A DNA stretch of 64,000 nt, taken from positions 248,001 to 312,000 of the forward strand of contig NZ_KB907122.1 in assembly GCF_000381825.1 (NCBI RefSeq). Reading direction: 5' to 3'. The notes below the pieces were generated by a model, which ran no database searches, was not told the DNA's origin, and was given only the letters and a program-made list of their open reading frames with translations. The position numbers were made by a program, and so were the translations under genes. The DNA comes from Thioalkalivibrio sp. ALJT (GTDB lineage: Bacteria; Pseudomonadota; Gammaproteobacteria; Ectothiorhodospirales; Ectothiorhodospiraceae). The stretch's first letter is position 1, and each line of letters opens with the position of its first letter. Below, piece by piece: positions 1-64,000 of this stretch.

Positions 1-120
1 CAGCGCCAGGCAGTATGCGGATCGAAGGCACCGTAAACACCCGAGGCCGAGCCAGGACCAGCCACTACAAGGCAGGCGGCCGGACCAAGGCACGTAAACA
101 CCGGGTCCCAAATCAACCTC
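1..120 (+). repeat. Dispersed repeat A, copy 1 (GTAAACACC modules)
   Basis: The sequence carries two modules around GTAAACACC (near positions 31 and 84), preceded by GCAGTATGCGGA and joined by CAGGACCAGCCACTACAAGG. The same modules recur at 46612-46780 on this strand and at 45846-45980 inverted. It lies downstream of the DUF455 stop codon and is cut by the window edge, so its true left end is unknown. No credible gene is seen in it. It is a non-coding intergenic repeat of unknown function. Confidence 0.75.
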
Positions 121-155
121 GGCCCGAAAGCGGCATAGAGCCCCTCAGACCACGG

Positions 156-998
156 CTATGGCGATGGTTCGGCGGTGGCCTGGGCCTCCAGTTGCGCCAT
201 CTCGGCGTCGGTGAAGCCGGCGGCGCGGCGGGCGGCATGGGCGAAGGGCGGTCGTACGCGGCCCGGCATGTACTCGGCCAGCAGTTCGAGGAACAACGGC
301 TCGGGGTCGAGCCCGTGTGCGTGGGCCAGCTCGCGGAACCAGCGCGTGCCGATCGCCACGTGGGCGACCTCCTCGCGCTGGATGATCTCGAGAAGCGCCA
401 CGGTGGCGTGATCGCCCGCCGCCGTCAGGCGCTCGATCATGCCGGGGGTGACGTCCAGCCCGCGCGCCTCCAGCACGCGCGGCACCAGCGCCATGCGGAT
501 CATTACGTCGTGGTCGGTCGCGAGTGCGGCCTCCCACAACCCGTTGTGGGCCGGCAGGTCGCCGTAGTCCGCTCCCAGCTCGTGGAGCCGCGCACGCAAC
601 AGCCGGAAATGGCGCGCCTCCTCGGCCGCCACCTGCAGCCAGTCGCTGACGAAGGGTTCCGGCATGTCGCGAAAGCGGTAGACGGCATCCAGCGCCAGAT
701 TGATCGCGTTGAACTCGATATGCGCGACCGCGTGCACCAGGGCTACCCGCCCGGCCGTTGTGTGCAGCCCGCGACGCGGCAGCTCGCGCGGGTGCACCAG
801 CACCGGCCGTTCCGGACGCCCGGGCACCTCCAACCGTTCCGGCCCGGAACTTGCGAGCGCCTCCAGCTCATCGGCCCACCAGGCGTCCATCAGCGCCAAC
901 ACGCGCTCGCACTTGGTCTCGGGATCGCACTCGCGCAGCGCCATTTCGGCCGCTCGGTAGAGATCCGGGCTCGCGGGATGGGTGATCGGCTGGCTCAT
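156..998 (-). CDS. DUF455 family ferritin-like protein
   Basis: A 280-residue protein matching the DUF455 family, whose members have a ferritin-like helical-bundle fold and no settled biochemical role. Putative metal ligands of the EE/H type are visible in AAEEARHF and REEVAHVAIG, consistent with a di-iron style bundle. The ATG at 998 is chosen over a TTG nine bases upstream because it gives the normal N-terminus (MSQPITHPAS). It starts 19 bases after the copA stop codon, so it is probably cotranscribed with the copper ATPase, but a role in copper handling is only inferred from that position. Confidence 0.85.
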   Translation of the reverse strand: MSQPITHPASPDLYRAAEMALRECDPETKCERVLALMDAWWADELEALASSGPERLEVPGRPERPVLVHPRELPRRGLHTTAGRVALVHAVAHIEFNAINLALDAVYRFRDMPEPFVSDWLQVAAEEARHFRLLRARLHELGADYGDLPAHNGLWEAALATDHDVMIRMALVPRVLEARGLDVTPGMIERLTAAGDHATVALLEIIQREEVAHVAIGTRWFRELAHAHGLDPEPLFLELLAEYMPGRVRPPFAHAARRAAGFTDAEMAQLEAQATAEPSP

Positions 999-1017
999 GG
1001 CGGCCAAGGATACCCGT

Positions 1018-3516
1018 TCAGCGCTCGTCGGTCGGCATGTTGCGGCGCAGCAGGATGGAGTTGCCGATGACCGAGAGCGAACTGGCGGTCATCGCGATCA
1101 CGCCGATCATCGGGTGCAGCAGGCCGACCGCGGCGATGGGGATCGCGGCGGAGTTGTAGCCCCAGGCCCAGAACAGGTTCTGTACGATCTTGCGGAAGGT
1201 CAGGCGCGAGAGCCGGACGGCCTCGACGACCCTGGTCAGCTCACCGCGCACCAGGGTCACGTCGGCGGCCTCAATGGCTACATCCGCGCCGGCCCCGATC
1301 GCGATGCCCACGTTTGCCTGCTGCAGCGCAGGGGCATCGTTGATGCCGTCGCCGACCATGGCCACGTGGTCGCCGTACTCGGCCTGCAGTTCGCGGATCG
1401 CCTCGACCTTGCCCTCCGGCAGCACGCCGGCGCGGACCTCGTCGATCCCCACCTGTGCGGCCACCGCGTTGGCGGTGCGCTCGTTGTCGCCGGTGACCAT
1501 CACGCAGCGGATGCCGAGGCCATGCAGCTGTTCGACGGCCGCCTGCGACTCCTCCTTGAGCGTGTCGGCGACCGCGACGATGCCGGCCGGTCGCTCGCCG
1601 ATGGCCACCAGCATCGCGGTCTTGCCGGCATCCTCGAGCTGCCGCAGCGATTCCAGCAGGCCGGAGGGATCCAGGCCCTGCTCCTCCAGCAGCCGCTGGC
1701 TGCCGACCAGGACGCGTTCGCCGTCGCGGTGGGCCTCCACCCCGCGCGCGGTGTGCGACTGGAACCGGTCAACCTCGGCGACCGCCAGCTCCCGATCGCG
1801 CGCACCCTGCACGATGGCCTCGGCCAGGGGGTGCGCGGAGCCGGCCTCCACGGCCGCGGCCGCGCCCAGCACGCGAGTGTCATCGAAGCCCTCGGCCGCG
1901 ATCACGTCGGTCAGTGCCGGCTGCCCGCGGGTGAGGGTCCCGGTCTTGTCGAGCACGATTACGCGGATGTCCTTCAGCGTCTGGATCGCGGAGCCCGAGC
2001 GGATCAGCACACCCCGCTCGGCCCCCATGCCGGAGCCGACCATCAGCGCGGTGGGCGTGGCCAGCCCCAGCGCGCAGGGGCAGGCGATCACCAGCACGGC
2101 AATGGCCGCGAGGATAGCCAGCACGATCGGCGGCCGTTCCGAGTCGACCCAGGGCAGGAAGCCCTCGCCCCAGATCAGGATCGGCTGCAGAGCCCCGGAG
2201 AACGCCAGCCAGGCTGCAAACGCGGCCAGCGCGATCACCAGCACCGCCGGTACGAAACGTGCAGTGATGCGGTCCGCCAGCTCCTGCACCGGCACCCGCG
2301 AACCCTGGGCCTCGTTCACCAGACGGATCACCTGCGACAGGAAGGTGTCGGCCCCCACGCGGGTCGCACGCACCTTCAGCCGCCCCTGCTGGTTCAGGGT
2401 CGCGCCGAGCACGCTATCGCCCTCGGCCTTGTCCACCGGCACCGACTCGCCGGTGGCGATGGATTCGTCCACCGTGCTCTCGCCGGCGACCACCTCGCCA
2501 TCGGTAGGGATCTTCTCGCCCGGGCGCACGATCATCACCTCGCCCACCTGCAGCGATTTCACCGGCACCTCGACCTCCTCGCCATCGCGTTCGACCCGGG
2601 CCGTCTTCGCACCCAGGTCCAGCAGCTTGCGGATCGCCGAGGAGGCCTCGCCCTTGGCACGGTACTCCAGGTACCGCCCGAGCATGTGGAAGGCCATGAT
2701 GGTCACGGCCATCTCGATGAACGAGGTCATCGGGTAGACGAAGCCGATCAGCCCCAGCAGGTAGGGCGGCAGCGAGCCCATGGAGATCAGCACGTCCATG
2801 TTGAGGCTGCCGCTTTTCAGCGCGCGCCAGGACGAACGGTGGGTGGCCGCACCCCCGGCCATGAACACTACCGGGAAGGCCAGCACGGCGATGATCAGCA
2901 GATAGCCGGGGATCTCCTGCCAGAACATGTGCGGCATCATCAGCGCCATGATCGCGACGGTCGGGATCATCGCGATCCACAGCCGGCGCCAGGCCTGCTT
3001 CAGATAGGCCGCGTCGATCTCGGCGTCGTCCGCCTCGCTGCCGGCCTCCTCGGTCTCCACCGCCGCCACGTTATACCCGGCCCCCTCGACCGCAGCGCGC
3101 AGGGCCTCGGCGTCGGGGCCTCCGGGACCGGGTTCCACGGTCACACGGTGATCGCCGATGTTGGTGCGTACTGCCTGGATGCCGTCCAGCTTCTCGATCG
3201 CACCGCGCACAATCCCCGCGCAGTGATCCGACCCCATGCCAGGCACCACCAGACGCACCGGACCGGCGGCGCCCGTTTCGCCCTCCACCTGGGCGACGTC
3301 GTAGCCGGCCCCCTCCACGGCGGCCCGCAACGCCTGCGGGTCCACCTGCTCCGGGTCGTATCCCACGGTCACCCGGTGGCGGGCGATATTGGTCTCCACC
3401 GAGGCCACGCCCGAGGTCTTCTCCAGTGCCGCGCGGACGATCCCCGCGCAGTGGTCCGACCCCATGCCGGGGACGATCACCACTGCCTCACGCCACTGCG
3501 GTGGCTCCTGCACCAT
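1018..3516 (-). CDS. copA: Copper-translocating P1B-type ATPase (Cu+ exporter)
   Basis: An 832-residue P-type ATPase of the inner membrane that exports Cu(I). Visible in order: two N-terminal HMA domains (about residues 12-75 and 88-150), membrane helices, the CPC metal site ([11 protein letters not shown]), the DKTGTLT phosphorylation loop, an HPLAEAIV motif, [10 protein letters not shown], and C-terminal helices with YN and MTASS, the pair that marks Cu(I)-specific P1B-1 pumps. Both HMA domains read GMGSDHC where GMTCxxC is usual, so the first metal-binding Cys is Ser (Ser20 and Ser96) while Cys23 and Cys99 remain. A good AGGAG ribosome site precedes the ATG. No CueR-type operator was recognised in the 198 bases upstream. 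Confidence 0.95.
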
Positions 3517-3714
3517 CGGGTCGCTCCTGAGCGGTTACTGCACCCCGTTGATCGAACCGGTTGCTCCAGCCGCACTCCTCCCGGTGTTGTAGTCCCCCGG
3601 CGGGCGAGTTGCCAACCGGCTGACCACCCGCGATACCGGCTACCCCACGGCGACAACGAGCAGCCAGAGCCAGAATCGAGCTCGCCGCCATACCCCGGGG
3701 CGAGATGAAAGGGG

Positions 3715-4950
3715 TCAGAGAGCGTCGAGCCCGCGCGCCAGGTCGCGCTGGATGTCGGCGACCGCCTCCAGCCCAACCGCAACCCGCACCAGGGCCTCGG
3801 TAATGCCCTGGGCCTCGCGCTTGTCCGGGTCCACGCGGCCGTGGGTGGTGGTGGCCGGGTGGGTAATGGTGGTCCTGGTATCGCCCAGGTTCGCGGTGAT
3901 CGACAGGAATTTCGTTGCGTCAATCACCGACCAGGCGGCCTCGCGCCCGCCGGCAACCTCGAAGCTCAGCACCCCGCCGAAGCCGCTTTGCTGGCGCCGC
4001 GCGATCGCGTGCTGCGGGTGCGATTCGAGCCCCGGGTAATGCACGGCGGCGACCTTCGGATGGGCCTGCAGCCACTGCGCCAGGGCGAGGGCGTTGTCGC
4101 TGTGGGCGCGCATACGCAGGGCCAGGGTCTCCAGCCCCTTGAGGAACACCCACGCATTGAACGGCGACAGCGTCGGCCCGGCGGTGCGCAGGAAGCCGTA
4201 GACGTCCTTGCCCACGCGCTCGGCGTCGCCGACCACCGCGCCGCCCAGGCAGCGCCCCTGGCCGTCGAGGAACTTGGTCGCCGAGTGGATGATGATGTCG
4301 GCGCCCAGATCCAGCGGACGCTGCAGGATCGGCGTGCAGAAGCAGTTGTCCACCGCCAGCAGCGCGTCATGCCGATGCGCGATCGCCGCCAGCGCGGCGA
4401 TGTCCACCACCTCGCCCAGCGGGTTGGACGGCGTCTCGCAGAAGTACAGCCGGGTATTCGGCTGGGTGGCGGCCTCCCAGGCCTCGAGGTTCGACAGCTC
4501 GACGTAGGTCACCTCGACGCCGAAGCGGGCGAGGTAGTTGTTGAAGAGCACCGTGGTGGTGCCGAAGACCGACCGCGAGCAGACCACGTGATCGCCGGCC
4601 TTCAGCAGGCCCATCATGGTCGCGAGGATCGCGGACATGCCGGAGGCGGTGGCCACGCAGGCCTCGCCCCCCTCCAGCGCGGCCAGACGATCCTGGAAGG
4701 TGCGCACCGTGGGGTTGGTGAAACGCGAATAGATGTTGCCGGGGGACTCGCCGCCAAATCGCGCGGCGGCCTCGGCAGCCGAACCGAACACGAAGCTGGA
4801 GGTGGGGAAGATCGCCTCGGAATGCTCGCCCTCCGGCGTGCGCCGGTAGCCGTGGCGGATGGCTACGGTCTGCGGGTCATAATCCCGGGGGTCAAACCAT
4901 TCGCGGGCGCAAGCCTCGGGGTCGAACGGGTCGGTATCGAAATCGGTCAT
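3715..4950 (-). CDS. metZ: O-succinylhomoserine sulfhydrylase
   Basis: A 411-residue PLP enzyme of the Cys/Met metabolism family (cystathionine gamma-synthase fold). It probably makes homocysteine directly from O-succinylhomoserine and sulfide. The PLP lysine lies in HSATKFLDGQGR; other family signatures are SGMSAI, CETPSNPLGE and the C-terminal TRTTITHPATTTHGR. MetZ is favoured over MetB or MetC by the overall sequence and by the lone, non-clustered setting, but paralogues in this family are hard to separate by eye. It starts 34 bases after the alr stop codon. No SAM-riboswitch-like structure is visible in that short gap. Confidence 0.88.
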   Translation of the reverse strand: MTDFDTDPFDPEACAREWFDPRDYDPQTVAIRHGYRRTPEGEHSEAIFPTSSFVFGSAAEAAARFGGESPGNIYSRFTNPTVRTFQDRLAALEGGEACVATASGMSAILATMMGLLKAGDHVVCSRSVFGTTTVLFNNYLARFGVEVTYVELSNLEAWEAATQPNTRLYFCETPSNPLGEVVDIAALAAIAHRHDALLAVDNCFCTPILQRPLDLGADIIIHSATKFLDGQGRCLGGAVVGDAERVGKDVYGFLRTAGPTLSPFNAWVFLKGLETLALRMRAHSDNALALAQWLQAHPKVAAVHYPGLESHPQHAIARRQQSGFGGVLSFEVAGGREAAWSVIDATKFLSITANLGDTRTTITHPATTTHGRVDPDKREAQGITEALVRVAVGLEAVADIQRDLARGLDAL

Positions 4951-4984
4951 CGCAGCATCCTGAAATCCGGGGTGCGCCAGTGTA

Positions 4985-6094
4985 TCAGCGCACCGGCTGC
5001 AGACGGTCGGCCACCCGCGTCAGAAGCTCGTAGCTGATCGTCCCCGCGGCGCGCGCGACACGTTCCACGGGCAGACCTTCGCCCCACAGGGTGGCCCGGT
5101 CCCCGACCCGCGCATCCGCCACCCCGGAGAGATCCACCGCCAGCATGTCCATGGACACGCGTCCGATCAGCGGGCAAAGCCGGTCGCCCACCCGCACCGG
5201 CGTACCCGACGGGGCATGCCGCGGGTAGCCATCGGCATAGCCCATGGCCACGATGCCGGCGCGGCCGGGTGCAGCAGCGGTCCAGGTCGCGCCATAGCCG
5301 ACCGTGCTGCCCGGCTCGAGGGGCTGAATCGCAATGATCGGGGCCTGCACCGTCATTGCCGGGCGCAGGTCAGCCTGCGGCCCCTCCGGGGGTGCCTCTG
5401 GTGGAACCGAGGCAGGATGCGCGCCGTAGAGCATGATCCCGGGCCGCGCCCAGCACGCGCGCGCAGAGCCCAGCCCCGGCGCCCGCCCCCAGCCTGCGAA
5501 CAGCGCCGCAGAGTTGGCCACGCTGGCCTGCCCCGGCAGCGACGCGACCACAGAGCCAAAGCGCTCCAGCTGGTGGGCATTTAACGGATGTTCCGGCTCG
5601 TCGGCACAGGCCAGATGAGTCATCCAGTGCAGACCAACGCCGCCGTGGCCGGCTGCGCCCAGGCGGCGGGCCACCGCTTCGGCATCCAGCGGATCGAAGC
5701 CAAGGCGGTTCATGCCGGTGTTGAGCTTGACCCACACGCTGGGCAGCCGGACCGAGGCCGCGTCGAGATGATCAAGCTGGGCGACCTCGTGGATTGCCGG
5801 CTCCAGGCCCAGCTCGTGGCAAGCACGCGTCTCAGCGGCATCGCGCGGTCCCTGCAGCACCAGCAACGGGCCGCCAAAGCCGGCCTCGCGCAGGACCCGA
5901 GCCTCGCCGACCTGCGAGACGGCCAGGCCATCGGTTGCTCCGGCGAGGGCCTCGGCCGTCCACAGCAGGCCGTGGCCATAACCTTCGGCCTTGACCACCG
6001 ACCACATGGGGACACCGGGCGCGAGACGACGCGCCACGGCCAGATTGTGCCGCAGTGCCTCGGGGTGGAGCTGGATGCTGGCTGCGCGTTTCAC
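4985..6094 (-). CDS. alr: Alanine racemase
   Basis: A 369-residue PLP-dependent enzyme supplying D-alanine for peptidoglycan. The PLP lysine is Lys35 in VVKAEGYGHG; the common form of this motif is KANAYGHG, so two flanking residues differ. The second catalytic residue is the tyrosine in VGYGATW, and GRVSMDM near the C-terminus is characteristic of the family. Length is normal. The gene starts 8 bases after the dnaB stop codon, matching the conserved rplI-dnaB-alr order of Gammaproteobacteria. Confidence 0.97.
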   Translation of the reverse strand: MKRAASIQLHPEALRHNLAVARRLAPGVPMWSVVKAEGYGHGLLWTAEALAGATDGLAVSQVGEARVLREAGFGGPLLVLQGPRDAAETRACHELGLEPAIHEVAQLDHLDAASVRLPSVWVKLNTGMNRLGFDPLDAEAVARRLGAAGHGGVGLHWMTHLACADEPEHPLNAHQLERFGSVVASLPGQASVANSAALFAGWGRAPGLGSARACWARPGIMLYGAHPASVPPEAPPEGPQADLRPAMTVQAPIIAIQPLEPGSTVGYGATWTAAAPGRAGIVAMGYADGYPRHAPSGTPVRVGDRLCPLIGRVSMDMLAVDLSGVADARVGDRATLWGEGLPVERVARAAGTISYELLTRVADRLQPVR

Positions 6095-6102
6095 GCCGCG
6101 TT

Positions 6103-7467
6103 TCAGGCCGGCTGGCCAACCTCGCCATAGACATCCGGTGCATAGTTCTCGAAACGGGTGAACTGGCCCCGGAAGGTCAGGCGTACGGTGCCAATCGGGC
6201 CATTACGTTGCTTGGCGATAATGATCTCGGCCGTGCCCTTGTCGGGGGATTCGTCGTTGTACACCTCGTCCCGATAGACAAAGGCGATGATGTCCGCGTC
6301 CTGCTCGATCGCTCCTGATTCACGCAAGTCCGACATCACCGGGCGCTTGTTCGGGCGCTGTTCCAGCGAACGATTGAGCTGCGAAAGCGCGATCATCGGC
6401 ACATCCAGTTCCTTCGCCAGCGCCTTCAGCCCGCGCGAGATCTCCGAGATCTCGTGGGCGCGGCTCTCACCACTGCCCGGGAACTGCATCAGCTGCAGAT
6501 AGTCGACTACGATCAGCTTCAGCCCCTTGTGCTCACGCATCAACCGCCGCGTCCTGGCGCGCAGCTCCGTTGGTGACAGTGCCGGGGTGTCATCGATAAA
6601 CAGCGGTGCGTTGGACAACATCTGCACCGCACTCGTCAGCCGTGGCCAGTCGCCATCTTCCAGGCGCCCGGAACGCAGTTTCTGCTGGTTGATCCGCCCC
6701 ATCGAGGACAGCAGGCGCAGGGCCAGCTGCTCACCGGGCATTTCCATGGAAAAGATCGCGACCGGTTCGGCATTCTTCATGGCCACGTACTCGGCGATAT
6801 TCATCGCAAACGAGGTCTTGCCCATGGACGGGCGTCCCGCCACGATCACGAGGTCGCCTGGGTTCAACCCGGAGGTCAGGCGATCGAGGTCCTCATAGCC
6901 AGTCGCCACCCCGGTGATCGGGTTGTCGCTTTCATAAAGCTCCTCGATCTGATTGACCGCCGCCGCCAGCAACGGCTTCATGCCACGGAAGCCCTGGGCA
7001 CCACGCGCACCCTGCTCGGCAATGCGGAACACCTTCTGTTCCGCGATATCCAGCAGTTCCTTGGAATCCCGGCCTTCCGGGCGATAGGCCGAATCGGCAA
7101 TCTCGGTACCGACCGAGATCAACGAGCGCAGTATGGAGCGTTCACGGACGATATCCGCGTAGGCCACGATATTCGCGGCACTGGGGGTCTCGGATGCGAG
7201 CCGCCCGAGATAGGCCATGCCCCCGGCCTCTTCCAGTTCGGCCGTACGGTCGAGCTGCTCCGACACGGTGACCATGTCGAAGGGGGCGTTGCGATCCGCC
7301 AGCGAAGACACCGCCCGGAAGATCAGGCGGTGGTCATGACGATAGAAGTCTTCCGCGGTGATGCGGTCCGCCACCCGATCCCAGGCGGCATTGTCCAGCA
7401 TCAGCCCACCGAGTACGGACTGCTCGGCCTCCTCGGAATGCGGAGGAATACGGGGGTTGGGGGTCAT
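6103..7467 (-). CDS. dnaB: Replicative DNA helicase DnaB
   Basis: A 454-residue hexameric 5'-3' replicative helicase. The N-terminal helical domain (from SEEAEQSVLGGLM) is followed by a linker and a RecA-type ATPase domain with Walker A GRPSMGKT, a Walker B region ending in VVDYLQLM, and the DnaB-like tail SDLRESGAIEQDADI. Length is normal and there is no intein. It lies 79 bases downstream of rplI and 8 bases upstream of alr in the ribosomal-protein/replication gene string. Confidence 0.98.
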   Translation of the reverse strand: MTPNPRIPPHSEEAEQSVLGGLMLDNAAWDRVADRITAEDFYRHDHRLIFRAVSSLADRNAPFDMVTVSEQLDRTAELEEAGGMAYLGRLASETPSAANIVAYADIVRERSILRSLISVGTEIADSAYRPEGRDSKELLDIAEQKVFRIAEQGARGAQGFRGMKPLLAAAVNQIEELYESDNPITGVATGYEDLDRLTSGLNPGDLVIVAGRPSMGKTSFAMNIAEYVAMKNAEPVAIFSMEMPGEQLALRLLSSMGRINQQKLRSGRLEDGDWPRLTSAVQMLSNAPLFIDDTPALSPTELRARTRRLMREHKGLKLIVVDYLQLMQFPGSGESRAHEISEISRGLKALAKELDVPMIALSQLNRSLEQRPNKRPVMSDLRESGAIEQDADIIAFVYRDEVYNDESPDKGTAEIIIAKQRNGPIGTVRLTFRGQFTRFENYAPDVYGEVGQPA

Positions 7468-7546
7468 GCGCGAGCGCCCCCCGTCACCCCGAACGGGTGC
7501 CGGGTATCAGCGACCCGCCGGGGCCACCCTCCCGACATCCGGCAGA

Positions 7547-7996
7547 TCACTCTTCGCCGATCACGACAACGCGGATGTCCACATCCACGTCCGAATGCAG
7601 GTGCACGCCGATCTCGAATTCGCCGGTGGTACGCAGCGGGCCTTCCGGCATGCGCACTTCCTTCTTCTCCACCTCGGTGCCCTTGGCAGTCAGTGCGTCG
7701 GCAATATCGGCCGGGCCGATGGAACCGAACAGCTTGCCTTCACCACCGGACTTGGCCGTGATCTCCAGAACGGTATCTTCCAGCTGCGCCTTGCGTGCCT
7801 CGGCGGCGGCCAGGGCCTCGGCTGCGGCCTTTTCCAGCTCGGCTCGACGTGCCTCGAACTCGGCGATGTTTTCAGGAGTGGCAAACTTGGCCTTGCCCTG
7901 CGGCAACAGGAAGTTGCGCGCAAACCCCGGACGCACGGTGACGCGGTCGCCCAAGGTGCCCAGGTTATCGATTTTTTCCAGCAGAATGACTTCCAT
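7547..7996 (-). CDS. rplI: 50S ribosomal protein L9
   Basis: A 149-residue protein starting [17 protein letters not shown], the standard N-terminal RNA-binding domain of L9, followed by the long central helix (rich in Glu, Ala and Lys) and a C-terminal domain. It binds 23S rRNA at the base of the L1 stalk. An AGGAA ribosome-binding site precedes the ATG. It is separated from the upstream DUF2232 gene by 240 bases that contain a copy of repeat B, so it may not be simply cotranscribed with rpsF-rpsR. Confidence 0.98.
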
Positions 7997-8064
7997 CTTT
8001 GGTATTCCTGTAACGTTTGATCAGCCCATAGGAAAACACTGATCGATGTACACTCACGTTGGGA

Positions 8065-8200
8065 GCCCGGGTCCCCGATCTCGCCTGCGCCCCGAATTCA
8101 TCAGAAACGGGCGGGTAAAACCATTACCCGCTGCACGGCGCGCCTTGTCTCGGAAAACCCGCGGTGCCAGCCCGCGTGTCTACATTGATCAGTGTTTCCC
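8065..8200. repeat. Dispersed repeat B, copy 1 (partial)
   Basis: A shortened copy of repeat B lying between DUF2232 and rplI. It shares the blocks GCGCCCCGAATTCATC, GAAACGGGCGGGT and GCCTTGTCTCGGAA with 24796-25090 and 51196-51520, and ends with a GTGTTTCCCT-like edge. An internal hairpin GCGGGTAA/TTACCCGC spans 8111-8131; on the minus strand it is followed by a short T-containing stretch, so it could act as a weak terminator or mRNA-stabilising hairpin. Confidence 0.75.
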
Positions 8201-8236
8201 TCCAGGCGCGCATTCTACACCGGTCTCGGACCGGTC

Positions 8237-9163
8237 TCACGAATTTGGTTCGTTGCCACCCGGCTGCCCCGGCCCCAACCGCGAACGGATATCTGCCCAG
8301 GCGTCGATCACCCCGATGGTGGCGAGCAGCAGGAACATCTGCGGCAACGCCAGGGCCAGCAGCACGTACATCCCCACCAGCCAGAAACTGCTCATGCCCT
8401 GGCGAAAGGTCAGCGCATGCATCAGCGCAATACCCTGAAGGAAGAACAGGATCGCCAGTATAAACGCCAGTTCAGTGGCCAGCGGGATCGGCCCCAGATG
8501 CCCGATCCCCGCCAGCACCAGCGTGGCTGCACTCGCGCCCCGACCAAACTGCAGCGCCCGGATCTCCTCGCCGAATGCCCCGGGGTTGTATAGCAGGGCC
8601 TGCCAATAGCGTCCGAGCAGAAGTCCCAGGGCCATGCTCAGCAATACGATGCCGGCCATCAGGCCGGTCAGGTACGGCGCGGCACGCCGCAGCCCGGCCT
8701 CCAGCTCCTGCACGCCGGTGGCGCTGCCCTCCATCAACGGGCCCAGCAGCACCATGCCTGCTTCCGCCCAGGCGGCCTCCAGGTCCGGGACCACCAGATG
8801 GACCAGTACAACCCCGAGCCCGGCCAAACCCGCGCCCGCCTGCAGGGTCAGCCGCCACGAAATGGTACGGCGCAGCAGCTCCGCCAGCAGGGCCACCGGG
8901 GCCCACTGCACCACGCCGGCCAGCACACCCGCGAACAACGGGGCACCCGGGGTGAGGAAGAACATCGCCACCCCGAGGCCCAGAGCGGCCAGCACCGTGA
9001 CCAGCAGCGCCTGCCCCAGACCGATGCGCAGACCCACCAGGGCAACAAGCGCACTGCCCAGAAACGCAACCGGAGGGAGGAACAGTCCCGCAATGCCAAA
9101 GCCGGAGACCGCGCCCACGGCGCGCCCCCTGCTCTTCATCGCGAACTCGGCAAGAGCACGCAT
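8237..9163 (-). CDS. DUF2232 (YybS-like) polytopic membrane protein
   Basis: A 308-residue, strongly hydrophobic protein with about eight predicted membrane segments (for example GIAGLFLPPVAFLGSALVAL and AILFFLQGIALMHALTF). It matches the DUF2232 proteins found between rpsR and rplI in many Gammaproteobacteria. Function is unknown; some members of this broad group resemble membrane components of transporters. It starts 35 bases after the rpsR stop codon, consistent with an operon with the S6 and S18 genes. Confidence 0.8.
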   Translation of the reverse strand: MRALAEFAMKSRGRAVGAVSGFGIAGLFLPPVAFLGSALVALVGLRIGLGQALLVTVLAALGLGVAMFFLTPGAPLFAGVLAGVVQWAPVALLAELLRRTISWRLTLQAGAGLAGLGVVLVHLVVPDLEAAWAEAGMVLLGPLMEGSATGVQELEAGLRRAAPYLTGLMAGIVLLSMALGLLLGRYWQALLYNPGAFGEEIRALQFGRGASAATLVLAGIGHLGPIPLATELAFILAILFFLQGIALMHALTFRQGMSSFWLVGMYVLLALALPQMFLLLATIGVIDAWADIRSRLGPGQPGGNEPNS

Positions 9164-9198
9164 GTTGCGATCAAGGCCCCGGCGAACCGGCGCCGGAC

Positions 9199-9423
9199 TT
9201 AGTGGTTATCGCTATACGGCAGCAGCGCCAGGAAGCGCGCACGCTTCACGGCAGTCGCCAGCTGACGCTGGTATTTGGCGCTGGTGCCGGTTACACGGCT
9301 GGGAACGATCTTGCCGGTCTCGGTCACAAAACCTTTCAGCAGGTTCAGATCCTTGTAATCGATGTGATCGATGCCTTCGGCGGTGAACTTGCAGTACTTG
9401 CGGCGACGCGGAAAACGGGCCAT
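9199..9423 (-). CDS. rpsR: 30S ribosomal protein S18
   Basis: A 74-residue basic protein beginning [17 protein letters not shown], the standard S18 N-terminus, with a C-terminal [15 protein letters not shown]. It binds the 30S platform together with S6, whose gene lies 42 bases upstream. Length is normal and there is no sign of a zinc-type paralogue (only one Cys). Confidence 0.98.
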
Positions 9424-9465
9424 TTCGGATCTCCTAGAACAATTCGGTGAACGAACGCGCGTGGT

Positions 9466-9870
9466 TTATTCGGCAGCTGCCGAACCGTCGGAAGCGGACT
9501 CGCCGCCCTCATCATCGCGCTCGCGGCGACGGCCCTTGCCACCCTCTTCGTCCTGGCCCTTGGCCAGCGGGGAGGTCTCGGTCACGGCCTCATCCATGCG
9601 CATGGCCAGATGGCGCAGCACGGCGTCGTTGAACCGGAAGGCGCTGGCCAGCTCTTCCATCGCCTCTTCCGAGGCCTCGATGTTCATCAGCACGTAGTGG
9701 GCCTTCACCAGCTTCTGGATCGGGTAGGCCAGCTGACGGCGACCCCAGTCTTCCAGGCGGTGGATCGTGCCCTCGTGGCCTTCGACGAGCCCCTTGTAGC
9801 GCTCGATCATGGCCGGGACCTGCTCGCTCTGGTCCGGATGGACCAGGAATACGACTTCGTAGTGACGCAT
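9466..9870 (-). CDS. rpsF: 30S ribosomal protein S6
   Basis: A 134-residue S6 protein. The start is the ATG at 9870 ([18 protein letters not shown]), preceded by a strong AAGGAG site; a longer open frame upstream is not coding. The compact alpha/beta fold ends near residue 100 and is followed by a charged tail rich in Gly, Glu, Arg and Asp. Such tails are a site of RimK glutamylation in enterics, but whether that happens here cannot be read from the sequence. First gene of the rpsF-rpsR-DUF2232 group. Confidence 0.97.
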
Positions 9871-9921
9871 GCTGAACTCCTTGCGGGTAACAGCCTCCCG
9901 ACGCGCGGTGAGGCAAGGGTT

Positions 9922-9944
9922 CGGCCCGCCGGTGATGCCGGCCG
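9922..9944 (-). promoter_or_regulatory. Candidate S6:S18 leader hairpin upstream of rpsF
   Basis: In the rpsF 5' leader, CGGCC (9940-9944) pairs with GGCCG (9922-9926) around a loop containing CACCGG. Many bacteria carry an rpsF leader structure with a CCG trinucleotide bound by the S6:S18 complex for autoregulation. Position and the presence of CCG agree, but I cannot confirm the full consensus structure by eye. Confidence 0.3.
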
Positions 9945-9977
9945 GGCAGAAAAGCGCAATACCATATACCAGGCCAC

Positions 9978-10005
9978 GCACAACAACAAGCCGCCGGGAG
10001 GCGGC
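9978..10005 (-). terminator. Rho-independent terminator after mksE
   Basis: On the minus strand, GCCGCC-TCCC-GGCGGC (9990-10005) is followed by TTGTTGTTGTG, an imperfect U-rich tract. It lies 31 bases past the mksE stop codon and before the rpsF leader, so it would end the Mks operon transcript and insulate the ribosomal protein genes. Confidence 0.65.
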
Positions 10006-10036
10006 GACCGCCCGGCCGCCTCGGGGCGCGGCCGCA

Positions 10037-10651
10037 TCAGGCGCGCGAGTACTCGTATTCCTCGACCAGCTGCTCGAGAAAGCGCATGCCGGCCGCGCTG
10101 AGGATGTAGCGCGCAGCGCCGGTGCGGAAGGCGAAGTGGCGGGCCACCAGGAAGTCCATGGCCTCGTCCCAGCCCTTGTCGATGCGGGCCGTCGCCAGCA
10201 GGTCGCGGTACTCGGCGTCGGCGGCAAGGGCCTCGAGGTCGTCCTGCGCCAGCCCGGCATCGGGACGCCCGAGATACTGCAGGTCGCGCCCGGTACGCGC
10301 GTAATAGCGGCCGATGAGCAGCAGCACGACCTGCACCTTCAGGGCGTTCTCGTCATGTTCCTCCGACTCGTCGTCGCTCCCCTCGCGCAGGTAGAAGAAC
10401 CCGCCGCGCTCGTCGAACACCAGCTCCAGACCCAGGTGACGATACAGCTCGCGGAAATGCGCGAGGTGGCCGTAGACGACGTTGTACAACGGGTTGTCCT
10501 CGAGCGCGCCGCGGTCGGGGTTGTAGACCTGGCGCAGCAGCACCTGGCCCGCCACCAGCTGGCGGTAGATCGCGGCGCTGTGGTCGGGGTGGATGCCGGC
10601 GAAACCGCGCACCGGCTCAGTCGGCGGCGTGTTGGGCGCGCTCTCGGTCAT
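10037..10651 (-). CDS. mksE: MksE/JetB-like condensin subunit
   Basis: A 204-residue protein matching the MukE/MksE (DUF4194-like) accessory subunit of bacterial condensins. In such complexes it is a winged-helix (KITE) dimer that binds the kleisin. The ATG at 10651 ([10 protein letters not shown]) is used; the frame is open 17 codons further upstream but those codons overlap mksF. It overlaps the end of mksF by 35 bases, indicating translational coupling. An acidic insert ([12 protein letters not shown]) sits in the middle. Last gene of the four-gene operon; part of the Mks/Wadjet system inferred to act against plasmids. Confidence 0.85.
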
Positions 10652-12047
10652 CGGGGGATGTCTCCAGCAATTGGCGGCGGCGATAGACCCAGGTATCGCC
10701 ATCGGTGGCGGTCAGGGTGCGAAAGCGGTTGAGCACCCGCAGCTCCAGCCCCGGACGCGGCTCGCGCTCCAGGCGCTGCACGCAGGCCAGCAGGTCCGGC
10801 AGCACATAGCCATCGACCACGCCCTCCAGCCGGCCGTGCAGCTCGGCCACCAGGTCGCCGGTGGGGCGCAGTTCCAGCGAGTCGATCCAGGCATACAGCC
10901 GGCGCGAGCGCTCGAGATCCCGACGCGGCCCCTGGCGGCGGGCGGCGACCTCGGGGAGCACGGGCGCCTCGTGGGCGCGGCGCAGGTCGGCCAGGCGCAG
11001 CTCCAGCTCGGAAAACAGCATGCGGTAGTAGCTGGTGGTGGAGCCGAAGGCATAAGGGCGCGGCCGGCCGCGGCGCTTGAGGCCCAGCACGAAGCGGTTG
11101 TCCCGCGCGAATGCCCCGCCATCGAGGCGCGTCCGGCGCAGATCCTGGGTGCGGGTACGGCGGTGGGCCTCCAGCAGGCGCTGGTAGTGATGTTCCATCG
11201 CGTTGTACTGGAGCATCCCGGTGCGCGTCTTGCGCAGGAAGTGATCCACCTCGCGGGCAACCTGCTGGATCGGCTTGTAGGCGGCGTTCAGGCTCAGCCC
11301 GGAGCGGAAGACCTGGTCGGCGGCGGCCAGCTTGTCATGCCGCTCCAGCAGTTGCTGGATGCCGTCGAGGGTCGCGAACAGGTTTTCGCCCTCCTCCAGC
11401 TGCACGTCGCGATTGAGAAAAGCGAGCGTGGGCTTGATGTGGCGCTCGTAGAGATCGGCGATGCGCCCCAGCAGGTCGCCGCGAAAGCGCTGGAATTCCT
11501 CCGGTGCGCGGCTGGCGTCGCCCGAGATGTCGGCCAGATCGCGGCTGATGGCCTGCATGCGCCGGATGTTCTGCCGCACCAGTCCGACCAGGTGGCTCAG
11601 CTGGTCGAACAGGTCGTCCAACAGTTCGGTGTAATCGGGGTCGACGTCGCTGAAACTGGAACCGGCCAGGCGCTGCCGGGCATTCCACAGCCCGACCAGC
11701 CGCCCGCGCAGGCGGGCGTCGGTCAGCTCCTGGTACAGGGATTCGTTGCAGGTGCGCAGCAACCCGATCAGCGCCTCGTGCAGCACCAGACGCCGCTCGC
11801 CGGCTACCTTGTCGGCATCGACCACTAGCCCGCACTGGAACAGGTTGTCGGCACTGAACGCGAGCTCCAGGCGCTGGCGCACGCGGGCATCGCGATCGCG
11901 GGTGTAGCGCCGGACCTCGCGCACCAGTTCGTGCTCGGGGATGTAGCGCACCCCTGCGTGGTCCATGCGCTGGATCAGGGGAAACAGGGCCCCGGCGTGC
12001 TCGAACGCCAGGCGTGTGGTCTCCAGGGTGCTAAAGCGCTTGGCCAT
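10617..12047 (-). CDS. mksF: MksF/JetA-like kleisin subunit of Mks condensin
   Basis: A 476-residue largely helical protein, the MukF/MksF-type kleisin that bridges the SMC heads. The N-terminus (STLETTRLAFEHAGALFPLIQRM) is winged-helix-like, followed by long helices with heptad character. It overlaps the upstream mksB stop codon by 17 bases and the downstream mksE start by 35 bases. No nuclease or ATPase motif is present, as expected for the kleisin role. Family identity rests mainly on size, helical pattern and the neighbours, which together are convincing. Confidence 0.88.
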   Translation of the reverse strand: MAKRFSTLETTRLAFEHAGALFPLIQRMDHAGVRYIPEHELVREVRRYTRDRDARVRQRLELAFSADNLFQCGLVVDADKVAGERRLVLHEALIGLLRTCNESLYQELTDARLRGRLVGLWNARQRLAGSSFSDVDPDYTELLDDLFDQLSHLVGLVRQNIRRMQAISRDLADISGDASRAPEEFQRFRGDLLGRIADLYERHIKPTLAFLNRDVQLEEGENLFATLDGIQQLLERHDKLAAADQVFRSGLSLNAAYKPIQQVAREVDHFLRKTRTGMLQYNAMEHHYQRLLEAHRRTRTQDLRRTRLDGGAFARDNRFVLGLKRRGRPRPYAFGSTTSYYRMLFSELELRLADLRRAHEAPVLPEVAARRQGPRRDLERSRRLYAWIDSLELRPTGDLVAELHGRLEGVVDGYVLPDLLACVQRLEREPRPGLELRVLNRFRTLTATDGDTWVYRRRQLLETSPDDRERAQHAAD

Positions 12048-14973
12048 CGTCCTCTTCCAGCAGGGCGAACTGCTCGTGATCCAGCCACCGGGCCGCCGCC
12101 TCGCCGTGGGTGAACCCCTCGGCCCCGCCCCAGAACACCACTGTGCGCCGCTTGTCGTAGGGCTGACGGGTGTGCATCCGGCCCAGTTCGCAATGGCGCC
12201 CGATCTGGTGAATCAGCTCGCTGCTGGCACTGTGGGTGGCCGCCGCGAACAGGTTGAACCCCTGATGCTGCAGGCGCTCGAGCAATCCGGGGATCTGACC
12301 GACGTCGACGTTGGCGACCTCGTCGAGCACCAGCGGGAACGACAGTGCCACCCCGGGCGCCAGCACGCCCTGCAGCAGGCGCCGCACCAGCTCGAGGTTG
12401 ATCAGCATGGTGGTGGAGGTCGACTGGCTCTTGCTCTCCATGCCGGTCTCGTTGTGCTTGCGCGTGCGGTAGCTGATGCCGGTGATGATCCGGTCCATGG
12501 TCAGGCGACAGCCGTGGCGCGCCCCCTCGGCGGGATCGAAGAACTCGGCCACGAACACCCGCAGGCGTTCGTAGAAGGCATCGGACAGCAACTCGCCGGA
12601 GTACGGGTCCAGGGCCTCGGACTCCTCCACCAGGTTGCGGAAGCGCGGATCGCAATGGATGTCGACGCGGACTTCGGCGAGGTCGTTGATCGCGACTCCC
12701 TCCAGCTCCGTGTTCAGGCGGCGCTGGAAACGCTCGACATGCTCGGCGTTCACCTTCAGCGCCTGGCGGTAGCTGGCGACGCTCTCGTTGTGACTGCCGA
12801 TCCGCTCCTGCAGCAGCCGCCGCTGTTCCGGCAGCTCCGCGAACACCACGCGCAGCTCCTCGAAGGCGGCCGCGAGCACCCCGGCATCCGGGTACTCGTA
12901 GTACAGCGCCTCGGCGTGCTCGACAAGCATCCCGGCCTGCGCGAAGTAGCGCAGCGCTTCGAGGATCTCGCGGCGGCGCAGCTCGAGATCCTCGAGATCC
13001 AGTTCGATCGCATCCAGCCGCTCAGAGGTGATCCCGGCCGCCGGCAGCGGCTCCGCCTCCGCCGTGGCGCCACCCGCCTGGCGCTGCAGCCGCTCGACCC
13101 GTCGCCGCAGCTCCTCCAGCCGCGCCTGGCGCGCCTCCACCGCGCCCAGGGCGCTGCGCGCCTCGGCCAGCCGCGCCCGGGCCTCCTCGCGCCGCTCGCT
13201 GGCCGCGCGCTGCTGCACCTCCAGCTCCTGCTGCTGCTCGCGGCACCCGGCCAGTGCCTGCTCCGCCTCGCGGATGTTGACCTCCGCCGCCGGCAGCTTC
13301 TCCAGCAGTGCCAGCGAGGCCTCGATCTCCGCGACCACGCGCTCCGACTTGCGGATCCGTCCGGGACGATCCAGCGTGCCGGACTGTTCCGGAGAGAGCT
13401 CCGCGAGGCGCGCGCGGCGGGCGTCCAGCTGCTCCTCGAGTGCCGCGCGGCGCGCCTCCGGGTCCTGCCCCGCCGACGCCTGCGCGGCGAAGCTTTCGTC
13501 GAACCAGGCATAGCCCTCCGGGCGCTGCTCCAGCAGCCGCGCGAAGGCCGCCATGACCTCCATCTCCCCCGTCTCCAGCGCGCGGCCCGGGCTGGCCTGC
13601 AGCAGGCGCGGCTGTACCGCGCCCAGGGGTGCGGCCACCGCCTCCGGCAGTTGATGATGCAGCTGCCACCGGGCGCGCCGGGCACGGGCCTCCGCTTCCT
13701 GCAGTTCCTGCTCCAGCCGCTCGATCTGCGCGGCCAGCTGGGTGCGCTGCTGCTCGGCCGCCGCCTCGTTACGCAGGGCATTCAGGTGGCGCGTCTCCTC
13801 CGCCAGCTCCTGTTCGCGCTGCGCGCGCACCTCGTCCAGCGACAGGTCGGCCGGATAGCGCGCACGCAGGGTCTCGCCGTCGCGGCGGACGGCGCTGTAC
13901 TGGTCGAACTGGCGCTGGTGGGTCTCCACGGCCCCCGCCAGTTGCGCAAGCCGGCTGTCGATGTCGCGGCACTCGTCCTCCAGGGTGTCGACCACACCGC
14001 GGTGACTCTCCATCTGCGCGGCCGCCCGCTCGCGCTCGCGTCGCGCCTCCTCCTGGGCCCGGACGAGCCCGGCACCGAACGCCGCGAAGGCCTCCCGCGC
14101 CCCGGCCTTCTCGCGAAATTCGTGGTAGTGCGCGGCCAGCTGGTCGAAGCGGCGGCGTTCCTTCTCCATCCGCGTCAGGTGCTCGTGCTCCTTCTTCAGC
14201 TGCTGGTGGCGCTGCAGGAACTGGTCGATGTCGAGGTCGAGGGCATCGCTGGAAAACTTCTTGTCGGCCTCGACGATGCTGGCTACGGCCCGCGCCATCG
14301 CGGCCTCGTCGGCACGCATCTCGAACAGCAGCAGGATCAGCGTGCGCAGCGATTCGACGCTGCGGTCGTCCGCATCCGCCAGCGGCAGCACGCTGTAGCG
14401 CATCGCGTCGTCCGACATCAGGTCGCTGGCGTACAGCAGGGAACGCAGGCGGTCGCGGTCCTGGGCGAACAGGACATCGCGCGGTGCCATCCGGCGCACC
14501 GCCTCGGAGACCGTCTTCACCGACAGCTCCGGCACCGCGCGCCCGATCCCGTCGGGGTCGTCGTCAGCGCACCAGAACAGCGGTCGCAGGTCGGCCCACG
14601 GCACCGGCGCGAAGATGCGCCCGTAGCCGAGATCGCGGTTGCGATGGAGGATCTGGCAGTGGGTGCCAGCGGGATTGAGCACCTCCATGATCAGGAAGCT
14701 GTGCCGGCTCGGGAAGTAGTGCTGGAAGCTTTCCTCGTTGGTGTAGCCGGTGCCCGAGCGCGAGTTGCGGAAACCGAACTTGCGCTGGCTCTTGCGGAAG
14801 TTGTTCTCCGGCAGCAGGAACAGCCGCAGGGCGTTCAGCAGGCTGGACTTGCCCAGATTGCCGCTGCCCAGCAGCAGGGCATGCCGGTCCACCGGGAGCT
14901 CCACGTAGCAGAAGCCCGCGGAGTCCACCAGCACCAGGCGCCGGATCTCGAAGCGAAACGGGTTGCTGCTCAT
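12031..14973 (-). CDS. mksB: MksB/JetC SMC-like condensin ATPase
   Basis: A 980-residue SMC-like protein. The start is the ATG at 14973 (MSSNPFRFEIRRLVLVDS), preceded by GGGAGAG; the frame remains open upstream but there it overlaps mksG. Walker A is GSGNLGKSS near residue 38. A long coiled-coil region, rich in Glu, Arg and Ala, occupies roughly residues 250-780 with a hinge-like break in the middle. Walker B is FPLVLDEVANVD near the C-terminus, followed by AATHSASS. The region where the ABC signature is expected reads KSQSTSTTM rather than LSGGQ. In characterised Mks/Wadjet systems this ATPase extrudes DNA loops and detects circular plasmid DNA. Confidence 0.93.
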   Translation of the reverse strand: MSSNPFRFEIRRLVLVDSAGFCYVELPVDRHALLLGSGNLGKSSLLNALRLFLLPENNFRKSQRKFGFRNSRSGTGYTNEESFQHYFPSRHSFLIMEVLNPAGTHCQILHRNRDLGYGRIFAPVPWADLRPLFWCADDDPDGIGRAVPELSVKTVSEAVRRMAPRDVLFAQDRDRLRSLLYASDLMSDDAMRYSVLPLADADDRSVESLRTLILLLFEMRADEAAMARAVASIVEADKKFSSDALDLDIDQFLQRHQQLKKEHEHLTRMEKERRRFDQLAAHYHEFREKAGAREAFAAFGAGLVRAQEEARRERERAAAQMESHRGVVDTLEDECRDIDSRLAQLAGAVETHQRQFDQYSAVRRDGETLRARYPADLSLDEVRAQREQELAEETRHLNALRNEAAAEQQRTQLAAQIERLEQELQEAEARARRARWQLHHQLPEAVAAPLGAVQPRLLQASPGRALETGEMEVMAAFARLLEQRPEGYAWFDESFAAQASAGQDPEARRAALEEQLDARRARLAELSPEQSGTLDRPGRIRKSERVVAEIEASLALLEKLPAAEVNIREAEQALAGCREQQQELEVQQRAASERREEARARLAEARSALGAVEARQARLEELRRRVERLQRQAGGATAEAEPLPAAGITSERLDAIELDLEDLELRRREILEALRYFAQAGMLVEHAEALYYEYPDAGVLAAAFEELRVVFAELPEQRRLLQERIGSHNESVASYRQALKVNAEHVERFQRRLNTELEGVAINDLAEVRVDIHCDPRFRNLVEESEALDPYSGELLSDAFYERLRVFVAEFFDPAEGARHGCRLTMDRIITGISYRTRKHNETGMESKSQSTSTTMLINLELVRRLLQGVLAPGVALSFPLVLDEVANVDVGQIPGLLERLQHQGFNLFAAATHSASSELIHQIGRHCELGRMHTRQPYDKRRTVVFWGGAEGFTHGEAAARWLDHEQFALLEEDDGQAL

Positions 14974-15016
14974 CGCCACTCTCCCGGGAAACGCCGCCCC
15001 GGCGGCCACGGCCGCC

Positions 15017-15796
15017 TCAAAGGAGCATCTCCTGTTCCATGAAGCGACGGGTCGCGGAAAACGCCGCCGCCAGGCCATCCAGTTCCAGGTCCTGCGCCCG
15101 CCGGATCGCGCCGGCCAGCGACGCGGTGGAGTCCGGCGGGCGACGGAAACAGGGATGCCAGGGCCGCCAGTCGGCCGGCTGCAGAAACTCCACCGCCGGG
15201 CCCGCGTGTTCCCGCAGCCCGGCATACATCGCCAGCCCGCCGGGGTCGCAGTCGAATGCGCACAGTACCTGCTCGTAGCCGGCCAGCCACTCGCGCACCA
15301 GCGGCCGCAGCACCCGGTTCCCTCCGCCCAGCACCACGTCGGTGCCGGCAGGATCCAGCACCTCGTCGCGGAACCGCGAGGCCAGCTCCAGCATCGCCCG
15401 CGGGCGGAAGAAATTCTCCTCGTTCTCGATCACCAGAGCCCGGCGCTTGCGCTGGAAGCCCTGGCGGCAGATACCCGGCGCGAGGTAGACCACCGCGGGG
15501 CGTTCATCCTCCAGCCCGTGGTGGTGGACCAGCAGATACGACACTGCGGTGTCATGGCGGTGCGAGTCGCCCTGCCGCGCCGCCTCCGCACGGCTGGCCG
15601 GGCGCCGGGCCAAGGCCAGCAGGCGCTCCCAGTCGCCGGCGTCCGGGACCTCGACCTTCCAGCGCCCGCCCACCCGCGTGGTGCGGAACATCCGGCGGTG
15701 CCGGGCGCGCACCTCCTGCGGCAGGCACTTCAGGAAGGCCTCGTAGTTGAGCGCCTCGCCGCGCACGATGCGATCGAGATATCCCTGCAGCGTCAT
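15017..15796 (-). CDS. mksG: MksG/JetD-like TOPRIM nuclease subunit
   Basis: A 259-residue protein with a C-terminal TOPRIM domain: a glutamate motif (VIENEENFF, Glu124 to Glu127) and a DxD motif (FDCDPGG, Asp182 and Asp184), the catalytic pattern of JetD/MksG, the DNA-cleaving subunit of Wadjet. It is shorter than JetD proteins that carry an added N-terminal arm domain. It is the first gene of the operon, 31 bases after rlmB and 43 bases before mksB. The gene order G-B-F-E differs from the F-E-B-G order known in Pseudomonas and from jetABCD. Confidence 0.88.
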   Translation of the reverse strand: MTLQGYLDRIVRGEALNYEAFLKCLPQEVRARHRRMFRTTRVGGRWKVEVPDAGDWERLLALARRPASRAEAARQGDSHRHDTAVSYLLVHHHGLEDERPAVVYLAPGICRQGFQRKRRALVIENEENFFRPRAMLELASRFRDEVLDPAGTDVVLGGGNRVLRPLVREWLAGYEQVLCAFDCDPGGLAMYAGLREHAGPAVEFLQPADWRPWHPCFRRPPDSTASLAGAIRRAQDLELDGLAAAFSATRRFMEQEMLL

Positions 15797-15827
15797 CGCC
15801 GGTCCCGAGTCGTGGTTCCCCGACGGA

Positions 15828-16625
15828 TCAGCCCGGCTGACCCGCCCCCGCAGCGCCGAGCCTCTGGCGCCGGACCTCGAACAGCGTGACCCCGGTCGCC
15901 ACCGAGACGTTCAGGCTCTCCACCGTGCCTTCCATCGGGATGCGGGCAAGGTGATCGCAGGCTTCGCGCGTGAGACGCCGCATGCCTTCGCCTTCGGCCC
16001 CCATCACCAGCACGGTCGGGGGCCGGAGATCGACCTGGTACAGGCTTTGCTGCGCCTCGCCGGCCAACCCGACCGTCCACATGCCGGCATCCTTCAGGCT
16101 GGCCAGGGTCCGGGCGAGATTCCCGACGCTGACCACCGGCACGGTCTCGGCCGCCCCCGAGGCGACCTTGATTGCGGCCGGGGTCAGGGCCGCACTGTGA
16201 TGGCGTGGCATCACCACTGCACCGGCGCCGGCCGCATCCGCCGTGCGCAGACAGGCCCCCAGGTTATGCGGATCGGTCACGCCATCCAGGGCGAGCACCA
16301 GATCGAGGCCATCCCGAACGCGCGCGATCAGGCCCCTTTCGTCGACCACCGGGCGCGGCGTGCAGTGAACGATCACGCCCTGATTCTGGAACCCGGGGTG
16401 GTGCTGATCCAGACGCTCGCGCCCGACCCGTTCGACCGAGATCCCGAGTCCCTGCGCGCGCTGCAGCAGACGCTCCAGCGCCGGCTCCACCGGGTCGGTG
16501 GCCAGTTGCAGGCGCTTGATGCGCTGCGGGGCATGCTGCAGGACGGCCGCGACCGCATGGATCCCGCCGAAGGTCTCGGCCCGGGCGCCCTTGCCGGACT
16601 TGCCACCTTGGCCGCTCCGGCTCAT
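15828..16625 (-). CDS. rlmB: 23S rRNA (guanosine-2'-O-)-methyltransferase RlmB
   Basis: A 265-residue SPOUT-family enzyme that methylates G2251 of 23S rRNA in E. coli. The start is the ATG at 16625 (MSRSGQGGKSGKG). The N-terminal substrate-binding domain begins FGGIHAVAAVLQHAP; the knotted SAM-binding region includes DGVTDPHNLGACLRTADAAG, LVMGAEGEGMRRLT and the C-terminal ESLNVSVATGVTLFE. It lies 97 bases after rnr, the conserved rnr-rlmB pair. Confidence 0.96.
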   Translation of the reverse strand: MSRSGQGGKSGKGARAETFGGIHAVAAVLQHAPQRIKRLQLATDPVEPALERLLQRAQGLGISVERVGRERLDQHHPGFQNQGVIVHCTPRPVVDERGLIARVRDGLDLVLALDGVTDPHNLGACLRTADAAGAGAVVMPRHHSAALTPAAIKVASGAAETVPVVSVGNLARTLASLKDAGMWTVGLAGEAQQSLYQVDLRPPTVLVMGAEGEGMRRLTREACDHLARIPMEGTVESLNVSVATGVTLFEVRRQRLGAAGAGQPG

Positions 16626-16722
16626 GCCCCGCCCCCGGTGCCCGGGAGGCGGTCGCGAGGATCCGGCATCCAGCTGCCAGGGCCCGGCATTGGGCCATGC
16701 CACCGCCGCGCCATGGCCCGAC

Positions 16723-19296
16723 TCAGGAGGAACGCCGACGCCGGCCCCGGCGCCGCGGTGAACGAGAGGACCCGCCCGTCTCAGCCTCCGGCTCGACGAT
16801 GGTATTGCCATCCTTGTCGGTCTCCGGAGACGGGGGCGGAAGGGCCTCGTTACCGGGCTCGGGCGCATCCGGCACGTGTTCCTCCTGTGCCCCGTCAGCC
16901 GGGCGGTCCGTCACGGGGGCAGTCTCGCCATCGCCACCACCACGGCGGCGTCCGCCACGACGCCGCCGCTTCTTCTTCGGTGCCGGGGTGGCCTCCGCCT
17001 CGGTACCGGGCTCGGCCGCGTTGTCCACGGGCGCCGGTGCGGGCGCTTCCGCATCCTTCTTGCGCTTGCTGCGGCGGCTGCGCTTCTTTGGTGACGCTGC
17101 GGGCGGGGCCTGCTCGCCCGGCTCCCGCGCCAGTGCGAGGTCGATCTTGCGATCGTCGAGGCTGACCCGAGCAACCTGCACCTTCAGTTCATCGCCGATG
17201 CGGAAGACGCGGCCAGCGCGTTCCCCAGTCAGAGAGTGGCGCGCCGGATCGAAATGGTAGAAGTCGTTGTCGAGGCTGGTCACATGCACCAGGCCTTCGA
17301 TAAAGACGTCCTTGATCTCCACGAACAGGCCGAAGCCGGTGACCCCGGAGACGACACCTTCGAAGACCTCGCCGACCTTGTCCTGCATGTACTCGGCCTT
17401 CAGCCAGGCGACGGCGTCGCGCGTGGCATCATCGGCGCGGCGCTCGGCCATGGAGCAATGCTCGCCCAGCTTTTCCATGTCGCCATGCGAATACGGGAAG
17501 GCCTTGCGGCTGCCCTGGCGCAGGACATGACGAATGCCTCGATGGACCAGCAGATCCGGATAACGCCGGATGGGCGAGGTGAAGTGGGCGTAGTCGTCCA
17601 GCGCCAGGCCGAAGTGCCCATCCAGTTCCGGCGCGTAGACCGCCTGGCTCAACGAGCGCAGCAGCACGGTCTGGATCAGCTGCTGGTCAGGCCGCTCACG
17701 GGCGGCCTTCAACACCGCGGTGTAATCGCGCGGGCCGGGTTCGTCCCCGCCGCCCAGCGTCAGACCTGCCCCGTTCAGGAACTCGCGCAGTTCCTCGATC
17801 TTTTCGGTCGGCGGCTGATCGTGGATACGGTACAGGGCCGGCACCTTGTGCTTTTTGAGGAAACGCGCCGCAGCCACATTGGCCATGATCATGCATTCCT
17901 CGACGAGGCGATGGGCGTCGGTGCGCTCGGTGGGGACGATCTTTTCGATCTTGCGATCCTGGCCGAAGACAATCTTCGTCTCGGTGGTATCGAAGTCGAT
18001 CGCGCCGCGCCGATTGCGCGCCGCATGCAATGCCTTGAAGACCCGGTACAGCGACTCCAGGTGTGGCATCACATGTGCGTTCTTTTCGCGCAGGGGCTTG
18101 TCGCCGCCCAGCATCGCCGCCACGTCCTCGTAGATCAGGCGTGCGTGCGAACGGATCAGGCCCTCGTGAAAGCGGTAGCTCTTCAGCGCCCCGCGCGCGC
18201 CGACCTCCATCTCGCAGACCATGCTCAGGCGATCGACCTCGGGGTTCAGGGAACACAGTCCGTTGGACAGGGCCTCCGGCAGCATCGGGATCACGTTGTC
18301 GGGGAAGTACACCGAGGTACCGCGGGTACGCGCCTCGCGGTCCAGCGCCGCGTCACGCTCGACGTAATGCGACACGTCGGCAATCGCCACCCACACCCGC
18401 CAACCCTTCCCTTCGGGCTCGCAGTACAGGGCATCGTCGAAATCGCGGGCATCATCGCCATCGATGGTCACAAAAGGTTTGTCACGCAGATCCAGGCGCC
18501 CTTTCTTGTCCTTCTCGGCCACCTCGGCACCCAGCTCATCCGCCGCGGCAGTCACCTCGTCCGGCCACTCGTGGGGCAGGCCATGGGCGCGGATCGCGAT
18601 GTCGATCTCCATGCCCGGGGCCATGTGTTCGCCCAGCACCTCCAGCACGTCGCCTTTCAGGCGCGCGGTACGCGAGGCGGACTCGCGGATTCCCACCACC
18701 ACAATCTGATCGTCCGCTGCCTCGCCCAGGCCATCGGGCGGCACCAGGATGTCATGGGTGATGCGCTTGTTGTCCGGAGTCAGGATGCCGACACCGTCCT
18801 CGATGCGCAGGCGCCCGACCACCTGCGTCGTGTTGCGCTCCAGCACTTCCACGATCCCGCCCTCGCGGCGACCACGGCGGTCCACGCCCATCACCCGTGC
18901 CAGGGCGCGGTCCCCATGGAACACGCCCCGCATCTGGCGCGGCGACAGGAACAGGTCGTCATCCTGCTCGTCCGGCACCAGGAACCCGAAACCGTCCGGG
19001 TGCCCGATCACGCGCCCGCGGATCAGGTCTTCCTGGTTGACCGGGAGATAGGCGCCGCGGCGGTTGCAAAGCGCCTGCCCGTCACGCTCCATCGCCTTCA
19101 GGCGGCGGCGCAGGGCCTCCAGACGATCATCGTCGTCGATCTCCAGGCGTTCGGCGATATCGTCATAGGAAAGCGGATTGTCCGCTTGCTGCAGGAGCCC
19201 GAGGATGAACTCGCGACTCGGAATGGGGTTGTCGTACTTCTGCGCCTCGCGCTCGAAATTCGGATCGACGGCGGGCTTGCGGTGTTTTCTTGGCAT
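16723..19296 (-). CDS. rnr: Ribonuclease R
   Basis: An 857-residue 3'-5' exoribonuclease of the RNB family, processive on structured RNA. The order is an N-terminal helix-turn-helix and cold-shock domains, the RNB catalytic domain with the acidic cluster DGDDARDFDDAL and the SPIRRYPDLLVHR region, then an S1 domain (EGVVSGVTGFGLFVEIKD). The last ~130 residues form a low-complexity tail of KKRSRRSKRKK-type basic stretches alternating with acidic/Pro/Ala runs, like the basic tail of E. coli RNase R but longer. The ATG at 19296 fits the family N-terminus. Confidence 0.97.
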   Translation of the reverse strand: MPRKHRKPAVDPNFEREAQKYDNPIPSREFILGLLQQADNPLSYDDIAERLEIDDDDRLEALRRRLKAMERDGQALCNRRGAYLPVNQEDLIRGRVIGHPDGFGFLVPDEQDDDLFLSPRQMRGVFHGDRALARVMGVDRRGRREGGIVEVLERNTTQVVGRLRIEDGVGILTPDNKRITHDILVPPDGLGEAADDQIVVVGIRESASRTARLKGDVLEVLGEHMAPGMEIDIAIRAHGLPHEWPDEVTAAADELGAEVAEKDKKGRLDLRDKPFVTIDGDDARDFDDALYCEPEGKGWRVWVAIADVSHYVERDAALDREARTRGTSVYFPDNVIPMLPEALSNGLCSLNPEVDRLSMVCEMEVGARGALKSYRFHEGLIRSHARLIYEDVAAMLGGDKPLREKNAHVMPHLESLYRVFKALHAARNRRGAIDFDTTETKIVFGQDRKIEKIVPTERTDAHRLVEECMIMANVAAARFLKKHKVPALYRIHDQPPTEKIEELREFLNGAGLTLGGGDEPGPRDYTAVLKAARERPDQQLIQTVLLRSLSQAVYAPELDGHFGLALDDYAHFTSPIRRYPDLLVHRGIRHVLRQGSRKAFPYSHGDMEKLGEHCSMAERRADDATRDAVAWLKAEYMQDKVGEVFEGVVSGVTGFGLFVEIKDVFIEGLVHVTSLDNDFYHFDPARHSLTGERAGRVFRIGDELKVQVARVSLDDRKIDLALAREPGEQAPPAASPKKRSRRSKRKKDAEAPAPAPVDNAAEPGTEAEATPAPKKKRRRRGGRRRGGGDGETAPVTDRPADGAQEEHVPDAPEPGNEALPPPSPETDKDGNTIVEPEAETGGSSRSPRRRGRRRRSS

Positions 19297-19592
19297 TCAC
19301 AAAACTCGTTGGGTGATTCGGTGGCCTGCTACGGTCAAAAGGCCGTGCGGCGCGGGGGAGGCATCGGGCACTGCTCGCGGCAAAGAACACGTCCGCGCCC
19401 ATCCCTCTTCGGGAACGGCAACGGCCAGCGGTACCCGGCGGCCCGGGCCGATGCAGGCAAAAGGCCTGGCGGAGGCAAGTCCGCACCCCGGCGCGACCGA
19501 CCGGCTCACTCGGAGGGCGGTGCGGGCCTGTGGGTTCATCGGTACTCCCGGCCCCCATTATGCGGCATATGCGGATTTCGTGCGTGGGGGCG
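19297..19592. other. Intergenic region between divergent rnr and tRNA-Leu
   Basis: About 300 bases without a gene, up to the tRNA promoter. It must hold the rnr leader and promoter on the minus strand, but no convincing -35/-10 pair or regulatory site was recognised there. Open frames in this region lack ribosome sites and family resemblance. Confidence 0.5.
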
Positions 19593-19621
19593 TTGACAGA
19601 CCCGGGGCTGCGATCTATATT
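19593..19621 (+). promoter_or_regulatory. Sigma-70 promoter for tRNA-Leu
   Basis: A perfect -35 TTGACA (19593-19598) and a near-perfect -10 TATATT (19616-19621) are separated by 17 bases, and the -10 box is followed by a GC-rich stretch of the kind found at stable-RNA promoters. The tRNA gene starts 51 bases downstream. Confidence 0.85.
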
Positions 19622-19672
19622 GCGCGCTCCTGAAGCGCAGGACCCGGTCTCGAACCGGCGCTCCAACCTCGT

Positions 19673-19760
19673 GCCGAGGTGGCGGAATTGGTAGACGCGC
19701 TAGCTTCAGGTGCTAGTGAGCGAAAGCTCGTGGAGGTTCAAGTCCTCTCCTCGGCACCAT
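19673..19760 (+). tRNA. tRNA-Leu (anticodon CAG)
   Basis: The acceptor stem GCCGAGG pairs with CCTCGGC, followed by discriminator A and an encoded CCA (19758-19760). The anticodon arm is CTAGC-TTCAGGT-GCTAG, giving anticodon CAG (reads CUG). There is a long class II variable arm (GAGCGAAAGCTC) and a GGTTCAAGTCC T-arm. The gene closely resembles E. coli tRNA-Leu(CAG). No integrase or duplicated 3' end is seen nearby, so it is not visibly used as an integration site. Confidence 0.98.
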
Positions 19761-19860
19761 CTTCGGCTTCTCGAACCCCGATTGCACACACCACGTCATC
19801 CGAGCATGAAGCCCGGAGGGCCGTTTCGTGTGTGCGCCTGCTGACTGGCCACACCGGCAA

Positions 19861-19891
19861 GGGCCTGCCCGGGCCATCACCGGGCAGGCCC
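19861..19891. terminator. Hairpin between converging tRNA-Leu and purA
   Basis: GGGCCTGCCCGG (19861-19872) and CCGGGCAGGCCC (19880-19891) form a 12-bp perfect stem with a 7-base loop. It sits between the 3' end of the tRNA gene and the purA stop codon, on opposite strands, so it may end both transcripts. No clear T tract follows on either strand. Confidence 0.6.
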
Positions 19892-19928
19892 CCGCCGCCA
19901 TCCGGCCGCGCGGGTCAGCCGTCGCGAA

Positions 19929-22420
<2,492 letters not shown>

Positions 22421-22450
22421 CTCGTCCCTGCTCGTGTCCCGTGCCCTACC

Positions 22451-22485
22451 CGGCAAAAGTCGGGCCCGGAAGATCCGGGCCCGAC
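22451..22485 (-). terminator. Rho-independent terminator after hflC
   Basis: A 12-bp perfect stem GTCGGGCCCGGA/TCCGGGCCCGAC (22459-22485, three-base loop) is followed on the minus strand by TTTTGCC. It lies between hflC and hisZ and should separate the hflKC and hisZ-purA transcripts. Confidence 0.8.
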
Positions 22486-22525
22486 ACATACGGCCACTTA
22501 AAACGCGGCCTCGGCCGCCCGAAGG

Positions 22526-22553
22526 CCCGCTGCCGCGCTAGCGCGGCAGCGGG
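22526..22553. repeat. Perfect inverted repeat over the hflC stop codon
   Basis: CCCGCTGCCGCGC (22526-22538) and GCGCGGCAGCGGG (22541-22553) are separated by two bases, so the whole is a near-palindrome. It includes the last codons and TAG stop of hflC. It could protect the mRNA 3' end or add to the terminator about 40 bases further on. Confidence 0.7.
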
Positions 22554-23419
22554 GCCGGGCGTTCGCCACCCGGTGCATTGAAGAACTGGAAGAACTCGGA
22601 GTTCGGTTCCAGGATGAAGGTGCTGTTCTCGCCCGACATGCTGCTGCGGTAGGCAATCAAGCTGCGGTAGAAGCGGAAGAACTCCTCGTCGGCACCAAAC
22701 GAACGACCCAGTGTCTCGGTCGCTCGGGCATCCCCGGCACCGCGGATTTCTTCCGCTTCGCGGTAGGCGTTCGCCAGGATCACCGTCCGGTCACGATCGG
22801 CCCGCGAACGAATACGCTCGGCCTCCTCCTGGCCCCGAGCACGGAAGTCCTGGGCGACACGTTCACGTTCGGCACGCATACGCTCGTACACCGATTCCGA
22901 CACCTCGTCCGGGAGGTCCATCCGGCGCACACGCACGTCGACCAGGTTGATACCCAGTTCACGCGCGGTCTCCAGCGCCGTCTGGCGTACTGCGCCCATG
23001 ATCGCGAGGCGCTCGCCGGCAACCACTTCCTGCAGCTCGTAGCGGGCGAATTCGTTTCGCATGCCGTCACGCAGGATCTGGGCCAGGCGCTCCTCGGCCA
23101 GGCGTTCGTCACCGCGGGTTGCGCGGAAGAACTGGCCGACATCATCAATACGCCACTTGGCGTAGAAATCGACAATGATGTTCTTCGCCTCGGAGGTCAG
23201 GAACCGGTCCGGCGGGATGTTCAGCGTCATGATCCGGGCATCGAACTTCTCGATATTCTGGATCAGCGGAAACTTGAAATGCAGACCCGGCTCCGGGTCC
23301 ACCTGCCGGATTTCGCCAAGGGCGAACTTGATGACGCGCTCGCGCTCGTCGACGGTGTACGTCGAGAGTGCGACCACGATCGCGATCACGACGACCGCAA
23401 TACCCGCTATGCGTACCAT
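22538..23419 (-). CDS. hflC: Membrane protease modulator HflC (SPFH family)
   Basis: A 293-residue SPFH/stomatin-like inner membrane protein. An N-terminal membrane segment (GIAVVVIAIVVALSTYTV) is followed by the SPFH domain starting DERERVIKFALGEI and a helical region rich in Glu, Arg and Ala (RERVAQDFRARGQEEAERI). It forms a large complex with HflK that encloses and modulates the FtsH protease. The start overlaps the hflK stop by one base (TAATG). Confidence 0.96.
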   Translation of the reverse strand: MVRIAGIAVVVIAIVVALSTYTVDERERVIKFALGEIRQVDPEPGLHFKFPLIQNIEKFDARIMTLNIPPDRFLTSEAKNIIVDFYAKWRIDDVGQFFRATRGDERLAEERLAQILRDGMRNEFARYELQEVVAGERLAIMGAVRQTALETARELGINLVDVRVRRMDLPDEVSESVYERMRAERERVAQDFRARGQEEAERIRSRADRDRTVILANAYREAEEIRGAGDARATETLGRSFGADEEFFRFYRSLIAYRSSMSGENSTFILEPNSEFFQFFNAPGGERPAPLPR

Positions 23420-24636
23420 TAGCGCACCTCCCGCGAACGCTGGACCGACGGATCACGCGTGCTGCCGCCGAGACGATTCATGCCAGTGCCAGTACCCATG
23501 GCACTGCGGCGCGTGTCGATCGGCTGCGGCGTCGGGGTGTCATTGCCGTGGCGCGTGGTACCGGTGCCACTGAACAGCTGGTCCAGCGGCAGCATCATCA
23601 GGTTGTTGCTGCTGCCCACGTCCAGCATCAGCTTCCGGGAGTCTTCCAGCACGTCCTGAAGGGTCTCGAGGTACAGGCGATCGCGCGTGACCTCGGGGTA
23701 CTGCTGATATTCCACCAGCAACTGGTCGAAGCGGGAGGCATCACCCTGGGCCCGTGCGATCACCTGATCGCGGTAGCCCTCGGCCTCCTCGAGGATACGT
23801 GCCGCCTGACCACGGGCACGCGGGATCACGCCATTGGCGTAGGCCTCGGCCTCGTTGCGGAACCGGACTTCGTCTTCGCGCGCCCGGATAGCGTCAGCGA
23901 AGGCTTCCTGCACCGGCTCCGGCGGCTGCGCCTGCTGCATGGACACGGCCGTAACCGTGATCCCCGCACCGTAGGCGTCGAGGCTTTCCTGCATCACCAC
24001 ACGCGCAGCGGAGGCGATCTCGCCACGCCCTTCACCGAGGATGAAATCCAGGTTGGAACGCCCGACCCGTTCGCGGATGGCCGACTCCATCACCCGGTTC
24101 ACGGTGGTGTCCGGATTACGCACGTTGAACAGGTAGTCCACCAGATCGAGGATGCGGTACTGCACCGCAATATCGATATCGATGATGTTTTCGTCACCGG
24201 TGAGCATCAGCGCGCGATGCTCGAGCGTCCGAACGTTATCGACATTCTCGATCTCGATACGCTCGATGGGATACGGCAGATGCCAGCCCGGGCCCGGGGT
24301 CTTCACTTCCTGGAACTCACCGAAGCGCAGCACGACGCCGCGCTCGCCTTCCGAAATAATATGGAAGCCGGAGGCCAGCCAGACCACCAGGGCAATGATC
24401 AGACCAAGGCTGATCAGGGCCTGCGACCCGCGCCCCATGCCGCCGGAACCGGAACCACCGGAGTCACCGCCGCCGCCACCAAAGATGCCGTTCAGCTGCC
24501 GAGACAGCTTGCGCATCATCTCTTCGAGGTCCGGCGGCTGCTGGTTGCCGCCACCGCCACCACCGCTTCCGCGCTGGCCACCGCCACCCCCGCTCCAGGG
24601 GTCGCGGTTGTTGTTTCCCGGTTCGTTCCAGGGCAT
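23419..24636 (-). CDS. hflK: Membrane protease modulator HflK (SPFH family)
   Basis: A 405-residue partner of HflC. The N-terminal ~70 residues are Gly/Asn-rich (GGGGGQRGSGGGGGG-type runs), then a membrane segment (SLGLIIALVVWLASGF), the SPFH domain (ISEGERGVVLRFGEFQEV) and a helical C-terminal part. The gene sits immediately downstream of repeat B copy 2, rather than behind hfq-hflX as in enterics; those genes are not in this window. Confidence 0.96.
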   Translation of the reverse strand: MPWNEPGNNNRDPWSGGGGGQRGSGGGGGGNQQPPDLEEMMRKLSRQLNGIFGGGGGDSGGSGSGGMGRGSQALISLGLIIALVVWLASGFHIISEGERGVVLRFGEFQEVKTPGPGWHLPYPIERIEIENVDNVRTLEHRALMLTGDENIIDIDIAVQYRILDLVDYLFNVRNPDTTVNRVMESAIRERVGRSNLDFILGEGRGEIASAARVVMQESLDAYGAGITVTAVSMQQAQPPEPVQEAFADAIRAREDEVRFRNEAEAYANGVIPRARGQAARILEEAEGYRDQVIARAQGDASRFDQLLVEYQQYPEVTRDRLYLETLQDVLEDSRKLMLDVGSSNNLMMLPLDQLFSGTGTTRHGNDTPTPQPIDTRRSAMGTGTGMNRLGGSTRDPSVQRSREVR

Positions 24637-24795
24637 GAACTGAACTCCGTCGCTCGCTCAGGGCTGCGCCCGCGTCAACATCCTGGGACGCCGGCGGGCA
24701 GAAGGAGACACATTCTAGGGAGCCGCCTCCACCCGGGCAACCACGCCCGGAAGGAAAGACGGGTTACTCGCTGCCCCAAAGGGACACGAATCAAT

Positions 24796-25090
24796 GGACA
24801 CACTCGCTGCTTGGTCGCTTTTGCGTGCGCACAAGGCACGGTGACGGTCGTGCAGTCATTCTGCACAAAGGAGCCGCAACGCTGTGCGCGCCCGTATTCG
24901 ATAACAACAGGCGGCCGAGCCCCTGCTCTCAACAGGTTGTGGGGTTGGCACCCCGGGTTCCCCCGGTCCGGCGTCGCGCCCCGAATCCATCCGAAACGGG
25001 CGGGTCAAACCCCTCCTCGCTGCGCACCGCGCCTTGTCTCGGAAAACGCCGGGGTGCCAACGCGAGCGTGGCATTAATCCGTGTTTCCCT
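24796..25090. repeat. Dispersed repeat B, copy 2 (full length)
   Basis: About 295 bases between hflK and acpS, homologous along its length to 51196-51520: GGACACACTCGCTGC at the left edge, GTGCAGTCATTCTG, GATAACAACAGGCGGCCGAG, TGTGGGGTTGG, GCGCCCCGAATCCATC, GAAACGGGCGGGT, GCCTTGTCTCGGAA and a right edge ATTAATCCGTGTTTCCC. The right edge contains the final codons and TAA of acpS. The remaining 160 bases towards hflK (24637-24795) show no other feature. No coding capacity is evident. Confidence 0.85.
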
Positions 25091-25457
25091 CGAGGACCAC
25101 GAAGGCCTGGGCATATTCGCATTCATCGCTGATGCTGAGATGGATCGTGCGTACACCAAGGCGATTCGCCGTAGCCCGGACCCGCCCGACCAGCACGAAC
25201 TCGGGACGCCCGCGCGGGTCATGGGTGACGCCCGCCTCGGCCAGCGCCATGTCGGCCCCGATACCACAACCGAGCGCCTTGGCCAGGGCCTCCTTGGCGG
25301 CAAAGCGCCGGGCCAGAAACCCGGCCGGTTCAACAGATGGCAGATCGGCCTGCTCCAGCGGATGCAGGATGCGCTCGGCGAGGCGGCGGCCGTGACGCTC
25401 CCACATCGCACGCATGCGAGCGACCTGGACCAGATCAGTCCCGATACCGAGGATCAT
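25074..25457 (-). CDS. acpS: Holo-[acyl-carrier-protein] synthase
   Basis: A 127-residue 4'-phosphopantetheinyl transferase of the AcpS type that activates ACP. Signatures are the N-terminal ILGIGTDLVQVARM (with the Mg-binding Asp) and RFAAKEALAKALG (Glu and Lys of the active site). It starts 5 bases after pdxJ, the usual pdxJ-acpS pair. The final residues (GNTD) and stop codon lie inside the edge of repeat B copy 2, suggesting the repeat reshaped the 3' end without harming the domain. Confidence 0.95.
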   Translation of the reverse strand: MILGIGTDLVQVARMRAMWERHGRRLAERILHPLEQADLPSVEPAGFLARRFAAKEALAKALGCGIGADMALAEAGVTHDPRGRPEFVLVGRVRATANRLGVRTIHLSISDECEYAQAFVVLEGNTD

Positions 25458-25462
25458 CCCGC

Positions 25463-26230
25463 TCAGACCGGGTATTGTCCGGCCGGCAGGCCCTGGCGCG
25501 CCGCATCCATCAGCCCGCGCATGTGACTGACCGCCTCGGGCAGACCGGTAAACAGCGCCCGCGCCACAATCGAATGGCCGATATTCAGTTCATGGAACAC
25601 GGGGTTGGCCGCAATCGGGCGGACGTTGTCGTAGTCCAGGCCGTGACCGGCATTGATGATCAGCCCCATGTCGCGACCCGCCGCTGCCGCATCGTTGATG
25701 CCGGCCAGCAGGCGTTCGCGCTCGGCGGCGTCACGGGCATTTGCATAGGACCCGGTATGCAGCTCCACCACCGGCGCCCCAATCGCCACGGCGGCCTCCA
25801 GCTGGCGCACATCCGGCTCCACGAACAGCGAGACCTCGATCCCCGCCTCGCGCAGCGGCGCCACAAAGGCACGCAGGCGATCCAGCTGACCGACGGCATC
25901 CAGACCGCCCTCGGTGGTCAGCTCCTCACGCTTTTCCGGGACGATGCAGCAGGCCTCCGGCCGCAGCTTCAGGGCAATGGCCTGCATGCCCTCGGTGGCC
26001 GCCATTTCGAGATTCATCGGCACCTTCAGGCGCGGCTTGATCCCGAACACGTCGTCATCCTGTATATGCCGGCGATCCTCGCGCAAATGCAGGGTGATGG
26101 AATCGGCCCCGCTGGCCTCCGCCAGCCGTACCGCCTGCATCAGGTCGGGATAAGGGGTATGGCGAGCCTGACGAATCGTGGCGATGTGGTCGAGGTTGAC
26201 GCCAAGCTTGAGCGGAGCAGGATGCGACAT
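25463..26230 (-). CDS. pdxJ: Pyridoxine 5'-phosphate synthase
   Basis: A 255-residue TIM-barrel enzyme condensing 3-amino-2-oxopropyl phosphate with deoxyxylulose phosphate to form pyridoxine 5'-phosphate. Hallmarks: LGVNLDHIATIRQARHTPYPD at the start, ITLHLREDRRHI, and GLIINAGHGLDYDN. Another step of the same pathway, pdxA, lies at 60.9 kb. It follows recO by 32 bases in the rnc-era-recO-pdxJ-acpS string. Confidence 0.97.
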   Translation of the reverse strand: MSHPAPLKLGVNLDHIATIRQARHTPYPDLMQAVRLAEASGADSITLHLREDRRHIQDDDVFGIKPRLKVPMNLEMAATEGMQAIALKLRPEACCIVPEKREELTTEGGLDAVGQLDRLRAFVAPLREAGIEVSLFVEPDVRQLEAAVAIGAPVVELHTGSYANARDAAERERLLAGINDAAAAGRDMGLIINAGHGLDYDNVRPIAANPVFHELNIGHSIVARALFTGLPEAVSHMRGLMDAARQGLPAGQYPV

Positions 26231-26262
26231 GAGGCAGGGCCCTTGTATGGTGTACTGCCGGA

Positions 26263-26919
26263 CTACAGCAGACCGCGGGTTCGCAGCGGCCGGCCCGCCA
26301 GATGAGTATCGATCAACCGGCGCATGAAGTCGCGGCTGATGCGGGCGAGATTATCCGGGACCGCATGGCCGCTGGCCAGCGCCCGCAAGGCCACCCCGGG
26401 TATGGCCGCGTCACCCCCGGCGGCCACCACGTCCAGCCCGCCGGACGGGTCGTAGCGATACCAGCGGTCGGGTTCGAGCTCGGCCGGGTTCAGGTGTTCG
26501 AGCCCGGAATCGAGCGGGGCGAGCAGGGCCCATTCGGCACGCCGCAGCACCATGTCGGCGCGCTCGCCGGCGGCCAGACGGGCATACCCCGAAAGCAATG
26601 CCGGCAGGGCCTCGGGGATCGGGGCCTCACGCGGGTAAAGGCGCAACACCAGTTCGTTCAGGTACAGACCACAGACCAGCGCGCGCCCGGTCAGCGGATA
26701 CACGCGCTGCTGTTCCGCGACGCTGAGGGTGGGCAGATCGCCGCGGCCGCGCCAGGCCAGGTCCAGCAGGACGAAGGGCTGCACCGCCCCGGCCTTGCCC
26801 CGCACGACTGCCGACAGGCGGCCGGCCTCCGCAGTCAGCAGGTCCAGTACGCGGCTGTTTTCACGCAACGGACGCGCATGCAACACCACACCCTGGGTGA
26901 CGGCAGGGGCGGCGCTCAT
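26263..26919 (-). CDS. recO: DNA repair protein RecO
   Basis: A 218-residue RecO with an N-terminal OB fold (VVLHARPLRENSRVLDLLTAEAGRLSAV) and a helical C-terminal part. It loads RecA on SSB-coated gaps with RecR. The zinc-finger cysteines seen in some RecO proteins are absent, as in many proteobacteria. It lies 22 bases after era. Confidence 0.94.
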   Translation of the reverse strand: MSAAPAVTQGVVLHARPLRENSRVLDLLTAEAGRLSAVVRGKAGAVQPFVLLDLAWRGRGDLPTLSVAEQQRVYPLTGRALVCGLYLNELVLRLYPREAPIPEALPALLSGYARLAAGERADMVLRRAEWALLAPLDSGLEHLNPAELEPDRWYRYDPSGGLDVVAAGGDAAIPGVALRALASGHAVPDNLARISRDFMRRLIDTHLAGRPLRTRGLL

Positions 26920-26941
26920 CGCTCGTCCCGGGTCGGGCGCC

Positions 26942-27862
26942 TCACCGGGATTCTTCGATACCCAGCTCGCGCAGGGCGCGCGGATTACAGGTCCAGTCCG
27001 GCTCCACCCGCACGGTCAGGCGCAGCATCACCTTGCGCCCCAGCAGTTGCTCGAGCTGGATGCGCGCGGCCTGGCCGATGCGCTTGAGTCGCTGCCCGCC
27101 CTTGCCGATCACGATGCCTTTCTGACTGTCACGTTCAACCAGAATCACGGCATCAATATGCGTGGTGCGAGGCTCGTCGGACCAGTCCTCCACGCGTACC
27201 GCAACCGAATAGGGCACCTCCTGCCCGAGATGCTCCAGCATCGACTCGCGGATCATCTCCTCGGCGCGAAAGCGTTCCGGCCGATCCGAAAGCTGTTCCG
27301 GGTCGTACAGGAAGGGGCCCTGCGGCAGACGCTGCCGGACCTCGGCGATCAGGCCTTCGAGGTTGGAACCGGTGCGGGCCGAAAGCGGCACCACCCCGGC
27401 GTAGTCGAAGGCCGCCATGCGCGCCTCGATGAAGGGCAGCAGCTCCTCCTTGGCACGAAACTGGTCGACCTTGTTGATCACCAGCAGCGCCGGACGGCCA
27501 GAGTCCCGGATGGTCGCCTCGATGCGCTCGTCGCCCGGATTGAACTGGCCCGCCTCGACCAGGAAGCAGACCAGGTCGGCATCCGCCAGGGCATGACTGG
27601 CGGTGCGATTCAGGACCCGGTTCACCAGCTGCGTACGTTCGGTGTCGATCCCCGGGGTATCCATCAGCACGATCTGGTCCTGCCCCTCGGTCACAATGCC
27701 GAGGATGCGGTTGCGGGTCGTGTGCGGGCGCCGCGTGGTGGCTGCCAGCTTTTCGCCCACCAGACGGTTCAGCAAGGTCGTCTTGCCCACGTTGGGCCGG
27801 CCGATCAGTGCAACCAGACCACAACGCGAGGCGGCGGACTCCGGGGCTTCGGATTCGCTCAT
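26942..27862 (-). CDS. era: GTPase Era
   Basis: A 306-residue ribosome-assembly GTPase. G1 is GRPNVGKTT, G3 is DTPG, and G4 is INKVDQ; a C-terminal KH domain contains VIGKGGQRLKRIG. It binds the 3' end of 16S rRNA during 30S maturation. The ATG overlaps the rnc stop codon (ATGA), so the two are translationally coupled. Confidence 0.98.
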   Translation of the reverse strand: MSESEAPESAASRCGLVALIGRPNVGKTTLLNRLVGEKLAATTRRPHTTRNRILGIVTEGQDQIVLMDTPGIDTERTQLVNRVLNRTASHALADADLVCFLVEAGQFNPGDERIEATIRDSGRPALLVINKVDQFRAKEELLPFIEARMAAFDYAGVVPLSARTGSNLEGLIAEVRQRLPQGPFLYDPEQLSDRPERFRAEEMIRESMLEHLGQEVPYSVAVRVEDWSDEPRTTHIDAVILVERDSQKGIVIGKGGQRLKRIGQAARIQLEQLLGRKVMLRLTVRVEPDWTCNPRALRELGIEESR

Positions 27863-28536
27863 TGTTCCTGTACCTGTTGCAGACGCTTCAGGGCGGCCTC
27901 GGCCGCCGCCTGTTCGGCGCGGCGCCGCGAGGAGCCCTGCCCACGCTGGGCCCAGCCCTGGCTCGGCAGGTGCACGGCCACGGTGAACTGGCGCTTGTGA
28001 TCGGGGCCGCTCACCTCCAGCACCTCATAAACCGGGAGCTCGGCATTACGCCCCTGCAAGCGCTCCTGGAGACGCGTCTTGGGGTCCTTGAGCGACTCGG
28101 CCGAGGGCAGGTCGTCCAGACGCTCGGCATACAGCGCCAGGGTAAAATCCCGTGCCGCCTGCATGCCGGCCTCGCGATAGGTCACCCCGATCAGGGCCTC
28201 CACCGCATCCGCCAGAATCGAATCACGCCGCTGCCCGCCACTCTTGCGTTCGCCCTGCCCCAGATTGAGCGTACCTTCCAGCCCCGTCTCCCGCGCCAGG
28301 GCCGCCAGAGATTCACGATTCACCAGGGCCGCCCGCAGGCGGGTCAGATCACCTTCCGGGGCATCGGGCAGCCTCTCGAACAGGGCATCGGCGATCACCA
28401 GCCCCAGCACGGCGTCCCCCAGGAACTCGAGCCGTTCGTTGTTGCGCCCGCCCGCACTGCGGTGAGTCAGCGCCTGGCCCACACCTGCACCGTCGCGCAC
28501 GGCCGGCGGCAGCAGGCTGCGAAAGTTACGACTCAC
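27859..28536 (-). CDS. rnc: Ribonuclease III
   Basis: A 225-residue double-strand-specific endoribonuclease. The catalytic signature NERLEFLGDAVLGLVIAD and a second acidic motif (DAVEALIGVTY) are present, followed by a C-terminal double-stranded RNA binding domain. The start is GTG at 28536 behind a GGGGG ribosome site. It processes rRNA precursors. Confidence 0.97.
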   Translation of the reverse strand: MSRNFRSLLPPAVRDGAGVGQALTHRSAGGRNNERLEFLGDAVLGLVIADALFERLPDAPEGDLTRLRAALVNRESLAALARETGLEGTLNLGQGERKSGGQRRDSILADAVEALIGVTYREAGMQAARDFTLALYAERLDDLPSAESLKDPKTRLQERLQGRNAELPVYEVLEVSGPDHKRQFTVAVHLPSQGWAQRGQGSSRRRAEQAAAEAALKRLQQVQEQ

Positions 28537-28574
28537 AAAATACCCCCGGGGATGGACAACAACGCGGCCACCCC

Positions 28575-28955
28575 CTACGGGGCAAGCCTTTCGGTATTCG
28601 AGAAGCGCGCGACCACATCCACATTGCCGAGAAACTCGCGACGTACCTCGTACTCCACATGCAAGTGGCGCCCGGCACCGTCCTCGGTCACGGTGAAGTG
28701 ATCCTGACTGATTCCGTCATACACGGAATTGATCTGGAAACGGCGATTGAGCTCGCGCCAGAGTTCGCGCTCGCTCTTCTCCGCGGCCCCGGTATGGGAG
28801 GCAACGTCCTGCATGATGGAACGCACCGTCAAGTACTGGGTGTACTGCGTACCCATCTTGACCACGAAGGTACCCACCAGCAACGCCAGAAAGATCAGTG
28901 CCAGGATGGTTACGGCGCCCGCGCCGCGCATCGAATATCTGGAATGTCTAATCAT
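28575..28955 (-). CDS. DUF4845 small membrane protein
   Basis: A 126-residue protein with one N-terminal membrane segment (GAVTILALIFLALLVGTFVV) and a periplasmic domain, matching the DUF4845 proteins that lie between lepB and rnc in many Gammaproteobacteria and Betaproteobacteria. Function is unknown. The ATG at 28955 (MIRHSRYSMRGAG) is preferred to one 12 codons upstream, which adds an atypical Gly/Gln stretch. Confidence 0.8.
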   Translation of the reverse strand: MIRHSRYSMRGAGAVTILALIFLALLVGTFVVKMGTQYTQYLTVRSIMQDVASHTGAAEKSERELWRELNRRFQINSVYDGISQDHFTVTEDGAGRHLHVEYEVRREFLGNVDVVARFSNTERLAP

Positions 28956-29005
28956 TGTCTGCCCCTGTTGCCCCACGCCCGCGACAGCCACCCAGGCATG
29001 ACAGG

Positions 29006-29776
29006 CTAGCGAATCGCCTGACCAATGCGGGAAAAGTCCCGATGGCCTTCATTGTAGTCCCAATGCAGCCAGATAAAGAGGGCCCGGCCTACCAGCAGAT
29101 CCTCGGAGACAAACCCCCAGGACCGGCTGTCGTTGGAGTTGTCGCGATTGTCACCCACCATGAAGTAGTGGCCATCGGGCACGGTCACGGAACCATCTGC
29201 ACCGAGTTGCTGCGCGCGCATCAGGGTATTGTAGGTGCGCCCGTCCAGCGTCTCCTCCAGGATCGACGCTCCTGACATCACCTGCCCGGAACCCTCGCCC
29301 TCGAAGGTCCCCACACGCTCGGCCGGCTGCGGTTCACCGTTCACGTACAAGACGCGATCGCGGAACGCGATATGGTCTCCCGGCAGACCGATCACGCGCT
29401 TGATGTAGTCCTCCTGCGGATTGCGCGGATACTTGAAGACCACCACCTCCCCGCGCTCGGGATCGCGCACGTCAAAGATCTTGGTCCGCGTAACCGGCAG
29501 CCGGACTCCATAGGTGAACTTGCTGACCATGATGAAATCGCCCACCAGCAGGGTCGGCATCATCGAACCGGACGGGATACGGAAGGGCTCGGCCACGAAC
29601 GAGCGCAGGATCAGCACGATCAGCAGCACCGGAAAGAACGAGCGCGAATAGTCCACAAACCAGGGCATCTCGCGCTGGCGCTCCGGGCTGCGACGCCGGC
29701 GCAGGATCACCCAGCCCAGCCAGATCAGGCCGGTCACGGCGGTTGCCAGCACCAGGATCAGTTCGAGATTTGCCAT
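29006..29776 (-). CDS. lepB: Signal peptidase I
   Basis: A 256-residue membrane-bound serine protease that removes signal peptides at the periplasmic face. An N-terminal membrane segment (ILVLATAVTGLIWLGWVIL) and a second hydrophobic segment precede the catalytic Ser in FRIPSGSMMPTL; the general-base Lys is in EDYIKRVIGLPGD, and GDNRDNSNDSR is box E. It sits between lepA and DUF4845, the conserved arrangement. Confidence 0.97.
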   Translation of the reverse strand: MANLELILVLATAVTGLIWLGWVILRRRRSPERQREMPWFVDYSRSFFPVLLIVLILRSFVAEPFRIPSGSMMPTLLVGDFIMVSKFTYGVRLPVTRTKIFDVRDPERGEVVVFKYPRNPQEDYIKRVIGLPGDHIAFRDRVLYVNGEPQPAERVGTFEGEGSGQVMSGASILEETLDGRTYNTLMRAQQLGADGSVTVPDGHYFMVGDNRDNSNDSRSWGFVSEDLLVGRALFIWLHWDYNEGHRDFSRIGQAIR

Positions 29777-29842
29777 ACCGCGTCCTTTTTTACCGACCCG
29801 CCGGGTCTGATCGCACCCCCGAACGGGGTCGCGAACGGATTG

Positions 29843-31654
29843 TCATTTCTTGTCATCGTCCACCGACAGCACTGCCAGGAAGGCCTCCTGCGGCACATCG
29901 ACCTTGCCGATCGACTTCATGCGCTTCTTGCCGGCCTTCTGCTTCTCCAGCAGCTTGCGCTTGCGCGAGACGTCGCCGCCGTAGCACTTGGCCAGCACGT
30001 TCTTGCGCATCGCCTTGACCGTCGCGCGAGCAATAATCTTGGACCCGATCGCCGCCTGGATCGCGACCTCGTACATCTGGCGCGGGATGATCTTGGCCAT
30101 GCGCTCGATGATCTCGCGCCCACGGGACTCGGCATGGTCGCGATGCACAATCGCCGAGAGCGAATCCACGCGATCGCCGTTGATCAGGATATCCACGCGC
30201 ACCAGCGGGGCCGGCTGAAAGCGCAACGGCTGGTAGTCGAACGAGGCATAGCCGCGAGTGGCCGACTTCAGCCGATCGAAGAAATCGAGCATCACCTCGG
30301 ACATCGGCAGCTCATAGGACAACTGCACCTGGCGTCCGAGGTACTGCATCTTCGTCTGCACACCGCGCTTTTCCACGCACAGGGTGATCACCGCGCCCAC
30401 GTATTCCTGCGGGACCAGGATGTTGGCCTCGATGATCGGCTCGCGAATCTCCGCGACCTCGTTCGTCGGAGGCAACTCGGACGGATTGTGAACCGTAACC
30501 ACCTCCCCGTCGTTGCGCTCTACCTCGTAGACCACGGTGGGCGCGGTGGTAATCAGGTCCAGGTCGTATTCCCGTTCCAGGCGTTCCTGCACAATCTCCA
30601 TGTGCAGCATTCCGAGGAAGCCGCAGCGAAAGCCGAAGCCCAGCGCCTGCGAGCTCTCCGGTTCAAAGGACAGCGCAGCGTCGTTCAGGCGCAGTTTGTC
30701 CAGCGCCTCGCGCAGATCATTGAAATCGTCCGCGCTGACCGGGAACAGGCCGGCAAACACCCGCGGCTGGATCTCCTGGAATCCCGGCACCGGCTCGTCG
30801 GCCGGTTTGTTGAAGTCGGTAAAGGTATCGCCCACCTTGGCCCCGGAGATGTCCTTGATGGTCGCGATCAGGTACCCGACATCTCCCACCTCGAGGGTCT
30901 CGCGGTCCACCGGCTTGGGTGTAAACACTCCCACGCGGCTGACCTCGTGGGCGCGCCCCACCGACATCGCCTTGATCTTCTGCCCCGCGTAGAAGCGTCC
31001 GGCCTTGACCCGTACCAGCGCGACGACGCCCAGGTAGTTGTCATACCAGGAATCAATCACCAGCGCCTTGGGTGCGGCCTCGGGATCCGCAGCCTCCGGT
31101 GGCGGGATGCGACGCACAATCTCTTCCAGCAACTCGGCGACGCCCACACCGGTTTTAGCGGAGACACGCAGCGCGTCGGTGGCCTCGATACCGATCACGT
31201 CCTCGATCTCGGCCGCCACCCGATCGGGCTCGGCCGCCGGCAGATCGATCTTGTTCAGCACCGGGACGACCTCCAGCCCCTGGTCAATCGCGGTGTAGCA
31301 GTTCGCAACACTCTGCGCCTCGACGCCCTGCGAGGCATCCACCACCAGCAACGCACCCTCGCAGGCGTACAGCGAGCGCGAGACCTCGTAGGAGAAATCC
31401 ACATGTCCGGGCGTGTCGATCAGGTTCAACTGGTAGCGCTGACCATCCCGGGCGTCGTAATACAACGACACGCTTTGCGCCTTGATGGTAATCCCGCGCT
31501 CGCGCTCCAGGTCCATTGAATCCAGCACCTGCTCCGACATCTCGCGGTCGGTCAGGCCGTGACAGCCCTGGATCAGGCGGTCGGCCAGCGTCGACTTGCC
31601 ATGATCGATATGCGCAATAATGGAGAAATTACGGGTGAGACGGGTTTCGGTCAT
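29843..31654 (-). CDS. lepA: Elongation factor 4 (LepA)
   Basis: A 603-residue translational GTPase. G1 is [10 protein letters not shown]3 is DTPGHVDF, and G4 is NKIDLP; the LepA-specific C-terminal domain ends [17 protein letters not shown]. Its start overlaps the stop codon of the upstream glutaredoxin-like gene (ATGA). Its role is in translation or ribosome biogenesis under stress conditions. Confidence 0.98.
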
Positions 31655-31890
31655 GCAGGGGCCAGTTGGTCCAGCAGTGCCTTTCGGTCGAGGAAATGGC
31701 AGCAGAGAATGTCGCCGTCGACCGCAAGCACCGGGACCTTGACGTTGAAACGCGCCTGCAGCTCCGGGTCCTCGTCGATGTCGACGACCGTAAGCGCGAA
31801 AGTATAACGGCTTTTGAGCGCCATGATCTCGGCCAGCATGTCATGGCAAAGACCGCAGCTCTCGCGGTGATAAAGCGTCAGCTCGGTCAT
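31651..31890 (-). CDS. Glutaredoxin-family (DUF836-like) thiol protein
   Basis: A 79-residue thioredoxin-fold protein with the redox motif ESCGLCHDM (CGLC) near the N-terminus and the cis-Pro region [10 protein letters not shown]. It matches the small glutaredoxin-like proteins that often precede lepA downstream of degP/mucD. The substrate is unknown. It is coupled to lepA by a four-base overlap. Confidence 0.9.
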
Positions 31891-31951
31891 GCCCGGCCCT
31901 GCATGACGCCCGCCCCCCCGGGGCAAGCACCGGACACGACAAACCCCGCGA

Positions 31952-31975
31952 CCGGGCCGCACCGACCCGGCCCGG
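31952..31975 (-). terminator. GC-rich hairpin after degP
   Basis: CCGGGCC (31952-31958) and GGCCCGG (31969-31975) form a seven-base-pair stem 18 bases beyond the degP stop codon, followed on the minus strand by CGGGGTTTGTC. It is a weak terminator or attenuator candidate between degP and the grx-lepA pair. Confidence 0.4.
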
Positions 31976-31993
31976 GTTGGTACAACCGTCGCA

Positions 31994-33421
31994 TCAGTCC
32001 CGCGGGACGCGCAGGGCGATATAGGTGGGATTACCGCCCCGGTAGACCAGTACCGGCACCGTGCGGCGGTCACCGACCGCGTCGAGCAGGCGCTCCAGGG
32101 TCTCCAGCGAATCCACCGCCTCGCCCCCGATCTGCACGATCACATCACCGGAACGCACCCCGGCCGCGCGCGCCGGGTGATCGACCACCTCGCGCACCAC
32201 CAGGCCACCTGTAACATCCAGCTCCTCGGCCGCGGAACGGTCCAGCGGCTCCAGGACCATTCCCAGAAGGCTCTGCGGCTGAACCGGGTCCGGCTGCTCC
32301 GGACGCGGCCCACCGCGTTGGGCCGAGATATCTTCCGGCAGACGCTCGATCTCGACCTCGAGGGTCAGGGTCTCGCCCCCGCGGCGCACCTCGACCTCGA
32401 CCTCGGTCCCCACCGGCGTGCGCCCGACGATCGGCGGCAGTGCCGAGGAGTTGGGCACCTCGATCCCGTTGAACGAAAGGATCACATCCCCGCTCTCGAA
32501 GCCTGCCTTCTGCGCCGGGCTGTCGGACTGCACCCGCGCGACCAGGGCGCCGGTGGGCTTGTCCATGCCAAAGGAGTCGGCGAGTTCGCGCGTGACCTCC
32601 TGGATCAGTACGCCCAGCCAGCCACGGCTGACTTCGCCCTGCTCACGCAGCTGGCGCACCACGTCCTCCACGATCTCGATCGGCACCGCGAACGAAAGCC
32701 CCATGAAGCCGCCAGTACGGCTGTAGATCTGGGCATTCACGCCAATCACCTCGCCATCCATGTTCAGCAGCGGCCCGCCGGAATTACCGGGGTTGATCGC
32801 CACATCGGTCTGGATAAAGGGTACGTAGTTCTCGGTCGGCAGATTGCGGCCCTTGGCGCTGACAATGCCGGCCGTCACCGAATGATCAAAGCCGAACGGC
32901 GAACCGATCGCCAGCACCCACTCGCCCACGCGCAGATCGGCCGAGGAACCCAGCGCCAGCGTCGGGAGGTCGTTCGCGTCGATCTTCAGCAGGGCCACAT
33001 CACTCTGTGGATCCTTTCCGACGATCTCGGCGTCATATACGCGGCGGTCGGACAGGTGCACCACAACCTCCGAGGCCCCCTCGACCACGTGATTTGCGGT
33101 AATGATGTAGCCGTCTTCGCTGTAGATGAAGCCGGAACCCAGCGAGTTACGCTGAAAGCTCTCCGGGGCCCGACGTCCCTCCTCCCCGCCAGGGCTTCCG
33201 AAGAACCGCTCGAACAGATCCTCGAACGGCGTACCCTCGAAATCCGGGATCTGACCGCGATGCTGACGTTCGCTCTCGCGGGTCGTCGCGATATTCACGA
33301 CCGCCGGGCTGTGCTCCTCCGCCAGCGGCACGAAGTCCGGCAGCATGCGCGCGGACGCCGGCAGCGACAGGGCCAGAAAAGTAAGGGCGACCAGCGCCCA
33401 TTGCATCGATTTCATCATCAT
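31994..33421 (-). CDS. degP: Periplasmic serine endoprotease, DegP/MucD type
   Basis: A 475-residue HtrA-family protease for periplasmic quality control. The signal peptide is MMMKSMQWALVALTFLALSLPASA; the catalytic triad lies in TANHVVEG (His), SDVALLKI (Asp) and PGNSGGPL (Ser), followed by two PDZ domains. Its place in the rpoE-rseA-rseB cluster fits MucD of Pseudomonas-type sigma-E operons. An alternative ATG at 33451 would add ten residues, but its GGAG lies only two bases away; the start here is uncertain. Repeat C copy 1 lies immediately upstream. Confidence 0.93.
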   Translation of the reverse strand: MMMKSMQWALVALTFLALSLPASARMLPDFVPLAEEHSPAVVNIATTRESERQHRGQIPDFEGTPFEDLFERFFGSPGGEEGRRAPESFQRNSLGSGFIYSEDGYIITANHVVEGASEVVVHLSDRRVYDAEIVGKDPQSDVALLKIDANDLPTLALGSSADLRVGEWVLAIGSPFGFDHSVTAGIVSAKGRNLPTENYVPFIQTDVAINPGNSGGPLLNMDGEVIGVNAQIYSRTGGFMGLSFAVPIEIVEDVVRQLREQGEVSRGWLGVLIQEVTRELADSFGMDKPTGALVARVQSDSPAQKAGFESGDVILSFNGIEVPNSSALPPIVGRTPVGTEVEVEVRRGGETLTLEVEIERLPEDISAQRGGPRPEQPDPVQPQSLLGMVLEPLDRSAAEELDVTGGLVVREVVDHPARAAGVRSGDVIVQIGGEAVDSLETLERLLDAVGDRRTVPVLVYRGGNPTYIALRVPRD

Positions 33422-33444
33422 CCAACCCGTATTGGAAAAACGTG

Positions 33445-33620
33445 GATTCATCGCTCCAGGAGCCTGTCGGATTTGGGGCGGATCGGCTGCGCGTGCGGGA
33501 GCACGGCCCTATTTCCGCTCTCTCTCACTGCATAGCCCCGCTGTGCGCCTCAAGAGACCGAAAAAAGGCCCTCAATCTCCCAACACGCTCGCGACGATCG
33601 CCTCAACCCGACAAACTCCT
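33445..33620. repeat. Dispersed repeat C, copy 1
   Basis: About 170 bases filling the gap between rseC and degP. The left end is CCTGTCGGATTTGGG (33460) and the right end CAACCCGACAAACTCCTAG, so the ends are imperfect inverted repeats. Internal landmarks are CGGATCGGCTGCGCGTGCGGGA, split here by its own conserved core, and AGAGACCGAAAAAAGGCC. The same order of blocks, inverted, is found at 56395-56570. No coding capacity is evident. Confidence 0.8.
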
Positions 33621-33655
33621 AGAGAAGGAATCGGACAAGCAAGTTCCCGCCCGGA

Positions 33656-34153
33656 TCAGTTTCTTGATACCACCCCGGGGGCGGCAACGCGATGACGACC
33701 GGCAGACGGGTGACGCTCCAGTAAGACCGGGGCCAGATCGGGGGCCCTGCGGCGCAGCCAGCCGCGTACGCCCAGCAGACCGACCGTGAACCCCAGGGCC
33801 CCGGCCAGTAGGTGATAGCCCTCGCTCAGACCGGGTGCAACCCACATCAGCAAGGCGGGTGCCGCCACCAGTCCCGCGAGCGGCAGGAGATACATCGCCA
33901 GAGCCCCGGAAACCAGCGCCTGATCACGAACACCCAGTGTGACCGTATCCCCCGGCTGCAGGTTGCCGGGATGGCCGATTGTCACCTCGACCGCCTTGCG
34001 CCCCAGAACCTCCGACAAAACGCCGCTGCCACAGCCACTGCGGGCCGAGCAACTGCCGCAGGTCGACTGCCGCTCGATACGCACACGGGCCTCGTAACCG
34101 GCCACCGCCAGCACCGTACCCTGTTCACGAATCCATTCACTCATGGTGGACAT
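33656..34153 (-). CDS. rseC: SoxR-reducing/sigma-E regulator family protein RseC
   Basis: A 165-residue inner-membrane protein with an N-terminal cysteine cluster (STCGSCSARSGCGSG) and two membrane segments (ALAMYLLPLAGLVAAPALLM and a second one after SEGYHLLAG). It matches RseC/MucC, encoded with rpoE-rseA-rseB; RseC family members have redox-related roles and a modest influence on sigma-E. Two ATGs (34153 and 34144) are possible, neither with a strong ribosome site. Confidence 0.9.
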   Translation of the reverse strand: MSTMSEWIREQGTVLAVAGYEARVRIERQSTCGSCSARSGCGSGVLSEVLGRKAVEVTIGHPGNLQPGDTVTLGVRDQALVSGALAMYLLPLAGLVAAPALLMWVAPGLSEGYHLLAGALGFTVGLLGVRGWLRRRAPDLAPVLLERHPSAGRHRVAAPGVVSRN

Positions 34154-34184
34154 TCATGGGACGCGAGCGCAGCGGATAGCCGCC

Positions 34185-35174
34185 CTACTCGCCTTTCTCG
34201 CCAGGATGATAGACCACCGCACCCAGCACCCCCCGCACGGTCTGCCGCGGGACATCACCGACTGCGGTGACCTGGTGCCCGGCGACGGAGCGCGCGGCAC
34301 CATGGGTAGCGCCGGCACGGGTCGTCCCTTCGAACATCTGTTCGCCTCGGCCCGATTCGACATAAACAGAGATCGAGGCCAGCCCGTCACTCAATACGAA
34401 ATGGCGTTGCCGCGCGCCGTCTTCACCAACACGGCGCTCCGTGGCCGCAATCGCCGTAAACCCTTCTGGCAGACCGCTGAAGCCCCACCCGCCCATGCCG
34501 GTGCGGTCATCCCATTCCAGCCTCTCGTGGCCGCGGTCGGCCCGCACCTCGATCCGCTCGACATCCGCGCGGCGGGGCTCCAGCGCATCATCAGGGACCC
34601 CGTCCAGGCGTTCCAGCTCGGTAAACACCAGGCGCTCCAGCAGGGCGCCGTCCCCGGCGTAGAGCTCGCTCAGCAGGGGCAGCGCGGTATCGGCATGCAG
34701 GCAGTAACGATGGCTGTAGCGCAACGTATCGAGCGCCCGCGCGAGGATCATCCGGCAATCGAGCCCGGCCACGCGGTCCATGCCCATATCCTCCAGGGCA
34801 TAGCGATCGTGTCCCTTGAGGAGAAACACTGGCGCCGAGGCTGGCCAGTGGGGCGCTGTATCCTCTTTGGAGTCGGCTCGGGCACCTTTGAGGGCACTCA
34901 GGCGATCAACCGAACGCAGGATCTCGCGCGGGCTGCCGGTCAGGGTTTCCAGGCGCTCGCGATAACCGCCGTTATCGGCCGCATGGACGACACGAATGGT
35001 GTCCAGTCGGTCATCGCGCTGAAGGACAAAGGTCCCCTGGTAGCTCTCGGCATGCAGGCTGGCCGTCATGCGCTGCAACCAGTCGCTCGCGGAGGCAGCC
35101 CCGGCGAGCAACGAAAGCGGTAGCCAGCAGAGCGCAGTGGCTGCCACCAGGGCAAACGGCAGACTGCGGCGCAT
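34185..35174 (-). CDS. rseB: Sigma-E factor regulatory protein RseB/MucB
   Basis: A 329-residue periplasmic protein. The start is the ATG at 35174, giving a signal peptide (MRRSLPFALVAATALCW and onward to ASASDW). The N-terminal LolA-like domain begins WLQRMTASLHAESYQGTFVL and the C-terminal MucB/RseB domain ends VRGVLGAVVYHPGEKGE. It binds and protects RseA from proteolysis and responds to envelope damage. Starts 7 bases after rseA. Confidence 0.94.
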   Translation of the reverse strand: MRRSLPFALVAATALCWLPLSLLAGAASASDWLQRMTASLHAESYQGTFVLQRDDRLDTIRVVHAADNGGYRERLETLTGSPREILRSVDRLSALKGARADSKEDTAPHWPASAPVFLLKGHDRYALEDMGMDRVAGLDCRMILARALDTLRYSHRYCLHADTALPLLSELYAGDGALLERLVFTELERLDGVPDDALEPRRADVERIEVRADRGHERLEWDDRTGMGGWGFSGLPEGFTAIAATERRVGEDGARQRHFVLSDGLASISVYVESGRGEQMFEGTTRAGATHGAARSVAGHQVTAVGDVPRQTVRGVLGAVVYHPGEKGE

Positions 35175-35181
35175 TATCGCG

Positions 35182-35742
35182 TTACTCGTCGCCCATCGAA
35201 TAGCGTACGCGCCCAAGCGCAGGAGAACCCAGACCGGTCAGTTCCGCGTGTTGTTCGAGGTAGCGTGCAAAGCGCGGGTCCAGGGTCTCGCGTTCGCTTC
35301 CCGGCGCCTCGCCGGTACTGACACGCTGTGCCCCGTCGGCCACCTGTGCGGGAGCCGTACTTTCACTGACGACCGGCGCCGCCTCCGGAGACCCGGATTC
35401 CGGACCGATCATCTGCATGCCCACCAGGGTCACCATGGCCACGGCCGCAGCAACACCGGTGCCGGCGACGGGCTTCAGCCAGCGCGGGTGCGCCGGAGTC
35501 TGTGCCACCTGCAGCGCGGGCTCATCGGCCAGGGCCTTGTGAATATCGTCCATGAAACGAGCGGGTGCGGTGCGCCGCATGCCGCCACGCAGACTGTCGC
35601 CGATCAGGTGGTACCGCTCCCAGCGAGCCCGGTCCCGCTCCGACTTCACCAGTTCATCCATCAAACGACGCGTCTCGAAGTCATCCGTTTCGCCGTCTAC
35701 CAGAGCCGACAGACGTTCATTCTTGGAGACTTGTTCATTCAT
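35182..35742 (-). CDS. rseA: Anti-sigma-E factor RseA/MucA
   Basis: A 186-residue membrane-spanning anti-sigma factor. The cytoplasmic sigma-binding domain begins MNEQVSKNERLSALVDGE, with the typical LIGDSLRG core; a membrane segment (GTGVAAAVAMVTLVGMQMI) is near residues 93-112 and a periplasmic region follows. Regulated proteolysis of this protein would release RpoE. Starts 12 bases after rpoE. Confidence 0.94.
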   Translation of the reverse strand: MNEQVSKNERLSALVDGETDDFETRRLMDELVKSERDRARWERYHLIGDSLRGGMRRTAPARFMDDIHKALADEPALQVAQTPAHPRWLKPVAGTGVAAAVAMVTLVGMQMIGPESGSPEAAPVVSESTAPAQVADGAQRVSTGEAPGSERETLDPRFARYLEQHAELTGLGSPALGRVRYSMGDE

Positions 35743-35754
35743 GGCGCTACTCGT

Positions 35755-36336
35755 TCAGTTGTCGTCTAACAGCGGACGCAGGGTCCGATCGATGGCCTCG
35801 CGGGCCCGGAATATGCGCGACCGGACCGTGCCGATCGGGCATCCCATCGTCTGCGCGATCTCCTCGTAACTCAGGCCTTCAATCTCGCGCAGCGTGATGG
35901 CCATCCGAAGGTCATCGGGCAATTCCTCGATGGTGCGACGCACCGCCCCTTCAATCTCTTCGGACAACAGCTCCCCTTCCGGGGTTGCACTGTCTTTCAG
36001 GGCAGAATCACCGCCCATCTGTTCCGCGTCCTGCGCATCGACTTCGGCCTCGGGCCGGCGTCGCCCCTGGGAAACCAGGTAGTTTTTGGCCGTATTGATG
36101 GCGATGCGGTAGAGCCACGTATAGAACGCACTCTCGCCCCGAAAGTTCGCCAGCCCCCGGTAGGCCTTGATGAAGGCCTCCTGAGAGACGTCCAGCGCGG
36201 CTGCGTGATCATGCACGTAGCGCCCGACCAGGTTGACGATCTTGTGCTGGTATTTCAGCACCAGGACATCGAAAGCCGCCTTGTCGCCGTTCTGAACTCG
36301 CTTGACGAGGGCCTCGTCGGAAGCCTTCTCGCTCAT
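35755..36336 (-). CDS. rpoE: RNA polymerase sigma factor RpoE/AlgU
   Basis: A 193-residue ECF sigma factor. Region 2 reads VGRYVHDHAAALDVSQEAFIKAYRGL, with FYTWLYRIAINTAKN, and region 4 ends EIAQTMGCPIGTVRSRIFRARE. It directs the envelope-stress regulon and is the first gene of the rpoE-rseA-rseB-rseC-degP run. GGGAG lies eight bases before the ATG. Confidence 0.97.
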   Translation of the reverse strand: MSEKASDEALVKRVQNGDKAAFDVLVLKYQHKIVNLVGRYVHDHAAALDVSQEAFIKAYRGLANFRGESAFYTWLYRIAINTAKNYLVSQGRRRPEAEVDAQDAEQMGGDSALKDSATPEGELLSEEIEGAVRRTIEELPDDLRMAITLREIEGLSYEEIAQTMGCPIGTVRSRIFRAREAIDRTLRPLLDDN

Positions 36337-36381
36337 GCGGGGACTCCCGCCAGCACACCAGTCTTCGGTAATCTATGGTGC

Positions 36382-36408
36382 ATGGACCGCCTGACTCGCA
36401 TTAAGTTC
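36382..36408 (-). promoter_or_regulatory. Candidate sigma-E autoregulatory promoter of rpoE
   Basis: On the minus strand, GAACTT (36403-36408) is followed 16 bases later by TCCAT (36382-36386), a fair match to the sigma-E pattern GGAACTT-N16-TCtrA. The rpoE ATG is 46 bases further on. Autoregulation of rpoE from such a promoter is well known; the -10 match here is only partial. Confidence 0.5.
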
Positions 36409-36480
36409 GCATTGCGCACAACACTGTTGCGCACGGGCCACATTTTGCTCTGGCAACAAGCGCAGCACGTTACCTGAGCC

Positions 36481-38121
36481 ATGGGGTCAGCACAACAACC
36501 CCGACTTACAGACGTACTGGTCATCGGGAGCGGCGCTGCGGGTCTCTCGGCCGCTCTGCATCTGGCACCGCATCGGCGGGTCACGGTGATCAGCAAGGGC
36601 CCGATGGACGAAGGCTCCACTCGCTACGCCCAGGGCGGGATCTCTGCGGTACTGGACCGCACCGACTCCTTTGATGCCCACATCCGCGACACCCTGGATG
36701 CCGGCGCCGGCCTGTGCGACCCGGACGCGGTACGCCGCACCGTCGCCGCCGGGCCCGAGGCGATCCACTGGCTGCTGAACCTCGGGGTCCCGTTCACCCG
36801 CGAGCCCATGGAGGGGCGCAGCCGCCTGCATCTGACCCGCGAGGGCGGACACAGCGCGCGGCGCGTGGCCCATGCCGCCGATGCTACCGGCCGCGCGATC
36901 GAGGATGCGCTGGTAAAGAACGCCTCCGGTCAGGCCAGCATCGACGTCTTCGAGCGCCATGTAGCGGTGGACCTGATCACCCAGACCGTCGAAGGCACCC
37001 GCCGCGTGGTCGGCGCCTACGTGCAGGATGCGCAGACCCGTGAGGTAGAGACCCTGCTCGCCCCCACCGTGATCCTGGCCACGGGTGGCGCCAGCAAGGT
37101 CTACCTGTACAGCTCCAATCCCGACGGCGCCACCGGCGACGGCATCGCGATGGCATGGCGTGCCGGCTGCCGCATCGCGAACATGGAGTTCATGCAGTTC
37201 CACCCGACCTGCCTCTACCACCCGCGCGCAAAATCGTTCCTGATCTCCGAGGCGGTACGCGGCGAGGGTGGCCTGCTCCAGCTCCCCGACGGCGAGCGCT
37301 TCATGCCGCGCTTCGACGAACGCGCAGAACTGGCCCCGCGCGATATCGTCGCCCGTGCGGTGGACCACGAGATGAAGCGACTTGGCCTGGATCACGTGCA
37401 CCTGGATATCAGCCACAAACCGGCGGAGTTCATCCGCGAGCACTTCCCGACCATCCACGAACGCTGCCTGGAATTCGGCTTCGACATGACCCGCGAGCCG
37501 CTGCCGGTCGTGCCGGCGGCGCACTACACCTGTGGCGGGGTGATGGTGAACCCCTTCGGCCAGACCGATCTGCCCGGCCTGTACGCGGCCGGCGAGGTCT
37601 CCTGTACCGGTCTGCACGGGGCCAACCGCATGGCCAGCAACTCGCTGCTGGAGTGCCTGGTCTACGCCCGCGCCGCCGCCGAGCACATCCTCTCGCAGAC
37701 CGATCTCCCGCAGCCGGAACAGCTGCCGGTCCCGCCCGCCTGGGATGAATCCCGCGTCACCGAATCACAGGAAGAGGTCGTAGTGGCCCACGACTGGGAC
37801 GAACTGCGCCGCCTGATGTGGGACTACGTGGGCATCGTGCGCACGCGCGAGCGCCTGCATCGGGCCGAGCGCCGCATCCGCATCCTGCAGGAGGAGATCC
37901 ACGACTACTACAGCCATTTCCGCATCTCACCGGACCTGCTGGAGCTGCGCAATCTGGCCATGGTGGCCGAGATTATCGTGAAGAGCGCACTGTCACGTCG
38001 GGAGAGCCGCGGGCTCCACTACATCCGCGACTACCCCGACACCGATCCGGCCCTGGACGGTCAGCCGACCATCCTGGCGCCGGACAATGCCCTGCGCCCG
38101 GGTGACCAGCGCCGCCCGTAA
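36481..38121 (+). CDS. nadB: L-aspartate oxidase
   Basis: A 546-residue flavoprotein oxidising Asp to iminoaspartate, the first step of NAD synthesis. FAD-binding is [14 protein letters not shown]; other motifs are [23 protein letters not shown]-like [32 protein letters not shown] and a C-terminal helical domain. It is transcribed divergently from rpoE, a conserved arrangement in many Gammaproteobacteria. Confidence 0.97.
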
Positions 38122-38136
38122 GGGGCATTCCCGCAT

Positions 38137-38169
38137 GGCAGGCCACCGCAGGCAACGTGGCATCCTGCC
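38137..38169. terminator. Stem-loop between converging nadB and reductase gene
   Basis: GGCAGGCCAC (38137-38146) and GTGGCATCCTGCC (38157-38169) form an interrupted stem of about ten base pairs with a ten-base loop. It lies between the nadB stop codon and the stop codon of the converging gene at 38190, so it may serve both. T tracts are poor. Confidence 0.5.
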
Positions 38170-38189
38170 GCTTGATCACGCCATGAGTG

Positions 38190-38918
38190 TTACCACCACT
38201 TCTCGTATTTCAGCTGAGCTTCGGGGATACCCCATGCCGCCAGCAGGGTCGCCATGTCCTCGATGAACTCGCGCGAACCGCAGAAATAGAACAGCGCATC
38301 GCGCGGCAGGTCCAGCGACTCCAGCAGCGCATGACTGATGCGGCCAGTATGCCCCAGCCAGTCTTCTGCCTCGCGTGTGACCGTCAGGCTGACGTCGATG
38401 TTCGGCGCCGCGGCCATCGCCTCCAGTTCCTGCGGGAACAGTACCTCGTCCTGGCGGGCCACACTGTAGACCAGGTGCGCATAGACATCCGGCATCCCGG
38501 CATGGATCGCACGCAGAATGCCGAACAGGGGCGTCACCCCGATGCCCGCGCCCAGCAAGACCACGTTCTTTGCCATGCCGGGTTCAAAATAGAAGTTGCC
38601 CTGCCCGGAGGTGATGTACACCGTATCGCCTTCCTGCGCGACGGTGTGCAGGTAATGGGTGGCCGCATGATGATCGGCAAACTTGATCGCCAGCTGCATG
38701 CGCCCGTCCGCCCGCGGGGCGGAGACCACCGAGTACCCCCCGACGAAGGGCTTGCCATCCGACCGCGGGATCACCAGGTCGAGCCACTGGCCCGCCTTGC
38801 TGGAAAACCGCCGCGGGTCCGCCGCCAGCGTAAACACCTTGATCAGCGGGGTGACCTGCTCGATGCGCTCAATGCGGGCGGGCAGAAAATGATCAGGCAG
38901 TTCCACGGCTTCGCTCAT
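38190..38918 (-). CDS. FAD/NAD(P)-binding ferredoxin reductase-like protein (internal start)
   Basis: The 242-residue reductase part as an independent product from the ATG at 38918, which is preceded by AAGGATCCGAG, a good ribosome site. The FAD-binding barrel contains KAGQWLDLVIPRSDG and GGYSVVSAP (the usual RxYS arginine is Gly here); the nucleotide-binding domain has LLGAGIGVTPLFGILRA and ends FYFCGSREFIEDM. It resembles Fpr/OXNAD1-type flavoreductases that reduce ferredoxin or unknown acceptors. Whether it is made alone, fused to MazG, or both is open. Confidence 0.7.
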   Translation of the reverse strand: MSEAVELPDHFLPARIERIEQVTPLIKVFTLAADPRRFSSKAGQWLDLVIPRSDGKPFVGGYSVVSAPRADGRMQLAIKFADHHAATHYLHTVAQEGDTVYITSGQGNFYFEPGMAKNVVLLGAGIGVTPLFGILRAIHAGMPDVYAHLVYSVARQDEVLFPQELEAMAAAPNIDVSLTVTREAEDWLGHTGRISHALLESLDLPRDALFYFCGSREFIEDMATLLAAWGIPEAQLKYEKWW

Positions 38919-39773
38919 CTCGGATCCTTGGTCTCGAATTGCGGTTGCGCCGCGCTCGTCGCGGCGTGCCTGCTGGGACAGGGCCTCCTGGCTGGCAAAG
39001 TCCAGGGCCTCCAGTGCCTCGCCGCGCGCAGCCGCCAGCGCCTCCATACGGCGGAACCGCGCCTCGAACTTGCGCGTACTCGCTCGCAGCGCACCCTCCG
39101 GATCCACACCCAGATGGCGGGCCCAGTTACTGACGGCAAACAGCACATCACCCAGCTCCTCGGTGATACGGGCCGCGCCCTCGCCCTGCGCCACTGCATC
39201 CTGCACCTCTGCCAGTTCTTCCTCGATCTTGGCCATCACCGGGGCCGGGTCATCCCAGTCGAAGCCGAGACGCGCGGCCCGGCGCTGAGTCTTGACCGCC
39301 CGCGACAACGCCGGCAAGGCCAACGGGATGTCGTCCATCGCACTGGTCTGGGCACGATCCTTGCGCTCCTTCGCCTTTTCCGCCTCCCAGGCCGCTGCAC
39401 GCGCAGCGTCAGAAGCATACGCCACGTCGGCAAACACATGCGGATGCCGGCGCACCAGCTTATCGCCGAGAGCACGCGCGACATCGTCGAGATCGAAGCG
39501 GCCGGCCTCCTCGGCGATACGGGCCTGGAATACCACCTGAAACAGCAGATCGCCCAGCTCGTCTCGCAGCTCGCGGGTGTCTGCAGGCCGACCCTGGTCA
39601 CGCGCAATCACGTCCGCCAGTTCGAAGGCCTCCTCCAACGTGTGCGGAACGATACTGGCGGCAGTCTGGGCCCGGTCCCAGCCACAGCCACTCTCGGGGT
39701 CGCGCAATCGCGCCATGATGGCACGCAGCCGCGACAGCGCAGCAGATGGTGGGGGCGGGGTGTGAGCAGCCAT
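38190..39773 (-). CDS. mazG: MazG pyrophosphohydrolase in one frame with an Fpr-like reductase
   Basis: A single open frame of 527 residues from the ATG at 39773. Residues 1-285 are a complete MazG nucleoside triphosphate pyrophosphohydrolase (tandem all-alpha domains: HTLEEAFELADVI, ELRDELGDLLFQVVFQARI, KIEEELAEVQDAV, ITEELGDVLFAVSN). Residues 286-527 are a ferredoxin-NADP reductase-type domain. No stop codon separates them: the MazG end (SQQARRDERGATAIRDQGSE) runs straight into MSEAVELPDHF. An internal ATG with a good ribosome site (see next entry) suggests the two may also be, or once were, separate genes. The MazG start is not well supported by a ribosome site. Confidence 0.75.
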   Translation of the reverse strand: MAAHTPPPPSAALSRLRAIMARLRDPESGCGWDRAQTAASIVPHTLEEAFELADVIARDQGRPADTRELRDELGDLLFQVVFQARIAEEAGRFDLDDVARALGDKLVRRHPHVFADVAYASDAARAAAWEAEKAKERKDRAQTSAMDDIPLALPALSRAVKTQRRAARLGFDWDDPAPVMAKIEEELAEVQDAVAQGEGAARITEELGDVLFAVSNWARHLGVDPEGALRASTRKFEARFRRMEALAAARGEALEALDFASQEALSQQARRDERGATAIRDQGSEMSEAVELPDHFLPARIERIEQVTPLIKVFTLAADPRRFSSKAGQWLDLVIPRSDGKPFVGGYSVVSAPRADGRMQLAIKFADHHAATHYLHTVAQEGDTVYITSGQGNFYFEPGMAKNVVLLGAGIGVTPLFGILRAIHAGMPDVYAHLVYSVARQDEVLFPQELEAMAAAPNIDVSLTVTREAEDWLGHTGRISHALLESLDLPRDALFYFCGSREFIEDMATLLAAWGIPEAQLKYEKWW

Positions 39774-39861
39774 CGCGCGAGTGTACGGCCTCCGGCGAGC
39801 GGGCAAAACCAGCTGCGCGGGCAACGAAGATTCGGGACACGCGCATCCGTGTGTCCCGGCA

Positions 39862-39898
39862 CGCCGGGCGCCCCTCCAGCAAGGACGGCCGCCCGGCG
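39862..39898 (-). terminator. Hairpin after persulfide dioxygenase gene
   Basis: CGCCGGGCG (39862-39870) and CGCCCGGCG (39890-39898) form a nine-base-pair stem with a 19-base loop, starting 12 bases past the stop codon of the 39911 gene. A second short inverted repeat (GGGACAC/GTGTCCC) follows at about 39835-39857. No T tract, so it may be a Rho-dependent or mRNA-stabilising structure. Confidence 0.45.
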
Positions 39899-39910
39899 TC
39901 TGCTACGGGA

Positions 39911-40663
39911 TCAGCCCTGCTGATCGGGCTCGCACAAACGCTGCTTGTGGTCCGGCAGGTTGTCGGGGCACATGCCACAGCCTTCGTTGCCCGGCAGTGC
40001 CCAGTCGATCTTCTTCGGATAGGGTAGATCCATCTCGTCCATGATCTTTACGAACTCGGCCTCCGGCTTGCCCTTGCCCAGACGCGGGTTGCGCATCTTC
40101 TCCTGCCCGATCGTGGTGATCTGACGCTCCTCGTAGTCATGCCCGGGATAGACCAGGGTCTCGTCCGGCAGGGTGAAGAACTTGTCCTGGATCGAGTGGT
40201 ACAGCGTCCGGGCATCTCCGGACTGGAAATCCGTCCGGCCACAGGCCTCGATCAACAGGGCATCACCCGAGAACAGCATCTTCAGGCCGACGTGATCCAT
40301 CAGGTAGGCATGGTGCGCATCGGTGTGACCCGGGGTATACAGCGGGTTGATCACCAGATTACCCACCTGGAAGGGTTCACCCTCGCGCAGCCCGAAGTCA
40401 CGACAGGGCAGTTCGTCCATGGCCGGGCCACCCAGCTTGCAGCCGGTCTTCTCGCGCAGCATGCGCCCGCCGGTGATGTGGTCGGCATGGATATGGGTCT
40501 CGATGGCGTAGTCCAGCGTCAGGCCCATCTCCTGCAGCACGCGCAAGTCGCGGTCGACCGTCTCGATGACCGGGTCGATCAACGCCGTCTTTCCGGTATC
40601 CGGACAACTCAGCAGATAGGTATAGGTGGACGATTCGTCCTCGAACAGTTGCTTGAAGATCAT
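39911..40663 (-). CDS. Persulfide dioxygenase (ETHE1-type metallo-beta-lactamase fold)
   Basis: A 250-residue non-haem iron enzyme of the ETHE1/PDO group, oxidising glutathione persulfide to sulfite in the cytoplasm. The metal motif is THIHADHITGG (His57, His59, Asp61, His62), with later ligands in PLYTPGHTDAHHAYLM, FSGDALLIEACGRTDFQ and VYPGHDY; the FQSGD and GRTDF segments are typical of ETHE1 rather than glyoxalase II. The C-terminus carries an extra Cys motif (GNEGCGMCPDN). GGAGG lies nine bases upstream of the ATG. It fits a sulfur-oxidising lifestyle. Confidence 0.9.
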   Translation of the reverse strand: MIFKQLFEDESSTYTYLLSCPDTGKTALIDPVIETVDRDLRVLQEMGLTLDYAIETHIHADHITGGRMLREKTGCKLGGPAMDELPCRDFGLREGEPFQVGNLVINPLYTPGHTDAHHAYLMDHVGLKMLFSGDALLIEACGRTDFQSGDARTLYHSIQDKFFTLPDETLVYPGHDYEERQITTIGQEKMRNPRLGKGKPEAEFVKIMDEMDLPYPKKIDWALPGNEGCGMCPDNLPDHKQRLCEPDQQG

Positions 40664-40823
40664 TGGTCATTGCCTCCTTGGTCGATAGACCCGGTTCCGA
40701 TACACCAGATGCTAGCGCAGGTACGCCGGAACCTCCCAAACCACCCCGACTTTCCATGCAGGTGTTTCCCGAGTGGGGGCACTTCTGTCGTAACCGGCAC
40801 GCGGCTATCATCCGCGGTTGCGA

Positions 40824-40853
40824 CCCCGGGCCACGCCTCACGCGGGCCCGGGG
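40824..40853. promoter_or_regulatory. Inverted repeat upstream of ibaG
   Basis: CCCCGGGCC (40824-40832) and GGCCCGGGG (40845-40853) are exact inverted repeats 12 bases apart, about 50 bases before the ibaG ATG, in the gap shared with the divergent persulfide dioxygenase gene. It could be an operator or a 5'-leader hairpin. No regulator can be named. Confidence 0.4.
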
Positions 40854-40903
40854 CCGCGTGGTCACACCTTACAAGACAAATCGCACGAATCGGGAGACTC
40901 ATC

Positions 40904-41143
40904 ATGGAAGCCAGCCAAGTGGCCGCACTCATCCGCGCCGGCCTGCCGGAGGCCGAGAAGGTTGAAGTAACCGGCGGTGAGGGCAAGTTCGAGGCCCTGG
41001 TCGTCAGCCCGCAGTTCGCCGGCATGAACGCGGTGAAGAAACACCAGACGGTCTATGCCACCGTGCGCGACCAGATCGACTCCGGCGAGGTCCATGCGCT
41101 GTCCATCCGCGCCTTCACGCCGGAGGACGCCCCGGACGCCTGA
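40904..41143 (+). CDS. ibaG: BolA/IbaG family iron metabolism protein
   Basis: A 79-residue BolA-fold protein (IAA-type core: VEVTGGEGKFEALVVSPQFAGMNAVKKHQTVYATV). It has no conserved Cys in the loop but has the C-terminal His region shared with IbaG/YrbA, which binds Fe-S clusters with monothiol glutaredoxins. CGGGAG precedes the ATG. It is the first of a set of plus-strand genes running to lipA; the usual neighbours of ibaG (murA, mlaB) are not present here. Confidence 0.88.
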   Translation: MEASQVAALIRAGLPEAEKVEVTGGEGKFEALVVSPQFAGMNAVKKHQTVYATVRDQIDSGEVHALSIRAFTPEDAPDA

Positions 41144-41153
41144 GGTTTGCACT

Positions 41154-41564
41154 GTGCTCTCGCCCAAGGGCCGCGAGGAGATCGAACGCCTCCTGGAAGG
41201 CGGACTGGTACAGGACTGGGGCCAGGCCGAGACAACCCTGCGCAACGTTACGCGCATGCTGCTGACGACGCGCCCCGACCTGCTGCGGCTGTACTTTACG
41301 CCGGCGACCTGGGAACAGATCACCGCCTGGCCACAAAAGAAGGCCGCCAACGCCATCATCGCGGCGCTGCGCACCGGCGTGGTCGACACCCTTGGACGCC
41401 CGGCCATTGCCAACCGCGAGCAGGCGCGTTTCTATCTGCTCTGCTTCCAGGACGACCTCACCGAACACGTCGATGCCTGGTGTCGCGAGCACCCCGAGCA
41501 GTGCCCCCGACGCGCCCGCGCCCACAGTCAGTCCCGGACTCTTCCCGGTGATACCACCCCATGA
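41154..41564 (+). CDS. Conserved-looking hypothetical protein (136 aa)
   Basis: I do not recognise this family. The open frame starts most plausibly at GTG 41154, eight bases after GAGG, giving VLSPKGREEIERLLEGG. It is mostly helical in character, with LRNVTRMLLTTRPDLLRLYF and a late ARFYLLCFQDDLTEHVDAWC segment; three Cys lie in the last third. There is no signal peptide or membrane segment. It begins 10 bases after ibaG and overlaps the next gene by four bases (ATGA), so it is translated with it. Confidence 0.7.
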   Translation: MLSPKGREEIERLLEGGLVQDWGQAETTLRNVTRMLLTTRPDLLRLYFTPATWEQITAWPQKKAANAIIAALRTGVVDTLGRPAIANREQARFYLLCFQDDLTEHVDAWCREHPEQCPRRARAHSQSRTLPGDTTP

Positions 41565-42094
41565 CCACCCCTGTGCTGGAATGCAGCGATCCCGCCATCG
41601 AGGCCGGGCTGCGCGCCCTTTTGACACGCTATGGCCTGCAGCTGGTGATGCACCCGGCGGGTGCCACACTGCCCGGCACCTGGTGGGGCGAACCCGAAGC
41701 CGGCATCATCGGACAGACCGTACACGTGCGCCCGGACACCCCGCTGCACTCGGCGCTGCACGAGGCCGGCCACGTGATCTGCATGGACCCGGCCCGGCGC
41801 ACCTGTCTGCACACCAATGCCGGGGGCGATGATCTCGAGGAATGCGGCGTCTGCTATCTGCAGATCCTGCTCGCGGACACCCTCCCCGGCGTTGGCCAGA
41901 CCCGGCTGATGCAGGACATGGATACCTGGGGCTACAGCTTCCGCCTGGGCCGCACGGCCGCCTGGTTTCGCGAGGACGCCGCCGATGCACGGGACTTCCT
42001 GCGGGCGCACGGCCTGATCGATGCCCACGACCGGCCGCGCTTCCTCTGCCGCGGCGCCACCACCCCGGCGGGCGCCTGTCAGACCGAGGTCTGA
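41561..42094 (+). CDS. Putative zincin-like protein with HEAGH motif
   Basis: A 177-residue protein of unknown family carrying HSALHEAGHVICMD (HEAGH at residues 67-71), the HExxH zinc-protease signature, followed about 23 residues later by DDLEECGVCYLQILL, where a Glu could be the third ligand as in ImmA/IrrE-type gluzincins. There is no signal peptide, so it is probably cytoplasmic. Six Cys are present. It is coupled by overlap to the 136-residue gene upstream, and the pair may act together. Protease activity is inference from the motif only. Confidence 0.75.
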   Translation: MTTPVLECSDPAIEAGLRALLTRYGLQLVMHPAGATLPGTWWGEPEAGIIGQTVHVRPDTPLHSALHEAGHVICMDPARRTCLHTNAGGDDLEECGVCYLQILLADTLPGVGQTRLMQDMDTWGYSFRLGRTAAWFREDAADARDFLRAHGLIDAHDRPRFLCRGATTPAGACQTEV

Positions 42095-42344
42095 ACGGCT
42101 GCATATCCGGAAGCGAGCGCCCTTTGCCACGCCCTCGCGACAAAGACTCTGCACCTCGGAATACCGCAATAAAATCCGGTCTCCGATCCCACGCCCGCGC
42201 CCGCGCCCGCAACAATCACCGCGAACCGGCACGCTCCCGGACGCAAGATCGGGTGCTACACTGCCAGCAAGCAACTGTACCTTCAGTCATACGAGCCCAC
42301 CTCGGCGGGGTATGGACTGCAAAGCCCGAATCGGGAAAGACTCC

Positions 42345-43556
42345 ATGGACAGCACCCGCATTGATGCGATGTTGAAGGATCTCGATCTGACCTCGAGCCT
42401 GTCCGACCAGGCCCGCAGCGAACTGGCATCCGCCTGCGCGACCCGCGAGCTGGAGGCCGGCCGCCGCCTCCGCCCGCAGGATGCAAGCGATCGCTACCTG
42501 TTTCTGCTGGACGGCCAGCTCGTTCGTGTCCGGGGCGGGACCCCGGCCCGCATTACCGCCAGCATCACCGTCTCCGACGGCCCGGAGCAGCTCTTCGACC
42601 ACACCATCGGACAGCAGGACTTCGTCATCACCGAAACCCCCTGCCAGCTGCTGGAGATCCCGACCGCCGCACTGGAACAGGCCCACAGCACCTCGCTGGC
42701 CGTCAGTGACACCGATCTGGACGACATCGAAGGCGCCTTCTTCAGCGAACTCTACGACCTGATCACCAGCCAGCAGCTGCAATTGCCAACCATGCCGGAG
42801 ATCGCGCTGCAGATTCAGGAACTGAGCAACGACCCGAACGCCGACCTGGACTCGTTGACCGAGCTGATCCAGCGCGACGGCACCATTGCCGCTGCCATGC
42901 TGCATGCGACCAACAGCCCGCTTTTTCGCGCCTCGAAACCGATCCAGTCGGTGCGTGAAGCCGTTACCCGTCTCGGCTTCCGCAACACCCGAATGCTCGC
43001 GATGAACATGGCACTGCGTCAGGCGTTCAAGGCACGCCACGCCTCGACCCGGGAGGCAATGAAACAGTGCTGGAAATTCGGGGCACTGCAATCCGTCTAC
43101 AGCTACCTGATCGCCGACTCGCTCAAGCAGCTGGACCGCGAACGCGCCCTGCTGGCCGGCCTGATCGCCGGCATCGGAGCGGTACCGATCATCCAGTTCG
43201 TCGAGCTGCGTGACATCCAGCCCGATACCGAGGACATCTGGTCTCTGGTGCACCACCTGCGCAATCTCGTCGGGGTGCTGGTGATCAACTACTGGGATCT
43301 GGGCAGCGACCTCGTGACCGTGGCCGAACACGCCGGGGACTGGGACTATCGCGCCAGCGCGCCGGATTACGCCAGTATCACCCTGATCGCGGAATGGCTC
43401 GTCCGCCACGAGGAAAGCGAGGCCGTTCCGGATGCGTCCGCGGTCCCCGCGTTCGAGGTTCTCGGGATTACGCCTCCGGAAGCGGGCGAACCGATGGCGT
43501 GGCTCGAGGAGCGCGCCGATGACCTCGCGGAACTCCGCGCCATGTTTAACGTCTGA
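42345..43556 (+). CDS. HDOD domain signalling protein with cNMP-like N-terminal domain (1)
   Basis: A 403-residue protein. The first ~120 residues resemble a degenerate cyclic-nucleotide-binding domain (SLSDQARSELASACATRELEAG, then YLFLLDGQLVRV) without an obvious phosphate-binding Arg motif. From about residue 135 an HDOD domain runs (LQLPTMPEIALQIQELSNDPN, AMLHATNSPLF, VREAVTRLGFRNTRML). The HD-like site reads LIAGIGAVPI, without His-Asp. The ATG at 42345 is chosen; an in-frame ATG at 42312 is possible. The 250 bases upstream hold a short GCCCGC tandem run but no clear promoter. Likely a signalling scaffold. Confidence 0.85.
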   Translation: MDSTRIDAMLKDLDLTSSLSDQARSELASACATRELEAGRRLRPQDASDRYLFLLDGQLVRVRGGTPARITASITVSDGPEQLFDHTIGQQDFVITETPCQLLEIPTAALEQAHSTSLAVSDTDLDDIEGAFFSELYDLITSQQLQLPTMPEIALQIQELSNDPNADLDSLTELIQRDGTIAAAMLHATNSPLFRASKPIQSVREAVTRLGFRNTRMLAMNMALRQAFKARHASTREAMKQCWKFGALQSVYSYLIADSLKQLDRERALLAGLIAGIGAVPIIQFVELRDIQPDTEDIWSLVHHLRNLVGVLVINYWDLGSDLVTVAEHAGDWDYRASAPDYASITLIAEWLVRHEESEAVPDASAVPAFEVLGITPPEAGEPMAWLEERADDLAELRAMFNV

Positions 43557-43564
43557 CCGCTCCG

Positions 43565-44770
43565 GTGATTAGAGAACGCATCCAATACCTGCATCCGTTC
43601 GCCGACCTGGGCGAGCGCGCGCGGGAGACATTGCTGCAGCATGCCCGCACCATCACGGTGAACCCGGGTTTCAAGCTGCACGCGCGCGATGAATTCCGCA
43701 ACATGATCTTCCTGCTCGAGGGCCGTATGATCCTGGCCAGCGGGCGCCACTCGGCGATGTTGCGCGGCGATGCGGACGAGGCCCTCAGCCCGTTATTTAC
43801 GACCCACGACTACCACAGCCACGCCATTGCGGCCTCGCGCGCCACACTGGCCATACTCGACCGCAATCTGTACGAGACCCTGGTCGACGACAGCAGCCAG
43901 GACAACGTGGAGGTCAGCGAGATCGAACTGTCCGACCTCGAAGGCGAGCTGTTCCGCAGCGTCTACACCCACGCCTACGCCGGCGAGCTCGCCCTGCCAC
44001 AACTTCCCGAGGTGGCCCTGCATCTGCAGCGCGCCCTGCAGGACCCGGACATCTCCATCGCCAACGCCACCCGCATCATCGAGGAAGACCCGAGTGTCAC
44101 CGGCCGCCTGCTGAGCGTGGCCAACAGCCCGGCCATGGGCAGCCATCGCGTCATTAGCCGGCTGCAGGATGCGGTCGCGCGCCTCGGTCTGGAACGGACC
44201 CGCCAACTGGTCATGGCTTTGGCAATGCACCAGGTATTCATCCATCGCGACAGCCCCCTACACGACCTGCTCGAGCGACTGTGGCGCCGCTCCGCACGCA
44301 TCGCCGCCTACAGCTGCGTACTGGCCGACCAATGCGAGGCCGCAGATCCGCAGACCGCCCTGCTCGCCGGGTTGCTCCACCGCGTGGGCGCCCTGCCGGT
44401 GATTGCCGAGGTCGCGCGCGCCCACCCGGACCACACGCCTCAGGACCTCCAGCGCATCCTTTTGCGCCTGGAAGGCCTGGTCGGCGAACTGGTTGCCCGG
44501 CAATGGGAGCTGTCATCCGATATCATAGAGGCCATTCGCGATTCCGGTGGCCCGGAAAACCCCGAGGCTCAGGTACTCACCGACATCGTGCGGATTGCGC
44601 GTGCGGCATGCCCGCAAGACACCGAGGATGATCCCCTCGCGGACCACATCGCGCTGGCTGACCTGCGCGCGGTGGACCGCCTGGGCTTCGTGCTGGACGA
44701 CGCGGGCAACCTGCCCGCCATCGAGACCGCACGTCAGGAAGTCGAGGCGCTGATCCGCGCAGTGGTCTGA
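43565..44770 (+). CDS. HDOD domain signalling protein with cNMP-like N-terminal domain (2)
   Basis: A 401-residue paralogue of the preceding gene, starting at GTG 43565, eight bases after its stop codon. The N-terminal cNMP-like part ([32 protein letters not shown]) is followed by an HDOD domain ([48 protein letters not shown]). The HD-like site reads [10 protein letters not shown], retaining a His. The pair looks like a tandem duplication that has diverged. Output unknown; HDOD proteins often act in regulatory networks without enzymatic activity. Confidence 0.85.
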
Positions 44771-44841
44771 GACCGCGCTACCCGATCGCCCCACGCCAGC
44801 CGGGACACCACCCCGGCGGCCACGAGATTCAGGTAAGGCCC

Positions 44842-45798
44842 ATGGATACCCGAACCCGTCCGCAGCCCGGCGAAAAACAACGCGCCGCCGACAAGGTCGC
44901 ACGCATCCCTGTCAAGATCCGTCCGACCGAACGCCCGCAGCGCAAGCCGAAATGGATCCGCGCCCAGAGTCAGGCGCGCCCGGAGGTACAGCGCATCAAG
45001 GGTATCCTGCGCGAACAGAAGCTGCATACGGTCTGCGAAGAGGCGAGCTGCCCGAACCTCGGCGAATGCTTTGCCCACGGCACCGCGACCTTCATGATCA
45101 TGGGCGACATCTGCACCCGCCGCTGCCCATTCTGTGACGTCGCCCACGGCCGCCCGGACGCGCTGGACCCCGACGAACCGCGTCACCTCGCCGAGACCAT
45201 CCAGGCACTGGGGCTCAAGTATGTGGTGATCACCTCCGTGGACCGTGACGACCTGCGCGACGGTGGCGCCGGCCACTTCGTGGACTGCATCCGCGAAGTC
45301 CGCAGCCTGAACCCGCACACGAAGATCGAGATCCTGGTACCCGACTTTCGTGGCCGCATGGACCGCGCGCTGGAGATCATGCACCAGGCCCCGCCGGACG
45401 TCTTCAACCACAACCTGGAGACGGTCCCGCGGCTGTACCGCGAGGCACGCCCCGGCGCCGACTATGCCTGGTCGCTGGAGCTTCTGCGTCAGTTCCGCGA
45501 GCAGCATCCCGGTGTGCCGACCAAGTCCGGCCTGATGCTGGGCCTGGGCGAAACCCGCGAGGAGTTGCTGGAGGTCTTGCAGGATCTGCGCGATCACGGC
45601 TGCGACATGCTGACCCTGGGCCAGTATCTGCAGCCCTCGCGCCACCATCTGCCGGTAACGCGCTTCCTGTCGCCGGAGGAGTTTGACGAGCTGGGCGAAC
45701 GTGCCCGCGAGATGGGCTTCAAGCAGGTGGCCAGCGGGCCGATGGTGCGCTCGTCCTATCACGCCGACCTCCAGGCCCAGGGCCTCGAAACCGCCTGA
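44842..45798 (+). CDS. lipA: Lipoyl synthase
   Basis: A 318-residue radical SAM enzyme inserting sulfur into octanoyl groups. The auxiliary cluster motif [12 protein letters not shown] and the radical SAM motif [10 protein letters not shown] are intact, as is the C-terminal RSSYHADLQ. It faces lipB (minus strand) across the 985-base repeat region, an unusual spacing since lipB and lipA are commonly adjacent and codirectional. Confidence 0.98.
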
Positions 45799-45845
45799 CC
45801 CGCCCTGCCGTTCCCGGCCACTGGGCCAGCATCCCGCGCCCCGAG

Positions 45846-46780
45846 GCTGGCGCTGGTCCAACCTCAGGTGTTTACGGTGGCTACGCAGGCCGCCTACCTT
45901 GTAGTGGCTGGTCCTGGTCCGGCATCCGGTGTTTACGTGCCTCCGGTCCACGTACTGCCGTGCGCTGACTCGCCAGCGCGCCCCGAGGTACTTCTTTGCT
46001 CGTGCAAAGAAGTACCCAAGAAACACGCCCGACTGCCGCGACCCCGGCCCGCTGTGCGGGCCGGGGTTTCCCTCGCTCCGAGGCTTTTCGCGGGCGGCGC
46101 TGAACTCGCTGCGCCTGCGGCTCCGCTCAGACATCCAGCGCCCCCGTTTCTATTTTGAATCGTCCCGCGAAAACCCTCTCCGCTCGGCGCGACGACAACG
46201 GGGGTCAAGGTCAAGACAACGGCCATCCCGACGGTCTTGCCAGTGGATGAAGGCGAGGTCTTCCAGCATCTAGGCACGCTCGGCCGTTGGCCGTTGCGTG
46301 CCGCGCCCGCGGCGCGGGCGCCGGGGACTTTCGGGTGGCGGTGCCTATGGTTAGGCGTAAGCGTAGGGATACGGTCGGTTTTGACCTACCCCTCCCGTAT
46401 GGAGCCCCTCGCGGAGGGCGTGATGGGCCGGCCCGTTTTCCATAAATTCGGGGCGCTGGATGTCTGAGCGAAGCCGCAGGCGCAGCGAGTTCAGCGCCGC
46501 CGGCCCAGCGCGCCCGGAGCGAGGTTCCCGGGCGAAATCCGGGTGCGCCTCGACGGGTCCTTTCTTGGGCAAGCAAGAAAGCCAGTTGTTGATCAACAAC
46601 GGGCGGGGCGCGCTGGCGAGTCAGCGCACGGCAGTATGTGGACCGGAGGCACCGTAAACACCAGGCGACGAACCAGGGCTAGCCAAAAATCGGCAGGTTG
46701 CGGACCGAAGGCACGTAAACACCGGATGACGAACCAGGCCTAGCCACACAGGGCAGGCGGCCGGGCGAAGCCACCGTAAA
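45846..46780. repeat. Nested inverted-repeat element between lipA and lipB
   Basis: A 935-base gene-free region. Outer arms: repeat A modules at 45846-45980 (inverted) and 46612-46780 (direct), each with GTAAACACC and CGGCAGTA(C/T)GTGGACCGGAGG. Inner arms: a 52-base nearly identical block at 46093-46144 and inverted at 46450-46501 (core GGCGGCGCTGAACTCGC, then CTCAGACATCCAGCGCCCC), plus CTTGGGCAAGCAAGAAAG-like pieces and GCGCTGACTCGCC on both sides. The centre (about 46145-46449) carries no recognisable gene. It resembles a MITE-like or composite palindromic element; no transposase is present. Confidence 0.85.
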
Positions 46781-46783
46781 GGA

Positions 46784-47506
46784 TCAGGCCCGGCCTCCGA
46801 GCGCGGGACAACATCCCAGCGCCAGCACGCGGACCAACTCGGGCGGCAACGCAGGTTCATGCCGGATGCTCGCAGCCGCGGCGGGAAACAGCTGCGCGGC
46901 GAGCTGGGCAAGCAGCTGTTCACGAACTCGAACGGCGTCCAGGGGACCGAGCAGCTGCTGCATGGAGGTTGCAGCGAGCCCGGGATAACCACAGGGGTTC
47001 ATGCGCCGAAACGGCGCCAGGTCCGGGGCAACATTCAACGCCAGTCCATGGATGCTGCGCCCATGCCGAATACGCAGACCCAGCGCCGCAATCTTGGCCC
47101 CGCCAACATACACCCCCGGTGCATTCGCACGACGCTGGGCGTGGATCCCCCAGTGCGCCAGGGTGTCGATCACCGCCTGTTCCAGACCCTCGACCAGGCG
47201 CCGGACCCCGAGCCCCAGTCGCGGCAGATCCAGCAGCGTGTAGACGAGCAATTGACCCGGACCGTGCCAGGTCACCTGTCCGCCGCGATCAATCGCAACC
47301 ACCGGGGTCGCAGCGGGATCAAGAAGATGTTCCGCACGGCCATTCCGGCCCTGAGTGAACACGGGGGGCGAATCGACACACCAGAATTCGTCCGGCCGGG
47401 ACGCGTCGCGCTCCCGCGCCTGAAGCTGCATTGCCTGCCAGACGGGCACGTAGGGCTGCGCCCCCAGCAGTCGCACAACGGCCCCGGGGATACGCGGGCC
47501 GGTCAC
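46784..47506 (-). CDS. lipB: Octanoyltransferase
   Basis: A 240-residue enzyme moving octanoate from ACP to lipoyl domains. Start is GTG at 47506, overlapping the DUF493 stop codon (GTGA). Motifs: [28 protein letters not shown] (conserved His), [16 protein letters not shown] (catalytic Lys) and [24 protein letters not shown] (catalytic Cys). The stop codon lies just beyond the repeat element to its left. Confidence 0.96.
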
Positions 47507-47772
47507 AGAATCATGCGAACCCGGTCGCAACGTCCGAGGGCCTGATAAAGTCCGTCCAGCTGGTCCTGGCTGGTCGCGGTGAAGGTAATGGTAATGCCGA
47601 CGAAGCGGCCACCACTGGAGGCGCGCTGCTGAATCACGGCATCGCCCGCATCCGGCACATGTTCGGCTACGCACGCCTCTACAGCCTGCATGAGCTCCGG
47701 GTGTGCCTCGCCCATGACCTTGATGGGGAAGCGGCTGGGAAACTCGATCAGGGTCTCGCGATCACTCATCAC
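47503..47772 (-). CDS. DUF493 (YbeD) family protein
   Basis: An 89-residue protein of the YbeD/DUF493 family ([20 protein letters not shown], then [20 protein letters not shown]), which has an ACT-like fold and unknown function. It overlaps both neighbours by four bases, in the conserved dacA-ybeD-lipB order of Gammaproteobacteria, here with a dat gene inserted between dacC and it. Confidence 0.94.
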
Positions 47773-48656
47773 ATACCCTCCGGCGGCAACATGGAGGCAC
47801 TCGTATGGGCTTCCGACTTGGCGTGTTGATACGCCGCGTGGATCTGTTGCCAGACCGGACCGGGCCGCCCATCCGCCACCGGGTGGTCATCCAGCCGCGT
47901 AACCGGCAGCACCTCACGTGTGGAGCTGGTCAACCAGATCTCGTCTGCGCGCTGCAGCTCGCTTGCGGCGAGATCGCGCTCGCAGACCGGGTAGCCGGCA
48001 TTGCGCGCAAGATCCAGCACCAGCGAACGTGTAACCCCCGGCAACACGGTAGCCGTCAGCGGCGGGGTCACCACCACGCCTTCCAGCACCGCAAACGCAT
48101 TGCTGGCCGCTCCCTCGGTCACGTGACCGTCACGCAGAAGAATCGCCTCCTGAGCGCCCTGCTCGGTGGCGGCCTGACGCGCCAGCACATTGGCCAGCAG
48201 GGTCGTGGCCTTGATGTCGCAGCGCGCCCAGCGCTGGTCCGGCGCGGTCACGGCGGCGATACCCTGACGCCGGGTCGTCGCGGGCAGTGGCCGAATCGGG
48301 CTGACCATCGCCAGGACCGTCGGCCGCACCTCGCCCGGGAAGGCATGGTCGCGCGGCGCCACCCCGCGGGTCACCTGCAGGTAGATCCCCAGATCGGGCG
48401 TAGCGGGGTCCGCATTGCGCTGCAGCAGGCCGTCCAGCCGTTCACGCCACTGCGTGGGCCCGTACGGGCTGGGGAGCCGGATCGCCGCCAACGACCGCGT
48501 CAGACGTTGCAGGTGCTGGTCCAGCAGGAAGAAATGCCCGCCGTAGCTGGGAATCACCTCGTAAACCGAATCACCGAACAGAAAACCGCGGTCCAGCGGC
48601 GAGATCCGGACGGCATCCAGTGGCAGGTACTCGCCATTGAAGTACGCAATGCTCAC
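47769..48656 (-). CDS. dat: D-amino acid aminotransferase (class IV PLP enzyme)
   Basis: A 295-residue fold-type IV PLP transaminase. It starts with FNGEYLPLDAVRISPLDRGFLFGDSVYE, typical of the group; the PLP lysine is in CDIKATTLLANVLA, and EGAASNAFAVLEG is a conserved cofactor loop. The D-alanine transaminase assignment rests on its place among peptidoglycan genes; a branched-chain or aminodeoxychorismate lyase role is less likely but possible. Confidence 0.85.
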   Translation of the reverse strand: MSIAYFNGEYLPLDAVRISPLDRGFLFGDSVYEVIPSYGGHFFLLDQHLQRLTRSLAAIRLPSPYGPTQWRERLDGLLQRNADPATPDLGIYLQVTRGVAPRDHAFPGEVRPTVLAMVSPIRPLPATTRRQGIAAVTAPDQRWARCDIKATTLLANVLARQAATEQGAQEAILLRDGHVTEGAASNAFAVLEGVVVTPPLTATVLPGVTRSLVLDLARNAGYPVCERDLAASELQRADEIWLTSSTREVLPVTRLDDHPVADGRPGPVWQQIHAAYQHAKSEAHTSASMLPPEGM

Positions 48657-48670
48657 ACGCGGCTCGCTCG

Positions 48671-49933
48671 TCAGAATGGCCAGACCGACTGGATCGACAG
48701 GACCGCCTCATCCCAGAGGCGACGGACCAGTCCGCCCTGTTCGACCCCCTGCAGTGCGACCAGCGGCTGGGCGCGCAGTACCTCGTCATTCAGGCGCACG
48801 ACGACCTCGCCGACCGGCTGCCCCGCGGCCAGCGGCGCCCGCAGCGGCTGGTGGACTTCCATCGAGGCATCCAGATCATCTTCACGTCCCGGAGGCACCA
48901 TCACCCAGAAGTCGTCCGCGAGGCCGACCGGCACCGCGGTCTCCATGCCGCTGTACACCCGCGGGCTTCCCAGTTCGTATCCACCTTCGAACAGCTTGCG
49001 CGTCGCGGTGAAACGCATGCCCCAGTTGACCAGCGCCTGGGACTCGTTCGCGCGCCGGGTACCCCCCTGCTGGTGGTCCGAGGCCTCGACGCCCATCACC
49101 ACGGCCACCAGCCGACGGCCATTGCGCTCGGCCGACGAAACCAGGTTGTATCCGGCCCCGGACGTCCAGCCGGTCTTCAGGCCATCGAAACCGGCATCGC
49201 GCCAGAGCAGCATGTTGCGGTTGCGCTGGGTGATGTCGTTGTACTCGAACGAGCGCTCGCTGTAATAGCTGTAGAGGTCGGGAAAGTCGCGAATCAGGGC
49301 CCGCGCGAGTCTGGCCATGTCCTCCGCCGTGGTGTACTGCGCCTCATCCGAGGGCAGCCCGTGCGGATTGGCGAAGTACGAACGCATCATGCCCAGCTCG
49401 CGTGCCTGCGCATTCATCAGGTCGACAAAGGCCCCCTCGGACCCGGCCACATGCTCGGCGAGTGCGGTCGAGGCATCGTTGCCGGACTGGACGATCATCC
49501 CGCGCAGCAGGTCTTCAACCTCGACTTCTTCACCAACCTCGATAAACATGCGCGAAGCACCGCGCATACCGGTGCGCCAGGCGCGCTCGCTGATGGTGAC
49601 CCGGTCCTCCAGGCCCATTCGACCAGCGCGGATCTCGCCGAAGACCACATATGCGGTCATCAACTTGGTCAGGCTGGCCGGCTCGCGTTCCACATCCGGA
49701 TCGCGGGTGGCCAGCGGCAGTCCCGAGTCAAAATCCAGCAGCGTGTAGCTCGCGGCCGTAACATCGCTCGGCGGTCTGGGGACGCCGGCCGCCAGCGCCG
49801 CACCCCCGGCCCCGGAGCCGGCTACCGGCAGACGTTGCACATCCGCTGCGACCGGGGCGGCCAGTAGCATCCAGACCGACACCAGGCCGGCCAACAACAA
49901 TGGAAAAGGGGAAGTACGGACGGACAGATTCAT
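48671..49933 (-). CDS. dacC: D-alanyl-D-alanine carboxypeptidase (PBP5/6 type)
   Basis: A 420-residue penicillin-binding protein trimming pentapeptides. Start is the ATG at 49933, giving a signal peptide (MNLSVRTSPFPLLLAGLV through PVAADV). Active-site motifs are SLTK, SGN (IVQSGNDAS) and KTG (LKTGWTSGAGYN). A C-terminal beta-rich domain and an amphipathic membrane-anchoring tail (VRRLWDEAVLSIQSVW) follow. The symbol dacA would be equally apt. Confidence 0.95.
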   Translation of the reverse strand: MNLSVRTSPFPLLLAGLVSVWMLLAAPVAADVQRLPVAGSGAGGAALAAGVPRPPSDVTAASYTLLDFDSGLPLATRDPDVEREPASLTKLMTAYVVFGEIRAGRMGLEDRVTISERAWRTGMRGASRMFIEVGEEVEVEDLLRGMIVQSGNDASTALAEHVAGSEGAFVDLMNAQARELGMMRSYFANPHGLPSDEAQYTTAEDMARLARALIRDFPDLYSYYSERSFEYNDITQRNRNMLLWRDAGFDGLKTGWTSGAGYNLVSSAERNGRRLVAVVMGVEASDHQQGGTRRANESQALVNWGMRFTATRKLFEGGYELGSPRVYSGMETAVPVGLADDFWVMVPPGREDDLDASMEVHQPLRAPLAAGQPVGEVVVRLNDEVLRAQPLVALQGVEQGGLVRRLWDEAVLSIQSVWPF

Positions 49934-50126
49934 GATTGCACAGGGCCTCCTCGAGAACCCGGATACGATAGCAGAGTTGGGCCCTGGATCGGGCGGCAAC
50001 AGGCACTCGAGAATCCCGGGGGGCTGTCAGACCCGGGCGCTCGGCGTTCACCCGAACCACGCGTCCGGAAGGGGACTTCAACCCGGATGCTTCATGCATT
50101 CGCGCGATGATCGGGCAGGATACGGG

Positions 50127-50186
50127 CCGCACAGGGGCTTTTCCGGGTAAGCGCCGCATCGGACTGACTGAAGCCCCCCTGTGCGG
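50127..50186 (-). terminator. Large stem-loop after rlpA
   Basis: CCGCACAGGGGCTT (50127-50140) pairs with AAGCCCCCCTGTGCGG (50171-50186) with two bulged bases and a 30-base loop. It is 40 bases beyond the rlpA stop codon, in the 293-base gap before dacC. No T tract follows, so it may stabilise the rlpA mRNA or serve as an attenuator. The rest of the gap (49934-50126) shows nothing recognisable except the presumed dacC promoter region. Confidence 0.6.
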
Positions 50187-50226
50187 ACATGAGACCCGCG
50201 GGGGGCGCATGCCTGAAATATACAGG

Positions 50227-51201
50227 CTAGTCAGCACCCCCCTCGCGCCCCACGTCCACGATGCGGTAATCCCCGTGAGCGGTATCCTCTAACTGATCCG
50301 TGATGGCTTGCACTGCGGCACTGTCCGGCAGGGGCCCGATGCGCACGCGATGAAGCTCGGCTCCGTCCGCGCGCTCGAGGGTCGAGATACGCACGGCATC
50401 CAGTCCCAGGGTTACCAGATCGGCCTGCACCCGCTCGGCCGCACGGCGCTCGGCGAAGGCCCCGACCTGGACATAACGTACGCCGTGTTCGGACTCGCCA
50501 AGGACAGGATCGTGATCCCCGGCATGCTCCGGGCCATCGGCTGCAGCGGCCGATTCCGCCGCCGGCAAGGGCTCCGGTTCGGGCACGGACCGCGCCACGC
50601 GTCCCGCCCCGACATCCCCCGGTCCCACCGCCCGGATGTGAACGCGGGCGACCCCGACATCCGTCATGTCGATGCGATGAGCTGCGGCGTAGGAAAGGTC
50701 AATGATGCGACCGTCCACGAACGGACCGCGATCATTGACGCGGACCACAACCTGCTTGCCATTCTCGAGATTGGTGACCCGGACATAACTCGGCAGCGGC
50801 AGCGACTTGTGGGCTGCGGTCATCGCATACATGTCGTAGGTCTCGCCACTGGAGGTGCGGCGACCATGGAACCGGGTGCCATACCAGGAAGCAACACCCT
50901 CCTCCTCGAATCCCTCGCTGCTTGCAAGCGTCCGGTAGCGCTGCCCGAACACCTCATACTCCGGGGGATTGCCATAGCGGCTGAGTGGCTCGTCGCGCGG
51001 CACCGGCTCGGGGATCAACGCAAGATCGGGAGGCACATCCGCTGTCTCGGGATAACCGTCGTAGGCGGCCTCGCCCAGCGGCCGCGAATCACGCTCGGAC
51101 GTTCCGGAACAACCCGCCAGCAGCAGAACCACCAACAGCAAGCCGCCCCCGAAAACAATTCCGGGATCAAGGCTTACAGGGGAACGCTTCCGACAGGACA
51201 C
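50227..51201 (-). CDS. rlpA: Endolytic peptidoglycan transglycosylase RlpA
   Basis: A 324-residue lipoprotein. The lipobox is LLLAGC; the double-psi beta-barrel domain reads [23 protein letters not shown] with VRVNDRGPF, and a C-terminal SPOR domain ([18 protein letters not shown]) targets denuded septal glycan. The start is uncertain: GTG at 51201 gives a short lipoprotein signal and lies in the first bases of repeat B copy 3; an ATG at 51258 also lies within the repeat. Neither has a strong ribosome site. Confidence 0.9.
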
Positions 51202-51567
51202 GCTCGCTGCTTCGCTGCTTTCGGGTGCGTTTATGCGCGGTGACAGCCGTGCAGTCATTCTGCTACAGGTGAACCGCAACGCCGTTCCCGCGCCCGTTTT
51301 TGATAACAACGGGCGGCCGAGCCGCCGCTTTCAATAGCTTGTGGGGTTGGTGTCCCCCCGATTCTGAATGAATATGGCCCGATCCTGCGTTGCGCCCCGA
51401 ATCCATCAGAAACGGGCGGGTAGAACCGCTACCCGCTGCACGACGTGCCTTGTCTCGGAACGCTTGTCGCCAAAAACTGTGGGGCACCCACGCGGACGTG
51501 CGATTCAATCAGCGTCTCCTTAATCTGACACCGCGCAGCCGATCCGTCCCCAATCCGACAGACGCCT
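51196..51567. repeat. Repeat B copy 3 followed by a repeat C tail
   Basis: From 51196 (GGACACGCTCGCTGC) to about 51520 this is a full repeat B, parallel to 24796-25090 in all blocks. It holds the conserved hairpin GCGGGTA/TACCCGC (51416-51422, 51430-51436). It is directly followed by CGCAGCCGATCCGTCCCCAATCC and GACAGACGCCTAG, which match one end of repeat C. The composite fills the gap between mltB and rlpA and touches the rlpA start and the mltB stop codon. Confidence 0.85.
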
Positions 51568-52585
51568 AGTCGCTCAGGGCCTCCGCCAGTTGGTGCACGG
51601 CCATCGCATACAGCGGGCTGCGGTTATAACGCGTGATCACGTAGAAATTCGGATAACCCAGGTAGTACTCGTACCCGTCGTCGCCCTCGAGGCGGATAAA
51701 GGAATAGCGCCCGTCTGCATCCACCTCCTCGGCCGGGTGGATGCCGTGGGCCGCCAGCTCATCGAGCTCAAAGCGGGCCTGATAGTTGCGACTGATCAGT
51801 TCCTTGTGAGCGTCGCCTTCGACCCGCGCCTGCGCCACCACGGGCTCGCCATGATTCCAGTGATGCTCGCGGAAATAGTTGGCCACCGAGCCGATGGCGT
51901 CGGGCCAGGAGTTCAACAGGTCCCTCTGGCCGCTGCCATCGAAGTCCACCGCGTAATGACGATAGCTGGAGGAGATGAACTGCCCGCGTCCCATCGCACC
52001 GGCATAGGAACCTCGCGTCTCACGCGGGTCCAGACCCTCCTCTTCCACCAGGGTCAGGAATTCACCCAGTTCGCGTCGGAAGAAGTCCGAGCGCGGCGGA
52101 TAATCGAAGCCCAGCGTTACCAGCGCATCGAACACGCGGAAGCCCCCGGTGTGGCGGCCGTAGAAGGTCTCCACGCCAATGATCGCCGCTATCAGATTGG
52201 GCTCCACGTCAAAGCGGTCCTCGGCGCGCTTGAGCCAGCGTTCATGCTCCTGCATGAACTCGCGGCCGCGCTCGATCCGCTCGTCGGTCATGAAGATCGG
52301 ACGATAGTCCTTCCACGGGCGCGCCTCGGCCGGACTGGAGATCAGGTCCAGGATGCGCTGTTGCGGGTCCGCACCCACGAACATCGCCTCCAGCACCTCG
52401 CGCTCGCGGCCCGCGGCGACCTGCTCGTCGATAAAGGCCTGTACCTCGTCTCGCTCGAGATACGGCGGGTCCCCCGCACGGAATTCACTGTTTGCCATCA
52501 CCGAAGTGGAGGCCAGAGCCAGCGCGAGACCGGCCGGCAGCAGGCGGGCAAGACGGGCCCGCAAGGGGCGCAGGTACAGAGTCAT
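51566..52585 (-). CDS. mltB: Membrane-bound lytic transglycosylase B
   Basis: A 339-residue family 3 lytic transglycosylase cutting glycan strands to 1,6-anhydro ends. A signal sequence (LLPAGLALALASTSVMA) is visible without a clear lipobox. The catalytic Glu is in AAIIGVETFYGRHTGG; SYAGAMGRGQFISSSYR is another signature. It overlaps rodA by four bases (ATGA). Its TAG stop codon falls at the edge of the repeat C tail. Confidence 0.94.
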   Translation of the reverse strand: MTLYLRPLRARLARLLPAGLALALASTSVMANSEFRAGDPPYLERDEVQAFIDEQVAAGREREVLEAMFVGADPQQRILDLISSPAEARPWKDYRPIFMTDERIERGREFMQEHERWLKRAEDRFDVEPNLIAAIIGVETFYGRHTGGFRVFDALVTLGFDYPPRSDFFRRELGEFLTLVEEEGLDPRETRGSYAGAMGRGQFISSSYRHYAVDFDGSGQRDLLNSWPDAIGSVANYFREHHWNHGEPVVAQARVEGDAHKELISRNYQARFELDELAAHGIHPAEEVDADGRYSFIRLEGDDGYEYYLGYPNFYVITRYNRSPLYAMAVHQLAEALSD

Positions 52586-53700
52586 CGATTCACCAAGCGT
52601 TTCTGAGAGCCTATGCTCATGAGAATACCGAAGGCGACCATCAGGGTCACCAGCGAAGTGCCCCCGTAGCTCACCAGGGGCAACGGCACGCCGACGACCG
52701 GCAGCAGCCCCGTCACCATGCCAATATTCACCACCATGTACACCGCAAAGGTCAGGCTGATACTCCCGCCCAGCAGACGCGCATAGCGGTCCTGCGCCAG
52801 CGCAGCGATCCAGAGTCCGCGCGCGACAATCGTAAAATACAACAGCAGGAGCAGCGCGACACCGATAAATCCGAATTCCTCAGCATACACAGCAAAGATG
52901 AAGTCGGTGGACGGCTCCGGCAGAAACTCCAGCTGCGACTGGGTACCACTCAGCCAGCCCTTGCCATACAACCCACCGGACCCGATCGCGATCTTGGACT
53001 GGATGATGTGATAGCCCGCACCCAGCGGGTCGGACTCGGGGTTGAACAGGGTCAGCACCCGCTGGCGCTGGTAGTCCAGCATCTGCGACCACAACACCGG
53101 GATAGCCGCCGTAATCGCAAGACCCAGGCCGACGAACCAGCGCCAGTCCAGCCCGGCCAGAAAAATCACCAGGAAGCCCGCAGCCCCCACCAGCATCGAG
53201 GTGCCCAGATCCGGCTGCTGCATGATCAGGTACACCGGCACCATGATCAGCACCACCGTCACCAGCAGATCCCGAAACCGCGGGCGCCCACGCCGCTGCG
53301 AGAGATACCAGGCCACCATCATCGGCACCGCCAGCTTCATGATCTCGGAGGGCTGAAAGCGCATGAACCCGAGATCCAGCCAGCGCTGCGCCCCCTTGCC
53401 AACGTCCCCGATCCACATCACCAGCAGCAGGAGGATCACGCCGGCCACGAACAACCAGGGCGAGATTGCCCGCAGTGCATGCAGGGAGACCTGCGCAACC
53501 AGCAGCATAGCGGCAACCCCGAAACCGATGCGCATCAACTGGCGTTCGATGACCACCAGGCTCTCGCCGGATGCGCTGAACAGGACGACCAGCCCCAGTA
53601 GCAACAGGATCGACAACAGCACCAGCAGCACACTGTCCAGCCGCAGGTCGCGCAGCACCCACTGCCCCAGCGACAGCTCGCGGCCCGTCACGCTAATCAT
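52582..53700 (-). CDS. rodA: Peptidoglycan glycosyltransferase RodA
   Basis: A 372-residue polytopic SEDS-family enzyme of the elongasome. The start is the ATG at 53700 (MISVTGRELSLGQW), overlapping the mrdA stop codon; the open frame continues upstream but only inside mrdA. Conserved segments include LGTSMLVGAAGFLVIFLAGL, SGGLYGKGWLSGTQSQLEF and the final LPLVSYGGTSLVT. About ten membrane helices. Confidence 0.97.
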   Translation of the reverse strand: MISVTGRELSLGQWVLRDLRLDSVLLVLLSILLLLGLVVLFSASGESLVVIERQLMRIGFGVAAMLLVAQVSLHALRAISPWLFVAGVILLLLVMWIGDVGKGAQRWLDLGFMRFQPSEIMKLAVPMMVAWYLSQRRGRPRFRDLLVTVVLIMVPVYLIMQQPDLGTSMLVGAAGFLVIFLAGLDWRWFVGLGLAITAAIPVLWSQMLDYQRQRVLTLFNPESDPLGAGYHIIQSKIAIGSGGLYGKGWLSGTQSQLEFLPEPSTDFIFAVYAEEFGFIGVALLLLLYFTIVARGLWIAALAQDRYARLLGGSISLTFAVYMVVNIGMVTGLLPVVGVPLPLVSYGGTSLVTLMVAFGILMSIGSQKRLVNR

Positions 53701-55571
53701 GAATCCTCCGGGTCGATGGCCATGTCTGCGGCATCCAGCAGAAAGGCATCCATCACCTTGCGCGCGACCGGGGCCGCAACCCGGCCGCCGGACCCGCCAT
53801 GTTCCACCAGCACGGCCACCGCGATACGGGGATCCTCGGCTGGCGCGTAACCCACAAACAGGGCGTGATCCCACAGGCGCCGGGCCAGTTCAGCCTCGTC
53901 ATATTCCTGATCCTCGGCAAGACTGAAGACCTGGGAGGTTCCGGTCTTGCCGGCGATGGTGTACTCCGGCCGGGTGCTGCCCACGCTGCCCCAGGCCGTG
54001 CCATGGCGCGCATGCACCGCCTTGACCAGGGAGTCGTGAATCGTATCCCAGTGCTTCGGAGCCGCCACTACCGGGTCGCGCACGACCGGCAACGGATACT
54101 CCAGCGCCCCGTTGCCGTTGTCCATCGCGCGCAGCAGGTGTGGCTGATAACGCTGACCACGGGTTGCCAGCGCCGCGGTAAAATCCGCCATCTGCAGCGG
54201 CGTGGTCAGCATGTAGCCCTGCCCGATCGCGGTAATCAGGGTCTCGCCGGGGTACCAGACCTCGCCGTGCCTGGCCCGCTTCCAGTCCCGGCTGGGCAGT
54301 ATGCCCGCACGCTCGCCGGTCGAGTCGATGCCGACCCGCTGACCGAGGCCGAACGCCCCGAGAATCGGCACCATGCGGTCGATCCCCATGGTGTGTGCCA
54401 GGTCGTAGAAATAGACGTCCGAAGACACCGCAATGGCCCGCGACATGTCGACCCGGCCGTGCCCCTCACGGCGCCAGTCGCGAAAACGCCGTTCATGTCC
54501 GGGGATCTGGTAGTAGCCGCGCGCGAATATCTCCCGCTCGGCCGTGGTAACCTCCTCTTCCAGCGCCGCCAGCGCCACCAGCGGCTTCACCGTCGAGCCG
54601 GGCGGATACTGGCCACTCAGGGCGCGATTAAACAGCGGACGGCGCTTGTTATCGCGCACCGCAGCGAAATCGGCCTGGGAGATCCCGTGCACGAAGGCCT
54701 CGGGATCGAACCCCGGCGCACTGATCAGGGCCAGGATCTCGCCGTTGTTCGGGTCCATGGCCACGATTGCGCCATCCCGGCCTTCGAGGGCACGGTATGC
54801 CGCGCGCTGCAGGTTGGCATCCAGAGTCAGGATCAGATCCGTTCCCGGCTGCGGCGGGGTCACCGACAATTCGCGCAGCACCCGCCCCTGGGCATTCACT
54901 TCCACCTGCCGGTAGCCGGGGCGCCCGTGCAGCAGTTCCTCGTAATAGCGTTCCACGCCGCTCTTGCCGATATGCGAACTGCCGGCATAGACGCGCGGAT
55001 CCACCCGCTGCAAATCCTGCTGGTTGATACGCCCGACGTAACCGACCGCATGCGAGAAATCCGCCCCCAGCGGGTAGTAACGCAGCGGCCGGGCCTCGAT
55101 CTCCACCCCGGGCATCTCGTGACGCGAGACAGCAAGACGCGCCACCGTGACATCATCCAGTCCGGCCTTCAAAAGCACCGGCTGAAACGGCCGCCGCTGC
55201 CGAACGCCGCGTTGAAAACGCTCGACGTCCGCCTCGCTCAACTCGACGTAATTGCGCAGCCGGTCCAGCAGGGCATCCAGGTCACCGGCCCGTTCGACCG
55301 TGATCTCGAGCTGATAGGAGGCACGGTTGCCGGCCAGCAACACACCATTGCGGTCCCGGATCACTCCCCGAGTCGGGGCGATCGGTTCCACCCGCAGGCG
55401 ATTGTTCTCGGAAAGGGTGGTGAAGTGCGAATGCGCGCCGACCTGCAGCCCCGACAGCCGCCAGCCGAGCGCCAGCACAATCACTGCCAGCACCACCAGG
55501 GCCAGCAGGATACGCGCCACGAAGCGGTCTCGATCCCGTTTTTCCTCGCCGTAGGCGTCGCGTTCGGCCAT
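53697..55571 (-). CDS. mrdA: Penicillin-binding protein 2
   Basis: A 624-residue class B transpeptidase of cell elongation. An N-terminal membrane anchor (ILLALVVLAVIVLALGW), a dimerisation/pedestal domain (ENNRLRVEPIAPTRGVIRDRNG) and a transpeptidase domain with STVK (PPGSTVKPL), SSD (AVSSDVYFYD) and KTGTSQ motifs. It partners with RodA. The mreBCD genes, often found upstream, are absent; ppa is upstream instead. Confidence 0.97.
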   Translation of the reverse strand: MAERDAYGEEKRDRDRFVARILLALVVLAVIVLALGWRLSGLQVGAHSHFTTLSENNRLRVEPIAPTRGVIRDRNGVLLAGNRASYQLEITVERAGDLDALLDRLRNYVELSEADVERFQRGVRQRRPFQPVLLKAGLDDVTVARLAVSRHEMPGVEIEARPLRYYPLGADFSHAVGYVGRINQQDLQRVDPRVYAGSSHIGKSGVERYYEELLHGRPGYRQVEVNAQGRVLRELSVTPPQPGTDLILTLDANLQRAAYRALEGRDGAIVAMDPNNGEILALISAPGFDPEAFVHGISQADFAAVRDNKRRPLFNRALSGQYPPGSTVKPLVALAALEEEVTTAEREIFARGYYQIPGHERRFRDWRREGHGRVDMSRAIAVSSDVYFYDLAHTMGIDRMVPILGAFGLGQRVGIDSTGERAGILPSRDWKRARHGEVWYPGETLITAIGQGYMLTTPLQMADFTAALATRGQRYQPHLLRAMDNGNGALEYPLPVVRDPVVAAPKHWDTIHDSLVKAVHARHGTAWGSVGSTRPEYTIAGKTGTSQVFSLAEDQEYDEAELARRLWDHALFVGYAPAEDPRIAVAVLVEHGGSGGRVAAPVARKVMDAFLLDAADMAIDPEDS

Positions 55572-55678
55572 ATCAGGGGGCCACGCTCATGCGGCCACGC
55601 GCGCCGCAGGGGCAGACCGGGCCACCCATCCGGGGCGGCCCGGCATTCCCGGGTCCTTGCATACCGCAGGACGCGAGG

Positions 55679-56215
55679 TCAGATGGTGCTCTTCTGATAA
55701 CGCTTGTAGCTGGCAACAATCTCCGCCTTGGCCGCTTCGGCATCCGCCCAACCGTCAACCTTGACCCATTTGCCCTTCTCCAGCTCCTTGTAGTGCTCGA
55801 AGAAGTGCCTGATCGAATCCAGCAGCTCCTGGGAAACATCTTCCGGGCCCTGGATCTTTTCGTATTGCGGGTGCAGCTTGGTTACCGGCACCGCCAGGAT
55901 CTTCGCGTCCACTCCGGCTTCGTCGGTCATCTGCAGCACGCCCACCGGACGCGAACGCACCACCGAACCCGGCATCAACGGCACCGGCGTAATCACCAGC
56001 ACATCCACCGGATCGTCGTCCTCGGACAGCGTGTTCGGGATGAACCCGTAGTTGCAGGGGTAGAACATCGCGACCGTCATGAAGCGGTCGACCACCAGCG
56101 CCCCGCTGTCCTTGTCGATCTCGTACTTCACGGGCTGGCCATGGGCGGGGATCTCGATCACGACGTTGACGTCGTTGGGGAGGTCCTTGCCGGCTTCGAT
56201 CTGGTTGAGGTCCAT
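55679..56215 (-). CDS. ppa: Inorganic pyrophosphatase (family I)
   Basis: A 178-residue soluble enzyme hydrolysing pyrophosphate. Signatures: [31 protein letters not shown] and the metal-binding [11 protein letters not shown]. Length is normal for the E. coli-type hexamer. It lies 107 bases upstream of mrdA and is divergent from adk. Confidence 0.97.
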
Positions 56216-56364
56216 GCTTGCTTCCCGAAAATATTGGCGAGCCCGCCATTATACAGGGCAGAATCCACGCAATGGGACCCGCACCCACAGCGGCCACGGT
56301 TGCGGGAAGACATCCGCAGGCGGTATAAGACCGCGCTCGGGAAACGGTTCGCGACTCGAGCGCG

Positions 56365-56572
56365 AATGTGTACATTAAGTTCCGTGTTTCCTGGGCGCCT
56401 GTCGGGTTTGGGCGAACGTCGCGGGCGCGGCGGGACAGCGAGGCCCTTTTTTCGGTCTCTCGAGGCGCATAATAGTGGCGCCATGTAACGAGAGGGAACG
56501 GTGAAAGGACCCGCTGTCCCGCACGCGCAGCCGATCCGTCCCCAATTCGACAGGCTCCCAGCTCCGGGCCGG
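56365..56572. repeat. Repeat C copy 2 with a repeat B edge
   Basis: In the 445-base gap between divergent ppa and adk. A repeat B-like edge (TGTACATTAA, then CCGTGTTTCC, 56370-56390) leads into repeat C from CCTGTCGGGTTTGGG (56399) to CCAATTCGACAGGCTCC. It is the reverse complement of the copy at 33445-33620, with GGCCCTTTTTTCGGTCTCT and the CGCAGCCGATCCG block conserved. The remainder of the gap (56216-56364, 56573-56660) shows no further feature. Confidence 0.8.
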
Positions 56573-56660
56573 CTTTGCCCGTTTCACCACCGCAATTCAC
56601 CGTGCCGTCCCGTTCCCGGCTAGTCCTGCGGGTCGGCACGGCACCAGGCAGGAGTCAGCT

Positions 56661-57302
56661 ATGCGTATCGTCCTGATGGGCGCCCCGGGTTCCGGCAAGG
56701 GCACCCAGGCCAAGAAGATGGTCGCCACCTTCGGCATCCCCCAGATCTCCACCGGCGACCTGCTGCGCGCCGCAGTCGCCGCCGAGACCGAACTCGGCAA
56801 GCAGGCCCGGAGCGCCATGGACGCCGGGCAGCTGGTTCCGGACGAGCTGGTGCTGGGGCTGATCCGCGACCGCCTGCAGGAACCCGATGCGCAGAAGGGC
56901 TTTATCCTCGACGGCTTTCCGCGCAACGTCGCCCAGGCCGAGGCGCTGGACCAGATGCTGAACGACATCGGGTCGCCACTGGACCGGGCGATCCAGATCG
57001 ATGTGCCCTTCGAAGAGCTCAAGCAGCGCCTGACCGGACGCGTATCCTGTGGTGACTGCGGCGCGGTGTTCAACACCCATACCTTCCCGCCGCAGAAGGA
57101 AGGCGTATGTGATCTGTGCGGCGGCGAGCTGATCCACCGCGCGGACGACAACGAAGAAACCGTGGTGAACCGACTCAAGGTATACGAGGATCAAACCCGG
57201 CCCCTGATCGAGTATTACGACGGGCACGGCCTCCTCAAGCACATCAACGGCACGCGCGACATCGAGCTGATCTTCGACGAGATCCGCCAGCTCCTGTCCT
57301 GA
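56661..57302 (+). CDS. adk: Adenylate kinase
   Basis: A 213-residue long-form adenylate kinase interconverting ATP, AMP and ADP. P-loop GAPGSGKGTQ, then DGFPRNVAQAE. The LID domain has four cysteines (VSCGDCGAVFNTHTF and GVCDLCGG), indicating a structural zinc site, a form common in Gram-positives and several Gram-negative lineages but absent in E. coli. Followed 7 bases later by lptD. Confidence 0.97.
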   Translation: MRIVLMGAPGSGKGTQAKKMVATFGIPQISTGDLLRAAVAAETELGKQARSAMDAGQLVPDELVLGLIRDRLQEPDAQKGFILDGFPRNVAQAEALDQMLNDIGSPLDRAIQIDVPFEELKQRLTGRVSCGDCGAVFNTHTFPPQKEGVCDLCGGELIHRADDNEETVVNRLKVYEDQTRPLIEYYDGHGLLKHINGTRDIELIFDEIRQLLS

Positions 57303-57309
57303 ACCGGGG

Positions 57310-59556
57310 ATGACGCACCGACCCGCCAGCCGTACCCCGCGCATCTTGATGGATGCGCAATCGCTGGTGGCCGGACTGGGTCTGGTAACGGTCCTGCTGG
57401 TGCCGGCAAACGCCATGGAACGTCCGAGCGGCTGCGAGTTCGCCCCGGGGGTGGAATGGCCGGAACTGCGCACTCTCGAAGGCGGCCTGGCCGACATCGA
57501 TGCCGATTTCATCCGGCGCGACAAAGAAGGCATTGCGGCCTACGGCAACGTGCAACTGTTCGAGTCCGGACGCCGCCTGGATGCCGAGTTCCTGGAATAC
57601 GACCGCGCGTCCGGCAGGGTCCGTACCGACGGCGACACCCGTCTGTTCGACGGCGACCTGCTGCTGCACACCGAGGGCGGCCAATACCGCCTGGATGCGC
57701 ACACGGGCGAATTCCGCAGCATCAACTTCCTGGTGCGGTCCATCCCGGCACGTGGCAGCGCGGCAAGCGGCATACAGCACGCCCCCAGCCGCCACGACTT
57801 CGAGGACGCTCAGTACACCACCTGCCCGATCGGCAACGACTCCTGGTGGCTGCGCACAAGTGATCTGGAACTGGATCACGACAGCGGGGTTGGCGTCGCA
57901 CGCAACGCCACCATCCGCTTCAAGGGCGTACCCATCGCCTACACGCCCTACATCAACTTCCCGCTGGACGATCGCCGCAAGACCGGTTTTCTGCTGCCCA
58001 GCGCCGGCTCTGGCGGCCGAACCGGACTCGACCTCGCCACGCCCTGGTACTGGAACATCGCGCCCAATTACGATGCCACCTTCACCCCGCGTGTCATGGC
58101 GGATCGAGGCTTCAAACTGGGCACCGAGTTCCGCTACCTGCAACCGCGGCACGAAGGCGCAATCGATGTGCGTTACCTGCCAAACGACCGCGCGACTGGG
58201 GACGACCGCCAGTTTGCCCAGTGGCAACACCGCACCCGCATCACCTCCAGCCTCGACCTGCGGGTAGACGCCGCCGATGTCTCCGACCGCGAATACTTCA
58301 CCGATTTCGGCAGCTCGGACCGCTTTGAAGGGGCCACACCCTTTTTGCGCCGCCGTGCCGATCTGACCTGGGATCAGCCGGCTTACCGCCTGCGCACCCG
58401 CATCGAGGACTTCCAGATCGTCGACCCGGATCTGAGCGCGGCCGGCGAGCCCTACCAGCGCCTGCCCCAGATCACGCTGGAGGCCGGCGAATACCTCGGG
58501 CGCGGATTATCCTGGGACCTTGCCACCGAACTGGTGCGTTTCGAGCGCAAGGAGGACGCGTCCGAGCGCCCTCTCGGCACACGCATGGACCTGAATCCCG
58601 AGGTACGCTGGCGCCACGACAGCGGCGGGTTTTTCTTTGAACCCAGCGCCGGGGTCCGGCATACCCGCTACGAACTGGACCGCCGCGGTCAGGACACGGG
58701 GCCGGACTCGATCAGCCGCACCGTGCCGCACGCCTCGATCGACACCGGCCTGGTCTTCGAACGGCCGTTCGCCAACAACCGCCGCCTGCAGACCCTCGAG
58801 CCGCGTGTCTTCTATGGCTACGTGCCCTTCCGCGACCAGGACGCGATCCCGATCTTTGATACTGGCGAGGCCGATTTCAGCTTCGACAATCTGTTCAGCC
58901 TGGACCGCTTTGTCGGCGCCGACCGCGTGGGTGATACCCATCAGATCACCACCGCGCTGACCACACGCACCCTCGACCAGCAGACCGGGCGCGAACGCCT
59001 GAGCCTGTCCGCCGGTCAGATCCATTATCTCGAAGACCGCGAGGTTCGCCGCCGCCCCGGGCAGGACCCCCTGACCGAGTCGCGTTCAGAGCTGGCACTG
59101 GAGGGTCGCTTCCGGATCGGCGAAGCTTGGGATGGACGCGGCTCCATCCTTTACGATCAGGATGCCGGCGAGACCACCCTGACGGCGCTCGCAGTCGGCT
59201 ACAGCCCCAGCGAACGCGCCCGCATCAACCTGGGCTACCGCCAGCGCGAGGCTGGCGCACGCTCCATCGACCAGACCGATATCTCGGCGCTATGGCCGGT
59301 CAGCGAGCGCATCGATGCCATCGGACGCTGGAACTACAGTTTCGAACAGGAACGCGATCTCGAACTTCTGGCCGGGCTTCAGTATCGTAGTTGTTGCTAT
59401 GGTGTTCGCGTGGTGGCTCGCCGCGCACTCGCCTTCGACGAGACCTACGACAACTCGGTCCTTTTCCAACTCACGCTGGACGGCCTGGCACGGTTCGATT
59501 CCGGCGTGGATTCGCTATTGCGCGAGGGTATTGCCGGATATGATGCACGTCCCTGA
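57310..59556 (+). CDS. lptD: LPS-assembly protein LptD
   Basis: A 748-residue outer membrane protein inserting lipopolysaccharide. A signal sequence (LVAGLGLVTVLLVPANA) is followed by the OstA-like periplasmic jellyroll (DADFIRRDKEGIAAYGNVQLF) and the C-terminal barrel with alternating amphipathic strands. Cysteines are at CEF near the mature N-terminus and at SCCYG near the C-terminus, the pairs used in LptD disulfides. surA overlaps its end by 17 bases. Confidence 0.96.
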   Translation: MTHRPASRTPRILMDAQSLVAGLGLVTVLLVPANAMERPSGCEFAPGVEWPELRTLEGGLADIDADFIRRDKEGIAAYGNVQLFESGRRLDAEFLEYDRASGRVRTDGDTRLFDGDLLLHTEGGQYRLDAHTGEFRSINFLVRSIPARGSAASGIQHAPSRHDFEDAQYTTCPIGNDSWWLRTSDLELDHDSGVGVARNATIRFKGVPIAYTPYINFPLDDRRKTGFLLPSAGSGGRTGLDLATPWYWNIAPNYDATFTPRVMADRGFKLGTEFRYLQPRHEGAIDVRYLPNDRATGDDRQFAQWQHRTRITSSLDLRVDAADVSDREYFTDFGSSDRFEGATPFLRRRADLTWDQPAYRLRTRIEDFQIVDPDLSAAGEPYQRLPQITLEAGEYLGRGLSWDLATELVRFERKEDASERPLGTRMDLNPEVRWRHDSGGFFFEPSAGVRHTRYELDRRGQDTGPDSISRTVPHASIDTGLVFERPFANNRRLQTLEPRVFYGYVPFRDQDAIPIFDTGEADFSFDNLFSLDRFVGADRVGDTHQITTALTTRTLDQQTGRERLSLSAGQIHYLEDREVRRRPGQDPLTESRSELALEGRFRIGEAWDGRGSILYDQDAGETTLTALAVGYSPSERARINLGYRQREAGARSIDQTDISALWPVSERIDAIGRWNYSFEQERDLELLAGLQYRSCCYGVRVVARRALAFDETYDNSVLFQLTLDGLARFDSGVDSLLREGIAGYDARP

Positions 59557-60979
59557 ACAACGCGGCCGCCACCACGGTGTTCGCGCCCTGCTACTGGCTG
59601 CCCTGGCCTGGGGCCTTGCCCTCCCGGCCACCGCCCAGATGGCCGGCCCGACGGGCGGCGGGCTCTCGCAAGGCGCCGTCGAGGCCCCGGTCACACCGGG
59701 CGCCGCCAGTAGTCGCGGGGCCCCGGCCGCCCCGATCACCCCCGAGGGTGACCGCTTCACCGATCGCATCCTGGCCGTAGTCGGCGACGATGTCATCACC
59801 CAGCGTGAACTGATCGAACGCATGAACCTGACCGTTCAGCAGCTGATGGAACGTGGCAACCGGCCACCGGACCGGGACACCCTCGCCCGCCAGGTCATGG
59901 AACGCCTGATCGTCGAACGCCTGCAGTTACAGGAAGCGGCGCGGATCGGCATTGATATCGACGAAATGACCCTCAATCGGTCGATGGAAAGCATTGCCCG
60001 CGAGAACCGCATGAGCCTGCCGCAACTGCGCCAGGCCCTGATGCAGGACGGCGTGGACTTCAACGCCTTCCGCGAACAGATCCGCCACGAGCTGACCATC
60101 AACCAGCTGCAGCAGCGGCAGGTGGACCAGCGTGTGCGCGTGTCCGACCAGGAGATCGCCGACCTGATCGCCTCCGAAAGCGGCGCCATCGACCGTGGCG
60201 TGCGCTACCGCATCGCCCAGATCATGGTGGCCCTGCCACAGGGGGCCGACGCCCGCCAGATCGCTGCCGCCCGGGAGCAGGCAGAGGCACTGCACGAACG
60301 CGTGCGTTCCGGCGAGGAGTTCGCCACCGTCGCCATCAGCGAATCGGAGGGCCCCCAGGCGCTGGAAGGCGGCGACCTTGGCTGGCGCTCCGCCGCCGAG
60401 ATCCCCACCGTTTTTGCCCGCGAGGCCGTGCTGATGCGCAGCGGCGAGATCAGCGGGGTCCTGCGCTCGCCCAGCGGCTTCCACATCATGAAACTGCTGG
60501 ACCGCGAGGGCGGTGACCAGACACGGGTGCAACAGACCCGGGTCCGCCACATCCTGATCTCGCCCGATCAGGTCCGCAGCGAAGCCGACGCTCGACGCCA
60601 GGCCCAGTCGCTGTACAACCGCATCCGCGAGGGCGCGAGTTTCGAAGACCTGGCCCGCGCCAACTCCGATGACCCCGGTTCCGCCGCCCAGGGAGGTTCC
60701 CTGGGCTGGATCAGTCCGGGCGAACTGGTCCCGGCCTTCGAAGAAACCATGGACACGCTGGAACCCGGCGTCGTCAGCGAGCCGGTGCAGAGTCAGTTCG
60801 GCTGGCACATCATCGAGGTACTGGAGCGCCGCGAGGTCGATACCTCGCGCGAGCAGATCCGTGCCCGCGCCCGCGAGATCCTGCAGAACCGCAAGCGCGA
60901 GGAAGAACTTGAGCTGTGGTTGCGGCGTCTGCGGGACGAGGCCTATGTCGAATACCGGGTCGACGGCTTCGGTTCCTGA
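59540..60979 (+). CDS. surA: Periplasmic chaperone and peptidyl-prolyl isomerase SurA
   Basis: A 479-residue periplasmic chaperone for outer membrane proteins. Signal peptide (GVRALLLAALAWGLALPATAQ), an Ala/Gly/Pro-rich linker, the SurA N-terminal domain (DRILAVVGDDVITQRELIERM) and two parvulin domains (starting near YRIAQIMVALPQ and RVRHILISPDQ). Start is ATG 59540 or 59543, within the last codons of lptD, whose folding it assists. Confidence 0.96.
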   Translation: MMHVPEQRGRHHGVRALLLAALAWGLALPATAQMAGPTGGGLSQGAVEAPVTPGAASSRGAPAAPITPEGDRFTDRILAVVGDDVITQRELIERMNLTVQQLMERGNRPPDRDTLARQVMERLIVERLQLQEAARIGIDIDEMTLNRSMESIARENRMSLPQLRQALMQDGVDFNAFREQIRHELTINQLQQRQVDQRVRVSDQEIADLIASESGAIDRGVRYRIAQIMVALPQGADARQIAAAREQAEALHERVRSGEEFATVAISESEGPQALEGGDLGWRSAAEIPTVFAREAVLMRSGEISGVLRSPSGFHIMKLLDREGGDQTRVQQTRVRHILISPDQVRSEADARRQAQSLYNRIREGASFEDLARANSDDPGSAAQGGSLGWISPGELVPAFEETMDTLEPGVVSEPVQSQFGWHIIEVLERREVDTSREQIRARAREILQNRKREEELELWLRRLRDEAYVEYRVDGFGS

Positions 60980-62003
60980 TCGCCGCGGGACCCACCCGGT
61001 CCCGCGCCTCGCCCTGACCGCCGGCGATCCCGCCGGCATCGGGCCGGACCTCCTGATCGCCATGGCCCGCCATCCCGGCCAGGCGCAGCGCGTGGCGATC
61101 GCCGCCCCCGAGGTGATCGAGGCCCGCGCCAGGGCACTGGGAGAACCCCTGCAACTGCTTGAGTTCGACCCCGAACGCCCGCGCACGGCGACCCCGGCCC
61201 ACAGCCTGGAGGTCATGCCCGTGCCCGTAGCCGCGCCGGTCGTCGCCGGCACCCTGGACCCGGCCAATGCCGAACATGTGCTGGCGCTGCTGGCCACGGC
61301 CGCCGACGGCTGCCTGAAGGGCCACTTCGAGGCCATGGTGACCGGCCCGGTCCACAAGGGCGTAATCAATCGTGCCGGCATCGCCTTCAGCGGCCATACC
61401 GAGTGGCTGGCCGCACGCGCCGGCGCCGCGATGCCGGTCATGATGCTGGCCACCGAGGGCCTGCGGGTCGCGCTCGTCACCACTCACCTGCCGCTGCGCG
61501 CAGTCCCCGACGCCATCACCGACGAACGCCTGGAGGCCGTGCTCCGCGTCCTGCATCACGACCTGCGGCGCGACTTCGGCATCGACGCCCCGGTCATCGC
61601 GGTCTGCGGCCTGAACCCGCACGCCGGCGAGGACGGTGTCCTCGGACGCGAGGAGATCGAGGTCATCCGCCCGGTCCTGGAACGCCTGCGCACCGAGGGC
61701 TGCGATCTGCGCGGGCCGCTGCCCGCCGATACGGCCTTTACCCCGCGGGCCCTGGAGGGTGTAGATGCGGTACTGGCGATGTACCACGACCAGGGCCTGC
61801 CGGTCCTCAAGCATGCCGGCTTCGGCGGGGCCATCAACGTGACCCTGGGCCTGCCCTTCATCCGCACCTCCGTGGATCACGGGACCGCGCTGGATCTGGC
61901 CGGAACCGGACTCGCCGAGGCCGGCAGTTTCCGCGCCGCCGAACGTCTGGCAGAAACCCTCGCAGCCCGCGCCGCGGCTCGCCGGAGCACCACCGCCACA
62001 TGA
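60945..62003 (+). CDS. pdxA: 4-hydroxythreonine-4-phosphate dehydrogenase
   Basis: A 352-residue NAD-dependent enzyme of PLP synthesis. Core motifs: LALTAGDPAGIGPDL, VTGPVHKGVINRAG with FSGHTEWLA, and LPFIRTSVDHGTALDLAG. The only usable ATG (60945) lies 35 bases inside surA, after GACGAGG, giving a ~20-residue extension before the conserved core. It acts upstream of PdxJ (25.5 kb). Ends in an ATGA overlap with rsmA. Confidence 0.95.
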   Translation: MSNTGSTASVPDRRGTHPVPRLALTAGDPAGIGPDLLIAMARHPGQAQRVAIAAPEVIEARARALGEPLQLLEFDPERPRTATPAHSLEVMPVPVAAPVVAGTLDPANAEHVLALLATAADGCLKGHFEAMVTGPVHKGVINRAGIAFSGHTEWLAARAGAAMPVMMLATEGLRVALVTTHLPLRAVPDAITDERLEAVLRVLHHDLRRDFGIDAPVIAVCGLNPHAGEDGVLGREEIEVIRPVLERLRTEGCDLRGPLPADTAFTPRALEGVDAVLAMYHDQGLPVLKHAGFGGAINVTLGLPFIRTSVDHGTALDLAGTGLAEAGSFRAAERLAETLAARAAARRSTTAT

Positions 62004-62803
62004 GTCGCATCAAGACCTCGTCTCCGATTCGCAAACGCTTCGGCCAGAATTTTCTGCACGACACCGGCATCCTGGCGCGCATCGTCGCCGCCATCGACCC
62101 GCAGCCGGGAGATACCGTCCTTGAGATCGGCCCCGGTCGCGGCGCCCTGACCGCCGTCCTGCTCGAACGCCTGGAGCGCCTGGTGGCGGTGGAGATCGAC
62201 CGTGACCTCGCCAGCGGGCTGCGGGCCGGCTTCCCGCCCGAGCGGCTGGAACTGCATACGGGCGACGCCCTGCACCTGCGCCTGAGCGAGCTGGGGCCCC
62301 TACCCGACGAGGGCTGGCGCGTGGTCGGCAACCTGCCCTACAACATCTCCACCCCTCTGATGTTTCACCTGCTGGAGCAGGTCGGCGCGATCCACGACAT
62401 GCACTTCCTGCTGCAGCGCGAGGTGGTCGAGCGCCTCACGGCGGCCCCGGGCAGCAAACGCTACGGGCGCCTGACGGTCATGGTGGCCGCGCGTGCCGAA
62501 GCCCGGGCCCTGTTCACGGTCCCGCCGGGGGCCTTTCATCCGCCGCCCAAGGTCTACTCCGCGGTAGTGCGCATCACGCCCCTGGCCAAGCCCCGGGTCG
62601 CGGCCGCGCTATACCCGACCTTTGCCAAGGTGGTGAACCAGGCCTTCTCCAGCCGCCGCAAGACCCTGCGCCGCGGGCTGGCGGGACTGGCCGAAGTCGC
62701 CGATATCGAGGCCGTCGGGCTGGACCCCGGCGAACGTCCGGAAAACATCGGCATCGCCGGATTCGAGGCACTGGCCCGGCAGCTCCACGCAGACGCCGGC
62801 TGA
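62000..62803 (+). CDS. rsmA: 16S rRNA dimethyladenosine transferase RsmA (KsgA)
   Basis: A 267-residue SAM methyltransferase modifying A1518 and A1519 of 16S rRNA. N-terminal KRFGQNFLHD, SAM-binding VLEIGPGRGALT, catalytic NLPYNISTPL and the C-terminal helical domain with VNQAFSSRRKTLRR. Four-base overlap with pdxA. Part of the surA-pdxA-rsmA-apaG order. Confidence 0.98.
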   Translation: MSRIKTSSPIRKRFGQNFLHDTGILARIVAAIDPQPGDTVLEIGPGRGALTAVLLERLERLVAVEIDRDLASGLRAGFPPERLELHTGDALHLRLSELGPLPDEGWRVVGNLPYNISTPLMFHLLEQVGAIHDMHFLLQREVVERLTAAPGSKRYGRLTVMVAARAEARALFTVPPGAFHPPPKVYSAVVRITPLAKPRVAAALYPTFAKVVNQAFSSRRKTLRRGLAGLAEVADIEAVGLDPGERPENIGIAGFEALARQLHADAG

Positions 62804-62847
62804 CACCCCGCGCGAAACCTGCGGCCACGATCGGCTACCATGGCCGC

Positions 62848-63825
62848 ATGGACCTGATCGTTGCCGATGTCGGCGGGACCAACACCCGCGTCGCACGCGC
62901 CCATCGCGAAGGGGACAGCTGGTCTCTGCACGACGCGCAGCGCTATCGCAGCCGCGATTACCCCGACCTTGCGACCATCCTCGAACACTGGCGCAACGAA
63001 CAGACCTCGGTGACGACCCTCGCCGCTGCGGGACTTGCAGTCGCCGGCCCCGTACACGGCGGTCGCGCCCGAGTCACCAACCTCTCCTGGCCGGCCCTGG
63101 ACGCGCATGCGCTGAGCGCTCAACTGGCCCTTCCCGCCACTCTGCTGAATGATTTCGCCGCCATCGGCGCAAGCCTGGATGCACTGCGCCCGAATGACCT
63201 GTTGTACCTGCAGGAAGGGACCCGCGACCCGGCGGGCATGCGCCTGGTCGCAGGGGCGGGAACCGGCCTCGGCACCTGCATGGTGGGGCCACCGGGTGCC
63301 GCCACCGTCTATCCCGGCGAGGGGGGGCATGCGCGCTTTTCGCCCAGCGATGCCGAGGAGGCCGCGCTGGCCGCCTTCATTGGCCGCGAACGGGGTCACT
63401 GTACCCGCGAGCATCTGCTCAGCGGCCGCGGTATTGCCCGCATGGGTCGTTTCGAGCTCGAGCGCCAACCAGACCCGGATCTGCAGCAGGCCCTGGACCA
63501 GGCCAATCCGGCCGCAGCCATCAGCGAACTGGCACTGGCAGGCCATGCGGCCGCCGCAGCCGTGATCGAACGCTTTGTCGCAGTCTATGCCGGTCAGCTG
63601 GCCGACATGGCCCTGACCGCCCTGCCCGGCGGCGGTATCTTTCTGGCCGGCGGTATTGCCCCGCGCTGGAGCGCGGCCTTTCGCGGCCCCCGCTTCCGCA
63701 GCGCCTTTCACAATCGCCCACCGATGACCCACCTGCTTGAGCAATTGCCCGTGGCCCTTATCATGCACCCCGAACCCGGCCTGCTGGGGGCTGCTGTCAG
63801 CGCCAGCCGGTCGGTGCAGCCCTGA
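62848..63825 (+). CDS. glk: Glucokinase
   Basis: A 325-residue ROK-unrelated, E. coli-type glucokinase (ATP binding VADVGGTNTRVARA; LLNDFAAIG with the catalytic Asp; GAGTGLGTCMV; FLAGGIAPRWSAAF). Converts glucose to glucose 6-phosphate. It lies 44 bases after rsmA, separating rsmA from apaG, which are usually adjacent. Confidence 0.94.
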   Translation: MDLIVADVGGTNTRVARAHREGDSWSLHDAQRYRSRDYPDLATILEHWRNEQTSVTTLAAAGLAVAGPVHGGRARVTNLSWPALDAHALSAQLALPATLLNDFAAIGASLDALRPNDLLYLQEGTRDPAGMRLVAGAGTGLGTCMVGPPGAATVYPGEGGHARFSPSDAEEAALAAFIGRERGHCTREHLLSGRGIARMGRFELERQPDPDLQQALDQANPAAAISELALAGHAAAAAVIERFVAVYAGQLADMALTALPGGGIFLAGGIAPRWSAAFRGPRFRSAFHNRPPMTHLLEQLPVALIMHPEPGLLGAAVSASRSVQP

Positions 63826-63828
63826 CAC

Positions 63829-63858
63829 CGGGTCGCGCCCGCAGCCGGGCGCGACCCG
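63829..63858. terminator. Strong hairpin between glk and apaG
   Basis: CGGGTCGCGCCCG (63829-63841) and CGGGCGCGACCCG (63846-63858) form a perfect 13-base-pair stem with a four-base loop, starting four bases after the glk stop codon. There is no T tract; it may terminate glk transcripts partly or stabilise them. Confidence 0.6.
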
Positions 63859-63883
63859 TCCACGAACCTGGAGCCCTATCCGC

Positions 63884-64000
63884 ATGAATCCGACCCCAGA
63901 GCACGACACCGAGGCCCACAGCATCGAGATTGAAGTCTCCACCGCCTACGTGGAAGACCAGTCGGAACCCGATGACGACCGCTATGTGTTCGCCTACCAC
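63884..64000 (+). CDS. apaG: ApaG family protein (partial, N-terminus)
   Basis: The first 39 codons of an ApaG-like protein, cut by the window end. It starts at ATG 63884 (MNPTPEHDTEAHSIEIEVSTAYVEDQ) and leads into DDDRYVFAYH, the conserved start of the fibronectin-like ApaG fold. Position after rsmA/glk supports the call. Function is unclear; apaG is commonly found with rsmA and apaH. Confidence 0.88.
   Translation, partial: MNPTPEHDTEAHSIEIEVSTAYVEDQSEPDDDRYVFAYH

Follow-up and report, generated by a model that had tools for sequence, protein, structure and literature searches.

A nuclease-first, Mks/Wadjet-like operon of a divergent branch in Thioalkalivibrio, with signs of repeated nuclease loss in Marinobacter

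PMC10123090 calls the MksBEFG system of Corynebacterium glutamicum Wadjet type I and gives it an mksFEBG order and an MksB of 1111 aa. The Thioalkalivibrio operon described here shares its four kinds of subunit, and its nuclease has the TOPRIM fold of structure 8b7f, but it runs G-B-F-E with a B protein of 980 aa. Wadjet JetABCD systems of types I–III likewise hold SMC, kleisin, KITE and TOPRIM nuclease within one operon. However, in 12 of 16 canonical loci a frame of 976–1214 aa is directly followed by a JetD of 382–426 aa (the other four are partial, unresolved or without an SMC-sized frame, and two of the 12 are typed, both as type I), whereas here a G of 259 aa comes first, and the kleisin-KITE-SMC-nuclease order of type I is not found.

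Pseudomonas MksBEF, approached through a set of MksB-like loci, has the nearest motor and an SMC of similar length, and the operon indeed combines an MksE-type KITE with an MksB-like SMC. It departs from the nuclease-free F-E-B arrangement of MksBEF in that G is intact and first; the MksBEF-like loci L052 and L055 have no adjacent G and an F-E-B layout (F told by its place). A MukF-fold kleisin and a KITE profile similarity (E 9.5e-5) are shared with Escherichia coli MukBEF, which differs by its mukF-mukE-mukB order, a mukB of 4461 nt and no such nuclease gene in the K-12 stretch examined; a MukB-type SMC measures about 1486 aa, well above the B protein here. The gammaproteobacterial locus L014 also resembles the operon, with an MksB-like SMC and a 287-aa G matching the G profile of the branch (E 1.5e-6), but its order is F-E-B-G (F and G assigned from position and size).

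The window analysed is a stretch of 64,000 nucleotides of Thioalkalivibrio sp. ALJT. It holds four packed open frames on the minus strand, 15796–10037, in the order G-B-F-E:

15017 to 15796, minus strand: G, compact TOPRIM nuclease (MksG/JetD-like), 259 aa, from its fold match and conserved catalytic-type residues
12031 to 14973, minus strand: B, SMC-type ATPase (MksB-like), 980 aa, from Walker A/B and signature motifs and profile–profile comparison
10617 to 12047, minus strand: F, MukF-type kleisin, 476 aa, from fold matches of its AlphaFold model
10037 to 10651, minus strand: E, MksE-type KITE subunit, 204 aa, from Pfam MksE

G and B are separated by 43 nt, B and F overlap by 17 nt and F and E by 35 nt; the reading frame of E opens at 10702, upstream of the E start at 10651. 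The four-gene operon claimed by the earlier note is borne out, with a TOPRIM, an SMC, a kleisin and a KITE protein all identified.

Searching the PDB by sequence gave no meaningful match for G, F or E as single proteins, and profiles of the four subunit families retrieved no JetD, MukF or MukB chain there and MukE at E 0.36 only. G and F were therefore identified by fold. The best match of G, covering its residues 85–259, was 8b7f, 'Nuclease from C. glutamicum' (Z 14.4, rmsd 2.8, 147 residues), which we take to be MksG of that species. Topo VI-A and Pseudomonas aeruginosa JetD (7til, Z 10.5) came next, and Spo11 likewise exceeded Z 9; the remaining TOPRIM proteins reached Z 6.9 at most. Profile–profile comparison of G with JetD gave E 4.7e-9. 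E124, N125, D182 and E254-Q255-E256 are kept in all 58 aligned G sequences and D184 in 57, and the metal-binding acidic residues of TOPRIM domains are present among them (E124, D182 and D184). Ahead of the TOPRIM match, G has about 84 residues against about 216 in 8b7f.

The B protein carries a Walker A motif (GSGNLGKSS), a signature (QSTST) and a Walker B motif (FPLVLDEVA, with LVLDE). Its heads are nearest to the MksB-like set (N-terminal head, profile–profile, E 2.6e-20), which consists of genomes of family f160 with L055 and L014 and was labelled from an F-E-B layout and an SMC of about 940 aa; annotation gave this label no backing, plasmid relatives being 'hypothetical protein' or unannotated. 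The AlphaFold model of F (pLDDT 75) had only MukBEF, MukEF or MukF entries as its first nine Foldseek matches, and compared with MukF-type kleisins at Z 14.1–15.2, where unrelated helical proteins reach Z 12.9. E matched Pfam MksE (PF21980, E 1.9e-24), as did all 12 members of the E alignment (A8), scored 24 bits only against NCBIfam MksE (cut-off 400) and compared with its MksE-like counterpart in the MksB-like set at E 2.4e-9 (profile–profile).

Relatives of the operon were found in Marinobacter, Halomonas and Colwellia, two of them borne on plasmids of 599 kb and 320 kb. Phage records gave no match at a cut-off of 1e-5 and none of 19 pattern matches on viral contigs was confirmed, so neither source supports a phage origin of the operon. 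Some relatives keep company with defence genes: L048 neighbours OLD-TOPRIM AAA and UvrD genes, as in Gabija, L049 lies one gene away from a type III restriction enzyme and methylase, and L044 neighbours a SMODS synthase (CBASS-like) and a WYL regulator. WYL neighbours also occur at L010 and L013. Such defence-gene neighbours are also compatible with anti-phage action.

We consider it probable that the operon encodes a horizontally acquired four-subunit defence complex, a BEF loop-extruding motor joined by nuclease G. Complex formation, loop extrusion and plasmid cutting are proposed here by analogy. B, F and E would make up a MukBEF/MksBEF-like, ATP-driven DNA loop extruder, probably dimeric, while G would be a metal-dependent TOPRIM nuclease that dimerises and docks on this motor. 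The motor would reel in a whole small circular DNA, which G would then cut, as described for Wadjet.

The genus Marinobacter offers the richest material on the bond between motor and nuclease. B is present in 55 of 100 Marinobacter species, and full-length G is absent from eight of these 55, while none of the 49 species with a G match was without the SMC. Nine loci hold BFE with no adjacent G and with the motor under purifying selection (strong constraint); in seven of them, the last 15 or so codons of G remain before B. Motor subunits are 87–97% identical between loci with and without G (L079 against L074 and L075), and the tree of G loss counts seven changes, at least four of them forced. 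One G-less case is qualified by a changed C-terminal end. Simple nuclease loss fails as an account of all nine loci, because three of the genomes carry a full-length lone G elsewhere. Reciprocal decay of a second operon may have taken place in at least one genome.

What is new in these sequences is that Marinobacter appears to have repeatedly deleted the nuclease, with the motor staying constrained and G sometimes found elsewhere. Since these lineages repeatedly lost G and kept BFE under purifying selection, the motor seems useful without the nuclease. More tentatively, and at somewhat less than even chances, we propose a separate branch of nuclease-armed condensins whose nuclease and motor part in nature, by repeated deletion of G, constraint on BFE and, in one or more genomes, a G acting, if at all, in trans. 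If true, a Wadjet-like weapon would have repeatedly turned into a nuclease-free condensin, a step proposed for the origin of MksBEF/MukBEF, and Marinobacter would let a step of this type be followed several times. The natural loci with and without G allow asking what the motor does without its cutter. With B in over half of the Marinobacter species and two recurring gene neighbourhoods holding 29 of 61 named loci (19 and 10), the system is more widespread and more fixed in place than is usual for defence, which speaks against the defence reading.

The motor may serve the chromosome, given the strong constraint on the G-less BFE loci. BFE could accordingly be a chromosome-organising condensin like Pseudomonas MksBEF, with G as an accessory or regulatory cutter on the host chromosome, a reading which we regard as unlikely. 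It gains from the nearness of the B heads and of E to the MksB/MksE-like set, from the nine constrained loci and from the one-sided absences in Marinobacter, where G goes missing beside the SMC and never the reverse. It would nevertheless have to accommodate a separate SMC already encoded by the window's own chromosome, the lack of a convincing copy among the order's 46 other genomes, other relatives on plasmids and near defence genes, the conserved catalytic-type residues of G and the three genomes that keep a lone full-length G elsewhere.

A defence complex with the same motor-plus-nuclease mechanism could instead be directed against phages and not plasmids. The Gabija-like, type III restriction and CBASS-like neighbours of three relatives would suit such a role, but the tested systems of this architecture target plasmids (PMC10586767, PMC10123090), and we find it rather improbable.

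The earlier note had placed the operon with Mks/Wadjet systems. The general assignment stands, SMC, kleisin, KITE and TOPRIM nuclease lying in one gene cluster, but the Wadjet I–III profiles do not single out the window proteins. Pfam, NCBIfam and PADLOC profiles gave weak matches to B, F and G, or none; PADLOC Wadjet I–III profiles gave no match to the window's G and F, and the best PADLOC scores were 2.1e-5 for B and 1.8e-5 for E, short of the strong JetC/JetA/JetD matches of Wadjet as modelled there (judged by profile scores). As a control, two canonical JetC proteins scored E 0 and two canonical JetD proteins 1e-134 and 1e-198. Among relatives, the PADLOC JetD profiles matched up to seven of 14 G proteins (best E 5.1e-8) and the kleisin profiles none of 13 F proteins. 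No convincing type III JetD occurred in 398 sampled genomes, where the best score (E 1.6e-7) fell in genomes also holding a PF09983 JetD.

The G-B-F-E order with all four genes is found in 46 of 60 named-genome loci; the other 14 have one or more genes missing or truncated, and no other order was seen. The nuclease-first order is real, but it did not arise at this site: a divergent branch as a whole carries it, and local rearrangement of a canonical operon is rejected on that ground. It is then very improbable that the operon is a plain Wadjet type I, II or III member with genes shuffled at the site: the likeness of its TOPRIM domain to JetD and the PADLOC JetD matches among relatives would agree with this, but the nil or weak window scores against the canonical controls and the branch-wide order do not. 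Judged by sequence and predicted fold, the operon is Mks/Wadjet-like and of a divergent branch. This adds a branch that is common in Marinobacter, weakly matched by PADLOC and equipped with a nuclease that has a short N-terminal part only. Among papers listed by the literature searches, none dealt with a G-B-F-E gene order in its title or abstract, and none paired Marinobacter with MksB.

The surroundings of the operon bear on its acquisition:

15828 to 16868, minus strand: rlmB (rRNA methyltransferase), upstream flank, frame as listed, its true start probably further in
9989 to 10009, minus strand: hairpin then TTGTTGTTG, possible terminator, not above chance
9871 to 10036, minus strand: E–rpsF intergenic stretch, compared with relatives
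9466 to 9870, minus strand: rpsF (bS6), downstream flank

RlmB was identified through PDB 1gz0 (YjfH, E 1.5e-64). A search for G in 47 genomes of the order found it in one, and a search for B found the window's own genome and one 65-residue match (E 8.2e-4), leaving no convincing operon copy in the 46 others. The site is short in most congeners: of 30 rlmB loci compared, 18 have an rlmB–rpsF gap of 114–279 bp (18 of the 29 outside the window's genome). Eight aligned intergenic sequences seem, by eye, to be made up of the end of rlmB, a brief spacer and the leader of rpsF. These results uphold the proposed insertion between rlmB and rpsF. Frequent losses in Marinobacter lend some colour to an ancestral operon of the genus lost by all sampled relatives, but the want of copies in the order, the closeness of rlmB and rpsF and the nearest relatives of the SMC, which are those of Halomonas and Marinobacter, leave this scarcely credible. 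The G+C of the operon, 0.67–0.75 in 1-kb windows, is near that of its surroundings and uninformative on foreign origin.

rlmB ends at 15828, 31 nt ahead of G, and no sigma-70-like match was found; both are compatible with G being expressed from the rnr–rlmB promoter. At the other end, rpsF begins at 9870, 166 nt past E. A hairpin with a T-rich tail is present after E, where a terminator had been claimed, but the search gave two overlapping matches at 10009–9989 and shuffled sequence averages 2.0, so the terminator is no better than chance. In common with operon-free relatives, the E–rpsF stretch keeps TTGTTG ... TATATGGTAT and, ahead of rpsF, a block of some 50 nt. As TTGTTGTTG also stands upstream of rpsF in operon-free relatives, the T-rich tail of the hairpin may belong to the rpsF promoter.

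Between rlmB and rpsF, the gene of bS6, the minus strand carries four open frames:
15796-15017, minus strand: open frame of G, a TOPRIM nuclease (259 aa)
14973-12031, minus strand: open frame of B, an SMC ATPase (980 aa)
12047-10617, minus strand: open frame of F, a MukF-type kleisin (476 aa)
10651-10037, minus strand: open frame of E, an MksE-type KITE protein (204 aa)
G and B are spaced by 43 nt, B and F overlap by 17 nt and F and E by 35 nt, with 31 nt from the end of RlmB to G and 166 nt from E to the bS6 start.

Together the four proteins have the composition, folds and catalytic-type residues of an Mks/Wadjet-like system. E is MksE by Pfam (1.9e-24), a match also found in 12 of 12 alignment members, and scores 24 bits with the NCBIfam MksE model against a cut-off of 400. 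No Pfam or NCBIfam model matched B, F or G above its curated cut-off. The AlphaFold model of G (pLDDT 93) finds its best structural match in 8b7f, 'Nuclease from C. glutamicum' (Foldseek E 3.2e-5; Z 14.4, rmsd 2.8, 147 residues). We take this entry to be MksG. Such a reading agrees with the crystal structure described in PMC10123090. Next come Topo VI-A, JetD of P. aeruginosa (7til, Z 10.5) and Spo11, with the remaining TOPRIM proteins from Z 6.9 downwards. The window's G has E124, N125, D182, D184 and E254-Q255-E256. The 8b7f match spans G residues 85-259. G has about 84 residues ahead of it, where 8b7f has about 216 and 7til 205. The predicted helices and beta hairpin of this N-terminal part, a region barely tested by alignment, could be a minimal winged helix.

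For F (AlphaFold pLDDT 75), the top nine Foldseek matches are all MukBEF, MukEF or MukF entries with probability 1.00. These entries score Z 14.1-15.2 and the highest-scoring unrelated helical protein 12.9, and the Wadjet-II JetABC entry 9qe0 (Z 9.7) falls inside the unrelated-helical background. By profile comparison, with E-values not strictly comparable between sets of six, 12 and one sequences, the heads of B (N-part, C-part) are closest to an MksB-like set (2.6e-20, 8.4e-11), against 3.1e-7 and 1.9e-4 for canonical JetC and 3.4e-5 and 3e-6 for E. coli MukB. The label MksB-like, or Pseudomonas-type, comes from an F-E-B layout with an SMC of about 940 aa and not from annotation, which returned 'hypothetical protein' or nothing. 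The ABC signature of B (residues 848-856) reads QSTST, without the usual glycines, in most of the window's sub-branch; four relatives farther away have QSGGT.

The Wadjet assignment of the earlier note stood only in part against Wadjet profiles: PADLOC matched B weakly (best 2.1e-5) and gave no match for the window's G and F. The matches on this branch are weak, unlike those of the canonical controls (two JetC at E 0; two JetD at 1e-134 and 1e-198). Canonical places were located by the JetD_C family in 35 of 299 genomes and 16 were fetched; in 12 of these a 976-1214-aa frame lies directly 5' of JetD (382-426 aa). Among the others, L158 gave no clear gene order, L173 has no adjoining SMC-sized frame, L167 has an intervening frame and L170 a 724-aa frame close to the beginning of its contig. 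In those 12 canonical places JetD follows an SMC-sized frame; in this branch G comes first, then B-F-E. Wadjet comprises three types differing in operon organisation (PMC12647877, PMC10586767), and the mksFEBG order is also kept in Pseudomonas (PMC10123090).

Insertion of the operon between rlmB and rpsF, as the earlier note proposed, is upheld by comparison within the order: G was matched in one of 47 genomes, and the RlmB and bS6 alignments lie 114-279 bp apart at 18 of 30 fetched loci and about 1.1 kb apart at three (RlmB was found in 46 of the 47 genomes). B was matched in two genomes (E<=1e-3), the second match (G008) covering 65 residues of a 155-aa frame at 8.2e-4, with no adjoining frame matching G, F or E. 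No bS6 turned up inside the locus in nine of the 30, one being the window itself and two being cut short. The rlmB-rpsF interval resembles a variable site of small size; in several congeners it is longer and filled by other open frames, G020, the nearest by RlmB, among them. In congener loci L147-L153 these include His/Asp-rich, secreted-looking ones. Since the window retains both the 50-nt rpsF leader and the TTGTTG ... TATATGGTAT stretch of relatives without the operon, the operon sits 5' of the promoter-like region of rpsF. A search of 9800-16900 gave no sigma-70-like match; read-through from rnr-rlmB may plausibly occur.

Relatives occur in five of 369 genomes of the class, own included, and in 24 of 398 of the phylum: the own genome, six further genomes whose eight matches, all below 1e-90, represent this branch, and 17 with matches of 6e-12 to 5e-8, the MksB-like set among them. 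Two lie on plasmids, of 599 kb in Photobacterium and 320 kb in Methylophaga. The gene order claimed for the window was borne out by its four frames, and of 60 named-genome loci 46 are GBFE, the rest being BFE (10), GB (two), GBF (one) and G (one). A pattern search, hence not exhaustive, had given 61 such loci; L115, with no full frame, was left out. Short or broken frames occur within the 46 in L098 (B, F), L087 (F) and L105 (E), and L067, L086, L095, L099 and L101 are incomplete or cut by locus or contig ends. Of 13 strongly matching loci, 12 read G-B-F-E, with E cut at the contig end in one of them and B and F set apart by two extra frames in another, and the last reads G-B at a contig end. 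Three loci of this reading came up again among the named ones with a different id (L043/L088, L045/L077, L046/L093). No other order was found in either set. On the Photobacterium plasmid (L009:10929-11703) two extra frames, one annotated as a DUF5406 protein, separate B from F. One class-level relative (G324) is an outlier with an F-E-B-G operon (L014:2770-8259) and a 287-aa G-like frame, for which PADLOC gave no match; it is a possible bridge between the gene orders.

Pfam domains of ten neighbouring proteins chosen from five loci support a role in defence for the branch at large. In L048 a UvrD helicase and an AAA protein with OLD-TOPRIM, a pair that recalls Gabija in its domains only, lie 5' of G, and a type III restriction enzyme and methylase lie one gene 5' of G in L049, where 4268-5707 matches only SEC-C and DUF4145. 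L044 has a SMODS-domain (CBASS-type) synthase directly after E (9707-10699) and a WYL regulator before G; such regulators are divergent from G (L010:6230-7057, L013:4100-4924, L044:3169-3993), and L010 has a PIN-domain protein 3' of E. The function is most likely Wadjet-like: the BEF motor would extrude DNA and G would cut once a small circle is fully extruded, a mechanism known for Wadjet (PMC10586767, PMC12647877). Extrusion, docking and targets of this complex we infer.

In Marinobacter the loci give a more settled picture: of the 61 named loci, 19 and 10 share one of two recurring neighbourhoods and 32 lie in neither. Among 100 Marinobacter species, 55 have a B match (E<=1e-20) and 49, all of them with B, a G match (E<=1e-10). 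Six had B but no G match (G809, G815, G817, G870, G872, G875), G is reduced to its last 45-46 residues in G799 (a single-contig genome) and G837, and full-length G is absent from eight of the 55. Elsewhere G is partial as contig-edge fragments (G811, G877) or lacks its end (G821). Since motor without cutter occurs in these 100 species and cutter without motor never does, BEF would seem to be useful alone in Marinobacter.

Nine named loci keep B, F and E intact with no G; L101, G-less in the tally, starts inside G. In seven (L078, L090, L106, L072, L079, L059, L110) the final 15 or so codons of G are near-intact and abut the B start, a pattern that keeping the ribosome-binding site of B would explain; in L058 and L097 the remaining codons are degraded. 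A tree of 58 SMC sequences, built by a quick method that warns of long branches, requires seven changes of the G-less label, at least four of them forced by well-supported branches; 41 of 500 label shuffles came out as low. The dN/dS of B, F and E is 0.02-0.05 between G-less sisters L090 and L106 and 0.11-0.13 between L058 and L059 (dS 1.2-1.4, near saturation). Among G-bearing loci, G exceeds B in 87 of 87 non-independent pairs (medians: G 0.135, E 0.089, B 0.054, F 0.049).

Three of the nine genomes with G-less loci have a full-length G elsewhere (G892, G895, G887), the 16 kb read in each showing no BFE, and G894 has a G with an altered C-terminal end; by coordinates, these four are G832, G802, G866 and G821 of the 100-species search. 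Full-length G was not found in five of the nine; G890 has a remnant only. There the cutter is, as far as assemblies tell, gone. In G895, the genome of L110, L175:7618-8649 holds the lone G and, after it, a remnant in which B codons 4-50 are fused to F codons 233-270, the scar of a second operon with its motor lost; no similar scar was found beside the lone G of G892, G887 or G894. At least one genome thus shows reciprocal decay of two operons, with a G that could act in trans. G533 (L045, L048), G732 (L044, L050) and G869 each carry two differing copies from distant sub-branches, and B is split into two pieces in L098 and L101 and three in G841.
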